Position numbers and translations under genes: made by a program
NCBI RefSeq assembly: GCF_019904235.1
Contig: NZ_CP063202.1
Span: forward strand, 2,294,001 to 2,358,000
From: Erythrobacter sp. SCSIO 43205
Lineage (GTDB): Bacteria; Pseudomonadota; Alphaproteobacteria; Sphingomonadales; Sphingomonadaceae
Length of the DNA: 64,000 nt
Direction: 5' to 3'
Part shown: positions 1-64,000 of the stretch, piece by piece
How positions within the stretch are numbered: the first letter of the stretch is position 1
Layout: each line of letters begins with the position of its first letter
Notes under the pieces: model-generated
Seen by the model: only the letters and a program-made list of their open reading frames with translations
Database searches by the model: none
What the model was told of the DNA's origin: nothing

Positions 1-1
1 A

Positions 2-73
2 ACAACACGCAGGAAGGCAGCGATGAGCTCCCTTTTGCTGATCCACGAGCTGCTTGAGATTCTACAACCATGA
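2..73 (+). CDS. 3' end of an unidentified upstream gene
   Basis: An open frame enters from the left edge and runs 23 codons to a TGA at 71-73, overlapping the ATG of the next gene by four bases (ATGA). This overlap is typical of translationally coupled genes and is the main reason to believe it. The visible end is Leu-rich (ends LLEILQP). Too little remains to name a product. A short reading from an internal ATG at 23 is possible but less likely. Confidence 0.45.
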   Translation, partial: TTRRKAAMSSLLLIHELLEILQP

Positions 74-783
74 CCGATACGAAACCACTTTCGGGGCAAA
101 CCGCCCTTGTTACTGGCGCAAGCCGCGGGATTGGCGCGGCCACCGCGATTGCCCTGGCGCAAGCAGGCGCACACGTGATTATCACCGCGCGCAAGGTCAA
201 GGATCTGGAAGCGGTCGAAGACAAAATCCACGAGAGCGGCGGCACTTCCACCATCGCGCCGGTCGATCTGATGGAGCCCGATGCCATCGGTCGTCTGGCC
301 AATGCCATTGCCGGGCGCTGGGATACGCTTGATATTATGGTGATTTCAGCAGCTTATCTGCCAGAGCTGACCCCGCTTAGCCAGATTGACCCCAAACAGT
401 TCAACACAGCGATCCTGACCAATGTCGTTGCGACACAGGCGCTTCTGGCTGGGTTTGATCCGCTTTTGCGGCGCTCCAAAGCGGGCAAGATCATTGGCCT
501 TACCAGCAGCGTTGGCGCGAGCCCCCGCGCCTTTTGGGGGGCCTATGGATCGACTAAAGCCGCCTTCGACAATCTGCTCGACACCTACGGGCAAGAGGTT
601 GAAAAGCTTTCGGAACTGCGCGTTGCTATCGTTGATCCGGGTGCCACGCGCACCGCCATGCGCGCACGCGCATATCCGGGTGAAAACCCCGATACGCTCA
701 AAGGTCCAGAAGTGGTCGCAGAGCGCATTGTCGCTCTTGCCAGCGAAGGCTTTGAAACCGGGCACCGCGAGCGTGTCGATTGA
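70..783 (+). CDS. SDR family NAD(P)-dependent oxidoreductase (YciK-like)
   Basis: A classical short-chain dehydrogenase of 237 residues. The Rossmann nucleotide-binding motif TGASRGIG lies near residue 15, and the catalytic region has a Ser in TSSVGAS and the Tyr-x3-Lys pair as YGSTKAA near residue 160. The motif that is usually NNAG reads ISAA here, as in E. coli YciK-type proteins. The substrate cannot be read from the sequence. The start is fixed by the ATGA overlap with the upstream open frame, which suggests an operon entering from the left. Confidence 0.9.
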   Translation: MTDTKPLSGQTALVTGASRGIGAATAIALAQAGAHVIITARKVKDLEAVEDKIHESGGTSTIAPVDLMEPDAIGRLANAIAGRWDTLDIMVISAAYLPELTPLSQIDPKQFNTAILTNVVATQALLAGFDPLLRRSKAGKIIGLTSSVGASPRAFWGAYGSTKAAFDNLLDTYGQEVEKLSELRVAIVDPGATRTAMRARAYPGENPDTLKGPEVVAERIVALASEGFETGHRERVD

Positions 784-921
784 TTGAAATCGCCCGCTAG
801 GACGCGAGGGCATTAAGACCGATTTAACCACAGTCTTCAAGATTCTTTCAGGAATAGGCGTGGCATACCGCGTGCGTGTATCGAGCCGTATACTGACTGA
901 AGGAAGGTTTGAAGACGCGCT

Positions 922-1269
922 ATGCCGACCGCAGACAAAAGCTATCTCACCGCAGCACAAGAAGATCGCTGTTCACCGCGCACGCGCCTGGTGATCCCTG
1001 CTTCCTTGCGCGCGTCAGGTGGCCGCGCCTTTCAAACCAATGTGCAAGACCTTTCGATCTCCGGCTTTTCAGCCAATTCGATTAACCGGATGCACGAAGG
1101 CCAAATGTGCTGGCTCACCCTGCCCGGCCTTGAATCGCTTCAGGCGCAGGTCGTGTGGTGGGAAAACTGCATCGTCGGCTGCGCGTTTGAGGAGCTTTTA
1201 AGCCCCATCGTGCACGACAACATCCTGATGCGTTATTCCAGCACGGGTGTTAGCCGTCCGATGATCTAA
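922..1269 (+). CDS. PilZ domain protein
   Basis: A 115-residue protein made almost entirely of a PilZ domain, the family that binds cyclic di-GMP. The arginine-rich element (PRTRL, near residue 21) and the DLSISGF element (consensus D/N-x-S-x-x-G, near residue 49) are both present, so ligand binding is plausible. It stands alone after a 138-base gap, with a purine-rich stretch (GAAGGAAGG) about 15 bases before the ATG. It could be an effector for the two GGDEF/EAL proteins at 41.8-46.4 kb, but nothing in the sequence links them directly. Confidence 0.85.
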   Translation: MPTADKSYLTAAQEDRCSPRTRLVIPASLRASGGRAFQTNVQDLSISGFSANSINRMHEGQMCWLTLPGLESLQAQVVWWENCIVGCAFEELLSPIVHDNILMRYSSTGVSRPMI

Positions 1270-1274
1270 GCATG

Positions 1275-1294
1275 GGGGCGCCGGATAGCGCCCC
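1275..1294. terminator. Hairpin between convergent genes
   Basis: A perfect 7-bp stem, GGGGCGC/GCGCCCC, with a 6-base loop lies just after the PilZ stop codon and before the end of the minus-strand serine hydrolase. No clear T-run follows on either strand, so it would be a weak or Rho-assisted terminator. The position between convergent genes supports the reading. Confidence 0.45.
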
Positions 1295-1313
1295 TCGCGC
1301 AAAATCTTCCCGC

Positions 1314-2507
1314 TTAATCCAACGCCGCAATCCGGTTCGCAATATCGCGCCAGCTTGCGCGGTAATCATTGCTGGTTGCGGTGGGCCAATTGCTCACCAC
1401 GGTGAGCACCAGTTCCTCCTCCGGAATGATGGTGATCGACTGGCCAAAGATACCTTGCGCACCATATCCTTGCGGATAGGTCCACCACTGGTAGCCATAG
1501 CCAAATCCCGTATCGCCAAAATCAACAAGGCTGTCGCCTGCTTCAGCAAACCAGCCGTCAGGAACCGTATCGCCGCCCCCTTCGAGAGCGAAAATTCCCA
1601 TACGGGTGTAATCGCCAAGGGTCAGTGACAGGCAGCATCCCCCAATGCTTCCCCCGCGGGTATCAGACATCCAGAACATCTGGCTTTCAAACCCGGCAGG
1701 CTCGACGATTTTCTCTTGCGCATATTCAGCCAATGACAGGCCGACAGCGTTTTCGACCACCATGCCGATCAGGTTGGTTTCGCCGGTTTTATAAAGCCAT
1801 TTGTCACCCGCAGGTGCCTCACGGCCCAATCCCTTAAGCTGTGTGACCATCGCCTCTGACCCATATTTCACCATGAAGTGGTTCATCTGCGCGACGTCGC
1901 TATTGGGGTCTGTGTAATCTTCGTTCCACGCCACACCGCTGGTCATGGTTGCGATCTGCCGCACGGTTACGCCATCGTAAGAAGAGCCTTTAAGTCCAGG
2001 CACATAGGTAACGACATTGTCATCGAGGCTTGCGATAAAACCATCATGCACCGCCGCGCCCAAAAGCGTCGAGGTAAAGCTTTTCGCGACCGAAAAACTG
2101 GTCCAGCGTTGATCAGGCCCAAAACCGAGGCCGTACTCTTCAAACCGAACGCCGCCGTTCTGGTAAACCATCACACCTGCTGCATTGGTCTTCGCCATAG
2201 CTGCGCGAATGTCGGCGGCGAGATCTTCGGGAAGTGGCTCCCCTTTGGTAAGCGCACGTGGCGAAGTGCTGGCAGGCACTTCTTTACCCGGAAACCAATT
2301 TTCCATCTCACGGAAACGTGCGGAACGTTCTTCATCGCTCCAGAATAACACTTGCAGTTCAGACGGATCGCGCGCCGGTGGCTCAACATTGACCGCGCGT
2401 GCCAAAGGCGCTGGCGTGTCCTCAAACCCTTCCGCTGCGCCATATCCGCAAGCGGAAAGTGCAAGGCTGGCAGCGCCTAAGCCCAAGAATTTTGCGTATT
2501 TCATCAT
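1314..2507 (-). CDS. Serine hydrolase lipoprotein of the beta-lactamase/6-aminohexanoate-dimer hydrolase type
   Basis: A 397-residue protein with a lipoprotein signal (lipobox LSAC, Cys20). The SxxK catalytic pair is seen in SFSVAKSF, with a Tyr-containing YKTGETN segment downstream in the place of the usual Y-x-N. The overall pattern fits the class C beta-lactamase fold (Pfam Beta-lactamase), which includes esterases, D-aminopeptidases and nylon-oligomer hydrolases. Actual beta-lactam hydrolysis is not implied. It is likely anchored in a membrane facing the periplasm. A 91-base gap separates it from the photolyase upstream. Confidence 0.85.
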   Translation of the reverse strand: MMKYAKFLGLGAASLALSACGYGAAEGFEDTPAPLARAVNVEPPARDPSELQVLFWSDEERSARFREMENWFPGKEVPASTSPRALTKGEPLPEDLAADIRAAMAKTNAAGVMVYQNGGVRFEEYGLGFGPDQRWTSFSVAKSFTSTLLGAAVHDGFIASLDDNVVTYVPGLKGSSYDGVTVRQIATMTSGVAWNEDYTDPNSDVAQMNHFMVKYGSEAMVTQLKGLGREAPAGDKWLYKTGETNLIGMVVENAVGLSLAEYAQEKIVEPAGFESQMFWMSDTRGGSIGGCCLSLTLGDYTRMGIFALEGGGDTVPDGWFAEAGDSLVDFGDTGFGYGYQWWTYPQGYGAQGIFGQSITIIPEEELVLTVVSNWPTATSNDYRASWRDIANRIAALD

Positions 2508-2598
2508 CGTCCTCTCTCACTCGGCGTTCGCGAGCATATTATTGCACGCTATTCTCACGCGAAGTTGCAAGAGGCAAGCACCGCTGCGCAATCTTCCC

Positions 2599-3990
2599 CT
2601 AGCCGTCCTTCATCGACTTGTAGGCAGAAAGCGCGCGTTCGCGTCCTTCCTTGTGAGCGATCATTTTTGATGGGTACGCTTTTGGAAGGCAGCCGTGCTC
2701 TTCAGGATCGTGGATGTAAGGCTCATCCAGATCGGCAAGTTCAGGCACATATTCGCGAATGTAGCCAGCGGCATCGAATTTTTCCGACTGAGTCAGCGGC
2801 GCCATGATGCGTGAGAACATATTGCTATCAACGCCCGTGCCTGCGTTCCACTGCCAATTGACCGCGTTTGAGCCGTAATCGGCATCGACGAGGCAATCCC
2901 AAAACCATTGCTCACCGTGGCGCCAGTCAATCAACAGATGCTTGATCAGGAAGCTCGCCGTTATCATCCGCACGCGGTTGTGCATCCATCCGGTCTGCCA
3001 CAGCTGGCGCATACCGGCATCAACAATGGGGTAGCCGGTCTTGCCCTGCTGCCATTTCTTGAGGTCCTTGGCGGCTTTCTCATCGCTATCAGGATCGCGC
3101 CATTTCAGCTTGTCGTAATCCTCCCGGTAATTCTCGGTCGCATAGGCCGGGTTGTCGCAGATGACGTTGGCTGCATAATCGCGCCAGACAAGCTCGCTTT
3201 CAAAACTGTCCCAGCCATCCGAGCGCTTGTGCTTCAGCGCGTGCCAGACCTGCACCGGGCTGATCTCGCCGAAGTGCAGATGAGGGGAGAGGCGCGAGGT
3301 CTTGTCGACGCTGGGGAAATTGCGCTTGTCTTCATAGTCGGCGACGTGGTCTTCCCATTCTTCCAGCCGATCATGCGCGGCCTTTTCGCCAACGTCCCAA
3401 AAGTCAGCAATGCCGCCTGACCAATCGGGTTTGGTCGGAAGGAGGTTCCAATCCTCTAACTCGTCCGAAGCGGGCCAATCATCGGGCGAGGACAGCGTTT
3501 CGGGCTCCGGCAAACAATCGCGCGGGGGCAGAACCTGTTTGATCGCTTTATAGAACGGCGTGTAGATTTTGTACGGATCGCCAGAGCCGGTCGTCACATG
3601 GCCTGCGGGGAAAAGATAGACGCCATCGTAAAGCTGTAGGTCGACTTCGTCCTTGAGCTTCTTCTGCGCCTTTCTCCACCATGGTTCATAGTGAGTGTTG
3701 GCGTGGATTGTCTTGGCACCCACGGCATTGGCGACCGTTGTCAGCTCCTCCACCGCATCGCCGCGCCTAAGGATCAGCTTGGCGTTACGCACGCCAAGGC
3801 TTTTGCTCAGGCTCTCAAGCGAATGATGCAGCCACCAGCGCGAAGCACCGCCCATCTTATGATGATCGGGCGCTTGATCATCGAGCACATAGACGCACAC
3901 GACAGGCCCGCGCTTGGCGGCATGATAAAGGGCGGGATTATCGGCAATGCGCAGGTCGCGGCGCAGCCAGACGATTTGTGTTTCACTCAT
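2599..3990 (-). CDS. phrB: Deoxyribodipyrimidine photolyase
   Basis: 463 residues, the normal length for a class I CPD photolyase. The N-terminal antenna-binding domain starts QIVWLRRDLRIADNPAL, and the C-terminal FAD-binding domain carries the hallmark MHNRVRM, DADYGSNAVNWQW and a cluster of tryptophans for photoreduction. It repairs UV cyclobutane dimers with blue light. It lies 15 bases downstream of a membrane hydrolase gene and is probably co-transcribed with it. A cryptochrome is less likely given the intact photolyase motifs. Confidence 0.93.
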   Translation of the reverse strand: MSETQIVWLRRDLRIADNPALYHAAKRGPVVCVYVLDDQAPDHHKMGGASRWWLHHSLESLSKSLGVRNAKLILRRGDAVEELTTVANAVGAKTIHANTHYEPWWRKAQKKLKDEVDLQLYDGVYLFPAGHVTTGSGDPYKIYTPFYKAIKQVLPPRDCLPEPETLSSPDDWPASDELEDWNLLPTKPDWSGGIADFWDVGEKAAHDRLEEWEDHVADYEDKRNFPSVDKTSRLSPHLHFGEISPVQVWHALKHKRSDGWDSFESELVWRDYAANVICDNPAYATENYREDYDKLKWRDPDSDEKAAKDLKKWQQGKTGYPIVDAGMRQLWQTGWMHNRVRMITASFLIKHLLIDWRHGEQWFWDCLVDADYGSNAVNWQWNAGTGVDSNMFSRIMAPLTQSEKFDAAGYIREYVPELADLDEPYIHDPEEHGCLPKAYPSKMIAHKEGRERALSAYKSMKDG

Positions 3991-4005
3991 GCCAGATGAA
4001 GCGTT

Positions 4006-5082
4006 TTACTGTTCGGGTAGTTCCAGCAAATTTCCTTCTTCGTCGAAACGGAGGCTAAACCGGTCTACGGCGTTCGGATCGCGAAAACGCTGATCATAGA
4101 GTCGAAAGATGCGAACAGTTGCCGCCTCATCTTCGACGTAGATTTCAGGCATGCGAGACCAAAAAAGAAATTCGGCGACTTGGGAGTTCTTTCCTGCAAC
4201 ATCTCGAACCGCTATTTCCTCATCCAGTCGATACATATCGAGACTATTCCAACGGAGCGGATCTTGCGGGGTGTCCATAGTAAGGGCTTTGGCCGGCCCG
4301 TACCGGTTCTGGAGTGCGTAAAATACAGGTCCAGACCCCACCGTATATTCTCCAGAACCAAAGATCGCGCCGCCTCCCTCTTCACTATCAAAATCTTTAC
4401 GAAAAAGGATTTCCCGTTGCCAGAATAAGAACGGGACTGGACTGCCGACAACCTCTGTCGCTTCTATCTGATAAGCGTGCGCGACAAGTTCTTGCCCGGT
4501 ATGCTCGGAATGTTCGGTTATCGCCCAATTCACAGCGATATAGCCAAGCATGATGGCAATCCCGGTGCGCGCAATTGGACGTTGATCGCCGCCGGATTTT
4601 TCGCGCTTATATCCCCACCAGACAGAGCCAATCAAAAGCGCCCAAAGCCAGACATCAATGATGAAAAGCGTGTCGCCATAAGCCCATGTGGGCGCGAACG
4701 GCTCCCAGAATCGGATGCCGTAAACATTGAGCCAATCGAAGAGCGGATGGCTAAGCGCGCCGATAAAGCTCAAACCGTAAAGCCATCCGAAATGCACAGG
4801 GAGCCGGCCCTCAGGGCGCTTGCCGCGCTTTGCTTGCCATCGGTCAAAATACCACAATATCCCCGCCAATATCAGCGGCAGGATCACCAGCGCGGGCGGG
4901 CCATGCGTGATGCCCCGGCGAAATCCAAGGTGCTCTGTCCCTTCCAGCCAGAAGAAACACGCCGCATCCACATCGGGCAGGTTCGCGCCGATGATAAGCG
5001 CGGGCATGGCGAGCCCGGTTTTCCGCTTGAGGCCAGCTTGCCCCATAATTGCGCCGACCAGGCTGTGGGTTAGGTTATCCAT
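4006..5082 (-). CDS. Membrane-bound metal-dependent hydrolase (YdjM/DUF457 type)
   Basis: A 358-residue protein opening with MDNLTHSLVGAIMG, the signature start of the LexA-binding inner-membrane hydrolase family. An in-frame ATG at 5166 lies further upstream but would add 28 unconserved residues, so 5082 is preferred. Conserved acidic/His elements are present (GANLPDVD, RRGITHGP). Several hydrophobic segments follow, then a soluble C-terminal half of about 170 residues. E. coli YdjM is shorter and SOS-regulated. Pairing with a photolyase fits a DNA-damage-related role, but the reaction is unknown. Confidence 0.8.
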   Translation of the reverse strand: MDNLTHSLVGAIMGQAGLKRKTGLAMPALIIGANLPDVDAACFFWLEGTEHLGFRRGITHGPPALVILPLILAGILWYFDRWQAKRGKRPEGRLPVHFGWLYGLSFIGALSHPLFDWLNVYGIRFWEPFAPTWAYGDTLFIIDVWLWALLIGSVWWGYKREKSGGDQRPIARTGIAIMLGYIAVNWAITEHSEHTGQELVAHAYQIEATEVVGSPVPFLFWQREILFRKDFDSEEGGGAIFGSGEYTVGSGPVFYALQNRYGPAKALTMDTPQDPLRWNSLDMYRLDEEIAVRDVAGKNSQVAEFLFWSRMPEIYVEDEAATVRIFRLYDQRFRDPNAVDRFSLRFDEEGNLLELPEQ

Positions 5083-5146
5083 TTGCAACTGATTAGCGAT
5101 GGTGCATATCAGCGTCAAAGAACGATCGACGAGAGAGGCAGATCCC

Positions 5147-6091
5147 ATGACCGATACACCATTCATACGTCCTGATATGAAAGCGTTTCTGGACGCTCTG
5201 GCTCAGATTGATGGCCCGGCGATTGCCGATTTGTCGATTGAGGATGCTCGCGCGTCCTATGTGGCTCTGCACGCAATGGCGGATCGTCCAGCGCGTGAGC
5301 TTGCGGTGATCAAGGATTTGTCATGTCCCGGCCCTGCGGGTGATATTCCATTGCGCCTTTACGATGCGCGCGAAAGCCGTGAGGCGGGGCCTGTCATCAC
5401 ATTCTATCACGGTGGCGGCTTCGTAATCGGCGATTTGGACACTCACCAAAACCTATGCACTGAAATCGCCGCTCTGATGGATTTGCCAGTGGTCGCGGTC
5501 GATTATCGACTTGCGCCAGAGCACCCCTTCCCCGCAGCGATTGAAGATTGCGAGGCGGCGACGCGCTGGATCGCATCCTCGCCTTCGGAATTGGGCCGCG
5601 AAGCAAGCGGGATCATCACCATTGGCGACAGCGCCGGAGGCAATGCGACCATCGTCGTCGGGCAATTGCTCGGCGCGAAGCCCGCCGATGTGCCCGTAGT
5701 GTTGCAAGTCCCGATCTTTCCCCTCGCCAGCGATGCCAACGGTTCGGCCAGCCTTGAAGAATTTGCCGATGGCTTTGTCCTGACGAAAGCCGCGATTGAG
5801 TTCTTTGATGCTGCATACAAAGCGGACCGCGCCGATCCACGCGGCTTCCCCATCTTGAGCGACCATTCAAACGCGCCCCCAACCGTTCTTGCCACGGCCA
5901 GCCTTGACCCGATCCGCGATTCAGGGCGCGATTATGGCAAGGCCTTGATTGAAGCCGGGCGCAGCGTCGTCTATCTCGAAATGCAAGGGGTCACCCACTC
6001 CTTCACCAATATCCGCGCTGCCGTCCCCAGCACTCAAGCTGATCTGGAACGGGTGATCGCGGCGATGAAATTGATGCTGGATCACGGATAA
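5147..6091 (+). CDS. Alpha/beta hydrolase, hormone-sensitive-lipase family esterase
   Basis: 314 residues with the family's oxyanion motif HGGG (in FYHGGGFVIGD), the nucleophile elbow GDSAGG, and a C-terminal His in GVTHSF. It is probably a cytoplasmic carboxylesterase on short acyl esters. The ATG at 5147 is chosen over one at 5099 because GAGAGAGG sits 8-12 bases before it. It is divergent from the DUF457 gene across a 64-base promoter region. Its stop codon abuts the rppH start, so the two are co-transcribed. Confidence 0.88.
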   Translation: MTDTPFIRPDMKAFLDALAQIDGPAIADLSIEDARASYVALHAMADRPARELAVIKDLSCPGPAGDIPLRLYDARESREAGPVITFYHGGGFVIGDLDTHQNLCTEIAALMDLPVVAVDYRLAPEHPFPAAIEDCEAATRWIASSPSELGREASGIITIGDSAGGNATIVVGQLLGAKPADVPVVLQVPIFPLASDANGSASLEEFADGFVLTKAAIEFFDAAYKADRADPRGFPILSDHSNAPPTVLATASLDPIRDSGRDYGKALIEAGRSVVYLEMQGVTHSFTNIRAAVPSTQADLERVIAAMKLMLDHG

Positions 6092-6580
6092 ATGAGCGAA
6101 CTACCTTACCGCCCCCTGCCTTATCGACTTTGCGCTGGCTTTATGCTGGTGAATGCCGATGGCCTCGTCTTTGTGGGTGAGCGCATCAATAAAAGCGCGC
6201 ACGGTTTCTGGCAGATGCCCCAAGGCGGCATTGATCCGGGCGAAGACCCTATGACGGCGGCCCTTCGCGAACTCGAAGAAGAAACAGGCGTTCGCGCCGA
6301 TCAGGTGGAAATCATCGCAGGCGGCGACCGCACTTTCAAATATGACTTACCGCCAGAGCTCTTGGGCCGTGTGTGGAAGGGTAAATATCGGGGCCAAGAG
6401 CAATATTGGTATCTTGGCCGCTTTAGCGGGAGCGATGCCGATATTGACCTGAACGCGCACGATCCGGCGGAGTTTCAATCGTTCCGCTGGGTTGATGTGC
6501 AGCAATTGCCAGAGCTCATCATCCCGTTCAAACGCGCGGTTTACGAAGAGCTTGTCGAAGAGTTTGCGCCGCTGATCTAA
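6092..6580 (+). CDS. rppH: RNA pyrophosphohydrolase (Nudix)
   Basis: 162 residues with a full Nudix box: GGIDPGED followed by RELEEETGV, matching G-x5-E-x7-R-E-x2-E-E-x-G. The N-terminal YRLCAGFML and WQMPQGG are typical of RppH, which removes pyrophosphate from mRNA 5' ends to start decay. Its ATG begins at the base after the stop codon of the upstream esterase. A dinucleoside polyphosphate hydrolase activity is the alternative description of the same family. Confidence 0.9.
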   Translation: MSELPYRPLPYRLCAGFMLVNADGLVFVGERINKSAHGFWQMPQGGIDPGEDPMTAALRELEEETGVRADQVEIIAGGDRTFKYDLPPELLGRVWKGKYRGQEQYWYLGRFSGSDADIDLNAHDPAEFQSFRWVDVQQLPELIIPFKRAVYEELVEEFAPLI

Positions 6581-6601
6581 CGCCAATCAGAAACGGAAAG
6601 C

Positions 6602-7276
6602 TCAGAAACGAAAGGCGATGTGCGGACGATTGTCCTTGGCGCGCGCTGACTTAAAGCTGTCGAGCGCTTCGATCCGGTCAAACCATGCGTGAATATTTGG
6701 ATAGCCGCCTTCAAACGTGCCCTTATCCCGCGCGGCGTACATGGAATAGACCAGCGTAATATCGGCGCTCGTCAACTGATCCCCGCCAAAGAAGGGTTGT
6801 TTGCCCAAATCCTCTTCCATGAGGTTCAGCAAAGTTGACTTTCGCGGATTGACGAACAGCTTGCGCACTTGTCCGAATACCGATTTCAGCAACGCACTGA
6901 TCGGCCAAGGGCTGCGGGTTTCGAGAAGGCCGAAGATCATCTCAATACTTTGCAAATTCATCAGCGAGGCTGGCGATGTGTGATACCAGAACAAGTGACG
7001 CACACGGTCTTTATGCCCTGCTCCCGGATTGAGCGGGCTTTTTGGATAACTGTCGAGAATATAGTCGATAATCGCATTGCTTTCAGCGAGCACCAGATCG
7101 CCGTCGGTGACGACCGGCGCGGTACCAAGGGGCGAAAGCGCCTTGTAATCATCGGGGGCAAGATTGCTCTCAGGGTCGCGATTATAGAGCTTTAGCTCAT
7201 ACTCAGCGCCAAGAGCCTCCAGCAGCCAAAGGATGCGAAAACTTTGCGAATATTCGAGGTGATGAAGTGTCAGCAT
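6602..7276 (-). CDS. Glutathione S-transferase family protein
   Basis: 224 residues with a thioredoxin-like N-terminal domain (LTLHHLEYSQSFRILWLLE; then LGTAPVV with the conserved cis-Pro and ESNAIIDYI) and an all-helical C-terminal domain with LTSADITLVY. The ATG at 7276 is chosen; a GTG three codons upstream is also possible. It probably acts in detoxification; the substrate is unknown. It converges with rppH and follows a TPR gene 15 bases or so upstream on the same strand. Confidence 0.88.
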   Translation of the reverse strand: MLTLHHLEYSQSFRILWLLEALGAEYELKLYNRDPESNLAPDDYKALSPLGTAPVVTDGDLVLAESNAIIDYILDSYPKSPLNPGAGHKDRVRHLFWYHTSPASLMNLQSIEMIFGLLETRSPWPISALLKSVFGQVRKLFVNPRKSTLLNLMEEDLGKQPFFGGDQLTSADITLVYSMYAARDKGTFEGGYPNIHAWFDRIEALDSFKSARAKDNRPHIAFRF

Positions 7277-7300
7277 GGCCGACACGTCTAACGAACGAGT

Positions 7301-7807
7301 TTAGTTAGTGACAGCGGTTTCTTCGCCCGTTTCCATAACTGTCTCAACCGCAAGGCGCGCGGGCGGGCCGGCGGCAATGCGTTGTTGTAGCGCCATCGTC
7401 TCAGGGCAGGTGGCACCGCAAAGGCTTTCGAGACGGGACAAATTGCGCTGAGCTTTCTCAACCGCGCCGCGTTCGACCAATGCTTCACCCTCGCCCGAAA
7501 TCGCGGCGTAATTGTCAGGATCGCGGTTCAGAGCCTCGCGGTAGTATGCGATTGCTTTGCCCTGAAGCCCATCACGGCGCGCGGCCTCTGCAAGCTCTAA
7601 GAAAATCGGCGTGTAGGCCGGGTCCACGGCAAAAGCGGCCTCGAACAAGTCGATTGCGCCCTGCGTGTCGCCATTGGCGAGTGCTTTTTGGCCCTCTTCA
7701 ATCAAGACAACTGCGCGCGGGTCGGGCACCTTGTCGCTTGCGCTCGTCACACTCGCCGTGGAGACGAGAAAGAGAGAGAGAACAGCGGCAACCGGCGCGA
7801 AACGCAT
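7301..7807 (-). CDS. Exported TPR-repeat protein
   Basis: 168 residues with an N-terminal signal peptide (MRFAPVAAVLSLFLVS, ending near ASVTSA) and about three tetratricopeptide repeats, for example ALANGDTQGAIDLFEAAFAV and GKAIAYYREALNRDPDNYAA. The start at 7807 has GGAG 7-10 bases upstream and gives a clean signal peptide; upstream in-frame codons to 7903 would bury it. TPR proteins are scaffolds; no partner is identifiable. Two Cys near the C-terminus (LCGATCPE) could form a disulfide. Confidence 0.78.
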   Translation of the reverse strand: MRFAPVAAVLSLFLVSTASVTSASDKVPDPRAVVLIEEGQKALANGDTQGAIDLFEAAFAVDPAYTPIFLELAEAARRDGLQGKAIAYYREALNRDPDNYAAISGEGEALVERGAVEKAQRNLSRLESLCGATCPETMALQQRIAAGPPARLAVETVMETGEETAVTN

Positions 7808-7896
7808 GAACAGCTCCTTCAAAGCATTTGGGTCCATCCACGATGAACCGAAAAACGATGGCCCAGATGGGGACGGGTCAACCATAACATGGATGC

Positions 7897-9078
7897 CTAA
7901 CACTCCAAGGTGAGCAATGCGACAAAAAAGCCGTCTGTGTCGTCATGGAACGGCGAAAGCCGTGTTCCTTGCCCTCTCGCTTTGCCAATCGGGATCGGAA
8001 CCTTGGTTGACGACCATCCTTTACGCCGCTGCAAGAACGCCTCGATCCGGTCTGCACCTTCGTCATCGAGGACCGAACACGTAACAAAGGCAAGCGCTCC
8101 ACCTGGTTTGACCAGATCGGCACCAATATCGAGAACATGATCCTGCAATTGTGTCAGCCGTTTCAGCTCGGCTTCATCCAGTCTCCAGCGCCCCTCGGGC
8201 TGTCTGCGCCAGGTGCCAGAGCCCGAACATGGCGCATCGACAAGCACGCGGTCGGCTTTACCAAGCCAAGGGGAGAGAGCTTCACGCTCCGACTTGGGGT
8301 TGAGCAGGACGGTGTGATCCACTTGAGCGCCAGCACGCGCGGCACGCGGGGCAAGATTGCCAAGGCGGCGTTTGTCTGTGTCACACGCAACAAGGCTCGC
8401 CCCATTGCCCGTCTGCGCAGCGATAGCGAGGGTCTTGCCCCCTGCCCCGGCGCAAAGGTCGATGATCGTCTCTCCTGCTTTCGCGCCGAGAGCCTCGCAC
8501 ACCCATTGGCTTGCATGGTCCTGTATTTCGATCAGGCCGTCGCGATATTCGCGCCATTGCTCAACCTGAGTTCCAGACGGGAAGCGCAAGCCATTGGGCG
8601 CAGCAAGATTTTCGCCCCGTTCGGGCAATTCAATGGTTTCGCGGTCAGCCTTAAGCGTGTTGACCCGCACATCCAGTGACGCGCGGCCAAGCAGCGCTTC
8701 TGCCTCTTTACCCGTAATGCCGGACGCTTTCAGTTTGTCCATCAACCAATCAGGTGCGGTGCCGATGAATGCGGCCATTTCGCCGCCGCCAATTTTCGCC
8801 GGACCATGCTGTGAACCGTCAAACAGCGGGACTAGCGACGCATCTTCGGTGGCGACTGCGAGCATGGCAGAGCGCCCATCGTATGGCACTTCGCCACAAA
8901 GGCGGATCGCGCGATAAACAAGATCGCGAACCGCACGCCGGTCTTTTGAACCAGCGTAGCGGCGTTCTTTGAAATAGGCCGAGATCAACCGATCAGCGGG
9001 CGCACCTTTGGTCCGCGCGCCTTCGATAATCTGGTCGAGCAGCTCTATCGCGGCTTGAACACGGGCAGCGGGGGTCAT
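7897..9078 (-). CDS. RsmB-type RNA (cytosine-5) methyltransferase
   Basis: 393 residues. An N-terminal NusB-like RNA-binding region (residues about 1-120) precedes a SAM-dependent methyltransferase domain of the NOL1/NOP2/Sun family. The two catalytic cysteines are visible in DAPCSGSG and VTCSVL, and the SAM loop in DLCAGAGGKTL. It should methylate a cytosine of 16S rRNA, as E. coli RsmB does at C967. It belongs to the minus-strand run starting with bdhA, and is separated from guaB by a palindromic repeat pair. Confidence 0.9.
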   Translation of the reverse strand: MTPAARVQAAIELLDQIIEGARTKGAPADRLISAYFKERRYAGSKDRRAVRDLVYRAIRLCGEVPYDGRSAMLAVATEDASLVPLFDGSQHGPAKIGGGEMAAFIGTAPDWLMDKLKASGITGKEAEALLGRASLDVRVNTLKADRETIELPERGENLAAPNGLRFPSGTQVEQWREYRDGLIEIQDHASQWVCEALGAKAGETIIDLCAGAGGKTLAIAAQTGNGASLVACDTDKRRLGNLAPRAARAGAQVDHTVLLNPKSEREALSPWLGKADRVLVDAPCSGSGTWRRQPEGRWRLDEAELKRLTQLQDHVLDIGADLVKPGGALAFVTCSVLDDEGADRIEAFLQRRKGWSSTKVPIPIGKARGQGTRLSPFHDDTDGFFVALLTLEC

Positions 9079-9085
9079 TGCATCT

Positions 9086-9163
9086 GCGCATCCCCGCGGA
9101 GGCGGGGATCTCCTTCAATCAAGCGCCATTCAGCACTAGATCCCCGCCTCCGCGGGGAAGCGC
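9086..9163. repeat. Inverted pair of GC-rich palindromes (REPIN-like)
   Basis: Two 26-base units, 9086-9111 and 9138-9163, are inverted copies of each other with a single mismatch; the core 20 bases are identical. Each unit is itself a hairpin: an 8-bp stem ATCCCCGC/GCGGGGAT with a GGAG loop. The spacer is 26 bases. It lies in the 102-base gap between guaB and the RsmB-type gene. The design, two small palindromes facing each other, matches REPIN-type elements. It could also act as a transcription attenuator below guaB. Confidence 0.85.
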
Positions 9164-9180
9164 CGATGGCTATAGGCCGA

Positions 9181-10707
<1,527 letters not shown>

Positions 10708-10735
10708 CTAGGGGAGGCTTGTGCGTAATCCTCGA

Positions 10736-12208
10736 CTATTGTGACAGGGATGTGTCTGCGGATGTGCTGGCAAGGCGCGTGACCAGTTCTTCATGCAGCA
10801 GAAGATCATCGACCGCTCCGCCCATTTCAATCGCACCCACTTCGTCAGTGGGGCTGTGATACCGCGTCGCCATATAAGGGCCGAGCACGATTTCAGAGGC
10901 AAAAGCGGTGGAGATCAGGACCGAAGGCACTCCTGCTTCCAGCAACACCCAGCCATCGTGGCGTTTGAGATAGCTTTGCGCAAATTCACGATTGCCCAGT
11001 TCCACCCCGCGCTTTTGCACCACCTCTTGAACAATTGCATCAAGCGGAGTTCGTCCCTCGCCCACGAACCCGAAATTGCCGCCCGCAGGCGCCACCGCCA
11101 CAGAATCGAAGTTGAACGCTGCAACGATGCTCTCCAATGGCACAGGCGGGCTTTCGACGAAGGCCTTTGCGCCCAAAAGCCCTGCCTCTTCCGCGCTGGT
11201 CGCAAGCAGATAGATGTCGCGGTCATGCGGGCCATTGGCTTTGAGGCGCGCTGCCAACTCCAGCATCAGCGCTAGACCAGAGGCATTGTCGACCGCGCCA
11301 TTGCAAATCGGATCAGGCGTCGCTGGCGCACATTCGCCAAAATGGTCCCAATGCGCCATTAGCAGCACCGCGCCAGCCCCCCGCACCGTTCCGGGTATCA
11401 GGCCGATAACATTGGCGCTTGTGAACCTGCGCCGGGTCGAATGAACATCAATGGCGATGGTGTTGGGCATCAATTGCCCTCGAAATTCGGGCAAGGCTGC
11501 TTTTGTGATAAGACGGTCCCACTCACCTGCTGGAAGCGCTCTTGCAAAGGCGTCGCGGGTAACAAAAGCGTTTAGCCGGTCGCTTTCAACACCCGCCAAA
11601 AGCAAGCGCTCACGCTCAAACCGGGCGCGCTCTGTGTTCAATGCCGCTTCGTCGGGCAGAACGGTCAGGATGGCGGCAGGGTGCGCTTCAAATATCCTCT
11701 CTCGCACCGCAAGATCGCTTTCGCTTCCCGTCATTACCACAATGCGGCCAGTCATTTCTTCGGGATCAATTTCGTGCGAGCCATCGCCGATAAAGATCAC
11801 CTCCACCCCGTCGATAAGCACCCGGCTGTCGAGCGAATAGGCCGCGCTTTCGCGCAAAGGCAGGGTCAAGGCGCGGGTAGCGGTGCGAACGGTGATCGTG
11901 TGATCGAGCGGCTGGGTGCTGACCAGTTCCACTGGCGCACGCCATTCGCTGCCCGGATCATTGGTGCCAGACTGAATGCCCATCGCCTGCATCCGGCTGA
12001 TGAGATAGGAGACAGTGCGCTCACCACCCGGTGTTCCCGGTCTGCGCCCGCCAAATTCGTCGCTGGCCAACACTTCGATATCGCGCAACATCCGCGTCGC
12101 CGCCGCATCACGCTGTGCCTGAAGGTTTGGACCGGCAGGTGTCCCGGCGCAGGCAGAGAGCGCTGCGCAAACTATGGTAGCAAAAAGAAGGCGACCCAAA
12201 GGCGTCAT
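10736..12208 (-). CDS. M28 family zinc peptidase, lipoprotein
   Basis: 490 residues with a lipoprotein signal (lipobox LSAC, Cys20). A PA-like insert lies at about residues 130-230. The M28 metal ligands are visible: HWDH, NGAVDNASG, AEEAG, FNFDS and RYHSPTDE. It is probably an aminopeptidase acting on peptides in the periplasm or at the outer membrane. Its ATG overlaps the bdhA stop by four bases (12205-12208), so the two are translationally coupled. Confidence 0.9.
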   Translation of the reverse strand: MTPLGRLLFATIVCAALSACAGTPAGPNLQAQRDAAATRMLRDIEVLASDEFGGRRPGTPGGERTVSYLISRMQAMGIQSGTNDPGSEWRAPVELVSTQPLDHTITVRTATRALTLPLRESAAYSLDSRVLIDGVEVIFIGDGSHEIDPEEMTGRIVVMTGSESDLAVRERIFEAHPAAILTVLPDEAALNTERARFERERLLLAGVESDRLNAFVTRDAFARALPAGEWDRLITKAALPEFRGQLMPNTIAIDVHSTRRRFTSANVIGLIPGTVRGAGAVLLMAHWDHFGECAPATPDPICNGAVDNASGLALMLELAARLKANGPHDRDIYLLATSAEEAGLLGAKAFVESPPVPLESIVAAFNFDSVAVAPAGGNFGFVGEGRTPLDAIVQEVVQKRGVELGNREFAQSYLKRHDGWVLLEAGVPSVLISTAFASEIVLGPYMATRYHSPTDEVGAIEMGGAVDDLLLHEELVTRLASTSADTSLSQ

Positions 12209-12984
12209 TCGGCGGTCCAGCCTCCGTCGATGCTCCAGTTCGCGCCGGTCACATTAGAGGCCGCATCGCTGCACAAGAAAACTGCCATTGCGCCCACTTC
12301 TTCGGGTTGAACAAATTTCTTAGTCGGCTGCTTTGCAAGAAGAACGTCATTCATAACCTCTTCGCGCGTCATTGAGCGCGCCTGCATCGTATCGGGGATC
12401 TGCCCCTCCACCAGAGGCGTCCAGACATAGCCCGGAGAGATGCAATTCGCCGTCACTCCGCATTGCGCCAATTCGAGCGCAATCGTCTTGGTAAAACCAT
12501 CAATTGCGTGCTTGGTCGAAACATAAGCGCTCTTGAAAGGCGAGGCTTGCTTGGAATGTGCGCTGGCGGTGTTGATAATGCGGCCCCAGCCCGCCTCCTT
12601 CATCGCGGGCACGGCGAGGCGCGTGGTATGGAACACAGCCGACAGATTAAGCGCGACTATCGCGTCCCATTTCTCGACCGGAAAATCCTCCACAGGCGCA
12701 ACGTGCTGCATCCCGGCATTGTTGACGAGAATGTCGATGGGTCCGACTTCTTCCATCATCGCTTCAATTGCAGCTGGATCCATCAGGTTCGCGCCATTGT
12801 GAACAGCGTCCAATTCCTCGCACAAACGGGCGATCTCGGCTTCCTCGCCAAAGCCATTGAGCACGACCTCAGCCCCCGCGCCATGAAGAGCGCGTGCAAC
12901 GGCAAGTCCGATGCCCGAAGTTGATCCGGTCACCAGCGCGCGTTTCCCCTGTAAATCAGCAACTAAACTGTTCTGTTTGTGCAT
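12205..12984 (-). CDS. bdhA: 3-hydroxybutyrate dehydrogenase
   Basis: 259 residues of the short-chain dehydrogenase family. TGSTSGIG binds NAD, and the catalytic residues are Ser in TASAHS and YVSTK. The features that separate D-beta-hydroxybutyrate dehydrogenase from other SDRs are present: VLNGFG near residue 42, CISPGYVWTPLVE, and VFLCSDAASNVTGAN ending in IDGGWTAE. It interconverts 3-hydroxybutyrate and acetoacetate, which fits the PHA genes at 46.6 kb. It is first in a minus-strand run. Confidence 0.88.
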   Translation of the reverse strand: MHKQNSLVADLQGKRALVTGSTSGIGLAVARALHGAGAEVVLNGFGEEAEIARLCEELDAVHNGANLMDPAAIEAMMEEVGPIDILVNNAGMQHVAPVEDFPVEKWDAIVALNLSAVFHTTRLAVPAMKEAGWGRIINTASAHSKQASPFKSAYVSTKHAIDGFTKTIALELAQCGVTANCISPGYVWTPLVEGQIPDTMQARSMTREEVMNDVLLAKQPTKKFVQPEEVGAMAVFLCSDAASNVTGANWSIDGGWTAE

Positions 12985-13135
12985 TGCGAGCTATTCCCAA
13001 AAGTGTACGGTGTGTTTGCCTTTCATTGCCTCGCAGCAAGCTCGTGTCCAGCGAATTGCGAAGCGAGATGGCAGGTGTTGGAGCGTCCCTTTGACGAGGC
13101 TATCGTCGATGGGCCTTGCAAAGGGGAATTTGAAC

Positions 13136-14002
13136 GTGCGGTTGGGCCGATACGATACTTCAAAAATCAAAGTGCGCACAGGCGGACGCGGTACAGGTCG
13201 CGCTGGCAAGGCGGGCGGGATTGGCTGCGGCACGATTGTGATCGCAATCATTGCTGCCCTCGTCTTCGGGGTTGATCCGATGCAGACGATTGGCGTCATG
13301 CAAGGCATGGATGGCTCATCGTCTCAGGTCAGCCAGCAACCTCAGTTGAGCGAGGATCAGCTTTGCTCCACCGGCCCTTACGCCGATGAAGCGTGCCGCG
13401 CGGTTCAGAGCCTCAATGAAACGTGGGAGCCGATTGTGCGCCAGGCGGGCATACGCTTTGAGCAACCTGAACTGGTGCTCTACCCTCCCGGCCCGATTTC
13501 CACGCAAGGATGCGGCAATGCCAGCTCGGCCGCAGGGCCGTTTTATTGTCCCGCCGACATGGGCATTTACATCGAAACAGGCTTTTTTGACCAACTCGCG
13601 CAAATGTCGGGCACCAGAGGCGATTTCGCGCGTCTTTACGTCATGGCGCACGAATATGGTCATCATATCCAGAACTTAACCGGAATGTCCGCGCAGGTCC
13701 GCAGCGCTCAGGCGCAGAACCCGCGTCAGGCTAACCAGTTGCTTGTGCGCCTTGAACTTCAGGCCGATTGTTACGCAGGGGTCTGGGCAGGCCAGAACCG
13801 CAACCTTCTCGATCCGGATGATCTGGGCGAAGGGATGCGCGCGGCCTCCAGCGTGGGGGATGACACGATCCAGCGCCGTGCGGGTCAGCGCATCAATCCC
13901 GAAGGATTTACTCATGGCACCAGCGAGCAGCGCATGGAAGCGCTGAGGCGGGGTCTACAAAGCAGCGATGCAGGAGCGTGTGATGTCTATTTCAACAGTT
14001 AA
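13136..14002 (+). CDS. Neutral zinc metallopeptidase (YpfJ family)
   Basis: 288 residues starting VRLGRYDTS, as is usual for this family, from a GTG at 13136 with AGGGGA about 9 bases before it; longer in-frame starts exist but lack conservation. A single membrane segment (residues about 32-50, IGCGTIVIAIIAALVFG) follows a Gly-rich basic stretch. The zinc motif is HEYGHH, within VMAHEYGHHIQNLTG, and a C-terminal ELQADCYAGVW supplies the third ligand region. The substrate is unknown. Its 3' end overlaps the next gene. Confidence 0.87.
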   Translation: MRLGRYDTSKIKVRTGGRGTGRAGKAGGIGCGTIVIAIIAALVFGVDPMQTIGVMQGMDGSSSQVSQQPQLSEDQLCSTGPYADEACRAVQSLNETWEPIVRQAGIRFEQPELVLYPPGPISTQGCGNASSAAGPFYCPADMGIYIETGFFDQLAQMSGTRGDFARLYVMAHEYGHHIQNLTGMSAQVRSAQAQNPRQANQLLVRLELQADCYAGVWAGQNRNLLDPDDLGEGMRAASSVGDDTIQRRAGQRINPEGFTHGTSEQRMEALRRGLQSSDAGACDVYFNS

Positions 14003-14534
14003 GTCCGTCCTTTTTGGCGCGGCTCTCGCAGCCGGTTTGCCGTGCGCTGCGGCGCACGCCCAAGTGAACAGCGAGCCGGACGCGATGGATGTCGCGCGCA
14101 CCCCGCTGGAAGACTTGAACATTGATGCCGAGGATCTGCCCGACATTCTCGTCAAAGCAGCAGGCAACCCTTACAGTGTTGAAGGGTTAGCGGCCTGCAA
14201 TGATCTGGTCACGGAAATCGCGGTCTTGGACAACACCTTGGGACCAGACTTCGACCTTCCCCAAGAGGAACGCGACCGGATCAGCGCCGGGCGTATCGGC
14301 AAAAGCCTGGTCGGATCACTTCTCCCGTTTCGCAGCATTTTGCGCGAGGTGACGGGCGCTGCGAAAAGGAAAGACGAATATGAGGCTGCTGTAACCGCAG
14401 GCCTTGTCAGACGCGCTTTTCTGAAAGGCGTAGGTTTGGGAAGAGGCTGCGCATATCCTGCCCGTCCGCGCGATATGGCCAATGTTCCTGCGCCAAATCC
14501 AGAGGTTGAGCTTGAACAGACCGGCGGCGAGTAA
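13983..14534 (+). CDS. Exported hypothetical protein
   Basis: 183 residues with a signal peptide (cleavage near AHA-Q at about residue 27). The ATG at 13983 has AGGAG 7 bases upstream and lies inside the last codons of the metallopeptidase gene, so the two are coupled. The mature part has a basic central region (EVTGAAKRKDEYEAA) and single Cys residues in AACND and GRGCAY. No family was recognised. It may be a partner or substrate of the upstream peptidase, by position only. Confidence 0.75.
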   Translation: MSISTVKSVLFGAALAAGLPCAAAHAQVNSEPDAMDVARTPLEDLNIDAEDLPDILVKAAGNPYSVEGLAACNDLVTEIAVLDNTLGPDFDLPQEERDRISAGRIGKSLVGSLLPFRSILREVTGAAKRKDEYEAAVTAGLVRRAFLKGVGLGRGCAYPARPRDMANVPAPNPEVELEQTGGE

Positions 14535-14560
14535 ACGCGCTTTTTTCAAGACATGAGAAA

Positions 14561-14588
14561 CGGCGCCGGAGTTATCCTCACAGCGCCG
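14561..14588. terminator. Possible hairpin between convergent genes
   Basis: A 6-bp GC stem, CGGCGC/GCGCCG, with a 16-base loop lies between the exported protein gene and the BlaR-like gene that converges on it. No T-run follows. The call rests on position and stem only. Confidence 0.25.
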
Positions 14589-14610
14589 CTCCCCCTCTCC
14601 CAATCAAGTT

Positions 14611-16275
14611 CTAGCGAGCGTTGTCAGACCAGCGGTCAATCGCGCGGTCGATTTCGCGCAGCGCGGCCTTGCGCGCCTGTTTGCTTAGGCCGGTGTCGTT
14701 CTTGATGTCTTCGCGCGCCTCTTTAAGGCCTTCAAGCGCGGTAGCCATCACCCGCTTTTGACAGATTTTAACAACGCGCGTCCCGTCGCCAAGCTCGCTT
14801 GTCGTTGCGACCTCACTGTCTGAGCCATCGCAACTGCTCTCAACGCGCACCTTGGCATGACCCTCGCGGTCCATTTCGACCTCAACCTCGGCCATGGCGG
14901 TTTCGATGATCTGAGGCAGGTCTTCAAGAACGCGGTTCGCCTCTTCCAGCCCCGCGCGCACGCCGGTCATGATCTCTTCGATCTGCTCTTCGCTCAGCTT
15001 TCCATCGGCATCGGTTTCGATGCTGCGGCGGATGCGCATTTCGCGTTTGACTTGGCCTTCGCCGTCCGGAGCATCTGCCATTTCGCGTTTGACGATAACG
15101 CGCACGTTTTTCTCTTCGCTGTCCTCATCATTCTTTACGACAAAAACGCGCTCTTCGTGTGTCCCGCCATCGATTGCGGCGTCGGGGTCAATGGTCGCCA
15201 TCTGCTCATTGACGACGAATTCCTGCACAAGCTCCTGCGGCGCTGATTGGGTCTGCGCTCCTTGTGAAGGCTCGCTCGCGGCATAGCTGATTGAGGCGGT
15301 GAGCGGCAGGGCAATCACGCCTGCGCCAAGCAAGGCCCTACCAGCAAGGCGCTGTTTTCTATTCGTGTTTTCCATTTTCAGGCTCCTCAATCGATGAATA
15401 ATAGATTTCTCGCCCAGCACCGGGCACGCCATGGGTGCGGTCAGGGCATGGGCGGGTGATCTTGCCGACCCTGCGGCAAAACTGACGATAAGGTTGGCGT
15501 AAATCTCGCGGGTGCCCCGCTTGGCATTGGCCATCACACGCGCATCGCAGGCCGCCTCCTGATCACGGCGCAGCGCCAGCCAGCCATAACGGCCAAGCGG
15601 GTTCCACCAATGGATCGCAAACAGCGGTTGAACGAGGATATTGACAAGCAGATCGCGGCCTCGGTGATGCTCGAGCTCATGTTCAAGCGCCAAGTCACGC
15701 AATGCGCGATCAGGCTGCGCGAGGAACCCTTGTGGCAAGGCGATAACCTTGTCGATCACGCCAAAGGCAAGCGGTGCGTTGGTGCCCGGCGTTTCAATGA
15801 GGCGCACCTTACCGCAGCGGCCCATTTCGCGCGCACCGTCCAGCAATTCACTACGAAGGCGAAAATAGGCCGAGAAACGAAGCACAAGAAACAGACCAGC
15901 GCCAACCAGCCAAAGGCCAAGCGCGGGGCCAACAAGCTGGCTGAAATCGAATGCCAGCACCTGCCCGACAATTGGGTTCGCCAATTCCTCAGCCCGGACA
16001 GGCGAAAGCGCGGCCTCCTCTGCCAAGGCAGAAGGTTGCAGGGTCTTAATCGGTGCCTGTGCGAGAGGTTCGCTGACCTGTGAGGCGGCAGGCTCACTCA
16101 CCTGCATCCAAGCAGGTAACTCAATCGGGGGGAGGAACAATCGCAGCGCGGGCAAAGCCCACAAGGCATAGGCGATTTGCGGCCCGAAGTGGCGCGCCAC
16201 AGGACGACGCACCAGCAGCACGAATGCAATCAACACCGCTGTCCAAAGAAGCGTTTCGATCATCCAGTGCGTCAT
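14611..16275 (-). CDS. BlaR1-like M56 membrane metallopeptidase
   Basis: 554 residues. Membrane segments lie at about residues 8-23, 32-50 and 110-132, followed by the M56 zinc site HELEH (residues 199-203) and the downstream DQEAACD. A further hydrophobic segment at about 309-333 leads into a 220-residue charged C-terminal region rich in Glu, Asp and Arg. That region does not resemble the penicillin-binding sensor of BlaR1/MecR1, so the signal sensed is unknown. The family cleaves a BlaI-type repressor on sensing. The ATG overlaps the repressor's stop by four bases. Confidence 0.85.
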   Translation of the reverse strand: MTHWMIETLLWTAVLIAFVLLVRRPVARHFGPQIAYALWALPALRLFLPPIELPAWMQVSEPAASQVSEPLAQAPIKTLQPSALAEEAALSPVRAEELANPIVGQVLAFDFSQLVGPALGLWLVGAGLFLVLRFSAYFRLRSELLDGAREMGRCGKVRLIETPGTNAPLAFGVIDKVIALPQGFLAQPDRALRDLALEHELEHHRGRDLLVNILVQPLFAIHWWNPLGRYGWLALRRDQEAACDARVMANAKRGTREIYANLIVSFAAGSARSPAHALTAPMACPVLGEKSIIHRLRSLKMENTNRKQRLAGRALLGAGVIALPLTASISYAASEPSQGAQTQSAPQELVQEFVVNEQMATIDPDAAIDGGTHEERVFVVKNDEDSEEKNVRVIVKREMADAPDGEGQVKREMRIRRSIETDADGKLSEEQIEEIMTGVRAGLEEANRVLEDLPQIIETAMAEVEVEMDREGHAKVRVESSCDGSDSEVATTSELGDGTRVVKICQKRVMATALEGLKEAREDIKNDTGLSKQARKAALREIDRAIDRWSDNAR

Positions 16276-16655
16276 GATTTAAGCTCCTTCAAAAGAGCCT
16301 CAATCTCGCTCACGTCCTCCTCGGTCAGTGCCTCTGTTTGCGCCAGATGCGCGACCAGTGACGCAGCGCGGCCGCCGAAAAGGCGATCAACAAGACGGCG
16401 CGATTCCCCGCCGACATAATCAGCGCGCGCGATCAAGGGCGAATAAAGGAAGCGGCGCCCGTCAGGCTTTGCCTCAATCGCGCCCTTTTGAACAAGGCGC
16501 GAGAGCAGCGTCTTGACCGTCGCAAGGCTCCAATCGCGGGTCTTGCACACGGTGTCACATACCTCGGAGGCGCTTGCCGTGCCGTGGTCCCAAAGGGCCT
16601 CCATCACGGCGTGCTCTGCCTCGCTTATGCGTTCTGGTTGATCGGTCTTTTTCAA
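16272..16655 (-). CDS. BlaI/MecI/CopY family transcriptional repressor
   Basis: 127 residues with a winged-helix domain: ISEAEHAVMEALW, then SASEVCDTVC and the recognition helix SLATVKTLLSRLVQKGAI, followed by a C-terminal dimerisation helix. No ATG precedes the conserved part. A TTG at 16655, five bases after GGGGAGG, is the best start; another TTG at 16676 is possible. It is coupled to the M56 peptidase downstream, the usual BlaI-BlaR pairing, and a matching operator dyad lies 34 bases upstream. Confidence 0.88.
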   Translation of the reverse strand: MKKTDQPERISEAEHAVMEALWDHGTASASEVCDTVCKTRDWSLATVKTLLSRLVQKGAIEAKPDGRRFLYSPLIARADYVGGESRRLVDRLFGGRAASLVAHLAQTEALTEEDVSEIEALLKELKS

Positions 16656-16688
16656 AACAGCCTCCCCATCCAACAATCAGGGTAACGA

Positions 16689-16721
16689 TTACAGGTGTAG
16701 TCACATCGACTACGGCTGTAA
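16689..16721. promoter_or_regulatory. BlaI-type operator dyad
   Basis: Two 14-base arms, TTACAGGTGTAGTC and GACTACGGCTGTAA, are inverted repeats with two mismatches and a 5-base spacer. The left arm contains TACAGGTGTA, an exact match to the TACA-N2-TGTA core bound by BlaI/CopY repressors. It sits between the repressor start and the divergent fusion gene at 16791, so it could control both directions. Confidence 0.75.
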
Positions 16722-16790
16722 ACATTGCTGCCACATGAATGGGCCCGTTTGATGCTTGTTTCTCGGCGAAGGACCAATATCCTAGGACGA

Positions 16791-18374
16791 ATGACATTGA
16801 GACGATTTCTTACCGCTGCGCTTTCTGGCGTCATTTCTCTTGCGCTTGGGCTGAGCCTGCCCGGTCCCGCTCATGCGCAAGATGAATTCTTCGTCGAAAC
16901 ACAGCCGGTTGACCTCAACGAAAGCGACCCTTCGCAAAACCAAGTGGGCGAGCTTATCTTTCGTGGGGGACTCGACATTGATCCGGGCGAAGAGGACATC
17001 GGCGGCATCTCCGGCCTCACATGGCACAATGACCGTTTGTTTGCCGTGGGTGATGATGGGCATTGGTTCTCAATCCAACCGGATGAGATCAACGGCACGC
17101 TTATCGACCTTTTGACATTTGAGCGGGGCGAATTGCTCGATGAGCGGGGCAAGCGCTTGAAGGGCAAGGACGAGGCCGATGCAGAGGCGATCTCATTCAT
17201 CCCGCAACTGGGTTGGTGGATCAGCTTCGAGCGCGAACATCGCATCTCGTACTATGCCGACTTGAATGTTGCGGCACAGTCATGGGCTATTGGCATGGAA
17301 GATGCGCCGCCGCTTCCCTTTCGCATTCGCGAAACGCTTGAAAGCAACAAGGGAATAGAAACATTGGCCCATCATTCGCGGGGTATGCTGGCCTGTGAAG
17401 AGCGCTTCGATCCTGATATGAACAATTGCGTGCGGTTCGATCAATTTGGCGAAGCCGACTACTTTCAGCTTGCACCTCCCCCCGAACTCGCAGAGCACAG
17501 CGGCGCGCCCACTGATGCTGCGTGCAAGGAGGATGGCACCTGCTTCGTCCTGTTCCGCAGCTATCGAGAGGGCGAAGGCAATCGCGCGGCTATCGTCAAA
17601 CTGCCAATGGAGGGCGAACCAGAAGTGCTCGCGGTGCTCACCCCTCCCCTTACCCTCGACAATTTTGAAGGGCTGGCGGTGCGTGAGCAATTTGGGAAAA
17701 CCTTCCTCTATATCGCCTCCGACAACAACTTCTCTGACACACAGCGCAACCTCCTGATGAAGTTTGAGGTGATGACGAAAGAGCAATTGATCGCGGCAAC
17801 CCCAGAGCCCGAAGTGAATTACGAGACGAAAGACGTGGTGCTTGAGACGACCAAAGGCGACATCACCATCCGCCTTGAGGTGGAGCGCGCGCCGATCACT
17901 GCGGCGAATTTCCTGCGCTACGTTGACGAAGGCCGCTTTGACGGGACGGTGTTTTACCGCGCGATGAAGCTCAATCGCGACCCCATGCCTAATGGTTTGA
18001 TCCAGGGGGGCACGCAATTTGACCCCAAGCGCATCCTACCCGGCATCCCGCATGAACCAACCACTGAAACGGGGCTTAGCCACACCAATGGCGCTGTCTC
18101 CATGGCTATGCTGGAGCCGGGGACCGCGAATGGCGATTTTTCGATTATGCTGGCTGACCAGATTGGGCTTGATGCCAACCCCGACTCAGACGATCCCACA
18201 TGGCAAGCGGGCTTTGCTGTCTTTGGCTATGTGATCGATGGGATGGATGTGGTGTCCGCAATCCATGCGGGCGAAGCAGACCCGAACAAGGGCGAAGGCG
18301 TGATGGTCGGGCAAATGCTGGCTGATCCGGTCGAGATCGTAAAAGCGCGGCGTGCGGAGAGGGCAGTCGAGTAG
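16791..18374 (+). CDS. Phytase-like esterase domain fused to a cyclophilin peptidyl-prolyl isomerase
   Basis: 527 residues with a signal peptide ending near AHAQ (residue 30). Residues about 45-327 match the esterase-like-activity-of-phytase family (ISGLTWHNDRLFAVGDDG, NKGIETLAHH, LDNFEGLAVRE). Residues about 345-520 are a cyclophilin domain (TTKGDITIRLE, APITAANFLRYV, FDGTVFYR, LIQGGTQFD, VFGYVIDGMDVV). The frame is open throughout, so this is one protein. It is probably periplasmic. The ATG at 16791 follows AGGA. It is divergent from the BlaI-like repressor, with the operator dyad in between. Joint action of the two domains is unknown. Confidence 0.85.
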   Translation: MTLRRFLTAALSGVISLALGLSLPGPAHAQDEFFVETQPVDLNESDPSQNQVGELIFRGGLDIDPGEEDIGGISGLTWHNDRLFAVGDDGHWFSIQPDEINGTLIDLLTFERGELLDERGKRLKGKDEADAEAISFIPQLGWWISFEREHRISYYADLNVAAQSWAIGMEDAPPLPFRIRETLESNKGIETLAHHSRGMLACEERFDPDMNNCVRFDQFGEADYFQLAPPPELAEHSGAPTDAACKEDGTCFVLFRSYREGEGNRAAIVKLPMEGEPEVLAVLTPPLTLDNFEGLAVREQFGKTFLYIASDNNFSDTQRNLLMKFEVMTKEQLIAATPEPEVNYETKDVVLETTKGDITIRLEVERAPITAANFLRYVDEGRFDGTVFYRAMKLNRDPMPNGLIQGGTQFDPKRILPGIPHEPTTETGLSHTNGAVSMAMLEPGTANGDFSIMLADQIGLDANPDSDDPTWQAGFAVFGYVIDGMDVVSAIHAGEADPNKGEGVMVGQMLADPVEIVKARRAERAVE

Positions 18375-18446
18375 GACAGCCTAATCGAGGCGCCCCTTGC
18401 GCTGAGACTGCTGCGCGGGCTTTGTAGGATTGATGCGATTGCTGGT

Positions 18447-18465
18447 GTTACCAATTTATGGTAAC
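18447..18465. promoter_or_regulatory. Palindrome upstream of parD, probable autoregulatory operator
   Basis: A perfect 7-bp inverted repeat, GTTACCA/TGGTAAC, with a 5-base AT spacer ends 9 bases before the antitoxin start codon. ParD-type antitoxins bind such dyads to repress their own operon. It overlaps the expected ribosome-binding region. Confidence 0.6.
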
Positions 18466-18474
18466 GCTTGAGGC

Positions 18475-18714
18475 ATGGGAAAGAATACATCCGTTTCGCT
18501 TGGCGAACATTTCGAGGAATACACGCGCAGCAAGGTCGCAACGGGCGAGTATAGCTCGACCAGCGAAGTCATTCGCGAAGCCTTGCGCCTGCACGAAGAA
18601 CGCTCGGTCTTCAAATCCAAGCTGCTCGAAGCGATTGATGAAGGGCTCGCGAGCCCGATTGATGAGAGCTTCGATATGGATGCGTGGATCAACGAAACTT
18701 TCCCAGAGGAATGA
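18475..18714 (+). CDS. parD: ParD-type antitoxin
   Basis: 79 residues. The N-terminal ribbon-helix-helix (TSVSLGEHFEEYTRSKVATG, then YSSTSEVIREALRLHEE) is the standard ParD DNA-binding fold, followed by an acidic toxin-binding tail. It should neutralise ParE and repress the operon through the palindrome just upstream. Its TGA overlaps the parE ATG (ATGA at 18711-18714). Confidence 0.9.
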   Translation: MGKNTSVSLGEHFEEYTRSKVATGEYSSTSEVIREALRLHEERSVFKSKLLEAIDEGLASPIDESFDMDAWINETFPEE

Positions 18715-19004
18715 CCCGCAAAGTCGTCTTTCGCACTGCCGCTAAACGGGACTTGTCTCAGCTTGGCGCGCAATCGGCACGAGAATGGGGCGCCCGTCGA
18801 ACACGGGGCTATCTTCTGGACCTAGATGCAAAGATTCAGAAGCTGGCTGAGAACCCGATGCTTGGGCATGAGGCAGGACTGGGCCGCGCAGGTGTCCGGC
18901 GCATGAACAGCGGGCGACACGCTGTGTTCTATGTGGTTGGTGAGGAGCGCATCGAGATCGTGCGGATATTGCACGTTTCGAGAGATGCTGGGCGTTGGGT
19001 TTAG
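18711..19004 (+). CDS. parE: ParE-type toxin
   Basis: 97 residues of the RelE/ParE superfamily: VVFRTAAKRDLSQLG at the start, then ENPMLGHEAGLGRAGVRRMNSG and HAVFYVVGEERIEIVRILH. ParE members poison DNA gyrase; RelE members cut mRNA, and the sequence alone favours ParE by its ParD partner. The start is fixed by the 4-base overlap with the antitoxin. No frameshift is seen, so the pair looks functional. Confidence 0.9.
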   Translation: MTRKVVFRTAAKRDLSQLGAQSAREWGARRTRGYLLDLDAKIQKLAENPMLGHEAGLGRAGVRRMNSGRHAVFYVVGEERIEIVRILHVSRDAGRWV

Positions 19005-19015
19005 GCTTCCCTTAT

Positions 19016-19591
19016 TCAGTCCAACCTTCGGTCCAGTTCCTGAAGGAATGCCGGCCATTTACTGCCCTCGCGGAAGTTTTCACGTCCCACATTGATCTTG
19101 TTGCCCATATGGTCCTTGATCGAAATGAACTGCGCATTCTCGTTATAGGCAGTAAAACCAACGTCTTTGATTGAGTTGTAAGGGATGCGCACTGTTTTAA
19201 TGCCGTTGTAGCGCGTTGGGCCCTCTACCGCTTGATGGTCAAGCGTAAGCCAGGCTTTTTTGGTCAGTCCGTGCACAACGCCGAGCCCGGCGAAGCCAAA
19301 GCCAACAAGAGCCGACAGAGCCAAAGCGCCGTAAACCACCCGTGCACCTGTCACATCAAGCGGGATGCGGAAGATGATGAGGCCCCGGCCTTCGATCATT
19401 AAAGCAACCAAGAAAGCCACTGCCGCAAGACAGGCCAACCCTGCAAAGAGCGATTTCCATGGATGCGGGGTTACATCGAAATGGATCGTCCCGCCGGCGC
19501 CCTGCCCATGAGCAGTTTGACGCACGGCCGGACGAACATTCGGTTGCACAGCGGTTCCCGCCACAAGCCCCTTGCGGCCAAACCCACTCAT
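19016..19591 (-). CDS. Membrane protein with a PH-like C-terminal domain
   Basis: 191 residues. The ATG at 19591 follows GGGGAG at 8-9 bases; a further in-frame start to 19642 lacks support. Two hydrophobic segments (about residues 48-68 and 85-108) precede a C-terminal part with a bPH-like pattern (AWLTLDHQAVEGPTRYNG, TVRIPYNSIKDVGF). The function is unknown. It is downstream of sdhA on the same strand, after a 117-base gap, at the position where sdhB might be expected. Confidence 0.7.
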   Translation of the reverse strand: MSGFGRKGLVAGTAVQPNVRPAVRQTAHGQGAGGTIHFDVTPHPWKSLFAGLACLAAVAFLVALMIEGRGLIIFRIPLDVTGARVVYGALALSALVGFGFAGLGVVHGLTKKAWLTLDHQAVEGPTRYNGIKTVRIPYNSIKDVGFTAYNENAQFISIKDHMGNKINVGRENFREGSKWPAFLQELDRRLD

Positions 19592-19708
19592 AATCGCTCC
19601 CCTTCGAAATAACTGCGACGACAAATAACTCGTCACAGTCATTAGCGAAGAGCGACCTAAAAAATGGTGAAAAAAGCCGAATTTAGAGCTTATCGACAGT
19701 ATTGCATA

Positions 19709-21541
19709 TCAATACACCCGCGCTTTGGGCTTAATGTAGCTCACATCTTCAGTCAGCGTGTAGTCGTGCACCGGACGGTAATCGATGCGGATGTTGCTGC
19801 CCTGGCCGCCCCAGCCTTCGAACCATGCGACCGTGTGCTTCATCCACTCGGCATCGTTGCGATCGGGATAATCCTCGTGCGCGTGGGCCCCGCGGCTTTC
19901 CTTGCGGTTGGCAGCGGATGCCATCGTCACATTCGCCTGGCTCATCAAATTGTCGAGCTCGAGCGTTTCGATGAGGTCGCTGTTCCAGATGAGCGATTGG
20001 TCGGTCACGTGGATGTCTTCCATGCGCTTGTTCTGTTCGGCGAGCAGTTTGACACCTTCGTCCATCAATTCCTGATCGCGGAAGACGGCGCAGTGTTTCT
20101 GCATCGCTTTTTGCATATCGGCGCGGATCGCGGCAGTTGGTGAGCCACCCTTCGCATAACGGAAGTGATCAAGACGCGTGAGAGCAAAGTCTGCGCTGTC
20201 GGCGGGCAGTTCAGGCTGCGATGCACCGGGGGTAAGGTTGTCCTTAAGGTGCAGACCCGTCGCGCGGCCAAAGACCACAAGGTCAATGAGCGAGTTTGAA
20301 CCCAGACGGTTCGCGCCGTGGACCGACACACAGGCCGCTTCGCCAACGGCGTAAAGGCCCGGCACAACCGTATCAGGATTGCCGTCTTTACCGATGGTCA
20401 CAACCTGGCCGTGATAGTTACACTGAATACCGCCCATGTTGTAGTGAACGGTTGGCGTCACAGGCAGAGCTTCGCGCGTCAGATCGACGCCTGCGAAAAT
20501 CTTGCCGCTTTCGGTGATGCCGGGAAGCCGCTCTGCCAGAACCTTTGGATCAATGTGGTCAAGGTGCAGGTGAATGTGGTCGCCATCTGCGCCAACACCG
20601 CGCCCTTCGCGCATTTCAAGAGCCATTGAACGGCTGACAACATCGCGCGAGGCCAGATCTTTTGCAGAAGGCGCATAACGCTCCATAAAGCGTTCGCCTT
20701 CGCTATTTGTCAGATAGCCGCCCTCACCGCGTGCGCCCTCTGTGATAAGAACGCCCGCGCCGTAAATGCCGGTCGGGTGGAATTGGACAAACTCCATGTC
20801 CTGCAACGGAAGGCCTGCACGCAGCACCATGCCGCCGCCATCGCCCGTGCAGGTGTGCGCGCTAGTCGCGGTGTAGTAGCAGCGGCCATAGCCGCCCGTT
20901 GCCAGCACTACGGACTGCGCGCGGAAACGGTGGATGGTGCCATCATCAAGGCACATCGCCATCACGCCGACGCATTGTTGAACGCCATCCACGTCCGCCA
21001 TAATGAGGTCGAGCGCGAAGTATTCAATGAAGAAGTCCGCGTCGTATTTCAGGCTCTGTTGATAGAGCGCATGAAGCATTGCGTGGCCGGTACGGTCAGC
21101 TGCGGCACAGGTGCGCTGCACCGGAGGGCCATCGCCCATATTCTGCATATGGCCGCCAAACGGACGCTGATAGATCGTGCCGTCTTCGTTGCGGCTGAAA
21201 GGAACGCCCGCGTGCTCAAGCTCGTAAACCGCCTGCGGCGCTTCGCGGACGAGATATTCAATCGCGTCCTGATCGCCCAGCCAGTCTGACCCCTTCACGG
21301 TGTCATACATATGCCAGGTCCAGTGATCGGGCGTGTTATTGCCAAGCGATGCCGCGATGCCGCCTTGCGCTGCGACCGTGTGGGAGCGCGTCGGGAACAC
21401 CTTGGAGATATTGGCAGTGCGAAGGCCAGCTTCGGCAGCGCCCGTTGTCGCACGAAGGCCAGAGCCCCCTGCCCCGACGACGACGACGTCATAAGTGTGG
21501 TCGATGATCTTATAGGCATCGTTTGCGGGTTTAGTTGCCAT
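19709..21541 (-). CDS. sdhA: Succinate dehydrogenase flavoprotein subunit
   Basis: 610 residues, the usual length. It carries the FAD-binding GAGGSGLRA near residue 24, the covalent-flavin histidine region SHTVAAQGG, and active-site elements such as [17 protein letters not shown] and NRLGSNSL. It oxidises succinate to fumarate in complex II. Its ATG overlaps the sdhD stop by one base. sdhB, the iron-sulfur subunit, is not next to it in this window. Confidence 0.97.
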
Positions 21542-21927
21542 CAGGCAGCTCCTGTCAGTGCGAGGCGGGCGATGCTGAACAATGCAAACGCGCCGCCGCC
21601 AAATGCGGCAAGGTTGAGTGCGGTCAATGCTGCGTACTTAAGACCAGCGTCATGCACGTAATCTTCGATCAAGACCTGAAGCCCCAGCTTTGCGTGATAA
21701 AATACGCTGATGATAAGCAGCATCATAGGTACGGCGGCAATCGGTTGAGAGATCCACCCCGAAACCGTTCCGTATGAAAAATCAGGCAGCAGCACGAAGC
21801 TGACGATAAGCCATGTCATCAGGATAAGATTGCCGACGGCGGTCGTGCGCGCGACCAGCCAGTGATGCGCGCCGTGATGCGCCGAACCAAGTCCGCGAAC
21901 GCGGCCGATGGAAGTGCCGTTACCCAT
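21541..21927 (-). CDS. sdhD: Succinate dehydrogenase membrane anchor subunit
   Basis: 128 residues with three hydrophobic segments. The conserved [16 protein letters not shown] N-terminus and the [16 protein letters not shown] element near residue 80 (heme ligand and quinone-site region) are typical of SdhD. It anchors the complex II catalytic dimer to the cytoplasmic membrane. It lies 3 bases after sdhC and overlaps sdhA by one base. Confidence 0.93.
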
Positions 21928-21930
21928 GGC

Positions 21931-22320
21931 TTACGCTCCTTTTCCAAAGATGATGTAAGCCCAAAGAGCCGCGGTAAGAAGGATCGCGATAATCGGCGAA
22001 GCGATTGACCACATCCGGTTGGTGTCCAGTTCATACCCAGCACCAATATCAAGGACGAAGTGCCTCAAACCGCTCATCATATGGGTAAAGAATGCCCAGG
22101 AAAGACCCACCAGCACCAGATAGCCAATCGGCGATGCGGCCACGGACAGGAATGTCTCATACGCCTCTGGCCCGCTTGCAAGCGCGCCCAGCCACCAGAC
22201 CAGCACGGCAAGGCCAACCAATGCCATGCCATCTCCGGTTGCACGGTGCAGGATCGACACCAGCATATGCGGTCCCCACCGCCAAATCTGGAGGTGTGGT
22301 GAAAGCGGTCTTTGGCTCAT
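21931..22320 (-). CDS. sdhC: Succinate dehydrogenase cytochrome b556 subunit
   Basis: 129 residues starting MSQRPLSPHLQIW; the family signature RPLSPHLQIY-like opening supports this start rather than the one at 22356. The SILHRATG motif binds the quinone/heme region, and the HMMSGLRHFVLDIG motif carries the axial heme histidine. It has three membrane helices. First gene of sdhCDA, divergent from an SDR gene across about 110 bases that should hold both promoters. Confidence 0.94.
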   Translation of the reverse strand: MSQRPLSPHLQIWRWGPHMLVSILHRATGDGMALVGLAVLVWWLGALASGPEAYETFLSVAASPIGYLVLVGLSWAFFTHMMSGLRHFVLDIGAGYELDTNRMWSIASPIIAILLTAALWAYIIFGKGA

Positions 22321-22429
22321 AATTGTCTCATGCAGATTGTTTATCCCCCGCCCCACTTAGCGAAGTGAGAGCGACACGCAAGTCTGCACGCGCTCGACTT
22401 TGCTTGCGAAATTATCGATAGAGCGTTGC

Positions 22430-23155
22430 ATGAGTTACATCCTTGTCACCGGAACCAGCCGCGGGATCGGCAAAGCTGCGAGGGATTCCCTCGAAGAGCG
22501 CGGCCTGAAAGTCATCGGTCATGCGACGCAAACGGGTGATGATCAGACCATCGCCGCAGATTTCAGAGACCCGATGGCGGCACAAATCCTGTGGAATGAA
22601 GCGCTTGCACGGTCGGGCGGTGACATCATCGCGGTCGTCAACAACGCCGGATTGTTTGAAGCGAACTCGCTCGATTCTTCCGATATCGAATGGCTCGACC
22701 GGTGGGAGGACACGCTGCGCATCAATCTGACCGCGGCGGCGCAGATCAGCCGGTTCGCGGTTCGCCATTGGCAGGGACGGCTAGCGGGTAAAAGCGGGGA
22801 GCGCGGACGATTGGTCCATGTTGCAAGCCGCGCGGCCTATCGCGGCGATTCGCCTGCGCACTGGCACTATGCAGCGGCTAAGGGGGGAATGGTGGCGATG
22901 CACAAGACGATCGCGCGAGCCTATGCGGCGGAGGGCATTTTGAGCTTTGCCGTGACGCCAGGGTTCACCGACACAAGCATGGCTGGCGATTATCTGGCCA
23001 GCCGTGGCGGCGCAGGTCTTTTGGCCGACATCCCGCTTGGCCGGGTGGCGACACCGGAAGAAATCGCCTCAATCATCACCTATTGCGCGCTTGATGCGCC
23101 AGCGAGCATGACCGGCGCGGTGATCGACGCCAATGGCGCAAGCTTTGTGCGGTGA
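22430..23155 (+). CDS. SDR family oxidoreductase
   Basis: 241 residues of a short-chain dehydrogenase with TGTSRGIG at the N-terminus, NNAG near residue 75, and YAAAKGG as the catalytic Tyr-x3-Lys. The C-terminus (ASMTGAVIDANGASFVR) resembles FabG-like reductases, with VTPGFTDTSMAGDY in the substrate loop. The substrate is unknown. It is the last gene before the GIY-YIG unit, whose left palindrome begins 25 bases after its stop. Confidence 0.88.
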   Translation: MSYILVTGTSRGIGKAARDSLEERGLKVIGHATQTGDDQTIAADFRDPMAAQILWNEALARSGGDIIAVVNNAGLFEANSLDSSDIEWLDRWEDTLRINLTAAAQISRFAVRHWQGRLAGKSGERGRLVHVASRAAYRGDSPAHWHYAAAKGGMVAMHKTIARAYAAEGILSFAVTPGFTDTSMAGDYLASRGGAGLLADIPLGRVATPEEIASIITYCALDAPASMTGAVIDANGASFVR

Positions 23156-23179
23156 TTTTGTTGTCTGCATCATCAAGCC

Positions 23180-23208
23180 GTCACCCCCGCGAAAGCGGGG
23201 GCCCCGCT
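23180..23208 (+). repeat. Left palindromic repeat of the GIY-YIG unit
   Basis: A 29-base repeat containing a hairpin with stem CCCCCGC/GCGGGGG and loop GAAA, flanked by GTCA on one side and CCCCGCT on the other. It is the inverse of the copy at 23513-23541 with three mismatches, two of them outside the stem. It occupies the place where a ribosome-binding site for the GIY-YIG gene would be expected. Confidence 0.85.
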
Positions 23209-23215
23209 ACCTAGA

Positions 23216-23509
23216 ATGTCGCAAGGTGGCTGGGTCTACATGATGAGCGACCGCTATCGAGGCGGAATTTATACGGGTGTGACCGCGGATCTCGCCGCGC
23301 GTGTAATTCAGCATAGAGAGGGCAGCGGATCGCGCTTTGTTGCCCGCTACGGATTTACCCGGTTGGTTTATTCTGAAAGACACGAAGCAATAGAAGACGC
23401 TATCGCGCGTGAGAAAGCGATTAAGAAATGGAGGCGGGCTTGGAAGATCGAATTGATCGAAAAGCTCAATCCCGATTGGATCGATCTATTCGACACGCTG
23501 AACAATTAA
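23216..23509 (+). CDS. GIY-YIG nuclease family protein
   Basis: 97 residues, essentially one GIY-YIG domain of the YhbQ/COG2827 type. The name motif is seen as WVYMMSDRYRGGIYTGVT, followed by the catalytic Arg/His region (DLAARVIQHREG), and the conserved Glu in AIEDAIAREKAIKKWRR. The catalytic residues appear intact. The family cleaves DNA, but the role of these short bacterial members is unclear. No Shine-Dalgarno sequence is evident because a GC-rich palindrome ends 7 bases before the ATG. See the surrounding repeats. Confidence 0.88.
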   Translation: MSQGGWVYMMSDRYRGGIYTGVTADLAARVIQHREGSGSRFVARYGFTRLVYSERHEAIEDAIAREKAIKKWRRAWKIELIEKLNPDWIDLFDTLNN

Positions 23510-23512
23510 AGA

Positions 23513-23541
23513 AGCGGGACCCCCGCTTGCGCGGGGGCGAC
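23513..23541 (-). repeat. Right palindromic repeat of the GIY-YIG unit
   Basis: An inverted copy of 23180-23208, with a stem CCCCCGC/GCGGGGG and a 4-base loop. It starts 3 bases after the GIY-YIG stop codon and ends 20 bases before prmA, so it may also serve as a terminator-like hairpin. Confidence 0.85.
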
Positions 23542-23561
23542 GTTTGGGGTTTGAGAACCGA

Positions 23562-24467
23562 ATGACAAGCTGGAAACTCACCGCTCACGCGCCAAAGAAA
23601 ATCGTGCAGGCTGCGCTTCTTGCCCATGATGAGCTCGAAGAATGGGACTTTGATCTCGTCATCGCCGGGCGCGAGCTTGATGAGGCGCACCCTCAGGACT
23701 GGGTTCTCGAAGGGTGGTATCCAACCAAGCCCGGCAAAGAGCAGATCGACGCGCTCAAAGGCCTGTTCGAGGGGCCTGCGCCCGATGTTGAAATCGAAAA
23801 GCTGCCCGAAACCGATTGGGTTGCGCAAAGTCAGCAGGGAACGCCCCCCATTCGCGCGGGTCGCTTCTACGTCCACACCCCCGATTTTGAGCCTGATCCT
23901 GGCCTCGTCAATTTCGTCATTCCCGCATCGCAAGCCTTTGGAACGGGCCAGCACGACACCACTGCGGGTTGCCTTGAAGTTTTGAGCAAGATGAAAAGCT
24001 CAGCCATTCGCGCGCGGCGTATTGCAGATATTGGGACGGGTACGGGCCTCTTGGGCTTTGCCGCCATGCACCTTTGGCCCAACGCGCGCACGACCGCCTC
24101 TGACATAGACCCGGTGTGCGCCGATGTCGTCCATGACAATGCCGAGCTGAACGACATCCCTCTTGGTTCAGGACCGGGAGAAATGACCATGGTGATCGCC
24201 GACGGGATGGACGATCCGCTGCTTCGCCTACGCGGGCCTTATGACCTTTTGATCGCCAATATCCTTGCAGGGCCATTGGTTGAATTGTCGCATGATTTTG
24301 CCGAAAACGTTGCACCCGGTGGCAGTTTACTGCTTGCGGGGCTCCTACAGGGCAAGCAGGAAAGCGCCGTTCGCCGCGCCTATCGCCGGGTTGGCTTTCG
24401 CCTGGCCGGAAGCCTGAAGCGCGGGGATTGGGCGATCCTGTGGTTCAAACGCCGCCGAATAATTTAG
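23562..24467 (+). CDS. prmA: Ribosomal protein L11 methyltransferase
   Basis: 301 residues. The PrmA hallmark PASQAFGTGQHDTTAGCLE is near residue 122, the SAM loop is DIGTGTGLLG, and the NILAGPL motif (NPPF-like position) follows. It trimethylates ribosomal protein L11 at several sites. The ATG at 23562 is chosen over an in-frame codon at 23544 that lies close to the right palindrome. Its promoter region is likely confined by the repeat upstream. Confidence 0.93.
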   Translation: MTSWKLTAHAPKKIVQAALLAHDELEEWDFDLVIAGRELDEAHPQDWVLEGWYPTKPGKEQIDALKGLFEGPAPDVEIEKLPETDWVAQSQQGTPPIRAGRFYVHTPDFEPDPGLVNFVIPASQAFGTGQHDTTAGCLEVLSKMKSSAIRARRIADIGTGTGLLGFAAMHLWPNARTTASDIDPVCADVVHDNAELNDIPLGSGPGEMTMVIADGMDDPLLRLRGPYDLLIANILAGPLVELSHDFAENVAPGGSLLLAGLLQGKQESAVRRAYRRVGFRLAGSLKRGDWAILWFKRRRII

Positions 24468-24562
24468 CTCCCCGCGCCAGAGACGGCGAAACTATTTCGG
24501 AACAGCTTGCCCTGCTTTTCCATTGAAGAGGCAAGACATTTGCAATTCAAAGGACAAGCAAC

Positions 24563-25234
24563 ATGGCAAAGACCCTTCTTATCACCGGAGCATCGTCAGG
24601 CATCGGCGCGGCAAGCGCAAAGGCCGCTGCGAACGCAGGCTGGAACGTCGCCCTGTGCGCACGCTCGACCGACAAGATCGAAAAGCTCGCCAGTGAAATC
24701 GGCCATCACGCGCTCGCCATCACCTGCGATGTGACGAACCGGGACGAAATTCGCAGCGCGCTTGAGAAAACCGCTGAGCATTTCGGCGGGATTGATGCGG
24801 TCTACGCCAACGCTGGCACCGGGGTCGAGCAAGCGGGCATCGAGAATGGCGATCCCGACGAGTGGCACACCATGATCCACGTGAACGTCCTTGCGCCCCT
24901 GTTGCTCGCGCATGAGGCGATCCCTTTTCTTAAGAAAACCAAGGGCCACTATATCGTCACTGGTTCCAAAGCGGGCCGCGACAGTTTCAAGGGCTCTGTG
25001 TATTCCGCGACCAAGCATTTCATTCACGGGTTTGGTGAAAACCTCGCCGAAGAAATGCGCGAATGGGGTGGCCGGGCGACCATTATCGCGCCCGGCATGG
25101 TCAACACGCCGTTTTTCGACGAGCCAAAGCCTGACAAAATCCAGCCCGAAGATGTAGCGAATGCGGTGGTCTATGCACTCTCGCAGCCCAAGACAGCGGC
25201 GGTGCGCGAGATTTATATCATGCCCAACGATTAA
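24563..25234 (+). CDS. SDR family oxidoreductase
   Basis: 223 residues with TGASSGIG, the NAG element in YANAGTG, and YSATKHF as the catalytic Tyr-x3-Lys. The C-terminal PEDVANAVVYALSQP and VREIYIMP resemble YdfG-like serine/3-hydroxy acid dehydrogenases. The conserved Ser reads TGSKAG. The start has AAAGGA 14 bases upstream. Its stop codon overlaps that of the convergent cinA-like gene in a shared TTAA. Confidence 0.87.
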   Translation: MAKTLLITGASSGIGAASAKAAANAGWNVALCARSTDKIEKLASEIGHHALAITCDVTNRDEIRSALEKTAEHFGGIDAVYANAGTGVEQAGIENGDPDEWHTMIHVNVLAPLLLAHEAIPFLKKTKGHYIVTGSKAGRDSFKGSVYSATKHFIHGFGENLAEEMREWGGRATIIAPGMVNTPFFDEPKPDKIQPEDVANAVVYALSQPKTAAVREIYIMPND

Positions 25235-25730
25235 GGCGCGGTGTTTAGCGTCTGCTCAAGCAGCATGAGCGCGTTGCGGGTAAAGGCCGCCATATTGTCA
25301 ATCCGGTTCTCGCTATGGGTTTCAAGCAGGCGTGCATATTCGCCTGCTACCCCTGCGAGCGCCGCGACGCTTGTGCCTGCTGCCGCGCCGCTGGGATGCG
25401 ATGATCCACCGACCGAACCGCTTTCGGCAAGGCCCCACTGCGCCCCGAAATTGTCGCGGATGGCGCGCGCTTGCAGCATGGCATATTCCTCGCTCGCGCC
25501 GCGCATCCCCTTGTATGCTTCGCGAGGAAGATCGAACAGCACGTCGCGCGCCCTGAACGAATAGACCACCCCGCCCCCAACGAAGAAATCCAGCGCTCCG
25601 GGCACGGTAAGAAGGCTTGCCGCGATCAACCCGCCGGTTGCACCATCGGCAACCGCAACTTTCTCTCCCCGCGAACGCAGCAGTTCTGCGATCCGAACGG
25701 CTTGAGGGTGAAGTTCCTTGAGCAGATCCA

Positions 25731-25731
<1 letters not shown>
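25231..25731 (-). CDS. CinA C-terminal domain protein (nicotinamide-nucleotide amidohydrolase family)
   Basis: 166 residues, corresponding to the stand-alone CinA-C/PncC domain without the N-terminal molybdopterin-binding-like domain. Family features include the VAVADGATGGLIAASLLTVPG segment near residue 25 and the downstream GLAESGSVGGS. The expected role is deamidation of NMN in pyridine nucleotide salvage. The usual VAESCTGG reads VADGATGG here, so the catalytic detail may differ. Its ATG overlaps the ligA stop by one base. Confidence 0.8.
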
Positions 25732-28158
<2,427 letters not shown>

Positions 28159-28229
28159 TCTTCGGTGTTTCGTGCATCTAGGCTGTGGGTTCAACCCAAT
28201 TCATAAAGAGGAGGGTCATCGAAACCCCA

Positions 28230-28742
28230 TCACTCCCCGCTATTGGGAGAATCAACCTCAACCTGTTCAGGCAACTCAAGCGGCACACCATTGTCGTTGT
28301 TACCGATCACGATCCCGTCGCCGTTGACATCAATTCCAATCTGCAAATCTTCAAAATCGGCGAAGATTTCCTTCACGCGCGCCTCGGCTTCTTCATCGGT
28401 CAAATCGCCGCGTTCATTGGCCCGACTGATCTCTTGCAGTTCGGGAAGCGCCTCACGCCATTTGTCGCCAGCATCATCGGGCAGTTGAATGAAGTCGCCC
28501 ACCTCGTCACGCAAATCGCGTTCAAAAGAGCCATCTTCGAGCGCCGAACCAATGCCCACCGCTAGCAGGATAGGCGCCAACAGGCCGACCCCGGCGGAAA
28601 CCACGAAGACTTTGCGGAAATCCATTTCGGTAAGGAAATACAGAACGCCCATCACGCCCAGCCCCACAATCGCCGCAAGGCCCACGCCCGCAAGCAAAAC
28701 CGTGAGCACCAGCGCCGCCAGAAGGCCTCCGATAATTTCCAT
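28230..28742 (-). CDS. Membrane protein with a calcium-loop-like C-terminal motif
   Basis: 170 residues. Two hydrophobic segments (about 3-35 and 45-65) are followed by a soluble acidic C-terminal half of about 100 residues. Within it DVNGDGIVIG (near residue 140) has the D-x-N/D-x-D-G spacing of an EF-hand or dockerin calcium loop. A single motif is weak evidence for calcium binding. Its ATG overlaps the recN stop by one base (TAATG). No family was recognised. Confidence 0.7.
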   Translation of the reverse strand: MEIIGGLLAALVLTVLLAGVGLAAIVGLGVMGVLYFLTEMDFRKVFVVSAGVGLLAPILLAVGIGSALEDGSFERDLRDEVGDFIQLPDDAGDKWREALPELQEISRANERGDLTDEEAEARVKEIFADFEDLQIGIDVNGDGIVIGNNDNGVPLELPEQVEVDSPNSGE

Positions 28743-30409
28743 TAAACGTCCTCAAGTAGTCGATCAGCCTGAGCGCGCGCCTCCGATGTAATTTCCGCGC
28801 CAGAGAGCATTCGCGCGATCTCTTCCTGCCTGCCTTCGGCGGAGAGCTCAACCACGCCCGTCTTAGTGACTGTGCCCTTCGACGATTTGGCGATGAGGTA
28901 ATGCTGACTTCCGCGCGCGGCGACTTGTGGACTGTGCGTGACAGCGAGGAGTTGCCCCTCTTCGCTGGCAAGGCGCGCGAGGCGTTCACCGATCGCGCTG
29001 GCGACTGCACCGCCGACGCCCCGGTCGATCTCGTCAAAGATGATGGTAGCTGCCCCGTCCTTTTCAGCGAGAGCGACCTTCAAGGCGAGGATGAAGCGCG
29101 AAAGCTCCCCGCCCGATGCAATTTTGCCAAGCGGGGCAAAGTCAGAGCCAGGGTTGGTCGAGATGAGGAATTCCACGCCGTCCATGCCGTGCGCGCCCCA
29201 GCGCTCCTCTGGAAGTTCGGTGATCGCGGTCTGGAAACGCGCGGCATCGAGTTTGAGCGGCGCAAGCTCTTTTGCCACAGCTTTATCGAGTTTTTTCGCG
29301 GCTTTAACACGGGTTTCATGGGCTTTTTGCGCAGTTTGGAGATATGCCTCGCGCGCCTCAACCGCGCCCGCTTCGAGCGCGTCCAACTGCGCCTCGCCGC
29401 CTTCAATCGCATCCAGCCGCACTCGCATATCCCGCATCACTTCGGGCAGAGCATCCACTTCGCAGCGGTGTTTGCGCGCAAGGGCGCGAAGGTCAAACAG
29501 GCGCGTTTCTGCCGCATCCAATGCCTGCGGATCATGGACGAGAGCCTGAGCCGCCGCCTCAAGCTTCTCTTCGGCCTCACCCGCCTCAATCACAGCACGG
29601 TCAAGTGAGGCGAGTGCTTCGGCCAAAAGCGGGTGCTGATCCGCGATACGGTCGAGACGGCGCGCGGCGACGCGAAGGCTGGCAAGCGGGCTGTCCGAAC
29701 CTTCCCAAAGGTGGCGCAGCTCCTCAAGATCGCCCGAAAGCTTTTCACCCTTTTGCATATCGGCGCGCGTTGCTGCGAGGCGGGATTCTTCACCGGCTTG
29801 CGGTTCAAGCGCGGTCAGTTCAGCCAAATGCGCGATCAGCAAATCCTGATCCTCGCGCGCCTGTTCTACCTCATCGCGCGCCTCGGCCAATTGCGCCTCG
29901 GCCTTGGCCCAGGCCTTCCAGCGTCGTTCAAGCGTCGCGACATCGGTGCCGGCAAACCGATCAAGCAAGGCCATGTGTCCGCGCGGATTCACGAGGCCGC
30001 GATCATCGTGTTGCCCATGCAATTCAACCAGCGAGCCCGCCAGCTCGCGCAGCAGGCCGACGCTTGTGGGTTGATCGTTGATAAACGCCTTGGAGCCGCC
30101 ATCCGCCTTTACCTGACGGCGGATGATGAGCGGTTCGCCCGGCTCGATCTCAATATCGGCATCGTCGAGCGCCTCAGCAATCGCCTTTGGCATTTCAGCA
30201 AATTCAAAGCTGGCCGAAACGCTCGCCTTGGCTTCGCCGCCGCGCACGAGCGAAGTTTCCGCCCGGTCACCCAGTACAAGGCCAAGCGCATCCAAAAGGA
30301 TCGACTTACCCGCCCCCGTCTCCCCGGTAAGCACACCAAGCCCGCGCCTGAATTCAAGATCAAGCGCTTCGATCAGTACGATGTTACGAATGGAAAGCCG
30401 GGTCAGCAT
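28742..30409 (-). CDS. recN: DNA repair protein RecN
   Basis: 555 residues of an SMC-like ATPase: Walker A GETGAGKSILLDAL near residue 31, a central coiled coil (about 160-360), and a C-terminal ABC signature (SGGELSRFILALKVAL) with Walker B IIFDEIDRGVGG. It acts in double-strand break repair. It is downstream of a small membrane gene and bamD on the same strand. A palindromic GAAC pair upstream resembles, but does not match, the alphaproteobacterial SOS box. Confidence 0.96.
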   Translation of the reverse strand: MLTRLSIRNIVLIEALDLEFRRGLGVLTGETGAGKSILLDALGLVLGDRAETSLVRGGEAKASVSASFEFAEMPKAIAEALDDADIEIEPGEPLIIRRQVKADGGSKAFINDQPTSVGLLRELAGSLVELHGQHDDRGLVNPRGHMALLDRFAGTDVATLERRWKAWAKAEAQLAEARDEVEQAREDQDLLIAHLAELTALEPQAGEESRLAATRADMQKGEKLSGDLEELRHLWEGSDSPLASLRVAARRLDRIADQHPLLAEALASLDRAVIEAGEAEEKLEAAAQALVHDPQALDAAETRLFDLRALARKHRCEVDALPEVMRDMRVRLDAIEGGEAQLDALEAGAVEAREAYLQTAQKAHETRVKAAKKLDKAVAKELAPLKLDAARFQTAITELPEERWGAHGMDGVEFLISTNPGSDFAPLGKIASGGELSRFILALKVALAEKDGAATIIFDEIDRGVGGAVASAIGERLARLASEEGQLLAVTHSPQVAARGSQHYLIAKSSKGTVTKTGVVELSAEGRQEEIARMLSGAEITSEARAQADRLLEDV

Positions 30410-30556
30410 TGCGAGGCAGGTTTAACCCAAACAATGCGCCTCGTCACGCGAGGAAAGAGCGGAAACGAACAGCTTTGAACAGCGAGATGCACGCTCTGCT
30501 TTTTACTCGGGTGAAGAACCGCCTTGATAAAAAGGGCAAGCCCCCTTTCCCTTGCG

Positions 30557-30928
30557 CTATTCCTTTGCCGCCGCGTCGTCTTCACCCTTTGCATCTGCGC
30601 TCATTTCGGAAAACAGGCCGATGACAACTCCAATCAGCGCGAAGATCATGCCGTTGATCGGGCCAAGGGTGACTTGGAAATAGTGCATCAATGCAAGCGA
30701 GGCCGCCAGCATCAGCACGGCCAGGATCACCATCACGGGCACTTGCTTGCGGGCATCGAAATCGGGATTGAAGCGCTTCTTGAAGAGGCTTCGCACGCTG
30801 ATCCCGGCGCCCAGCGCGAGATAACTTGCGCCGATAATCGCAAAGCCGCGCGCGATCTCTCCATCCCAAAAGGCAGAACCGCCCAGATACAGAGCGATGA
30901 GAAAATAGGGAAGGGACAGCAATATCAA
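30557..30928 (-). CDS. Small membrane protein, unknown
   Basis: 123 residues with four hydrophobic stretches: about 2-18, 25-45, 62-82 and 90-108, and a charged C-terminus (DAKGEDDAAAKE). No ATG precedes the conserved reading; a TTG at 30928, or the TTG two codons on, must serve as the start. It begins 29 bases after bamD on the same strand. No family was recognised. Codon use and position support a real gene. Confidence 0.6.
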   Translation of the reverse strand: MILLSLPYFLIALYLGGSAFWDGEIARGFAIIGASYLALGAGISVRSLFKKRFNPDFDARKQVPVMVILAVLMLAASLALMHYFQVTLGPINGMIFALIGVVIGLFSEMSADAKGEDDAAAKE

Positions 30929-30957
30929 GACGCTATCTCAGCCAATTGCATCTGCGT

Positions 30958-31752
30958 TCAGATAGGCGTGACATCGCTCGCGTGGTCTTCGATCAGCTCG
31001 AACGCTTTCTCATACCATTCGCTGCCCGGATAGTTTGCGCCAAGAACCGCTGCGTATTTCACCGCCTCTTCGCGGATGCCAAGGGCAAGGCTGCTTTCAG
31101 TCAGACGATAAAGCGCCTCTGGCGTATGGCTGGTTGTTTCATACTGATCGACCACATTGCGGAACCGCAATTGCGCGGCAAGCCAGCGGCCAGAGCGTTG
31201 GTAAAAACGCCCGATTTCCATCTCCTTGCCCGCCAGGTGATCGGCCACAAGGTCAAGTTTCAATCGCGCATCGGCGGCATATTCGGTTTGCGGGAAACGA
31301 CGGTTCACTTCGCGAAGCGCGGTTTGCGCTTGTTCAGTAATCGACTGATCACGGTTTACGTCGGAAATCTGCTCGTAATAACAAAGCGCAATCAGATAAT
31401 AAGCGTAAGGCGCATCCTTGTTACCCGGGTGGATCGACAAGAAACGCCGCGCGTTTGAGATCGACTTATTATAGTCCCGCGAAATGTAGTAGCTAAACGC
31501 GCTCATCAACTGCGCACGGCGCGCCCATGGCGAATAGGGGTGCTGACGCTCCACCTCATCGAACAGGGCGGCGGCAAGCTGCGTGTTTCCTTGATCGAGG
31601 CGGCGTTGAGCCTCTGCATAAAGCGTCTCCACATCGCGAGCGACGTAGGCAACGTCTTCATTGGCAGCGCCGCCACCACAAGCGGAAGTGGCAAGGATTG
31701 CAGCGCCAAGAAGCGCAGCGCGAGAGATTTTCGCAGTGATCGAACGTGTCAT
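30958..31752 (-). CDS. bamD: Outer membrane assembly lipoprotein BamD
   Basis: 264 residues with a lipoprotein signal (ATSACGGG, Cys25) and a chain of TPR-like repeats, including the characteristic FDEVERQHPYSPWARRA and NRRFPQTEYAADAR. BamD is an essential part of the BAM complex that inserts beta-barrel proteins into the outer membrane. Its place before recN and ligA is the usual alphaproteobacterial arrangement. Confidence 0.94.
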   Translation of the reverse strand: MTRSITAKISRAALLGAAILATSACGGGAANEDVAYVARDVETLYAEAQRRLDQGNTQLAAALFDEVERQHPYSPWARRAQLMSAFSYYISRDYNKSISNARRFLSIHPGNKDAPYAYYLIALCYYEQISDVNRDQSITEQAQTALREVNRRFPQTEYAADARLKLDLVADHLAGKEMEIGRFYQRSGRWLAAQLRFRNVVDQYETTSHTPEALYRLTESSLALGIREEAVKYAAVLGANYPGSEWYEKAFELIEDHASDVTPI

Positions 31753-31852
31753 AGCGCGCAGCTATAACCAGCCCCACACTGAACGCCAAGTGAAGTTAGC
31801 GAAACTTTGCGCCTGTCTTGCACAGATCAGATAGCGAACGCCATCTGCGCCC

Positions 31853-32899
31853 TTATGCCTGACCTTCAAGCTTGGCGATTTTCTCCATCACCGCCGGCAC
31901 TTCGCCCGCTTTGTCGATAAAGCGGCGATAGTTATCGAGCGCCAGTCGATTGTTGCCAAAAGCGGCTTCGATATCGCCCATGAGCAGCAGGAATTCCGGG
32001 TTGTCGGCAAACACGCGTTCAATCCGGTCTTTCGCCTCACGCGCGCCTTGGGCATCGCCCGTTGCCAGCTTGTAACGGGCGACCTGCCATTGCAGGAACG
32101 GGAAATCGCCGTGATTCTCAAGCGCAGGTTTCAACGCCTCACCTGCCGCATCGAGATTACCCAGATCAAGGTAAAGCCCCACAACATTGGTGATCGGCAG
32201 AGGATCGGCAGGGTTGATTTCGTTGGCACGTTTGTAATGGTCAATGGCCGCCTTAAGGTTGCCCTCAAAGATGGCTTTGCGCCCCGCAACCATACGCGCT
32301 TCGAGAACGTCGGGGCCGTTTTGGAAAGCGGTATTGGCGAATTTCTCCGCTTCACCCGGCAGGCGGAAATCGTAGAGCTGGTCTGCAGCCAGCGCGTTCA
32401 GATGCGGGCTTTGCGGAAACGCGTCGAGGGCATAGTCCATCCCGGCTGCAAAATCCTCATCCTCACCCATTTCGCGCAGCGCCCACAGCACCATGCGATA
32501 ATCCTGTTCGGAATAGGCCTCTTGCGGCAGATCATCATAAAGCGAGACGGCCTTGTCCGGCGACCCTTGAAGCACGTGCGCGTGTGCGCGGGCAATGCGG
32601 CGTTCTTGCTCGCTCAAGGCATCGGGCGACAATTGGTCAAGCGCAGCAATCGCGCGGTTGCCATCGCCCAGCATCAGCATCAGATCGAGCTGAAGCTTGC
32701 GCACCTGATCATCGACCTCGCCATTGGCGAGCACATAGGCAAGATGCGCATTGGCGATGCGATATTGGCCATCGTCGAACGCGGCCTTGGCATCTTCGTA
32801 TGTGGACGAGGTGCTCATCACATCATCACAGCCACCAAGAGAGGCAACGAGAGCAAGGGCGAGAAGGCCGGAGAGCGGCTTTGAAGCAAAGTGTTTCAT
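31853..32899 (-). CDS. TPR-repeat lipoprotein
   Basis: 348 residues from the ATG at 32899, which gives a clean lipoprotein signal (LVASLGGCDD, Cys near residue 24); a longer frame to 32962 would hide it. Several TPRs follow, for example AIDHYKRANEINPADPLPI and NNRLALDNYRRFIDKAGEV. It resembles TPR lipoproteins near PEP-CTERM/exosortase loci, and a PEP-CTERM-like gene is next upstream, but a terminator separates them. The function is a scaffold, partner unknown. Confidence 0.78.
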   Translation of the reverse strand: MKHFASKPLSGLLALALVASLGGCDDVMSTSSTYEDAKAAFDDGQYRIANAHLAYVLANGEVDDQVRKLQLDLMLMLGDGNRAIAALDQLSPDALSEQERRIARAHAHVLQGSPDKAVSLYDDLPQEAYSEQDYRMVLWALREMGEDEDFAAGMDYALDAFPQSPHLNALAADQLYDFRLPGEAEKFANTAFQNGPDVLEARMVAGRKAIFEGNLKAAIDHYKRANEINPADPLPITNVVGLYLDLGNLDAAGEALKPALENHGDFPFLQWQVARYKLATGDAQGAREAKDRIERVFADNPEFLLLMGDIEAAFGNNRLALDNYRRFIDKAGEVPAVMEKIAKLEGQA

Positions 32900-32962
32900 G
32901 AAGAGCGTGGTTAACGCAAATCCCCTAAATTTCTCTAAAACTGGCGCTTGGATTTGAAACAC

Positions 32963-33002
32963 AAAAAAGGCCAGCTTTCCGTGATGGAGAGCCAGCCTTT
33001 TT
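32963..33002 (-). terminator. Rho-independent terminator after the PEP-CTERM-like gene
   Basis: On the minus strand a 12-base stem (GGCTGGCTCTCC pairing with GGAAAGCTGGCC, two G-U pairs and one mismatch, loop of about 5 bases) is followed by six T. A T-run also follows in the plus direction, so it may work both ways. It lies 35 bases after the stop of the gene at 33037. Confidence 0.8.
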
Positions 33003-33036
33003 GATTGTTCAGTGAACTGAATTGGGTGTGTTGGCC

Positions 33037-33558
33037 TTAGCCTTCAGCGCGTTTCTTTTGAGCGCGTTTTTTGGAAAGGCGACGGCCGCCGATCGCGCCT
33101 GCTGCTGCAAGGCCGAAGAGCGCCATGCCGCCTGGTGCTGGAACGTCCGTACCGCCCGAGGTTGAGCCGCCAGAAGTGCTGCCGCCCGAGGTGCTGCCGC
33201 CAGTTGTCGTGGTTGTGCTGCCGCCGGTCGAAGTGGTTGTGCTGCCGCCAGTTGATGTAGTCGTGCTGCCGCCCGTGGTGCTGCCACCAGTCGTGGTGCT
33301 GCCGCCGGTGGTGGTGCTGCCACCTGAAGTGCTGCTGCCGGTTTTTGTCGACTTGGTCGACTTCGTTGATTTGGTGAAGAACGATTTGGTGAACAGCGAC
33401 TTGGTCGTCAGGTCTGTCTTGGTGGTTTTGCTAAAAAGCGAAGTTTTGGTCGTCTTGAAGAACGTCGCATTCGCGTCCGACGGGATCGTTGCGGCCACAG
33501 AAGTGGTGGCGACTGCAGCGGTGACGATCGCTGCCTTGGTGAGTTTCCGATATTGCAT
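33037..33558 (-). CDS. Low-complexity exported protein with a PEP-CTERM-like C-terminus
   Basis: 173 residues. After a signal peptide (cleavage near residue 31) comes a Lys/Thr/Phe-rich region (33-73: FFKTTKTSLFSKTTKT and similar), then a Gly/Ser/Thr repeat (75-136: GGSTTT and GGSTSG units), and a C-terminal VPAPGG, a hydrophobic stretch and RR, as in PEP-CTERM sorting signals. A basic tail of about 12 residues follows the usual Arg end. Such proteins are sorted by an exosortase; none is in the window. The function is unknown; surface or extracellular matrix is likely. Confidence 0.75.
   Translation of the reverse strand: MQYRKLTKAAIVTAAVATTSVAATIPSDANATFFKTTKTSLFSKTTKTDLTTKSLFTKSFFTKSTKSTKSTKTGSSTSGGSTTTGGSTTTGGSTTGGSTTTSTGGSTTTSTGGSTTTTTGGSTSGGSTSGGSTSGGTDVPAPGGMALFGLAAAGAIGGRRLSKKRAQKKRAEG
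33151..33336 (-). repeat. In-frame GGST-type tandem repeat region
   Basis: Degenerate short repeats coding for GGSTTT, GGSTTTST and GGSTSG units, about 62 residues inside the PEP-CTERM-like gene. Unit lengths vary from 4 to 9 residues, which is compatible with slippage during replication. Read on the other strand the region gives a Val/Pro-rich shadow frame. Confidence 0.8.
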
Positions 33559-33800
33559 CTGTCCTACCCTTTTTACTTAACGTGACGCCGCTGACGACGG
33601 CCCTTTTTGACTTCGGCCTTGGTAAAGCAACGGGCGTGCCAAACTTTGGAAAACGTCGGTTTTTCAGGGATTGCGAAGGTTAACGGGGTCAGCGCCTATC
33701 CAAGCCTTGTCAAAATTCCCGACACATTTTCGATGGCTTGCATTGGGCCGCCACCTGAAGTCAGGCCGAACCGAAGCTTTTGCCCCGGCCCATCGCCCGG
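33559..33800. other. Gene-free stretch with a possible promoter
   Basis: 242 bases between the end of the oxygenase gene and the start of the PEP-CTERM-like gene, both on the minus strand. A perfect TTGACA (minus strand, 33708-33713) is present, but no good -10 element stands at 16-19 bases from it. Nothing else was recognised. Confidence 0.3.
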
Positions 33801-34472
33801 TCACGCGTTCCAGATGCCCAGAATGTGCGCCATCGGGGTGATGTTGGTCATCTCGAACTGCTCATACTCCTCAACACGTTCGGGATCGGGGAAGTAATTG
33901 CCGCTGATCGAAACGCGCTTTTCCTCGCTCATATTCCGCCTGGTGTAGTGTGGCGCATAGCTTGGGAAGATCACGAGATTGCCGACTGCTGGCTCAATTT
34001 CGACCATGGTGCGGCGCGCAACTGCATCGAGTGCAAAGACAAGCTCACCGCTGTTTTCGGGATATTGCGGGTAATACACCCAGGACAGCCCATCGGGCCA
34101 GCCGCCGCGCATATGCGTGTGGTAATCGGTGTTCTGACCCGGATTGAGAATATGGCCCCAGCTTTCCGCGTCTTCAAAAGGCTCAAGATAAGGGTTGAGC
34201 GTGCGGAAGAATCCATCAATGCGCTGCAATAGAGCGGCCACATCGGGGTTGTCATAAGGCAGGAGCGAATCTTCTGCTTTGGTATCGCCAACCTCTACGC
34301 TGCGCCGCTCGCTTTCCATGGCGATTACCGCATCGGAGATGGCCTGGTTATCAAGGTCAACGCCAATCGGCACGATCAAATGGCCAACAGAAACCATCGG
34401 CGCGAAATAGGTGAAAGGATCCTGAGCGATAGGAACAATATGCTCAGGATTGGGATTAAATGGTTTGTTCAT
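33801..34472 (-). CDS. Putative 2OG-Fe(II) oxygenase
   Basis: 223 residues resembling the family of uncharacterised 2-oxoglutarate oxygenases (Pfam 2OG-FeII_Oxy_5). An HTH element in DYHTHMRGGW would supply the first iron ligand, FPSYAPHYTRRN the distal His, and KRVSISGNY the Arg/Ser that binds 2-oxoglutarate. Substrates of this family are unknown; some members occur in phages. It is preceded by a gene-free 90 bases and lies downstream of the molybdopterin enzyme. Confidence 0.75.
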   Translation of the reverse strand: MNKPFNPNPEHIVPIAQDPFTYFAPMVSVGHLIVPIGVDLDNQAISDAVIAMESERRSVEVGDTKAEDSLLPYDNPDVAALLQRIDGFFRTLNPYLEPFEDAESWGHILNPGQNTDYHTHMRGGWPDGLSWVYYPQYPENSGELVFALDAVARRTMVEIEPAVGNLVIFPSYAPHYTRRNMSEEKRVSISGNYFPDPERVEEYEQFEMTNITPMAHILGIWNA

Positions 34473-34564
34473 AACGTGTTAGCTCCGCCCATCGTGGTTA
34501 GCTATCACGCTTAACGCAAACCCATTAAGTCATGGTAAAGTGGACTTGGTCCTGCTCATTGACC

Positions 34565-36676
34565 TCAGGCGATGGCTTTTGCCTTTACTGGCGCAACCTC
34601 GACCACAATCCCGTTGAGAACTGCATTGCCGGTGAGCGCGTCATACCGCCGCGTATCAATCAGATCGTTGATCGAAACCCCGGCATGATCCGCCGCCGTC
34701 TGCCAGCTTACGCCTTTCCTATTGTGCCCCCATCCGTGGGGGAGCGAGACGACCCCTCGCATCACATCCTCAGTCACTTCGGCAGTGGTTTCGACACTTG
34801 TGACGTTCGAGGTGATTGTGATCGTTTCGCCATCGCCGATACCCCTCGCCTCGGCATCTTCGGGATGGATCATCAGCGTGCAGCGATCCGGCCCTTTGAC
34901 GAGGCGCCTGGAATTGTGAAGCCAGCTGTTGTTTGAACGCACGTGGCGCCGCCCAATGAGGCGCAGGGCATCGTCAGAAGCCTGATCCAACGTCTTTGCA
35001 AAGCGTTCAAGGTCCGCGACAAGTTCTGTCGGGGCGACATTGATCTTGCCCGTGTCGGTGCGAAGCCGATCTTTGATGCACGGCTCCAACGGACCCAGAT
35101 CGACGCCGTCCTCCATCGCCTCAACTTGCACCAGGCTCATGCCCGCAGGCGAAGCTTTGAGCATGGCGTCCAATTGATCGCGCGGGGTCTGGATATTGGG
35201 GGCCGATGTGCCTTTCGCCGTGTGGACCGCGAGTGCGAGCTCTTCCACGATTGTGCTATCGGCCTTTGCTCCCTCCTCAATCTCCAGCGTGGGCTTGGAA
35301 TAGGCACCGAAATTGCGCACCGAAAGGGGGCCGAAGAACATATTGAAATGGTCTTTTTCCAATGGCCCGCACGGCGGCAGGATATAATGCGCATGGCGCG
35401 TCGTCTCTGTAATATGCGGGTCAAAGGCGACCATAAGATCGAGGGATTTGAGCCCCTCTTCGGTCTTGTTCCCGTCAGGCGCTGAGAGAACCGGATTGCC
35501 CGCCTGAACAAACAAGACACGGATGCGCCCCTCATCTTCTCGAAGCATCTCATCGGCAAAAGCAACCATCGGGGTTTCGCCCATGACGCTTGGCAAAGTG
35601 CCGCGCGCTGTGTCGACCGTGCTCACCCCGCCTCGCCCGTTAAGCCCGACAAGATCGAACAAAGGTTTAGGGAACATGGTGCCCCCTGCCCGGTCGAGAT
35701 TGCCTGATGCGAGGTTGATTAGCTGCACCAACCATTGGTTGAGCGCGCCGAACTCGCACACCGAAACACCCATACGGCCATAAATCGCAGCGGGTTCGTC
35801 GCCCGTGAACGGCTTTGCTAACGCAGCGATCTCGTCCGGCGATACACCACAATAAGCCGAAAGCTCCTGCGTATCGAAGCGCTCCACCGCCTCACGCACC
35901 GTATCAAGCCCATCGTCGCACACCTCGGCAAGACCGGGACGAAGTGCAGACTTCGCCTCAAGCACGGTTTTAAGGATCGCGATCAACAGCGCGGTATCCG
36001 TCCCCGGCTTGATCGGCACCCATTGGTCAGCCAGCTTTGCTGTTTCGGTCCGGCGCGGATCAACCACGGTGAGTGTCCCCCCGCGCGCATGAAGTTCGCG
36101 CAGCCGGCCGCGGAAGTCGGGGACCGTCCAAAGGCTGCCATTGGAAGCCATCGGGTTACCGCCAAGGATCACGATGGCTTTAGTGCGGTCAATATCGGGC
36201 ACGGCGGCGAGACTGACATGGCCGTACATCTGATATTGCACATAATGGTGCGGCATCTGGTCAAGAGTTGAGGCGGAATAGGACCGCTTTGCCCCAACCG
36301 CCCGCTGTAAATGACGCGATTGCAGCACCAGCGCATAATCGTGCGCCGTCGGATTGCCTCGGTAAAACGCAGTCGCCGCGCCATCAGGATCAAGCTCAGC
36401 CACCTTGGCCGCAATCTCGCGATAAGCCTCGTCCCAACCCATCGGCTCCCACGCCTCACCCACCCGCTTCATCGGTGTGCGCAGACGATCAGGATCATCC
36501 TGCAAATCCGCAATCGCAGTCGCCTTGGGACAGATATACCCCCGGCTCAGCGCATTGTCGGGATTGCCCTTGATCGAGAGGACGCGCCGCCCCTCCACCT
36601 CAACCAGTATCCCGCAATTCGCCTCACAAATATGGCAGGTGCGCTTGTGAATCGTAGTGGTGGGTTTGTCACTCAT
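34565..36676 (-). CDS. Molybdopterin-dependent oxidoreductase
   Basis: 703 residues of the DMSO reductase/formate dehydrogenase superfamily. An N-terminal [4Fe-4S] site is formed by Cys14, Cys17, Cys21 and Cys49 (TCHICEANC, YICPKA), and a C-terminal molybdopterin dinucleotide-binding domain includes LPHGWGHNR. No twin-arginine signal is seen, so it is probably cytoplasmic. The Mo-ligand residue could not be assigned (the region reads SYSASTLDQ). No electron-transfer partner gene is adjacent. The ATG at 36676 is preferred; it is divergent from the HTH gene at 36777. Confidence 0.85.
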   Translation of the reverse strand: MSDKPTTTIHKRTCHICEANCGILVEVEGRRVLSIKGNPDNALSRGYICPKATAIADLQDDPDRLRTPMKRVGEAWEPMGWDEAYREIAAKVAELDPDGAATAFYRGNPTAHDYALVLQSRHLQRAVGAKRSYSASTLDQMPHHYVQYQMYGHVSLAAVPDIDRTKAIVILGGNPMASNGSLWTVPDFRGRLRELHARGGTLTVVDPRRTETAKLADQWVPIKPGTDTALLIAILKTVLEAKSALRPGLAEVCDDGLDTVREAVERFDTQELSAYCGVSPDEIAALAKPFTGDEPAAIYGRMGVSVCEFGALNQWLVQLINLASGNLDRAGGTMFPKPLFDLVGLNGRGGVSTVDTARGTLPSVMGETPMVAFADEMLREDEGRIRVLFVQAGNPVLSAPDGNKTEEGLKSLDLMVAFDPHITETTRHAHYILPPCGPLEKDHFNMFFGPLSVRNFGAYSKPTLEIEEGAKADSTIVEELALAVHTAKGTSAPNIQTPRDQLDAMLKASPAGMSLVQVEAMEDGVDLGPLEPCIKDRLRTDTGKINVAPTELVADLERFAKTLDQASDDALRLIGRRHVRSNNSWLHNSRRLVKGPDRCTLMIHPEDAEARGIGDGETITITSNVTSVETTAEVTEDVMRGVVSLPHGWGHNRKGVSWQTAADHAGVSINDLIDTRRYDALTGNAVLNGIVVEVAPVKAKAIA

Positions 36677-36776
36677 GGATAGGCCTCTCTCTTCCGCCCC
36701 TTCTGCCGTCCGGCACACCCAAGAGCAAGGCACGCATTTTCCTACTCTGCCTTTTTCTGCTCTTCCCCCAAGAGCC

Positions 36777-37667
36777 ATGACCCGCCGCGCCGATCCCCGC
36801 ACCGCCCGCACTCTCGTCCCCCGCGCAGAGCTGCCCGACTTCGCCCCCGTCCCTCGTCAGAGCAATCGCCACGACGGCTGGACTGACCAGCGCCAGCAGG
36901 ACTTCATCCACGCCCTCGCCGACACCGGCTCCGTCGCGAGCGCGTGCAAGGCGGTCGATATGAGCACCAATGGCGCATACTACCTGCGCCGGCAAAAGGG
37001 GGCGGAGAGTTTCCGCGAAGCGTGGGAAAAGGCATTGGACATCGGCGTTCAGCGGTTGGAGGACGTCGCCATGGACCGCGCATTGAACGGCGTGGATGAG
37101 CCCGTCTATTCCTATGGCAAGCTGATCGGGTCACGCAAAAAGGTCAACGACCGCCTTTTAATGTTCATGCTCAGAAACCGCGCGCCCGAACGGTTTGGCA
37201 AGAACGGCAGCGACCTGAAAGGCCTCAACGCCATCGGCAAGATGGAAAAGCGCCGCTTGAAAAAGAAATGGCGCAAAAAATGGGAGAAAGAACAAGCCAC
37301 CGCCGCCGCAAAAGCGAAAGCGGCTGCCAGCAATCAAAAGTCCGTTCAAGCGATCCGCGATAGCATCGACGCCAAAATCGACCGCTTTCGCGCGCAAGTC
37401 GAACGCGAGCGCGCCCGCGAATGGGAGCAAATGTCCGAAGACACCCGCGCAGCTTGGGCGGAGTTTGAACGCCTACGCAACCGCGACTTTGACCGCTTGG
37501 CCGCCGATGAAGAATTCCGGCGGAGGCATGAGCGTGGCCCGCGCGAGCACGTGAATTGCGAACCATTCGACTGGCGAAAGAAGCCCGTGACCAAGGTGAG
37601 GAAGACGGTGCACTCGCTTAAGGATGATGGGTGGGATGAGACGGAGCCAGAAGAACCGTCATCCTGA
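36777..37667 (+). CDS. Helix-turn-helix protein resembling phage terminase small subunits
   Basis: 296 residues. Residues about 30-110 (WTDQRQQDFIHALADTGSVA, then ACKAVDMSTNGAYYLRRQKG) look like the HTH region of terminase small subunits or TerS-like regulators. The rest is very rich in Lys, Arg, Glu and Ala and likely helical. No terminase large subunit or other phage gene is near. The ATG at 36777 is chosen; an in-frame start at 36657 would overlap the divergent gene. Its stop codon (37665-37667) lies inside a palindromic repeat. Confidence 0.65.
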   Translation: MTRRADPRTARTLVPRAELPDFAPVPRQSNRHDGWTDQRQQDFIHALADTGSVASACKAVDMSTNGAYYLRRQKGAESFREAWEKALDIGVQRLEDVAMDRALNGVDEPVYSYGKLIGSRKKVNDRLLMFMLRNRAPERFGKNGSDLKGLNAIGKMEKRRLKKKWRKKWEKEQATAAAKAKAAASNQKSVQAIRDSIDAKIDRFRAQVERERAREWEQMSEDTRAAWAEFERLRNRDFDRLAADEEFRRRHERGPREHVNCEPFDWRKKPVTKVRKTVHSLKDDGWDETEPEEPSS

Positions 37668-37734
37668 ACTTGTTTCAGGATAACAGAGGTTGGCGCTTGC
37701 TGAGAGGGTTATCCCGAATCAAGTTCGGGATGAC
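37658..37734. repeat. Inverted pair of palindromes (REPIN-like), second family
   Basis: Two 27-base units, 37658-37684 and 37708-37734, are inverted copies differing at a few positions. Each is a hairpin: ATCCTGAA/TTCAGGAT in the left unit and ATCCCGAA/TTCGGGAT in the right, with 5-base loops. The spacer is 23 bases. The left unit provides the last three codons and the TGA stop of the HTH gene. The sequence is unrelated to the GC-rich pair at 9.1 kb. Confidence 0.85.
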
Positions 37735-37746
37735 GATTGAATTAAT

Positions 37747-37768
37747 CCCCTCCCGCCTGCGGGAGGGG
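37747..37768. repeat. GC-rich palindrome upstream of the methyltransferase
   Basis: A 22-base palindrome with 10-bp perfect arms (CCCCTCCCGC/GCGGGAGGGG) and a 2-base centre. It is followed by about 50 bases rich in GAG/TTAG motifs, which together look like a remnant of another dispersed element. It could act as a terminator for the HTH gene. Confidence 0.7.
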
Positions 37769-37921
37769 CAGCGAGACTTAGTGAGCCAAAGGCGAACTTA
37801 GTTCGAGTGTGGTGGTGGACGTGGAAAAGTATGTCCAAATTGGCCCTTCTTGACCGTCTAGCACTTGATGATGTTCCACTAATGTTTCACTAGTCGGATA
37901 AGCTTGCACGGAGATACATTT

Positions 37922-39124
37922 ATGTTAGGCGAGAAATCATCTGCTAGGTTATATGCGATTGATGCCGACTTTACATCAGTGCGAAAGAAGGCGACACGCA
38001 ACCGTTTCGCTTGTGTTGGGTTAGGGCGCGTCAGTGATCATGGGAAAGTGATCAGCCTATTCACGGGTGCAGGTGGCATGGAAATCGGTCTCGAAAAGGC
38101 TGGCTACCGAACTGCAATCTGCGTCGAAATCGATGCAGATAGTCGCGCTACTCTGCGGAAAAATCGTGAAGCTTGGACGCTCTTTGAAGACGGGCAGAAC
38201 AGGCTGCCGGGCGACATTCGCTCCATCAAGCCGGAGGAATTGCTACTCAAAGCGAACCTTAAGCGCGGAGAGGCAGCGCTGGTGACTGGCGGGGCTCCGT
38301 GTCAGCCATTTAGCAATATGGGGAAGAAGCTCGGCAAATCTGACCCGAAGAATGGGGATTTATTCCTGGAATTTGTTCGGATTGTGCTTGGAACTCAGCC
38401 TAGAGGCTTCATATTTGAGAATGTGGCAGGGATTGCGCAGGGTCGGCACGCAGAGATCGTCGATTATATGACCGCGCAATTCGCTGGTTCGGGATATAAC
38501 GTGGCTTTCGAAGTGCTAAATGCGGCCGACTACGGAGTGCCGCAACAACGTAAACGCTTCATCATGCTAGGTCGTCGAGATGGCGAGCCAGCTTTCCCGC
38601 TACCTACCCACTCGGCCAGCGGCCAATTAGGCGCCGAATTCGCGCCGCAACCAGAACTAAATTTGAAAGAGTGGACAAGCGTTTCGGATGCTTTCGACGC
38701 AATTCCCAAAGAGAATTTCAGTCGCTTCGACTGTATTGGGATGCGTCACGCGGACTACATGGTCGAGCGCATGGCCCGAATCCCACAGGGAAGGAACTTC
38801 AAAGTCCTTCCTATGGAAATGCGCCCGCAGTGCTGGCAGTCGGGCAAACACCAGGGGCAAGATACTTTTGGGCGCATGGAATTTCACAAGCCAGCGCCCA
38901 CCATTCGGACCGCTGGCTACAACCCAACAAAGGGTAAATACATCCACCCCATTGAGCATCGAGGAATAAACACGGCAGAGATGGCTGCATTGCAATCATT
39001 CCCACCGGATTGGGAGTTCCATACCGCATCGGGCAAGCCCAGTATTGTCAGCATTGGAAGGCAAATCGGAAACGCTGTTCCACCAAACTTTGCTGCAGCA
39101 TTGGGGCAATCAATTTTTGCCTAA
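37922..39124 (+). CDS. DNA (cytosine-5-)-methyltransferase, type II
   Basis: 400 residues with the C5-methyltransferase motifs in order: I FTGAGGMEIGLE (residue 47), IV PCQPFS with the catalytic Cys127, VI ENV (166), VIII QQRKRF (208), then the target recognition region and X GNAVPPNF at the end. It modifies cytosine in the target of the neighbouring endonuclease. The ATG at 37922 has GGAG 9 bases before it. The region is more AT-rich than its neighbours, consistent with acquisition. Its last 15 bases overlap the endonuclease gene, tail to tail. Confidence 0.93.
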   Translation: MLGEKSSARLYAIDADFTSVRKKATRNRFACVGLGRVSDHGKVISLFTGAGGMEIGLEKAGYRTAICVEIDADSRATLRKNREAWTLFEDGQNRLPGDIRSIKPEELLLKANLKRGEAALVTGGAPCQPFSNMGKKLGKSDPKNGDLFLEFVRIVLGTQPRGFIFENVAGIAQGRHAEIVDYMTAQFAGSGYNVAFEVLNAADYGVPQQRKRFIMLGRRDGEPAFPLPTHSASGQLGAEFAPQPELNLKEWTSVSDAFDAIPKENFSRFDCIGMRHADYMVERMARIPQGRNFKVLPMEMRPQCWQSGKHQGQDTFGRMEFHKPAPTIRTAGYNPTKGKYIHPIEHRGINTAEMAALQSFPPDWEFHTASGKPSIVSIGRQIGNAVPPNFAAALGQSIFA

Positions 39125-39952
39125 ATTCTTGGGTGCTAAAATCTGTTTCAGCGTAACGCGCAACTCTTCCGGGGTGTTGACTTGGAAAAGTTCATCAACA
39201 GCCGACTCAGGCTTACCGAGCACATCAACAATTGAATGAGTCGCCACTGTCTTGAGCGCCTCTCTGTCAGCCTCTCCACACGCGCCAGCTATTCCGAAAT
39301 AACGGATGCCTGGAGCGTCAATTGCCCACAACCTAGTTTGAATATGACGATAGAGAGCCTTCATCAAACTCCCTTCGTGCGCAATCTGGAGACGGCGATC
39401 AGGTCGAAGACCCGACTTTACTGAACAATACCCGATTATTTCATCGAATCTGGCAGCGCCTTCGAGCGACGCATAGAGCGAATTAACTTTGTCCAACACA
39501 CTGGAATCTACATCGCTGATATCTGGAAGATCAAGCAATGCAGCAGACACCACGACGAAGTCAGGATTTGATGAAATCAGGCTAACGTCTGCCTCTTCTC
39601 GTAGCGTTGCCCTGAGGTCGGAAATCAAAGTCGCGATCTCGGCCTGATATAAGTTTTCGCAACTGAAAATGTTCACATTTGGTAATCTGACTAGCGCGAA
39701 CTCAGTACCCTCTGTGCGTGCAAATTCGTTAGCTGCCAAAGCGATTAGAGTTTCATACCACTCGCCGCGGGAATTGTTCAGCGCGCCTCTTGTAACGCCC
39801 TCATGTTCTTCGCGTATCCCCTCTTCTATTTCCCTTATGAACTCGCCAAAGTTAGGCAGATCAAACGCAGAGCGATTGTCAATCGCTTCAACAAATGCGT
39901 CGGTTCGATTAACCGAAATTGATCCATTATCGTGGTGTGTTACTTTCGCCAA
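39110..39952 (-). CDS. Type II restriction endonuclease, Cfr10I/Bse634I family
   Basis: 280 residues. The active-site pattern fits the Cfr10I/Bse634I group: PD at 130-131, SVK at 177-179, and a Glu in HEG at 193, 14 residues after the Lys as in those enzymes; the RPDRR that follows SVK also fits. Members known to me cut RCCGGY (by recall). The target here is inferred, not shown. Only a TTG at 39952 starts the frame, with GGGGGAGGAG 5-15 bases upstream, inside the 3' end of lepA. It is probably co-transcribed with lepA. Confidence 0.82.
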   Translation of the reverse strand: MAKVTHHDNGSISVNRTDAFVEAIDNRSAFDLPNFGEFIREIEEGIREEHEGVTRGALNNSRGEWYETLIALAANEFARTEGTEFALVRLPNVNIFSCENLYQAEIATLISDLRATLREEADVSLISSNPDFVVVSAALLDLPDISDVDSSVLDKVNSLYASLEGAARFDEIIGYCSVKSGLRPDRRLQIAHEGSLMKALYRHIQTRLWAIDAPGIRYFGIAGACGEADREALKTVATHSIVDVLGKPESAVDELFQVNTPEELRVTLKQILAPKNLGKN

Positions 39953-39955
39953 GCG

Positions 39956-41773
39956 CTACTCCTCCCCCATCCTCAGCGCAGCAATAAACGCTTCCTGCGG
40001 AATACTCACATTCCCATATTCGCGCATCCGGGCCTTACCCTTCTTCTGCTTCTCCAGAAGTTTCTTCTTACGCGAGATATCGCCGCCGTAACATTTGGCG
40101 GTCACGTCTTTACGCATGGCGGCAATCGTCTCACGGGCGATGATTTTGCCGCCGATGGCGGCTTGCACCGGAATCTTGAACAGGTGGCGCGGGATGAGGT
40201 CTTTTAAACGCTCACACATTCCGCGGCCGCGTTCTTCGGCGACGCCTCTGTGCACGATCAGGGACAGCGCATCGACGGGTTCGGCGTTCACGAGGATGTT
40301 CATTTTGACCAAGTCCCCTTCGCGAAGGCCAACTTGCTCATAATCGAAGCTGGCGTAACCGCGGCTGATCGACTTCAGGCGGTCGTAGAAATCGAACACC
40401 ACTTCGTTCAACGGCAGCTCATATGTCACCTGTGCGCGCCCGCCGACATAGGTAAGGTCGGTTTGGATGCCGCGCCGGTCCTGACACAATTTCAGGATCG
40501 AGCCGAGATATTCGTCGGGGGTGTAAATCACCGCCTTGATCCACGGTTCCTCAATACTGGCGATGCGGTTCACATCGGGCCAGTCGGCGGGGTTGTGAAT
40601 GTCGATGGTGGTCGCATCCTCGGTCTTCGATTTGGACAGGTGGACGCGGTAAACCACCGATGGCGCGGTGGTGATAAGGTCGAGGTCGTATTCGCGGCTC
40701 AACCGCTCTTGAATAATCTCAAGGTGGAGAAGCCCCAGGAAACCACAGCGGAAGCCAAAGCCGAGCGCCGCGCTCGATTCCATTTCGAAAGAGAAGCTGG
40801 CGTCGTTCAAACGCAGCTTGCCGATGCTTTCGCGCAATTTTTCGAAATCGGCGGCGTCCACGGGGAACAGGCCGCAGAAAACGACGGGCTGGACTTCCTT
40901 ATACCCTTTAAGCGGTTCGGTGGCGCCGTTTTTAACCGTGGTGATGGTGTCACCGACGCGAGCCTGTTCGACCTCTTTAATCTGCGCGGTGATAAATCCG
41001 ATTTCGCCGGGGCCAAGTTCGGGCAGCTGCTCAATCTTTGGCCGCATACAACCGACGCGGTCGACAAGGTGCTGTGTGCCGCCTTGCATGAATTTGATGT
41101 TCTGCCCTTTGGTAAGGACGCCTTCGATCACGCGGACAAGGATGACGACGCCAAGGTATGGGTCGTACCATGAATCTACGAGGGAGGCTTTCAATGGCTT
41201 GTCGCGCTCGCCCTTGGGCGGGGGGATTTTGGCGACGACCGCTTCGAGCACGTCTTCGATGCCGATGCCGGTTTTGGCCGATGTCATCACCGCGTCAGAT
41301 GCGTCAAGGCCGATGACCTCCTCAATCTCGGCCTGAACGCGCTCTGGCTCTGCGGCGGGGAGGTCGACCTTGTTGATGACGGAGACGATTTCGTGATCGT
41401 GCTCAATCGACTGATACACATTGGCGAGGGTTTGCGCCTCTACGCCTTGCGCAGCGTCGACGACGAGAAGCGCGCCCTCACACGCGGCGAGGGAGCGGGA
41501 GACTTCATAGGCGAAGTCGACGTGGCCGGGCGTGTCCATCAGGTTAAGCTGATAGGTTTCGCCATCCTTCGCGGTGTAGTTAAGGCGCACGGTTTGCGCC
41601 TTGATGGTGATGCCGCGCTCTTTCTCAATGTCCATGTTATCAAGGACTTGCTCCGACATCTCACGCTCTGTCAGGCCGCCGGTGAACTGGATCAGCCGGT
41701 CAGCAAGCGTGGATTTGCCATGGTCGATATGCGCAATAATCGAGAAATTGCGAATTTTAGAGAGGTCAGTCAT
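39956..41773 (-). CDS. lepA: Elongation factor 4
   Basis: 605 residues, the usual length. It carries the GTPase motifs [10 protein letters not shown] (G1), DTPGHVDF (G3) and NKVDLP (G4), and the LepA-specific C-terminal domain with RGYASFDYE and the basic end [14 protein letters not shown]. It catalyses back-translocation or ribosome remodelling on stalled ribosomes. The ATG at 41773 gives [15 protein letters not shown], the standard start; an upstream codon at 41812 is not supported. Its last codons hold the ribosome-binding site of the endonuclease gene. Confidence 0.96.
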
Positions 41774-41844
41774 TTCGGAAGCGCATTTAGCGATCCTTGA
41801 CCTCAATGTCATTTAAGAAAAATGCAACTTAAGGAAGAGGCGAT

Positions 41845-44019
41845 TTACGCAGCCTCAAAACGCGCTTGAGGGGCATAGCTGAACTGGGGCACGCTTCCCT
41901 GGCAAAGACCACCGCCTGGCATGGCTTGATAGCTTCCCGGAGAGAGCGCCGCGAGCGGAGCGCCGGCGGCGGACAGGGCATAGGGCGACACGCGGTTGCG
42001 GGTGCACAGCCCCCCTGCTCCATCGTCGATTAATGGCTGCTCGAACTCCAAACCCTGCGTGTCTCCATTGGAGCGGATAACCGTCGCAACCGCCAATTGC
42101 CCACCGCCAAGATCGACCACGAATTGCGTGCCTTTTGGCACTTCATCAAGCCCCTGAATCAACGCGCCAGTCTTTGAAAGATTGCGCAGCACAACCTCAT
42201 AGGAATGGTCGTCGTGAATAACGTTGATGCGGCGATAGACTGTGCGGCGCTTTGAACGTCTGATCCGGTCACCGCTCGGCGCGATTTTCCAGTTGTCGCC
42301 GACCAGCTCGCCTGCAACCACATCGCGTCCTACTGGCTCTGAGAAGATCGGGCCTTCCATGCGCTTGACGCCGCAATCCTTGAGCTTTGCGAACAGCGAG
42401 GTGCTCTCGATCCCGTTAGCGATTGTGTCCATTTCAAGAGCGCCCGCAAGCGCTACGATGGCCTTGATAAGACCAAGCTCGCGCCCGTCATGTTTCTCAG
42501 CCTCTTCGACCAGCTTCTCGTCGATCTTGATCGCATCAAACGGCGCACGGCGCAGGTAAGCGAGCGAGGAATAACCACTGCCGAACTCATCCAAAGTAAG
42601 GCGAACGCCCAATTTGAACAATTGCGCAAGCGTGCGATCGACCGCGTCGGTGTCGCCGAAGAAAACGGCCTCGCTCACCTCTAGTTCAAGGCGGCGGGGT
42701 GGCAAATCGGCATCGGCAAGGGCCTCAGCCACAGTGTCAACAAAGCCATCTGCACCGAACAAGGCCACGGGTACGTTGACCGCCACATTGACAGTGTCCG
42801 GCCAATCAGCGGCATTGGCGCACGCCTCGCGAATGGCCCAATTGCCCACTTCGGCAACCTGACTTGACCCGTCGAGGATTGAGGCGAATTCCTCCTCGTC
42901 GATTTCACCGCGCTGCTGGTGCATCCAACAGATGTGAGCCTCAAGCGCGCGCACTTCCTCGCTGGCGGCATCGACTATGGGTTCGTACTTTAGGAACAGC
43001 TGTTCCTCGCGCACCGCTTCGCCCAGGTTTTCCTCAAGGCGGCGGCGGAACAAGGCCTCGTTTTCCAGCTCGCCGGAAAAGAACCGGTATTGTCCGCGCC
43101 CGCCATTCTTGGCAGCGTAAAGCGCAAGGTCAGCAGAGCGCACCACTTCGTCCATGGTGACACCATCGTGAGGCGCCACCGCGATGCCGACGGAACAACC
43201 GATGACACATCGCCCCTCCTCAAGCGTGTAAGGCTGCTTGAGCATAGTGATGATTTTCATCGCGATTTCGCCAAGCGTACCGCGATCATCAAGATCTGGC
43301 AGCATCACCTGGAACTCATCGCCGCCCAGCCGACCAATTTCGCAATCCACTTCAATCGAGCGCCTCAGGCGATCGGCAACCTGCTTTAGCAACTCATCAC
43401 CCGCCGCGTGGCCGAGTGTGTCATTGACGTGTTTGAACTTGTCGAGATCGAGCATCATCAGCGCGCAATTGCGCTTGGCTGCTTTGAACGCGGTGAGCGT
43501 CGTCTCGATGAGCTGCTTCATCCGGTGGCGGTTGGAAAGTCCGGTGAGCGAATCGAATTTGGCAAGGCGCGAGGTTTCCTCCTCGCGATAATATTCTTCG
43601 GTTATGTCCCAGCCCGTACCGCGAAAACCATCGAAGGTGTCGCCCTTGAAGCTGGGTTGGCCCGACAGGCGCAAAACCGCGCCTTCGGGGCGTTTCTCGG
43701 CGCGCACGGCAAAGCCGGAAAACGCCTTGCGTGCTCCAAGCATTAAGGCAAGCGATTTCGTGCGGCCATCGTGGTCAGCGGAAACGAAGACGCTCGAAAG
43801 CGGTTGGCCGATGATCTGGTCAAGCGGCAGGTCAAGACGCTGTGCAATGGTGCTGGACAAATAGGTGACATTGCCTTTGGGATCGCACGACCAGAACCAG
43901 CCAAGGCCCGAGCGCTCAAGGTCATCAAGCATGGCAAGCTTCTCTCCGTTGGAGAGCTCGCTTACCGCTGAGCGCGACGATGCGCCCCCTAGTGATGACA
44001 AGAGACCCTTCAAGGGCAT
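41845..44019 (-). CDS. PAS-GGDEF-EAL-PilZ protein with a degenerate EAL domain
   Basis: 724 residues: PAS-like (about 30-145), GGDEF (about 150-320; RLGGDEF at 230-236 intact), EAL-like (about 335-580) and PilZ (about 600-690; RTVYRR, then NLSKTGA). In the EAL part the signature reads EAH (360-362), the paired acidic motif reads DEFGSG instead of DDFGTG, and the AEG[IV]E element reads ANGIE. Phosphodiesterase activity is therefore unlikely; the domain may be a c-di-GMP sensor or scaffold. There is no RxxD inhibition site. It is a paralogue of the next gene upstream. Confidence 0.88.
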   Translation of the reverse strand: MPLKGLLSSLGGASSRSAVSELSNGEKLAMLDDLERSGLGWFWSCDPKGNVTYLSSTIAQRLDLPLDQIIGQPLSSVFVSADHDGRTKSLALMLGARKAFSGFAVRAEKRPEGAVLRLSGQPSFKGDTFDGFRGTGWDITEEYYREEETSRLAKFDSLTGLSNRHRMKQLIETTLTAFKAAKRNCALMMLDLDKFKHVNDTLGHAAGDELLKQVADRLRRSIEVDCEIGRLGGDEFQVMLPDLDDRGTLGEIAMKIITMLKQPYTLEEGRCVIGCSVGIAVAPHDGVTMDEVVRSADLALYAAKNGGRGQYRFFSGELENEALFRRRLEENLGEAVREEQLFLKYEPIVDAASEEVRALEAHICWMHQQRGEIDEEEFASILDGSSQVAEVGNWAIREACANAADWPDTVNVAVNVPVALFGADGFVDTVAEALADADLPPRRLELEVSEAVFFGDTDAVDRTLAQLFKLGVRLTLDEFGSGYSSLAYLRRAPFDAIKIDEKLVEEAEKHDGRELGLIKAIVALAGALEMDTIANGIESTSLFAKLKDCGVKRMEGPIFSEPVGRDVVAGELVGDNWKIAPSGDRIRRSKRRTVYRRINVIHDDHSYEVVLRNLSKTGALIQGLDEVPKGTQFVVDLGGGQLAVATVIRSNGDTQGLEFEQPLIDDGAGGLCTRNRVSPYALSAAGAPLAALSPGSYQAMPGGGLCQGSVPQFSYAPQARFEAA

Positions 44020-44194
44020 CCCCAGCCTGTCCTTTCCGATTGAACAATTAGCCGCTTTAACGGCAGTGCCTATTCATCAGGCGTAAACCCGGTTGGTTAT
44101 TTTTTCGCTAAGATCGGCAGTTAAGACACGGCTGTTTTCTGACGCGAACCCGGTGAAATTCCACCCGGTCATTCATAGGTGGCCTAACCACTGA

Positions 44195-46390
44195 TCAGCG
44201 GCGGTTGTAGGCGTTCATATCCACTTCGACGAATGCGCGCGGCACGGATTGCGAGCCCGTTGTATACGCAGCCACAGCCGAATTGGTGAGCGCCCCAAGC
44301 GGTCTTCCCGCCGCCTCGATCTGGTAGGGCGAGACACGGTGCCTTGTGCACAGTCCCCGGTCCCCGTCACTGATCAGTTTGGTTTCAAATTCAACACCCT
44401 GGCTAAACCCTTCCGAGCGCCGAACGGTGGCAACAGCAAGCTGTCCATCACCAAGATCAAGGACAAGATCGGTGCCCACTGGTACATCCAGCAAACCTTC
44501 GATCCGCGCGCCGGTTTTGGAAAGGTTGCGCAAGAAAACATTGTAGCGGCTATCGCCATGGATGACGCCGATCTTGCGGAATTCGGTGCGCCGTTCAGCG
44601 CGGTATTTTTCAGGGCCGCGCGGCTTGAATTCCAGCTCTTTGCTGTCAAACCGATCCAACAATTCATCAATCGAGATCGGGCCGGAGAAAAGATAACCCT
44701 GAAGATGGGTTGCGCCGTGGCCCTTGACCATGGCGAGTTCATCTTTCGTCTCGATCCCTTCTGCCACGGTTTCCATTTTGAGAGCTCTGGCCATGCTGAC
44801 GATGGCAGAGACAAGCGCGCTGTTGTTGTTGTCGTCAGCCGAGCACCCGCGCACAAAGCTTTGGTCGATCTTGATCTTATCAAATGGCGCATCGCGCAAG
44901 TAACTGAGCGAGGAATAGCCCGTGCCAAAATCATCCAGCGACAAACGCACGCCGCGTTTTTTGAGCTTTTTGAAAAGCTTGAGCGTGCGCTCCAGATCGC
45001 CGACGAAGACGCTTTCGGTTATTTCAAGCTCGACGCGTGCCGGGTCGACACCCGTTTTGTTCAATATGGCATCGACCGTATCGTAAAAGTCTTCCGAGGC
45101 GAATTGAATGGGTGACACATTGACCGCTGCGCGCACTTCTGGCGGGCACTTGGAAAGCTGGGTGCAGACCTCTTCGAGCACCCATTCCCCTATTTTGTTG
45201 ATGATGCCGAGCTCTTCGGCAACAGGAATGAAATCAGCAGGCGATACGCGGCCACGTTCCGGATGTTCCCATCTCAGCAAAGCCTCAAGCGAGGCGATCT
45301 TGTGCGTCTTTGCATCGACAATGGGTTGATATTGAATAAGAAACTGTTGTTGCGTCAAAGCATCGCGCAAATCGTCTTCGATCCGCTGGCGCCAATCGGC
45401 ATTCTGGCTGAGCTCACTTGAGTAGAAGCGATAGGTGCCCCGGCCTGCATCCTTGGCTGCGTAAAGCGCGAGGTCAGCTGCTTTTACCAGCTCGCTCGAT
45501 TCAATCCCGTCATAAGGCGCAACTGCAATGCCGATGGAACAGCCAATAATCGCACGCGAGCCTTCAACCGAATAGGGTTGGGAGAGCATTTGCACGAGGC
45601 GTTTGGACAAATCGCCAAGATCGCCCCGGTCGTCCATATCCGGCAAAAGGATCTGAAATTCATCTCCGCCAAGGCGCCCGATCTCGCCATGGTCACCCAG
45701 CAGTTTCTTGATCCGCGTTGCAACCTGCTTAAGCAGCTCATCACCAGCCGGATGGCCGAGCGTATCGTTGACCTTTTTGAAGCGATCAAGGTCAAGGAGC
45801 ATGATGGCACACGATCGCTTGGACTTCTTGAACGCGGTAAGCGTCTGATCGAGCTTGCGCGCCATGCGCAGCCGGTTGGCAAGCCCTGTAAGCGAATCGA
45901 ATTGCGCCGCGCGTTCTGAATCGCGGCTCTGTGCAAGGCTCTTGGTGATATCGCGCGCGGTGCCGTGGAACCCTGCGAACTCCCCGTTTGCATCGCGACG
46001 CGGGGTCGCTGAAATTTCCCACCAGATTTCTTTGCTCTGACTGGTTTGTACCGTGACATTCAGGCGTGAAATCGGGCTGCGCGAGGCGAGGCGGAATTTG
46101 AGTGGACGCGAGGTGGAATCAAGATCGTCTGAATCGCCGGTGGCCAGAAACTGGGTCAACTCGCTCCCGATAAGCGCGTCTCTTTCAGCCCCGATGGCAG
46201 CGATGGCTGAATCGGTAAGATAGGTGAGGCGCCCGGCTGCATCGCTTTCCCAAAACCACCCGATATCAGCCGCCTCAAAGCCCGCCAACATTTCGGCGCT
46301 GCGCTGTGGATCGAGCGAATGCGCGTCAACGCTCACCGGTGCAGATGCAACCGGCTGCCCTCCCGACAGTTTTGACAGCAATCGACTCAT
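44195..46390 (-). CDS. PAS-GGDEF-EAL-PilZ bifunctional c-di-GMP enzyme
   Basis: 731 residues with the same order: PAS (about 35-155), GGDEF (GGDEF at 241-245), EAL (EAL at 369-371, with LEITES, LDDFGTGYSS and AEGIET all intact) and PilZ (about 600-690; RRTEFR, then NLSKTGA). It can in principle both make and degrade cyclic di-GMP and bind it through PilZ. No RxxD inhibition site precedes GGDEF. No membrane segment is seen, so it is cytoplasmic. It probably controls motility or matrix production. Confidence 0.9.
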   Translation of the reverse strand: MSRLLSKLSGGQPVASAPVSVDAHSLDPQRSAEMLAGFEAADIGWFWESDAAGRLTYLTDSAIAAIGAERDALIGSELTQFLATGDSDDLDSTSRPLKFRLASRSPISRLNVTVQTSQSKEIWWEISATPRRDANGEFAGFHGTARDITKSLAQSRDSERAAQFDSLTGLANRLRMARKLDQTLTAFKKSKRSCAIMLLDLDRFKKVNDTLGHPAGDELLKQVATRIKKLLGDHGEIGRLGGDEFQILLPDMDDRGDLGDLSKRLVQMLSQPYSVEGSRAIIGCSIGIAVAPYDGIESSELVKAADLALYAAKDAGRGTYRFYSSELSQNADWRQRIEDDLRDALTQQQFLIQYQPIVDAKTHKIASLEALLRWEHPERGRVSPADFIPVAEELGIINKIGEWVLEEVCTQLSKCPPEVRAAVNVSPIQFASEDFYDTVDAILNKTGVDPARVELEITESVFVGDLERTLKLFKKLKKRGVRLSLDDFGTGYSSLSYLRDAPFDKIKIDQSFVRGCSADDNNNSALVSAIVSMARALKMETVAEGIETKDELAMVKGHGATHLQGYLFSGPISIDELLDRFDSKELEFKPRGPEKYRAERRTEFRKIGVIHGDSRYNVFLRNLSKTGARIEGLLDVPVGTDLVLDLGDGQLAVATVRRSEGFSQGVEFETKLISDGDRGLCTRHRVSPYQIEAAGRPLGALTNSAVAAYTTGSQSVPRAFVEVDMNAYNRR

Positions 46391-46606
46391 TGGTGACTTA
46401 GGCCCTCACTTCACTTCGCTGTGTTAGACGCAAGGAGTGAAAGAACATTAAATTCAAAGCGGCTGCATCGACAATCGAACGAACAAGCAAGGCACAACTG
46501 CAAGAATGCCAGTGCCTCGGCAGCACCTTGCAAAGATGACGCAGGCGCGCCATCACATGGAAGTTGGATAAAAAGACAATCGTTCCAATAGCTGAGGGAG
46601 AGAAGA

Positions 46607-48304
46607 ATGGTGGAGCCCAAAGTCAAGCTCGAGAACGAAGCGGCTCAATCGACTAATGCGCTTGGGCCATTGGTGGGATTGGCGCGCGAGGACTTCGTAG
46701 GGGCGGTTGCGGTGCTGCTGCGCGAAACTGCGTCTGATCCCAAACGGCTGATGAAGCACGCGCAAACCATGGGCGAGGACATGGTCAAGATCGTCACCGG
46801 GAAAAGCGACCTTGCCCCTGACCCCAAAGACAAGCGGTTCATGGATCCCGCCTGGCAGTACAATCCGTTTTTCCGGGCTGGCGCGCAATATTATCTCGCC
46901 ATTCAAAAGGGCATGAGTAACTGGCTTGAAGATCTTGAGCTGGACGAGCTGGAGCGTAACCGCGCGACCTTTATCTCCAACATCATCATCGACAGCCTTG
47001 CGCCCACCAACACGCTTGTCGGCAATCCGATTGCGCAAAAGCAGCTGATCAACTCAGGCGGGCTTAGCCTCATCAAAGGTCTGCAAAACGCCTATAACGA
47101 CATTGTCCATAACAAGGGCATGGTCAGCCAGGTGGACAAGCGCCCCTTCAAGCTTGGCGAAAATATCGCGACCTCCAAAGGCAACGTCGTCCACCGCACC
47201 GAGATGTACGAGCTCATCCATTATGCGCCCACAACAGATGAAGTCTATGAGGTGCCCCAGCTCACCATCCCGCCTCAGATCAACAAGATGTATATCAACG
47301 ACCTTTCACCGGAAAAGTCGATCATCAAATGGCAGCTCGACAATGGGATGCAGACCTTTGTGATTTCGTGGCGCAACCCGTCCAAGGAACAGGGCCATTG
47401 GGGCATGGATGAATACATCGCCTCTTGCGAAGAGGCGCTCGAAATCGTCTCTGAAATCTCTGGCTCTAAAACGGTCAATGTATCAGCTGGTTGTTCAGGG
47501 GGGCAGACCGCATCTGTGCTGGCGTCCAAACTGGCGGCGACAAACAATCCAGTTCTGGGCACGCTTACCCTTATGGTTTGCGTGCTTCACCCAAAGCCGA
47601 CCGACCTTGAAGCTGGTTCATTGGTCAGCGAAAACGGCATCCAGATCGCAAAGAAGCGCGCTGCCAAAAAAGGCATTATCAAGGCCGACGATCTTGCGCG
47701 CGGCTTTGCATGGCTTCGGCCCAACGACCTTATCTGGAACTATGTGATCAACAACTACCTGCTTGGCATGGACCCGCCCGCATTCGATGTTCTCTATTGG
47801 AACTCGGATGCAACGAACCTGTCGGCAAGCCTGATGGGCGACTTCCTGACGCTCTACGAAACACTTGCGTTCTCAACGCCAGGTGAAACCGAAATGGCAG
47901 ATCACAAAATCGACCTTACCAAGGTAACCGCGCCTTTGTTCATCCTTGGCGGCGTGACCGACCACATCACCCCTTGGAAGGCGACCTATCGCTCGACTCA
48001 GCTGTTTGGCTCAAAAGACGTGACCTATGTGCTCTCGCAAAGTGGGCATATGCAGGCAATCTTGAACCCGCCGACCAATCCCAAGGCCAAATATTTCGTG
48101 CAGCAGAAGAAAGGCAAATTGCCCGCGACAGCGGACGAGTGGCTGCAAGGGACGCAAGAGGTCAAAGGCAGCTGGTGGCCATACTGGATCGAATGGATTC
48201 AAAAGCGTTCTGGCAAGAAAGTCGCGGCGCCCAAAGAGGTTGGCAGCAAAGCCTATCCTCCTCAAGAAAGCGCTCCGGGACTCTACGTTGTTGAAGAAGT
48301 CTGA
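46607..48304 (+). CDS. phaC: Polyhydroxyalkanoate synthase
   Basis: 565 residues of a PhaC. The catalytic Cys lies in the lipase-like box SAGCSGGQ, with Asp in WNSDATNLSASL and His in SGHMQAILNPP. The length and the SAGCSGG form resemble class II enzymes of medium-chain PHA producers. It polymerises 3-hydroxyacyl-CoA into storage granules. A strong ribosome-binding site, GAGGGAGAGAAG, precedes the ATG. A depolymerase gene follows, separated by a hairpin. Confidence 0.92.
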   Translation: MVEPKVKLENEAAQSTNALGPLVGLAREDFVGAVAVLLRETASDPKRLMKHAQTMGEDMVKIVTGKSDLAPDPKDKRFMDPAWQYNPFFRAGAQYYLAIQKGMSNWLEDLELDELERNRATFISNIIIDSLAPTNTLVGNPIAQKQLINSGGLSLIKGLQNAYNDIVHNKGMVSQVDKRPFKLGENIATSKGNVVHRTEMYELIHYAPTTDEVYEVPQLTIPPQINKMYINDLSPEKSIIKWQLDNGMQTFVISWRNPSKEQGHWGMDEYIASCEEALEIVSEISGSKTVNVSAGCSGGQTASVLASKLAATNNPVLGTLTLMVCVLHPKPTDLEAGSLVSENGIQIAKKRAAKKGIIKADDLARGFAWLRPNDLIWNYVINNYLLGMDPPAFDVLYWNSDATNLSASLMGDFLTLYETLAFSTPGETEMADHKIDLTKVTAPLFILGGVTDHITPWKATYRSTQLFGSKDVTYVLSQSGHMQAILNPPTNPKAKYFVQQKKGKLPATADEWLQGTQEVKGSWWPYWIEWIQKRSGKKVAAPKEVGSKAYPPQESAPGLYVVEEV

Positions 48305-48329
48305 TAGGGATCCGTCCTAAAGAAGCGCC

Positions 48330-48390
48330 AAAGAGCTTATGGGAGGCACAGCCCGCACGGGATCTGCGAGCCGTGTCTCCCACCCTCTTT
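48330..48390 (+). promoter_or_regulatory. Extended hairpin between phaC and phaZ
   Basis: A stem GGGAGGCACAGC (48341-48352) pairs with GCCGTGTCTCCC (48370-48381) with one G-U pair and one mismatch, and an outer AAAGAG/CTCTTT pair extends it. The right flank ends in TTT. It could be a partial terminator or an mRNA stability element that sets the ratio of synthase to depolymerase. Confidence 0.4.
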
Positions 48391-48427
48391 CACCCAAAGG
48401 CGCGAGTCATGAAAGGTTAGGTCGGGC

Positions 48428-49273
48428 GTGAGTGAAGTGATGAAAGATGCAAGCCTCACCATGGAAGAGGTGGGCGGGCGGACGCTACGGGTTGCAACGT
48501 GGAGACTGGATGAGCCTTCCGACCATCTCCCGGTTCTTTTCTTCAATGGGATCGGCGCAAACATCGAAGCAGTGGCTCCGTTGGCGGCGCATCTGACAGA
48601 ACGTGCGTTCATTATGTTCGATATGCCTGGCATCGGCGAATCGCCTGATCCGGTGGTGCCCTATAATCCCTTCACCATGAGCTGGACTGCGGCTGAATTG
48701 CTAAAGAAGCTTGGCATTGCAGAAGTCGACGTGATGGGCATTAGCTGGGGCGGCGGCATGGCGCAGCATTTTGCCATGCAGCATCCGGCGCTAACGCGAA
48801 GGGTCATCCTGATCGCGACGAGCGCAGGGATGCTGATGGTGCCGGGCAACCCCAAGGCGTTGACCAAAATGGCCAACCCTCGCCGTTACATTGACCCCGA
48901 TTACATGATCAAAAACTTCGAGACGCTCTATGGCGATGGCCTTGGCAAATCGAAGGGGAAAGGCGGACATATGTCGCGCCTTAAACCGCCTTCTGCGCGC
49001 GGCTATATGTACCAATTGATGTGTATGCTGGGATGGACGAGCGCGCCGGCTTTGCCGTTCTTGTTGAAACAAAAGACGCTCATTATGATGGGCGATGACG
49101 ATGCGATTGTGCCGCTCGCCAATGGCAAGTTTCTCGATATGCTGATTCCCAACTCTGAGCTCGTTGTGATGAAGGGCGGCGGGCACTTGTTTCTGCTGAG
49201 CCACGAGGAAGAGAGCATTGCGGCCATCCGCGAGTTTCTTGACCGGCCAGAGGCTGCAAGCGAAGCGGCTTAA
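48428..49273 (+). CDS. phaZ: Intracellular PHA depolymerase, alpha/beta hydrolase
   Basis: 281 residues very like the PhaZ of medium-chain PHA operons: FDMPGIGESPDP, the nucleophile elbow GISWGGGMAQHFA, then ATSAGMLMVPGNPKAL, NPRRYIDPDYMI and LGWTSAPAL, ending with GGGHLFLLS. It releases 3-hydroxyacids from granules. The start is either the GTG at 48428 or the ATG at 48440. Its TAA is shared, in TTAA, with the convergent hydrolase gene. Confidence 0.85.
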   Translation: MSEVMKDASLTMEEVGGRTLRVATWRLDEPSDHLPVLFFNGIGANIEAVAPLAAHLTERAFIMFDMPGIGESPDPVVPYNPFTMSWTAAELLKKLGIAEVDVMGISWGGGMAQHFAMQHPALTRRVILIATSAGMLMVPGNPKALTKMANPRRYIDPDYMIKNFETLYGDGLGKSKGKGGHMSRLKPPSARGYMYQLMCMLGWTSAPALPFLLKQKTLIMMGDDDAIVPLANGKFLDMLIPNSELVVMKGGGHLFLLSHEEESIAAIREFLDRPEAASEAA

Positions 49274-50175
49274 GCCTCCGGCAGCCACTCAGACACAATC
49301 GCGTTCACCTGATCGGGCGCATCCTGCTGGACCCAGTGGGATACGCCGGGCAGACGCTTAAGGGTCAGGTTTGGCACCCATTCCTGCGTCCCGTGAGTGC
49401 AATGGATGTCAATCGCGACATCTTCCTCGCCCCACACCATGAGTGTGGGCACATCAACACGCAAATCACCAAGATCGACCGTCTCATCGTGTCGTAAAAG
49501 CGCGCGGTAATAATTGACCATTGCTCTGCGCGCGCCCGGACGCCTGCTCGCATCGCTGTAAATGCGCTGTTCTTGCGGCCCGAAACGCTGCGGATTGCAT
49601 GATGTCTTGGCGATCAACTCGCCCACCACATCGCCGCCCTTTCGCGCAAGAAACGCCTCAGGCAGGACCGGCAGTTGAAAAAAGAAGATGTACCAACTCT
49701 TCTTTAATTGCCGCCAGTTCTTCAATTCGCGGCGTGCTGGACCGGGATGGGGCACGTTCATGATGACGAGCCGCTCAAGAGTACGCAGCTTTGTTATCGC
49801 AAAAGCCCACGCAATAATCGCTCCCCAGTCGTGGGCGAAGAGCGTGACCTTCTTCGCCCCGCTTGCGTCAATCAGATCAGCAACATCGTGTGTCAGGTGG
49901 TCCATCGCGTAGTTGCGAACGCCATCAGGTCGATCGCTCGCGCCATAGCCGCGAAGATTGGGCGCCCACACACGATACCCCTTTGCCGCCAGCAAAGGCA
50001 TTTGGTGCCGCCACGAATAATGCAATTCGGGAAAGCCGTGAAGCATGAGCGCCAAATGTTCCCCCTCGCCCGCCTCGGCGACCTCAAAGGTCAGCCCGCT
50101 CGTCTCAACGAACTTCACCTCAATCCCGCTATCGGCAGACGGGGTCCAACTGGCAATGCGGCGCTGTTCACTCAC
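49270..50175 (-). CDS. Epoxide hydrolase-like alpha/beta hydrolase
   Basis: 301 residues. The oxyanion motif HGFPELHYSWRHQ and the nucleophile elbow FAHDWGA carry an Asp nucleophile, as in epoxide hydrolases and haloalkane dehalogenases; the His is in VSHWVQQ. A GTG at 50175 is used; the frame extends upstream to 50364 but that part overlaps the GDPD gene. The GTG overlaps the GDPD stop by 8 bases, so the two are coupled. The substrate is unknown. Confidence 0.85.
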   Translation of the reverse strand: MSEQRRIASWTPSADSGIEVKFVETSGLTFEVAEAGEGEHLALMLHGFPELHYSWRHQMPLLAAKGYRVWAPNLRGYGASDRPDGVRNYAMDHLTHDVADLIDASGAKKVTLFAHDWGAIIAWAFAITKLRTLERLVIMNVPHPGPARRELKNWRQLKKSWYIFFFQLPVLPEAFLARKGGDVVGELIAKTSCNPQRFGPQEQRIYSDASRRPGARRAMVNYYRALLRHDETVDLGDLRVDVPTLMVWGEEDVAIDIHCTHGTQEWVPNLTLKRLPGVSHWVQQDAPDQVNAIVSEWLPEA

Positions 50176-51112
50176 CGCGAGTGATACCGCAAGTGCCGGG
50201 GGTCGGCAGACGCTCTGCCTCGGCCAGTGCAATTGCCGCTGCACGCGGGCGGTCTGTGGCGATAATGTCCACTCCGCCTGCGCCAAGTTCGGCATAGCGT
50301 TCATCAGTGCCAAAGCGGGCAAACATTGCGTCGAGTGAACGATCAGGACGACCCAATGTCCCAAAAATCACCTCGACGTCCGCTTCCTCAAGCGCTGCGT
50401 AGAGGTCCGGCCGCGCGAGGCGTGTCCCGGTAAAGGCGACGATATTCTCTGCAGGGATGCCCGCCTCGACAATCTCTTCCAGATCGCCGGGCGCGTTCAC
50501 CGAATAGGAAATGATCATTTCAGGCGCGAGTTCATAGAGTTTGAGTGCCTGCGCTTTGGTGTAGGCAATCAGGATCACACCCTGTGCCATTTCGGCAGCG
50601 CGGATTTCAGAGATCACTGTTTGAAAATCCGCCGTTCGTTTGAAATCCACTTGGAGGATGGTTTTGCCCTTGGCCCACGCGAGAGTTTCGGCAAATGTCG
50701 GCACCTTATAAGGCGTCACCCACCCCGCCTCGTCCACCAGACTAAGCTCAGCCACCTCTTTCCAAGGGACATCGGTAACAGCCCCCTCACCCGTCGTCGT
50801 GCGGTCCAATGTGCGGTCGTGCATCAGATAATGCACCCCATCAGGGCTCGCCGCGACATCAATTTCCATCATGGCAGGGACCGCATGGAGCACTGCGTCC
50901 ATCGTCGGAATGGCATTCTCTGGCAGCCCCGGTGAAGGCCCTCCGCGGTGCGCAGAGATGATCGTCTTGCCCTCAGCCTCAAGGCAATCAAGCGTCGCGG
51001 ACAGATCGCCCCCTGTCGGCATTTCCCACGGCCCGTTCTTGAATTGCGCCTGAGCAGACGAAGTCACCACAACGCCCGCTGCCAACAGAGCCAGCCATTT
51101 GATTGATTTCAC
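50168..51112 (-). CDS. Glycerophosphodiester phosphodiesterase
   Basis: 314 residues with a signal peptide (MKSIKWLALLAAGVVVTSS, cleaved near AQAQ). The GDPD hallmark HRGG and ENAIPTMDA near residues 55-70 are followed by MEIDVAASPDGVHYLMHD, with the metal-binding Glu, Asp and His. It hydrolyses glycerophosphodiesters from phospholipid breakdown in the periplasm. A GTG start (51112) follows GAGGGTG. It is divergent from the deacylase at 51226. Confidence 0.9.
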   Translation of the reverse strand: MKSIKWLALLAAGVVVTSSAQAQFKNGPWEMPTGGDLSATLDCLEAEGKTIISAHRGGPSPGLPENAIPTMDAVLHAVPAMMEIDVAASPDGVHYLMHDRTLDRTTTGEGAVTDVPWKEVAELSLVDEAGWVTPYKVPTFAETLAWAKGKTILQVDFKRTADFQTVISEIRAAEMAQGVILIAYTKAQALKLYELAPEMIISYSVNAPGDLEEIVEAGIPAENIVAFTGTRLARPDLYAALEEADVEVIFGTLGRPDRSLDAMFARFGTDERYAELGAGGVDIIATDRPRAAAIALAEAERLPTPGTCGITRGE

Positions 51113-51225
51113 GGAATCACCCTCGCTTTCGCGGTTAAACTTAACGCCCCCGCACGTTCGGACAAGCTGGTTGCCAAATCAGTTTTGATGTGAGACTTTC
51201 TCAGCCGAGAGAGAGGAGACATATC

Positions 51226-52992
51226 ATGCCAGCTTTTGACCTCATTATCCGGGGTGGAACCATTGTGGACGGAACAGGCGCACAGCGTTTTACTGGTGAC
51301 GTTGCGGTCAAAGACGGCCTCATCGCACAAGTGGGCACGGTGCAAGGCGATGCCACGCGCGAGATTGATGCGACTGGCAAGATTGTCACTCCCGGCTTTG
51401 TCGACATTCACACGCACTATGATGGTCAGGCAACCTGGGATCAGGAAATGGCCCCATCAAGCTGGCACGGTGTTACGACGGTCGTCATGGGCAATTGCGG
51501 TGTTGGCTTTGCCCCTGCAAAACCCGACCGCCACGAATGGCTCATCAGCCTGATGGAAGGGGTCGAGGATATTCCCGGCACCGCATTGGCCGAGGGGATC
51601 ACATGGGATTGGGAAACCTTCCCCGAATATCTGGACGCGCTCGAAAAGCTGCCGCGCACGGTCGATGTGGGCACTCACGTCCCCCACGGAGCGGTGCGCG
51701 CCTATGTGCTGGGCGACCGCGAGCAACCAGGCGCTGTCCCGACGGATGAGGACATCAAAGCGATGTCTGACATCGTTGAGGAAGGCGTTCGCGCTGGCGC
51801 GTTGGGCTTTTCAACCTCGCGCACTGTGCTGCATAAATCGGTCGATGGAGAACTTGTCCCCGGCACCACCGCCACGCCCGAAGAGCTTGTCGCCATTGGT
51901 CACGCAATGGGTCGCGGGCAAAAAGCGGGCGGCCATGCGGTGTTCGAAATGGCAAGCGATTTGAAGCGCGAATGGAACGAATTTGAGTGGATGGGCAAAC
52001 TGAGCCGCGAGGCAGGTGTCCCCGTCACCTTCGCAGCGCTCCAATCCATTGCCAAGGAATTGCCCCTTGAGGAGCAGATTGCCACCATGCGCGCGCAAAA
52101 CGACAATGGCGCAAATATCGTTGCTCAAATCGCGCTTCGCGGAAACGGCATCATCATGGGTTGGCAAGGAACAATTCACCCCTTCGTCTATCGTCCAAGC
52201 TGGATGGCCATCGCTGATCTTCCGTGGGAGGAGCAAAAGGCAAAACTGTTAGACCCTGAATTCAAAGCGCAATTGCTTTCAGAAAGCAGTGATTATTCCG
52301 GCGCGCCGCAAGACATTCTCGAAGTCATCATGGTCGTCACCATGGGCTGGGCGATGCAATATGAGATGGACGAGGATTTCGACTACGAACCCGACGCATC
52401 GGCCAGCATTAACGAGCGCGGGCGCGCCGCTGGCGTTGATCCACAAGAATATGCCTATGATCTGCTCTGTCGCGATGATGCGACCGGATTCATCTACCTG
52501 CCGATCCTGAACTATGCCGATGGCAATCTCGATTTCCTCCATCCGCTTCAACATTCCGATGACACGGTGAACTCTCTATCGGATGGCGGCGCACATTGCG
52601 GCACGATTTGCGATGCGGCCTCGCCTACCTTCATGCTCGAACACTGGGTGAAGAACCGCAAGCGCGGTGATCGCATTAGCCTCGAAAATGCGATCAAACG
52701 CCAGTGCCGCGATACAGCGGTGCTCTATGGCCTCGAAGATCGCGGGGTGATTGCGCCCGGTTACCTCGCTGACCTCAATGTGATCGATCTGGAGCGCCTG
52801 AAACTGGGCAAACCATGGCTCGCCTTTGACCTGCCCGCAGGGGGCAAGCGCTTGCTGCAAAAGGCGCAAGGCTATGATTACACGATCAAGAACGGCGCGG
52901 TGACGTTTGAAGGAGGCAAATGGACAGGCGAAACCCCCGGCGGTCTTATCCGGGGGCCACAGCGCGCAGAGCTGGCCGAAGCAGCGGAGTAG
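51226..52992 (+). CDS. N-acyl-D-amino-acid deacylase family amidohydrolase
   Basis: 588 residues of a D-aminoacylase-like amidohydrolase. It begins FDLIIRGGTIVDGTG, with the metal-binding HTHYDGQ and NCGVGFAP (metal-site Cys) near residue 95. SDGGAHCGTICDA carries the catalytic Asp. Substrates in this family are N-acyl-D-amino acids or related dipeptides; the exact one is not readable. The ATG at 51226 follows GAGAGGAG. Confidence 0.88.
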   Translation: MPAFDLIIRGGTIVDGTGAQRFTGDVAVKDGLIAQVGTVQGDATREIDATGKIVTPGFVDIHTHYDGQATWDQEMAPSSWHGVTTVVMGNCGVGFAPAKPDRHEWLISLMEGVEDIPGTALAEGITWDWETFPEYLDALEKLPRTVDVGTHVPHGAVRAYVLGDREQPGAVPTDEDIKAMSDIVEEGVRAGALGFSTSRTVLHKSVDGELVPGTTATPEELVAIGHAMGRGQKAGGHAVFEMASDLKREWNEFEWMGKLSREAGVPVTFAALQSIAKELPLEEQIATMRAQNDNGANIVAQIALRGNGIIMGWQGTIHPFVYRPSWMAIADLPWEEQKAKLLDPEFKAQLLSESSDYSGAPQDILEVIMVVTMGWAMQYEMDEDFDYEPDASASINERGRAAGVDPQEYAYDLLCRDDATGFIYLPILNYADGNLDFLHPLQHSDDTVNSLSDGGAHCGTICDAASPTFMLEHWVKNRKRGDRISLENAIKRQCRDTAVLYGLEDRGVIAPGYLADLNVIDLERLKLGKPWLAFDLPAGGKRLLQKAQGYDYTIKNGAVTFEGGKWTGETPGGLIRGPQRAELAEAAE

Positions 52993-53005
52993 TCTGGGGA
53001 GGCCC

Positions 53006-54097
53006 TTACGGCTCGACCACGATACCTTTTGACGGGTCAAAGGTGCCGCTGACCATCTCAAGGAAGGTCGTTCGCGCCGCCTCAAGCCCTTTGAGGGTTT
53101 CAATCTCGACCGTGCCATCAACCGCATCCAGAAACGCGTGCCAATTTTGCGCAATCATCTTGCCGCCTTCTTGGGGGCCATGCTCCTTGAAAAAGGAGAC
53201 GAAGTGATCAGGCGCGAAGAACAGCGTCGGCTTGGGCCCGGGTAGCTCGCCAGCATCATCGCCAAGCGAGCTGCGCGCCTCGATATGCGTTGCGCCCACG
53301 AGGCAGGAATATTTGAGCATATCATCAAAGTGATTGTGCAGCTTGCCAAGCACATCGGCATTGCCCGCAAAATCAACCGTCACCGTCTCACTGATCGGCA
53401 AAGTTCCAACCGTTTCATAGGTCACAACCTCATCGTAAAGCCCTGTCTTTTCGACAAACTCCACATTGCCAGCGGAGGTCAATCCAATGCGCTTCACGTC
53501 TGGCGAATTCTGCTTCGCAACGCTGGCGAGGCCCATGGCTGTCTTTGACGAGGCGCTGGTGAGGATCACCTGAGACGCGCCGAACCAGTCCTGCGAGCGC
53601 ATGAAATAGTCGATCACGAACCCCGTCTTGAAAAGCGGCCCATAGATCATGCGCTCATTTTCTCGGGCGGGATCATGTTCTGGATCGGCGGCGAGACGAT
53701 TGTAGGTGTTGTAGACCGGGCTCATCGGCTGGCGATAATCGGTTGTATCGATAAAGCTCGCGGCGTTCACATTACCCGGCACCACATCGAGCTGCCTTCC
53801 CATGGGCAGATAGCCGTAAACCCGTTCACCCACGGCGATGTCATCGCACTTGCTTTCAGTAACGAGCGCGTGCCCCCACATCGGCACGATGCCCAGTCCT
53901 TCTTCCTCGGTTTTGGGAGGGAAGAAATTCCAATAGCCAAAGCCATCGCCCACCACCGCATAGGTGACGTTGTTCGCCGTCACCGAGAAGCTTTCCACCT
54001 TCAACCGGACTGCTCCATCAGCAAGCTCATCCGAAGGCACTTCAACCAAGGTGGCTTCACTCAATTGGTTTTTGCGAACATGAACTTGTGCGGCCAT
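53006..54097 (-). CDS. DUF2855 family protein
   Basis: 363 residues. It resembles the DUF2855 family, related to medium-chain dehydrogenase/reductase proteins (VRLKVESFSVTANNVTYAVV; VGERVYGYLPMG; then ILTSASSKTAMGLA as a nucleotide-binding turn). No catalytic zinc ligands are obvious. A function in CoA or fatty acid metabolism has been suggested for relatives only by context. The ATG at 54097 has GAGG about 8 bases upstream. It converges with the deacylase gene. Confidence 0.8.
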   Translation of the reverse strand: MAAQVHVRKNQLSEATLVEVPSDELADGAVRLKVESFSVTANNVTYAVVGDGFGYWNFFPPKTEEEGLGIVPMWGHALVTESKCDDIAVGERVYGYLPMGRQLDVVPGNVNAASFIDTTDYRQPMSPVYNTYNRLAADPEHDPARENERMIYGPLFKTGFVIDYFMRSQDWFGASQVILTSASSKTAMGLASVAKQNSPDVKRIGLTSAGNVEFVEKTGLYDEVVTYETVGTLPISETVTVDFAGNADVLGKLHNHFDDMLKYSCLVGATHIEARSSLGDDAGELPGPKPTLFFAPDHFVSFFKEHGPQEGGKMIAQNWHAFLDAVDGTVEIETLKGLEAARTTFLEMVSGTFDPSKGIVVEP

Positions 54098-54266
54098 CAG
54101 GGCATCCTCTTTGAAATCACTCTTTGAGCACCAAGCTAAGAACTTTGGCCGGTCAATGAAAGCACTATCCAATGTGTATTTGGTACATTGATGATTGATG
54201 GGGCACTTGATACGCTCGCCTGAACAAAAAACGTCTGAAGGTCGCATTTCAAATGGGGGAAATGCC

Positions 54267-55058
54267 ATGATACCACTCGACGCCGATTTTCTGCATGAAG
54301 TGACGCCGCGCTTTTCAGGACAACTTCGTCAGAACCAACATGACATAATCGAAGCCGTCGCAGGTGTATTCCAGTCAACGCTGGAAGCTTATGAAATCAA
54401 CACCATGCTGCGCATTGCTCACTTTATGGGTCAGATTGTGCACGAATCTGCCGGGATGCGCACGACGCAGGAATTTGCCTCTGGTGCCGCGTATGAAGGG
54501 CGCCGCGATCTTGGCAACACGCAGCCAGGCGATGGCAAGCGCTACAAGGGGCGCGGTCTGTTGCAGCTTACAGGACGCGAAAATTATCGCGTCTATGGTG
54601 AGGCCATCGGGGTTGATCTTGAAGGCAATCCCGAAGCCGCCGCAGAGCCTGCGATGTCTCTCACCATCGCGTGCGAATATTGGAAAAGGCGCAAGATCAA
54701 TCCTGATTGCGACCGCGACGATCTGATCGCAGTCACAAAAAAGGTGAACGGCGGGACCAATGGCCTTGAGGACCGGCGCAAATATCTGGGCCGCGCAAAG
54801 ACCGCGCTGCAACGCATTATCGCGCTTGACCCCACGCTTGAAACGCCGCCCGAAAGCCGCCCCATCCTGCGCCGAGGATTACGCGGAGACGCCGTGGTGG
54901 ATTTGCAGGAATTGCTGCGCAAACACGATATCCCGCTTACGATCGATGGCGATTTTGGCCCCGCAACCGATACCGCGGTTCGGTTGTTTCAGGAGCGCAA
55001 AGGGCTGGTCGCGGACGGGATCGTCGGTGCCAATACATGGAAAGCGCTGCTCGCCTAA
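54267..55058 (+). CDS. GH19-like lysozyme/endolysin with a peptidoglycan-binding domain
   Basis: 263 residues. Residues about 1-185 form a GH19 chitinase-like lysozyme domain (MGQIVHESAGM with the catalytic Glu, then YEGRRDLGNTQPGDGKRYKG and RGLLQLTGRENY). Residues about 195-262 are a peptidoglycan-binding domain (LRGDAVVDLQELL, then IDGDFGPATDTAV). No signal peptide is seen, as in phage endolysins that need a holin. The start at 54267 is favoured. No other phage gene is adjacent, so it may be a domesticated or stray prophage gene. Confidence 0.85.
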   Translation: MIPLDADFLHEVTPRFSGQLRQNQHDIIEAVAGVFQSTLEAYEINTMLRIAHFMGQIVHESAGMRTTQEFASGAAYEGRRDLGNTQPGDGKRYKGRGLLQLTGRENYRVYGEAIGVDLEGNPEAAAEPAMSLTIACEYWKRRKINPDCDRDDLIAVTKKVNGGTNGLEDRRKYLGRAKTALQRIIALDPTLETPPESRPILRRGLRGDAVVDLQELLRKHDIPLTIDGDFGPATDTAVRLFQERKGLVADGIVGANTWKALLA

Positions 55059-55720
55059 CCCTCACCGCTCCAGCGGGTTGCCGCGATGGATGGACGTTCA
55101 TGCATGATGTCGAGCCACGCCTTAAGGTGGTCGCATTGCGCAATGCCCACCTCGCCTTGCGGGGTCAGCTCCAACGAGCGGATCACAGGGTACAAAAACA
55201 CATCGGCAAGGCTGATGCCCGCAGCGCCGGGAGCGCTGGTCCATGCCCCGTCCCTGGCAAGCTCCATTTCCACAAAGCCGATAGCGCGACTGATATTGGG
55301 AAGTGCGCGGTTGATCTTTTCTGGATCAAGCTCAACGCCCGCAACCCGGTGCATTAACCAGGGCATGACGAGGCCATGTTCGAATAGCGGAAACAGGTAG
55401 TTATTCGCGACAGACACCCATTTGTCCATCACTGCACGCGCCGCCGGGTCGCTCGGTTGAAGCGCGCCCTTGCCCTGTTCCCCGCCCCCATGCCGGTTGT
55501 CGAGATATTGCGTGATCGCCACACATTCGATCAATTCGAGGCCGTCGACCTCCACCACGGGCACCTTGCCGAAGGGATGACGGTTCTGAGGGCTTTGCGC
55601 AGAAGTCGCGATAGTCTCTTGGCTTAGTCCCACCTCTTCGCAAGCGATCTGAACAATGCGAGTATAGGTTGAGGTAACGGTGCCAAAAATGCGCACGGCG
55701 GCGCCATCACTCTCACTCAT
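55055..55720 (-). CDS. Glutathione S-transferase family protein
   Basis: 221 residues. The thioredoxin-like domain reads IFGTVTSTYTRIVQIACEE, GKVPVVEVDG and ECVAITQYLDNRH, and the C-terminal domain is helical with GISLADVFLYP. The ATG at 55720 is inside the end of the upstream small gene (8-base overlap), so the two are coupled and form the tail of the dnaN run. The substrate is unknown. Confidence 0.87.
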   Translation of the reverse strand: MSESDGAAVRIFGTVTSTYTRIVQIACEEVGLSQETIATSAQSPQNRHPFGKVPVVEVDGLELIECVAITQYLDNRHGGGEQGKGALQPSDPAARAVMDKWVSVANNYLFPLFEHGLVMPWLMHRVAGVELDPEKINRALPNISRAIGFVEMELARDGAWTSAPGAAGISLADVFLYPVIRSLELTPQGEVGIAQCDHLKAWLDIMHERPSIAATRWSGEG

Positions 55721-56120
55721 CGCCCGTTTGTTCGCGCTGCACATCGGCGAGGACGCGGCTTATCGTTTCCATGCGCGAGGCAAATCCGCGGGTGCGAAGC
55801 CCGCAAATCTGCTCCATGGTCCTTGCATCTTGCTTGAGGAATTCAGGATAACGCTCTGCTAAAGCGACGTTAATCGGCGTGCCGCGCTGCGCTTCGTAGC
55901 GGCCAATAAAGTAGGTCATGGACGCAAGATAGGCGGTCTGAACATCAGGGGTCATCACCCCTTCAGCCTCCCCCATAAGAGAGCCGACATAGAGCGCGCA
56001 GTCGAGATCATCTTCGGGCGAGAAGCCCTGACCATTGGTCGATGACGCGGCTTCCTGCGCGCCAGCAACGGATGCGCCCAGGAGCGCAAACGCAGCGATG
56101 ATTCCCCGAGCGATACGCAT
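55713..56120 (-). CDS. Exported hypothetical protein
   Basis: 135 residues with a signal peptide (MRIARGIIAAFALLGASVAG, cleaved near AGAQ). The mature part has single Cys residues in DLDCALYVG and MEQICGLR and is probably helical and periplasmic. Its ATG overlaps the dnaN stop by one base (TGATG), so it is translated with dnaN. No family was recognised. Confidence 0.72.
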   Translation of the reverse strand: MRIARGIIAAFALLGASVAGAQEAASSTNGQGFSPEDDLDCALYVGSLMGEAEGVMTPDVQTAYLASMTYFIGRYEAQRGTPINVALAERYPEFLKQDARTMEQICGLRTRGFASRMETISRVLADVQREQTGDE

Positions 56121-57247
56121 CACACGCGCATCGGCATCAGCACATAGAGCGCAGGCGAGGCATCGTCTTCGCGGATAAGCGTCGGCGCGCCCGCATCCGC
56201 GAGGTGCAGCTCAACTTCATCGGAATCAAACTGACCAAGGATGTCTTTGAGATAGTTGGCGTTAAAGCCGATCTCAAATCCTTCGCTGGTATAGCTTGCG
56301 GCGAGTTCCTCTGACGCGTTACCATTGTCAGGCGACGTCACCGAAAGCGTCACCTTGTCGGTTTCGAGCCCCATCTTCACCGCGCGGGTCTTTTCGGTCG
56401 CAATCGTGGCAACACGGTCAACGCCTTGGTGGAAGAGCTTTGGATCGACTTTCAAGAGCTTGTCATTGCCCGTTGGGATGACGCGATTGTAATCCGGGAA
56501 CGTCCCGTCGATCAGCTTGCTCGTCAGCACAACGCCGCCCTCGCCGCTCAGAGTAAAGCGAATCTTGGATGCCGACAGGTCGATCATGACCGCGCCGTCC
56601 AACGCTTCTTCAAGCAGCTTGCGCAATTCGCCAACGGCTTTGCGCGGAACGATCACGTCCGGCATTCCATTCGCGCCATCAGGCTGTGCGATGGTGAACC
56701 GTGCAAGGCGGTGGCCATCGGTAGCCGCGGCTTTGAGCACCGGACCATCATCATCCGACACGTGAAGAAAGATACCGTTCAGGTAATAGCGCGTTTCCTC
56801 GGTCGAAATGGCAAAGCGCGTCGCATCGATCATTTGCGCCAGAGTGCGCGCGGGGATTTCAAATGATGTCGGCAGATCGCCTTCGACGATCACCGGGAAG
56901 TCATCGCGCGGCAGGGTCGGCAGCTTGAAGCGCGAACGGCCCGCCTTGATCACCATCTGGTTGTCAGCCGCCTCAAGGCTCACTTGCGACCCATCGGGAA
57001 GCTTGCGCGCAATGTCGAACAAAAGGTGCGCTGAGACGGTGATGGCGCCGGGCGTATTGACCGCAGCCGCGCTCATCGTCTCGACAACTTGCAGATCGAG
57101 GTCGGTCGCCATGACCTTCACGCTTCCGTCTTCTGACGCTTCGATCAAGACGTTGGAGAGGATCGGAATGGTGTTGCGGCGTTCCACCACCGATTGAACA
57201 TGGGACAGACAACGCAGGAGCGTTGCGCGTTCGATCGTAGCCTTCAT
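56120..57247 (-). CDS. dnaN: DNA polymerase III beta subunit (sliding clamp)
   Basis: 375 residues, the usual length for a clamp of three repeated domains. It opens MKATIERATLLRCLSHVQSVVERRNTIPIL and ends PALYVLMPMRV, both standard. It forms a ring around DNA and tethers polymerase III and repair factors. Here it is not beside dnaA, recF or gyrB, which fits the dispersed origin genes of many alphaproteobacteria. It heads a short run with an exported protein and a GST. Confidence 0.96.
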   Translation of the reverse strand: MKATIERATLLRCLSHVQSVVERRNTIPILSNVLIEASEDGSVKVMATDLDLQVVETMSAAAVNTPGAITVSAHLLFDIARKLPDGSQVSLEAADNQMVIKAGRSRFKLPTLPRDDFPVIVEGDLPTSFEIPARTLAQMIDATRFAISTEETRYYLNGIFLHVSDDDGPVLKAAATDGHRLARFTIAQPDGANGMPDVIVPRKAVGELRKLLEEALDGAVMIDLSASKIRFTLSGEGGVVLTSKLIDGTFPDYNRVIPTGNDKLLKVDPKLFHQGVDRVATIATEKTRAVKMGLETDKVTLSVTSPDNGNASEELAASYTSEGFEIGFNANYLKDILGQFDSDEVELHLADAGAPTLIREDDASPALYVLMPMRV

Positions 57248-57444
57248 CAGCTTACCCTATCGCTTTCGTGTTCACGGGGCACTTTCTCAGGCGCGGAATC
57301 GCCTGAACACGCCCCTTTCATTCGTGAAAAACCTTAGCGCGGCTGACAATAGGGGCAAGCAGGTAGCTTACACAGGTGCGATTCCCTTGGGGATAAGGGG
57401 CACACAAGAGGCGCAGAAAGAGCTCTAAAGCGCCAGAGAAGCGC
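57248..57444. other. Gene-free stretch upstream of dnaN
   Basis: 197 bases between the fabG stop and the dnaN start, both on the minus strand. It should hold the dnaN promoter. DnaA boxes, a clear terminator for fabG and repeats were looked for by eye and not seen. Confidence 0.4.
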
Positions 57445-58206
57445 TCAGAGCATTGCCATGCCGCCATTCACGTGGATCGTCTCACCCGTGATATATCCGG
57501 CCTCGCGGCTCGCAAGGAACGCGACGGCGGCACCGATGTCCTCACCCTCACCCATTTTGCCAGCCGGGATTTTAGCGTTGATTGTCTCGGTCTGTTTCTC
57601 GTCCAATGCGCTCGTCATATCGGTGCGGATAAAGCCGGGAGCGACACAGTTGGCGGTGATGCCGCGCGAAGCGACTTCCTGTGCAAAGCTTTTGGTCATG
57701 CCGGTAAGCCCTGCCTTGGCCGCGCAATAGTTCATCTGCCCCGGATTGCCGGTGTGGCCGACGACCGATGTGATGTTGATAATGCGGCCAAAGCGGCCCT
57801 TCATCATCGGGCGAGCACTCGCGCGCATCAAGCGGAAGGCCGCTTCGAGATTGACGCCGATCACGGCCTGCCAATCCTCGTCCTTCATCCGCATCGCAAG
57901 ACCATCGCGCGTGATGCCCGCATTGTTTACAAGGATGTCGATGCCGCCAAGCGTATCGACGGCGGCGGGGATGAGATTATCGACCTCTTCGCTGTCTGAC
58001 AGGTTGCAGGTGATGGCCACGTGGTCCCCCGATTCTGGCGAGCCGACATCGCTGATAAGCTGCTCGCGAAAGATGCGCAGCTTTTCCGCGTTCGAGCCCG
58101 AAAGCGCGAGGCGCGCGCCCTGTTTTGCAAGGGCATAGGCAATCGCTGAACCGATCCCGCCACTTGCGCCCGTTACCAGCGCGTTCATTCCTTGAAGCGA
58201 AAACAT
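57445..58206 (-). CDS. fabG: 3-oxoacyl-[acyl-carrier-protein] reductase
   Basis: 253 residues with TGASGGIG, NNAGITRDGL, the catalytic Ser in NITSVVG and YCAAKAG. GFIRTDMTSAL and the final ITGETIHVNGGMAM are characteristic of FabG. It reduces 3-ketoacyl-ACP in fatty acid elongation, using NADPH. It follows fabD with a one-base overlap (TGATG), the normal fab pairing. acpP and fabF, often next, are not found downstream in this window. Confidence 0.93.
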   Translation of the reverse strand: MFSLQGMNALVTGASGGIGSAIAYALAKQGARLALSGSNAEKLRIFREQLISDVGSPESGDHVAITCNLSDSEEVDNLIPAAVDTLGGIDILVNNAGITRDGLAMRMKDEDWQAVIGVNLEAAFRLMRASARPMMKGRFGRIINITSVVGHTGNPGQMNYCAAKAGLTGMTKSFAQEVASRGITANCVAPGFIRTDMTSALDEKQTETINAKIPAGKMGEGEDIGAAVAFLASREAGYITGETIHVNGGMAML

Positions 58207-59144
58207 CAGCCATTCTCCTTTGCGAAGGTTTCCAGGTCTTCCATTGTGATGAGGCTGCTCGTCTCAGCCTCTGAGGCAATCTTGCGGATCATGGGGGCGA
58301 GCACCTTGCCACCCAGTTCTACGAAATGGGAAACGCCATCTGCGTGCATAGCGCCCACACTCTCACGCCAGCGCACGCGGCCCGTGACCTGTTCGACCAA
58401 CAGGGCTTTCTCCTCAGCCGGATCGGTCACTTTGGCGGCCGTGACATTGGCATAGAGCGGCACAGCGAGCGCGCCGGGAGGGGTTTCTTGGAGCGCCTCG
58501 GCCATGCGGTCGGCGGCGGGCTTCATAAGCGAACAGTGGAACGGTGCCGACACGGGCAGCAGAACGCCGCGCTTAATGCCGTGCTCTTTGACAAGAGCAA
58601 CCGCGCGTTCAATCGCCGCCTTGTGGCCGGAGATTACGACTTGGCCCGGGTCATTGTCATTGGCGACTTCGCACACGTCACCTTCAGCAGCGGCTTCGGC
58701 GAGAGCTTTCGCTTTCTCAATATCGGCTCCCAGCAGAGCCGCCATCGCGCCCTCGCCCACGGGGACCGCCGATTGCATGGCAGAACCGCGCAGCTTCAAC
58801 AGGCGGGCCGTTGTCGCAAGGTCAAACGCACCCACGGCGCACAGCGCGGTGTATTCCCCCAGAGAGTGTCCGGCGACGCAGGATGCCGTATCCGCAAGCT
58901 TCACGCCAAACTCACGCTCCAAAACGCGCAAGGTCGCGATAGCGTTCGCCATGATCGCTGGCTGCGCGTTTTCGGTAAGGGTGAGCTGATCCTCTGGCCC
59001 ATCCGCCATGATCGTGAACAACTTCTGGCTGAGAGCCTCGTCCACTTCCTCAAACACTTCACGCGCAGCGGCGCTGGCAGCGGCGAGCTCGGTGCCCATG
59101 CCGACTTTTTGGCTTCCCTGACCCGGAAAAACGAATGCTTTCAT
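58206..59144 (-). CDS. fabD: Malonyl-CoA:ACP transacylase
   Basis: 312 residues. It begins MKAFVFPGQGSQKVGMG; the catalytic Ser is in GHSLGEYTAL, and the catalytic His in SAPFHCSLM. It loads malonyl groups onto acyl carrier protein for fatty acid synthesis. It is coupled to fabG downstream. Confidence 0.95.
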   Translation of the reverse strand: MKAFVFPGQGSQKVGMGTELAAASAAAREVFEEVDEALSQKLFTIMADGPEDQLTLTENAQPAIMANAIATLRVLEREFGVKLADTASCVAGHSLGEYTALCAVGAFDLATTARLLKLRGSAMQSAVPVGEGAMAALLGADIEKAKALAEAAAEGDVCEVANDNDPGQVVISGHKAAIERAVALVKEHGIKRGVLLPVSAPFHCSLMKPAADRMAEALQETPPGALAVPLYANVTAAKVTDPAEEKALLVEQVTGRVRWRESVGAMHADGVSHFVELGGKVLAPMIRKIASEAETSSLITMEDLETFAKENG

Positions 59145-59174
59145 GTCTTAGATCCCTGTTGTTGGGGCCGCGCG

Positions 59175-60005
59175 TTAAGAGGCCCGCGCCGGTCCTGCAA
59201 GCCCGAAAGGCACAACCCTGTTGGCAGATGTATGGCCAATTTCCGCCCGGCCAAGATAGGGGATGCCTGCCCTTGCGCACCAGAATTTGGCGATTTCCTC
59301 TTCGTTTTGACCGAAGGGAATGTCATTTTCGGGAATATCGCTGACCGCGCCAAGCCTTAGTCCCGCAAGACGCGGTAAACTCCCTGCAAGCGCGAAGAAA
59401 CAGCGGTCAACCGCGTAAAGCTGCTCGCTCACTTCCTCGACCATCACCACATGGCCGGAAAGGTCGGGCATCAGCGGGGTCTTTGCCAGCATGGCAAGCG
59501 TGATGAGGTTAAACGCAGCGGTCGGCGTCACTCCGTCAACGCTCGGCTCCATGCCAGAGTTATCCCCGCCAAACCAGCGCAGCACACGGCGCGCAGATTC
59601 GGGGCCGCTCGAAGAACTCGCGCTTATCGGCATGGAGCCGTGCGCGCATTGCCCAATGCCGGCACGATAAAGCGCGCCCAGCAAATAGCCGCAGTCAGAA
59701 TAGCCGACGTATGTCTTCTCGCGCGCACTCGCGTTCATGCGGGCAATCGCCGCCTCGGCGATCCGGTTCGAGCCATAGCCCCCGCGCGCAAACCACACCG
59801 CGTCGAAGGCCGGGTCATTGGCGCAGTCGAGCAATCCGGTAAGCCGCGTCAGATCGTCGCCCGCAAAGTGGCCCGACCGCTCAAAGCACTGATCGTGAAA
59901 CGTCACCGAGTGTTCAGGAAACTCAGCGGCAACCAGCGCCTCCAATGCGGCGGCGTGGTCCTTTGTTATTGCCCTTGCAGGCGCGCAGATGGCGATATTT
60001 GTCAT
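59175..60005 (-). CDS. LD-carboxypeptidase (peptidase S66)
   Basis: 276 residues. The nucleophile Ser lies in YVGYSDCGYLL; the Gly-rich RGGYGSNRI, the Glu in VVMVEEV and the His in EIGHTSANRVVPFG complete the family pattern. It removes the terminal D-Ala from muropeptide tetrapeptides, a step of peptidoglycan recycling. The ATG at 60005 is chosen over one at 60071 that would overlap the divergent Mur ligase. The neighbour ligase makes use of tripeptides, so the two probably work together. Confidence 0.85.
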   Translation of the reverse strand: MTNIAICAPARAITKDHAAALEALVAAEFPEHSVTFHDQCFERSGHFAGDDLTRLTGLLDCANDPAFDAVWFARGGYGSNRIAEAAIARMNASAREKTYVGYSDCGYLLGALYRAGIGQCAHGSMPISASSSSGPESARRVLRWFGGDNSGMEPSVDGVTPTAAFNLITLAMLAKTPLMPDLSGHVVMVEEVSEQLYAVDRCFFALAGSLPRLAGLRLGAVSDIPENDIPFGQNEEEIAKFWCARAGIPYLGRAEIGHTSANRVVPFGLAGPARAS

Positions 60006-60060
60006 TAACTCTACGGTGGGCGCTTGTATCTCGACTTGCAAGCCCATAACCATGCGCCCC

Positions 60061-61485
60061 ATGACGGACACTACGGGTCAGGGCGACGCGATGCGCCCCT
60101 TCTTTTTCTGCGGCATTGGCGGGTCGGGTATGCTCCCGCTAGCACAGCTTGCGCAAGGCTTTGGCCATGAAGTAGCGGGCTCTGACCGCAGCTTTGATCA
60201 GGGACGCACTCCTGAAAAATTTGCGTGGCTGGAACGCAATGGTTTTGCCCTTTTTCCACAAGATGGCAGCGGGTTGACGAGCGCCAAGCAAACCCTGATC
60301 GCGTCCGCTGCGGTTGAGGACACCGTGCCCGAAGTCGCCCGCGCAAAGGAATTGGGCTGCAAACGCTTGACGCGCGCCGAACTGCTTTCAGAGCTTTTCA
60401 ACGCGGCGGGATATTCTCTCGCGATTGGCGGCACATCGGGCAAAAGCACCGTCACCGGCATGATCGCATGGATCCTTGCAGACGTCGGCCATGACCCCAC
60501 CGTGATGAACGGCGCGGTGATGAAAAACTTTGTCGATGAGGCAAACCCCTTTGCCAGCGCGCGCGTCGGTAGCCCGCGTGTCTTCGTCAGCGAAGTCGAT
60601 GAAAGCGATGGCTCCATCGCCCTTTTCAAACCCACCATCGGCGTGCTCTTGAACGTCAGCCTTGACCACAAATCAATCGAGGAATTGCGCAAGCTTTTCG
60701 GTGACTATGTGGCCACCGCTGGCTGCGCTGTAATCAATATGGATGACGAGGAATCACGCTTCCTCGCTGAACACGCGAGGCAGACGGTAACCTTCGGCAT
60801 TGAGCAGCAAGACGCCGATTTGACGGTGGAACCGGATAGCATTGAGCAAGGCCCATTGAGCATCCGCGCTGTCGTGATCGACAATCGCAGCAAAGAGGTA
60901 TTCCCGCTGGAACTCCCCATGCCGGGGATGCACAATCTGTCGAACGCGCTCGCCGCGATTGCGGCATTGAGCGCCGCCGGAGTGGAAACAAGCCGCAGCG
61001 TCTATGCCCTAAGCCGGTTTAGGGGGCTCGCACGCCGCTTTGACGTGGTGGGCACGAGCCCCTCTGGCATCAGCGTGATCGACGACTTTGGCCACAATCC
61101 GGAAAAATGCGCGGCGACCTTACGCACACTTAAAGCCACCGAAGGCCGCGTGATCGCCTTCTTCCAGCCGCATGGATACGGGCCCCTTCGCCAGATGGGT
61201 GATGAGCTCGCCCAAACCTTCGCACGCGAGCTTGGGTCGGACGACATCACAATCATGTGTGACCCCGTCTACTTCGGCGGCACCGTAGATCGCAGCGAAG
61301 GCACCGAGCGGATTGTCGGCCTTATCGAAGAGCACGGCGGCTCAGCCGAGCACATCGCTTCGCGCGAGGATTGCGGCGACCGTATTATCGAGATCGCGCG
61401 AGCAGGCGACCGCGTGGTGATCATGGGCGCGCGAGACGACACTTTGAGCGCTTTTGCGAAAGATGTGCTAGACCGCCTTATATGA
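60061..61485 (+). CDS. Mur ligase family protein, probable Mpl (UDP-MurNAc:tripeptide ligase)
   Basis: 474 residues from the ATG at 60061 (60052 and 60091 are alternatives). It has a Mur ligase N-terminal domain (FFFCGIGGSGMLPLA), the ATP loop GGTSGKSTVTGM, central VDESDGSIALF and LLNVSLDHKS, and the C-terminal domain with DDFGHNPEKCAATLR and FQPHGYGPLR. Both MurC and Mpl fit. The pairing with an LD-carboxypeptidase favours Mpl, which reattaches recycled tripeptide to UDP-MurNAc. The P-loop reads GTSGKST where GTHGKTT is usual. Confidence 0.8.
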   Translation: MTDTTGQGDAMRPFFFCGIGGSGMLPLAQLAQGFGHEVAGSDRSFDQGRTPEKFAWLERNGFALFPQDGSGLTSAKQTLIASAAVEDTVPEVARAKELGCKRLTRAELLSELFNAAGYSLAIGGTSGKSTVTGMIAWILADVGHDPTVMNGAVMKNFVDEANPFASARVGSPRVFVSEVDESDGSIALFKPTIGVLLNVSLDHKSIEELRKLFGDYVATAGCAVINMDDEESRFLAEHARQTVTFGIEQQDADLTVEPDSIEQGPLSIRAVVIDNRSKEVFPLELPMPGMHNLSNALAAIAALSAAGVETSRSVYALSRFRGLARRFDVVGTSPSGISVIDDFGHNPEKCAATLRTLKATEGRVIAFFQPHGYGPLRQMGDELAQTFARELGSDDITIMCDPVYFGGTVDRSEGTERIVGLIEEHGGSAEHIASREDCGDRIIEIARAGDRVVIMGARDDTLSAFAKDVLDRLI

Positions 61486-61757
61486 CGATCTATCGCCTCG
61501 CCGTTCGCCATGCCCAGCTGATGCTGTTCGCCACTCTGGCGGCGTTTATGTTCGTTATCACCATCGACAAATGGATGGGGCATTCGACATGGGCCTTTGC
61601 GGTGGCGGTGCTGCTCTTGATCCTCGTGAATGTGCGCATCCGCTATTTCAATTGCCCGCATTGCGGCAAGAACCTGTTCTTTCGCGGGGCGTTTATGGTG
61701 CCTTGGCCCAACAAAACTTGTGGCAATTGCGGGGCGGATTTGGACGCGGGAGGCTAA
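61482..61757 (+). CDS. Small membrane protein with a C-terminal zinc ribbon
   Basis: 91 residues. Two hydrophobic segments (about residues 12-27 and 35-52) are followed by two CxxC knuckles, NCPHCGKN and TCGNCGAD, that should bind one zinc. The ATG overlaps the Mur ligase stop by four bases, so it is translated with that gene. No family was recognised beyond the zinc ribbon. Confidence 0.78.
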   Translation: MTIYRLAVRHAQLMLFATLAAFMFVITIDKWMGHSTWAFAVAVLLLILVNVRIRYFNCPHCGKNLFFRGAFMVPWPNKTCGNCGADLDAGG

Positions 61758-61765
61758 GCCTCATT

Positions 61766-61865
61766 CGTCATTGCGAGCCGCGAAGCGGCGCGGCAATCCA
61801 TGATCGAAGCCCGCCCAATTGCACAAGGTTTGTACATGGATTGCTTCGCTACGCTCACAATGACG
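61766..61865. repeat. Inverted repeat pair, third family
   Basis: Two units, 61766-61802 (begins CGTCATTGCGAGC) and 61835-61865 (ends GCTCACAATGACG), are imperfect inverted copies sharing CGTCATTG..GCAATCCATG. The spacer is 32 bases. This CGTCATTGCGAGC type is widespread in bacterial genomes. It sits between the zinc ribbon gene and the GST gene, which converge, and could also stop transcription. Confidence 0.8.
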
Positions 61866-61873
61866 AGTGATGG

Positions 61874-62503
61874 CTAAGGCGCGCCGGCTTTTTCCTTTGC
61901 CACTGCGGCTTGGTAGGCCTCGCGCGACGTTAGCCGCTCGCGGTACGCCTTAAGCGGCTCAGGGATGCGGTCATCCAGCCCGACGGCTTTCGCCAATACC
62001 AGCGCATAGCCAACGCAAATATCGGCAACGGTAAAGCGATCCGCGCACAGATACTCGCGCGCCTCCAACCGCTGCTCGATCTTCACAAGGCGCTTTTCAA
62101 ACCAGTTGGCATAGGCGTGGCCCGCATCCTCCCAGCCCTTGCGCTTTTCGAAGATCGCAAAGCGCATATAGACCGTTTGCGGGAAGGTGATCGTGGCATC
62201 GGCGTGATAGGTGTAGTCGAGATATTCGCCATAATCGCGCTCTCCCGGCTGAACGATCAGGGCATCCGCCCCGCTCTTCACCGCCAAGTAATGCGCAATC
62301 GCGCAGCTCTCGGTCATCTGCGTATCGCCATCAATCAGCATCGGGATCGTGCCGAGCGGATTGATCTCCAGATATTCGGGCGCTTTGTGGCGCGGTGGAA
62401 AGGGCAGCATCCTGAGATCAAGCTCGACCCCTGCCTCTTCCGCCGCCCAGGTGCAGCGCTGCCCGCGTGAACCTGCGCAGGTATAAAGGATAGGAAGAGC
62501 CAT
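61874..62503 (-). CDS. Glutathione S-transferase family protein
   Basis: 209 residues. The thioredoxin-like part reads LPILYTCAGSRGQRCTWAAEE, PLGTIPMLIDG and ESCAIAHYLA, and the helical part has FTVADICVGYAL. A Cys or Ser near residue 10 may be catalytic (CAGSRG). The ATG at 62503 overlaps the stop of the upstream membrane gene (TGATG). The substrate is unknown. Confidence 0.87.
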   Translation of the reverse strand: MALPILYTCAGSRGQRCTWAAEEAGVELDLRMLPFPPRHKAPEYLEINPLGTIPMLIDGDTQMTESCAIAHYLAVKSGADALIVQPGERDYGEYLDYTYHADATITFPQTVYMRFAIFEKRKGWEDAGHAYANWFEKRLVKIEQRLEAREYLCADRFTVADICVGYALVLAKAVGLDDRIPEPLKAYRERLTSREAYQAAVAKEKAGAP

Positions 62504-63444
62504 CAATGCGCGCCCTCATAGCCGATGATCTTATGCAGCACGAAAGCGATGACCATGCCGAGCGCTAAACCGATCACCCCCGAAATCGCGGCATAGGTGA
62601 CCCAGCCTGCGATGCCAGAAAATGCGCCAGTCGCGCCGGCAACCGCATATTCTGCGCCATGGGCGATGTCATAAAACAGGTCAAAGCCGACCTCATGCGT
62701 GCCGTGAACGATAATCCCGCCGCCAACCCACAGCATCGCAATGGTGCCAACAAAAGAGAGGGCGATCAGAAGATAGGGAACCGAGTTCACAAGGAAGCGC
62801 CCAAAAGATTGCGCAGCAGAACTCTCCTTCTTGCTAAGGTGCAGGCCAACATCATCCATCTTCACAATCAAGGCGACTGCGCCGTAAACCACAATAGTCA
62901 CGATGAAACCCACAAGAGCAAGCGCAAGGCCGCGTTCCCACCATGTCGGGAGGTCAAGCTCGTTCAAGGTGATTGCCATGATCTCAGCAGACAGGATCAA
63001 ATCGGTGCGGATGGCGCCTGAAATACGCTGTTTTTCAAAACTTTCCGGATCGGTGATGACGTCTTCAACCGTCTTGCCGTGCTTTGCCCCGCCAAGCTTT
63101 TCCATCACCTTTTCCGCGCCTTCATAGCAAAGGAAGGCACCGCCCAGCATCAGGATCCAGATGATCGCTTGTGGCAGGAATTCGGACAGCAGAATGGCGC
63201 CGGGAAGAAGGATGATGAGCTTGTTGAAAAGGCTGCCCTTGGTGATCGCCCAAATGATCGGAAGCTCGCGCGCTGGCGAAAGGCCCGTCACATAGCTTGG
63301 TGTGACGGCGGCATCGTCAATGACAACGCCTGCGGTTTTGGAGCCCGCTCTGCCTGCGGCCGCCGCGATATCGTCCACCGAAGCAGACGCCGCGCGAGCG
63401 ATCACTGCCACATCGTCAAACAGCGCAACCAATCCTGATGGCAT
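62503..63444 (-). CDS. DUF808 family membrane protein
   Basis: 313 residues starting MPSGLVALFDDVAVIAR, the standard opening of this family; GGAAAGG lies 6 bases before this ATG, so it is preferred to the ATG at 63459. Several hydrophobic segments occur (for example near 80-105, 165-195, 220-245 and 280-305). E. coli YedI belongs here. The molecular function is unknown. Confidence 0.85.
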   Translation of the reverse strand: MPSGLVALFDDVAVIARAASASVDDIAAAAGRAGSKTAGVVIDDAAVTPSYVTGLSPARELPIIWAITKGSLFNKLIILLPGAILLSEFLPQAIIWILMLGGAFLCYEGAEKVMEKLGGAKHGKTVEDVITDPESFEKQRISGAIRTDLILSAEIMAITLNELDLPTWWERGLALALVGFIVTIVVYGAVALIVKMDDVGLHLSKKESSAAQSFGRFLVNSVPYLLIALSFVGTIAMLWVGGGIIVHGTHEVGFDLFYDIAHGAEYAVAGATGAFSGIAGWVTYAAISGVIGLALGMVIAFVLHKIIGYEGAH

Positions 63445-63641
63445 CTCGCACCTTTCCATTATAAGTTTCTATGGCTTGCCCAAGTGCACTTGCATCGCCG
63501 AGTGCACAAGACTTGCAATCTCCACCAAACTCGGTATGTGCGCGCATCCCTTCTTTGAAAGAGGGTCAGAAGAAAGCCGGAGGGGCCCTGCAATCCCGCA
63601 GACAAGCCAGCGATCGGCATTACAGTGTAAGGATAAGAAGC
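63445..63641 (+). promoter_or_regulatory. rpsF leader and promoter region
   Basis: About 200 bases between the DUF808 start and rpsF, which are divergent. A TTGCAA-like -35 (near 63514) and TATGTG -10 (near 63535) give a plausible promoter. Behind it, GC-rich bases with CCGG and GGCCC could fold; many rpsF leaders bind S6:S18 for feedback control, but the fold was not confirmed here. Confidence 0.35.
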
Positions 63642-64000
63642 ATGGCTCTTTATGAGCACATCTTCCTTGCGCGTCAGGACTTGAGCCAGTCTCAAGTGGA
63701 CGCGTTGGCGGCCACGGCGACCGAAATCGTCGAAGCGAACGAAGGTAAAGTCACCAAGACCGAAACCTGGGGCCTTAAATCCCTCGCTTACAAGATCGAG
63801 CGCAACCGTAAAGCGCACTTTGTCATGCTCAACATCGAAGGCCCGGGCTCCGTGGTCGCTGAGCTTGAGCGTCAGACCCGTATCAATGAAGACGTCATCC
63901 GTTACATGACCATTCGTGTCGACGAACACGAAGAAGGTCCATCTGTGATGATGCGCAAGAACGAGCGCGACCGTAAGCGCCGTTCAGACCGTGAGGAGCG
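63642..64000 (+). CDS. rpsF: 30S ribosomal protein S6 (3' end beyond the window)
   Basis: 119 complete codons are visible and the frame runs off the right edge. It opens [15 protein letters not shown], with [19 protein letters not shown] and [13 protein letters not shown] in the middle and [18 protein letters not shown], all typical of S6. S6 binds S18 and 16S rRNA in the small subunit. AAGGATAAG lies 5-13 bases before the ATG. rpsR and rplI usually follow. Confidence 0.96.

Follow-up and report, generated by a model that had tools for sequence, protein, structure and literature searches.

A GIY-YIG nuclease gene between inverted CGTC-tagged palindromes: a probable REPIN/RAYT-like mobile unit in Erythrobacter and other bacteria

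The type of organisation reported here is known from REPIN/RAYT systems. In these a single gene lies between inverted REPs, the type of the enzyme tracks the type of the REP, and gene-less inverted doublets of the same palindromes are found at a fixed spacing. For the GI doublets (REPINs) of SBW25 this spacing is given as 71 bp (PMC3116915), in the present system it is 53–54 bp for one REP type and 55–64 bp for another. The enzyme family and the REP superfamily are different: the enzyme is a GIY-YIG protein and not one of the HUH/Y1 type, and the palindromes carry a CGTC tag whereas those of RAYTs carry GTAG.

CGTC REPs were described by Di Nocera et al. in 2013 (PMC3733652) as palindromes with a CGTC head, a stem of 8–9 bp, a loop of 4–5 nt and a CCA tail, among which head-to-head dimers predominate and which, like REPs in general, are mostly intergenic. 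The CGTC REPs of Neisseria correspond to dRS3, for which almost 700 copies have been reported in a meningococcal genome, and some of those in Rickettsia correspond to RPE-4 and RPE-6. In the words of that survey these repeats "seem lacking a dedicated transposase"; it leaves open what moves them, and its account of transposase genes flanked by CGTC repeats names none beyond a few fortuitous associations. A link between GIY-YIG proteins and REPs was not found among the papers listed by searches of open-licence PMC full texts, and the initial annotation of this DNA could point to no described system of the kind; subscription papers and preprints could hold one. One paper names a RayT gene and, separately, a GIY-YIG gene among clade-specific genes, and it cites a REP paper (PMC9465073).

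The unit studied here lies in a 64-kb stretch of Erythrobacter DNA (the window) and consists of a small GIY-YIG gene between two palindromes (Table 1). The left 29-base palindrome (23180–23208) ends 7 bases before the ATG, the right one (23513–23541) starts 3 bases past the stop codon, and the two are identical at 26 of 29 positions when one is inverted. These distances and coordinates, and the 97-codon length of the gene, are as the initial annotation had them, and its statement that the unit contains nothing else holds. Both palindromes begin with CGTC, because one further base pairs on each side (23179 and 23542). A repeat search returns the pair as a 41-nt inverted repeat, 80% complementary, with arms 282 nt apart. 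The copies in the window have a stem of 8 with one mismatch and a loop of 4, and they differ from the published CGTC REPs in the mismatched stem pair and in their CCC tail. Scanning the window for CGTC or TGTC followed by an 8-bp stem (at most one mismatch) and a 4–5 nt loop gave five sites, four of which form two inverted pairs, the unit being one of these; 20 mononucleotide-shuffled windows gave a mean of 0.9 sites and a maximum of 3. On the strength of the shuffled windows and the flank controls described below, a chance origin of the palindrome pair was rejected.

Table 1. Position of the unit and of a gene-less palindrome pair in the window.
Feature	Coordinates	Strand	Details
GIY-YIG nuclease gene	23216..23509	+	ATG at 23216, TAA at 23509; 97 aa; PF01541, E=1.8e-12
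Left CGTC-tagged palindrome (REP)	23179..23208	+	CGTC head outwards; 8-bp stem with one mismatch; GAAA loop
Right CGTC-tagged palindrome	23513..23542	-	Inverted copy of the left palindrome; head outwards
Gene-less inverted pair, CGTC-headed (REPIN-like doublet)	37657..37735	.	Class CGTCATCCTGAACTTGTTTCAGGAT... / CTGAACTTGTTTCAG; palindromes of unit L085 are of the same class

By its domain and its conserved residues the window protein is a GIY-YIG nuclease. PF01541 is the only Pfam domain above the cut-off in its 97 residues, so that there is no second domain and no HUH/Y1 domain by this search, and NCBIfam gave no match at E≤0.1. In an alignment of 48 rows Y8, Y19, G21, R29, H33, L50, V51, K70, R74 and N85 are invariant and E66 is nearly so; Y8, Y19, R29, N85 and E66 are presumably the conserved catalytic residues. 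The AF2 model (pLDDT 92.8, pTM 0.84) was used for a Foldseek search, which is led by GIY-YIG-type folds: the UPF0213 proteins 1zg2 and 1ywl occupy the top two ranks and are followed by Slx1 structures, these with weak E-values of 0.04 and above. These two UPF0213/YhbQ-like small GIY-YIG proteins are also the only sequence matches of the window protein among solved structures, they are listed as hypothetical proteins.

The 3.38-Mb source genome contains seven PF01541 matches, one in a 648-aa frame that we take for UvrC from its length and six in small genes. Reading of their flanks showed that five of the six, including the window gene, carry inverted palindromes, which differ in sequence from gene to gene; the sixth (L061) belongs to another GIY-YIG group and has no flanking repeat that scored. 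The sequence CCCCCGCNNNNGCGGGGG occurs exactly nine times in the genome, four of these occurrences flanking small GIY-YIG genes. Elsewhere in the window, at 9089–9160, two GC-rich palindromes without CGTC heads form an inverted pair with a spacing of about 50 bp. This pair resembles CGCT-headed doublets found at three other places in the source genome (L009, L010 and L016), and these match the palindromes of a GIY-YIG unit between sucD and sucA (L060, near 6400). The CGCT-headed palindromes are possibly a second tag class.

A profile built from five genes of the source genome separates close homologues (group A) from other small GIY-YIG genes (group B). It found 84 small matches, 68 in group A and 16 in group B, in 79 of 80 regions fetched from 33 of the 61 genomes searched; eight of the 84 are from outside the genus, where at least 22 further small matches, among those listed, were left out of the fetched regions. 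The remaining region (L057) has no profile match, and its PF01541 match contains two stops. Flanking repeats were scored by comparing the 350 bp upstream of each gene with the reverse complement of the 350 bp downstream, with a threshold score of at least 16. An inverted repeat flanks 58 of the 68 group A genes in these related genomes. At the same threshold the figures are 2 of 16 for group B, 6 of 389 for other neighbouring genes and 4 of 1363 for random placements. The idea that every small GIY-YIG gene is flanked by REPs was therefore rejected, as those outside the subfamily are mostly without them, and one of the two repeat-flanked group B genes (L093) has the appearance of a damaged group A copy. 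With the last 36 nt of the frame added, 60 of the 68 group A genes reach the threshold, because some right palindromes of type-1 units overlap the stop codon or have become coding. The usual type-1 stop codon is formed by the first bases of the right palindrome; in three type-1 units (L106, L102 and L063) the stop codon has been lost, so that the reading frame runs on through the palindrome as a C-terminal extension.

The same arrangement is found over a much wider range. In a wide set of 80 loci, 64 are flanked by repeats, against 7 of 1092 placements; the set is not random, because it was picked by likeness to the window protein as the best 80 of 142 confirmed relatives. It includes Alpha-, Beta- and Gammaproteobacteria and records labelled Chloroflexi, SAR202 and Ignavibacteria, many of them metagenome bins; the repeat is present at one of two Ignavibacteria-type loci and absent from the other. 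No flanking repeat reached the threshold in 10 of 68 group A genes and 16 of 80 wide-set loci, which counts against a mobile unit. The initial annotation had proposed a REP-mobilising system based on another enzyme family, to be doubted if homologues in relatives lacked the repeats. The proposal is supported by flanking far above the controls in both sets, with cutting and spreading of the repeats as the presumed activity of the nuclease. Its placing of the system in sphingomonads is correct as far as it goes and too narrow, given the reach of the wide set.

Of 148 units, 26 lack a flanking repeat, and among the remaining 122 there are 27 in which no core could be recognised; the statistics on cores are therefore from 95 units. 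Among these, 78 have a CGTC head and 11 a TGTC head (89 of 95 together), in a search that began from CGTC and allowed at most one change. The stem is 8 bp in 93 and 9 bp in two (7–9 allowed), 89 of the loops are of 4 or 5 nt (3–25 allowed), and the tail is CCA in 49 and CCC in 17. Judged by their sequence, the palindromes of the units fit the published CGTC REP superfamily in head, 8-bp stem, 4–5 nt loop and facing dimers, and about half of them also in the CCA tail. The difference is that the REPs of the 2013 survey are presented there as having no transposase, and here a dedicated nuclease gene lies between the repeats. A subfamily gene in N. gonorrhoeae (L292) lies amid 11 dRS3-like repeats (at most three changes) in 3.3 kb; the 2.17-Mb record that holds it is filed as a plasmid and is chromosome-sized.

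Related units are found at unrelated sites, and the similarity between them in most cases ends at the palindromes or close to them. Among 39 pairs without homologous flanks (pairs below 75% identity were excluded), the similarity ends no more than 8 nt from the outer end of each palindrome, or before reaching it, in 24 cases; the other 15 have no clean end at both palindromes. The 39 pairs are not independent, because most are type-1 units. Three near-identical pairs, each within one genome (L076/L077, L106/L107 and L094/L095), overrun one or both ends by 26–50 nt, and the excess is possibly part of another repeat next to the units. Five units (L076, L077, L094, L095 and L068) adjoin or lie inside such a repeat, which is dispersed, either TGTCCGCTAACGACCCAATTGCGGAC-like or GGCAGCTTTCGG-like, and possibly a preferred target.

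The units are also present at some sites and absent from the same sites in relatives. Between sucD and sucA a unit occurs in 3 of 30 genomes; the intergenic regions that carry it are without a leader present in the others, so this is not a simple insertion. The site between mdh and sucD has a unit in 4 of 30 genomes and a gene-less doublet in two others (G001 and G031). At the window site the unit is present in one genome of 30, and a relative (G019) has 27 bp between the flanking genes. The comparison of genomes with and without the unit that the initial annotation proposed thus yields sites lacking the unit, none of them a base-exact empty site for the window unit among the 30 genomes compared, in which the intergenic DNA is too diverged. 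In 17 of the 30 genomes the genes that flank the window site (SDR and prmA-like; L160–L189) have about 0.9 kb of other coding-like sequence between them, with a putative metallo-beta-lactamase-fold motif recognised by eye. In seven Sphingobium plasmid records fnrL and a response-regulator gene are separated by a unit; five records contain both genes and no unit. Two of these five have the outer halves of both palindromes fused into a single hairpin, a structure that may have been left by excision or may serve as a target. A frameshift is present in one plasmid copy of the unit, and a unit in one genome (L283) is internally deleted. No target duplication and no single clean insertion site could be defined at the sites compared.

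Gene-less doublets of the same palindromes occur at fixed spacing. Type-2 REPs (CCCAGCGAAAGCTGGG) have 133 sites in 19 of 37 genomes, and in 41 of 42 pairs of neighbours separated by less than 1 kb the two sites face each other; the spacing is 53–54 bp in 32 of the 41 and 337–352 bp in six. For type-1 REPs, 101 sites were counted in 17 of 61 genomes, and 28 of 30 such pairs are facing, 15 of them at 55–64 bp and 10 at 359–377 bp. Head-to-head pairs thus predominate in both types, as in CGTC REPs. The facing pairs 300–400 bp apart enclose a GIY-YIG match in ten of ten cases for type 1 and in six of six for type 2 (positions matched by eye). In one genome (G001) a single type-2 gene is accompanied by 44 type-2 sites. 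Across the genus the number of gene-less type-2 sites is only weakly associated with possession of the type-2 gene (Mann-Whitney, one-sided, p=0.013), and presence or absence of the two gives p=0.11 in Fisher's test; the weakness of this link counts against a nuclease that spreads the doublets. In four genomes (G000, G019, G021 and G034) type-1 REPs with at most one mismatch are confined to the surroundings of the genes, so that spread of type 1 in trans is not seen there.

Across genomes, the repeats and the gene co-occur. A survey of 199 genomes of the phylum used a pattern for one CGTC REP class, with at least 5 copies taken as REP-rich, and a gene cut-off of E≤1e-20, by which five weaker gene matches were dropped. 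The subfamily gene is present in 26 of 37 REP-rich genomes and in 26 of 162 others (Fisher p=2.7e-10), and permutation within families gives an expectation of 18.4 for the 26 observed (p≤0.00005). The 11 REP-rich genomes without a gene match and the 26 REP-poor genomes with one speak against the link, possible reasons being loss, REP classes other than the one counted, or the strictness of the cut-off. At E≤0.001, 34 of 37 genomes of the genus have no Y1 (RAYT-type) match and three have one; RAYTs were accordingly rejected as the movers of CGTC REPs in the genus.

The strongest rival to a self-mobilising unit is that a homing-type GIY-YIG endonuclease cuts and invades REP doublets that are spread by something else. 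Many homing endonucleases have the GIY-YIG fold, and enzymes of the I-TevI type share with the window protein this domain and a selfish-looking spread. The gene unit resembles a doublet whose short spacer has been swapped for a gene, the mdh-sucD unit of some genomes is answered by the gene-less doublets of G001 and G031, and the fused palindrome of the two Sphingobium plasmids could be a target before insertion. The window unit is intergenic and flanked by palindromes, unlike the I-TevI type, which lies in an intron or intein, and its protein differs from that type also in having no second domain above the cut-off. A homing parasite would also need a second, unseen mobiliser of the REPs, and none of the RAYT type is apparent in those 34 genomes of the genus. 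PMC3733652 names no transposase gene flanked by CGTC repeats apart from the few fortuitous cases, and in four genomes the type-1 class was found solely around the gene. We consider this explanation unlikely.

The type of palindrome tracks the type of protein, also at unrelated sites. Similarity between proteins and similarity between palindromes are correlated across the 95 units (r=0.46; highest of 999 permutations 0.124). The correlation persists when pairs sharing flanking DNA are removed (r=0.395; highest of 999 permutations 0.138), and mere shared ancestry of the site was therefore rejected as its cause. In a further test the closest protein relative of a unit, taken at an unrelated site, was compared with diverged paralogues in the unit's own genome; the palindrome is nearer to that of the relative in 25 of 31 units (p=0.0009). 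Three pairs at unrelated sites (L107/L076, L077/L102 and L063/L102) have synonymous distances of 1.0 to 1.8 and palindrome cores that are identical or 97% alike, so the palindromes seem to be held by constraint. Random scatter of the palindromes, which the initial annotation had named as a result that would speak against it, does not agree with this covariation, with the spacing of the doublets or with the co-occurrence across genomes. The nuclease gene is under purifying selection, with a median dN/dS of 0.12 in 41 usable pairs of 49 at different sites.

This selection would also be expected of a host function, in which the nuclease processes REP cruciforms in repair or replication, the REPs regulate or terminate its transcript, and the repeats spread by recombination with one another. 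The Slx1 structures in the Foldseek list are of structure-selective nucleases, and the right REP of several type-1 units shares bases with the stop codon. A mobile element accounts better for the patchy presence of the units, the several diverged paralogues per genome and the occurrence of related units at unrelated sites, and 14 of 16 group B GIY-YIG genes have no flanking repeats; a host function is in our judgement quite improbable. Hardly credible is the remaining explanation, that REPs prefer to insert around such genes or that RAYTs move CGTC REPs, for which it can be said that REPs are mostly intergenic (PMC3733652) and that other genes are at times repeat-flanked (6/389), but against which stand the covariation of protein and palindrome, the GIY-YIG subfamily gene in all 16 facing REP pairs examined at 300–400 bp and the rarity of RAYT-type matches in the genus.

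We therefore favour a self-mobilising unit, and think it likely that the CGTC REP, the nuclease gene and the inverted CGTC REP together form a minimal mobile element, a counterpart of RAYT/REPIN on an unrelated enzyme. Structure-selective GIY-YIG enzymes act on branched DNA. The nuclease would recognise the hairpin or cruciform of its own CGTC REP class and cut near the CGTC head, and this cut would drive copying or movement of the whole unit by a presumed transposition chemistry. Gene-less doublets of the same class may be mobilised by the nuclease in trans. Because the same arrangement recurs across many bacteria, this GIY-YIG subfamily is probably the long-missing engine that spreads widespread small hairpin repeats through bacterial genomes.

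We know of no bacterial element in which a GIY-YIG domain is the sole transposase, and there is a fair chance that this is a new class of mobile element. A broader proposal stands, in our estimate, about evenly between right and wrong: that the 97-residue nuclease is the sole transposase of an unrecognised class of bacterial mobile DNA, and that one lineage of such enzymes, with palindrome-specific types in Proteobacteria and other phyla, has generated the CGTC REPs and sustains them, including the dRS3 of Neisseria and the RPE of Rickettsia. The subfamily is in any case a specific and testable candidate for the mover of CGTC REPs, and 26 of the 37 genomes with many REPs of one class contain it. 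If the proposal is true, a GIY-YIG nuclease can act as a transposase, repeats such as dRS3 have a candidate source, and REPIN-like replicator systems would have arisen at least twice, with unrelated enzymes.
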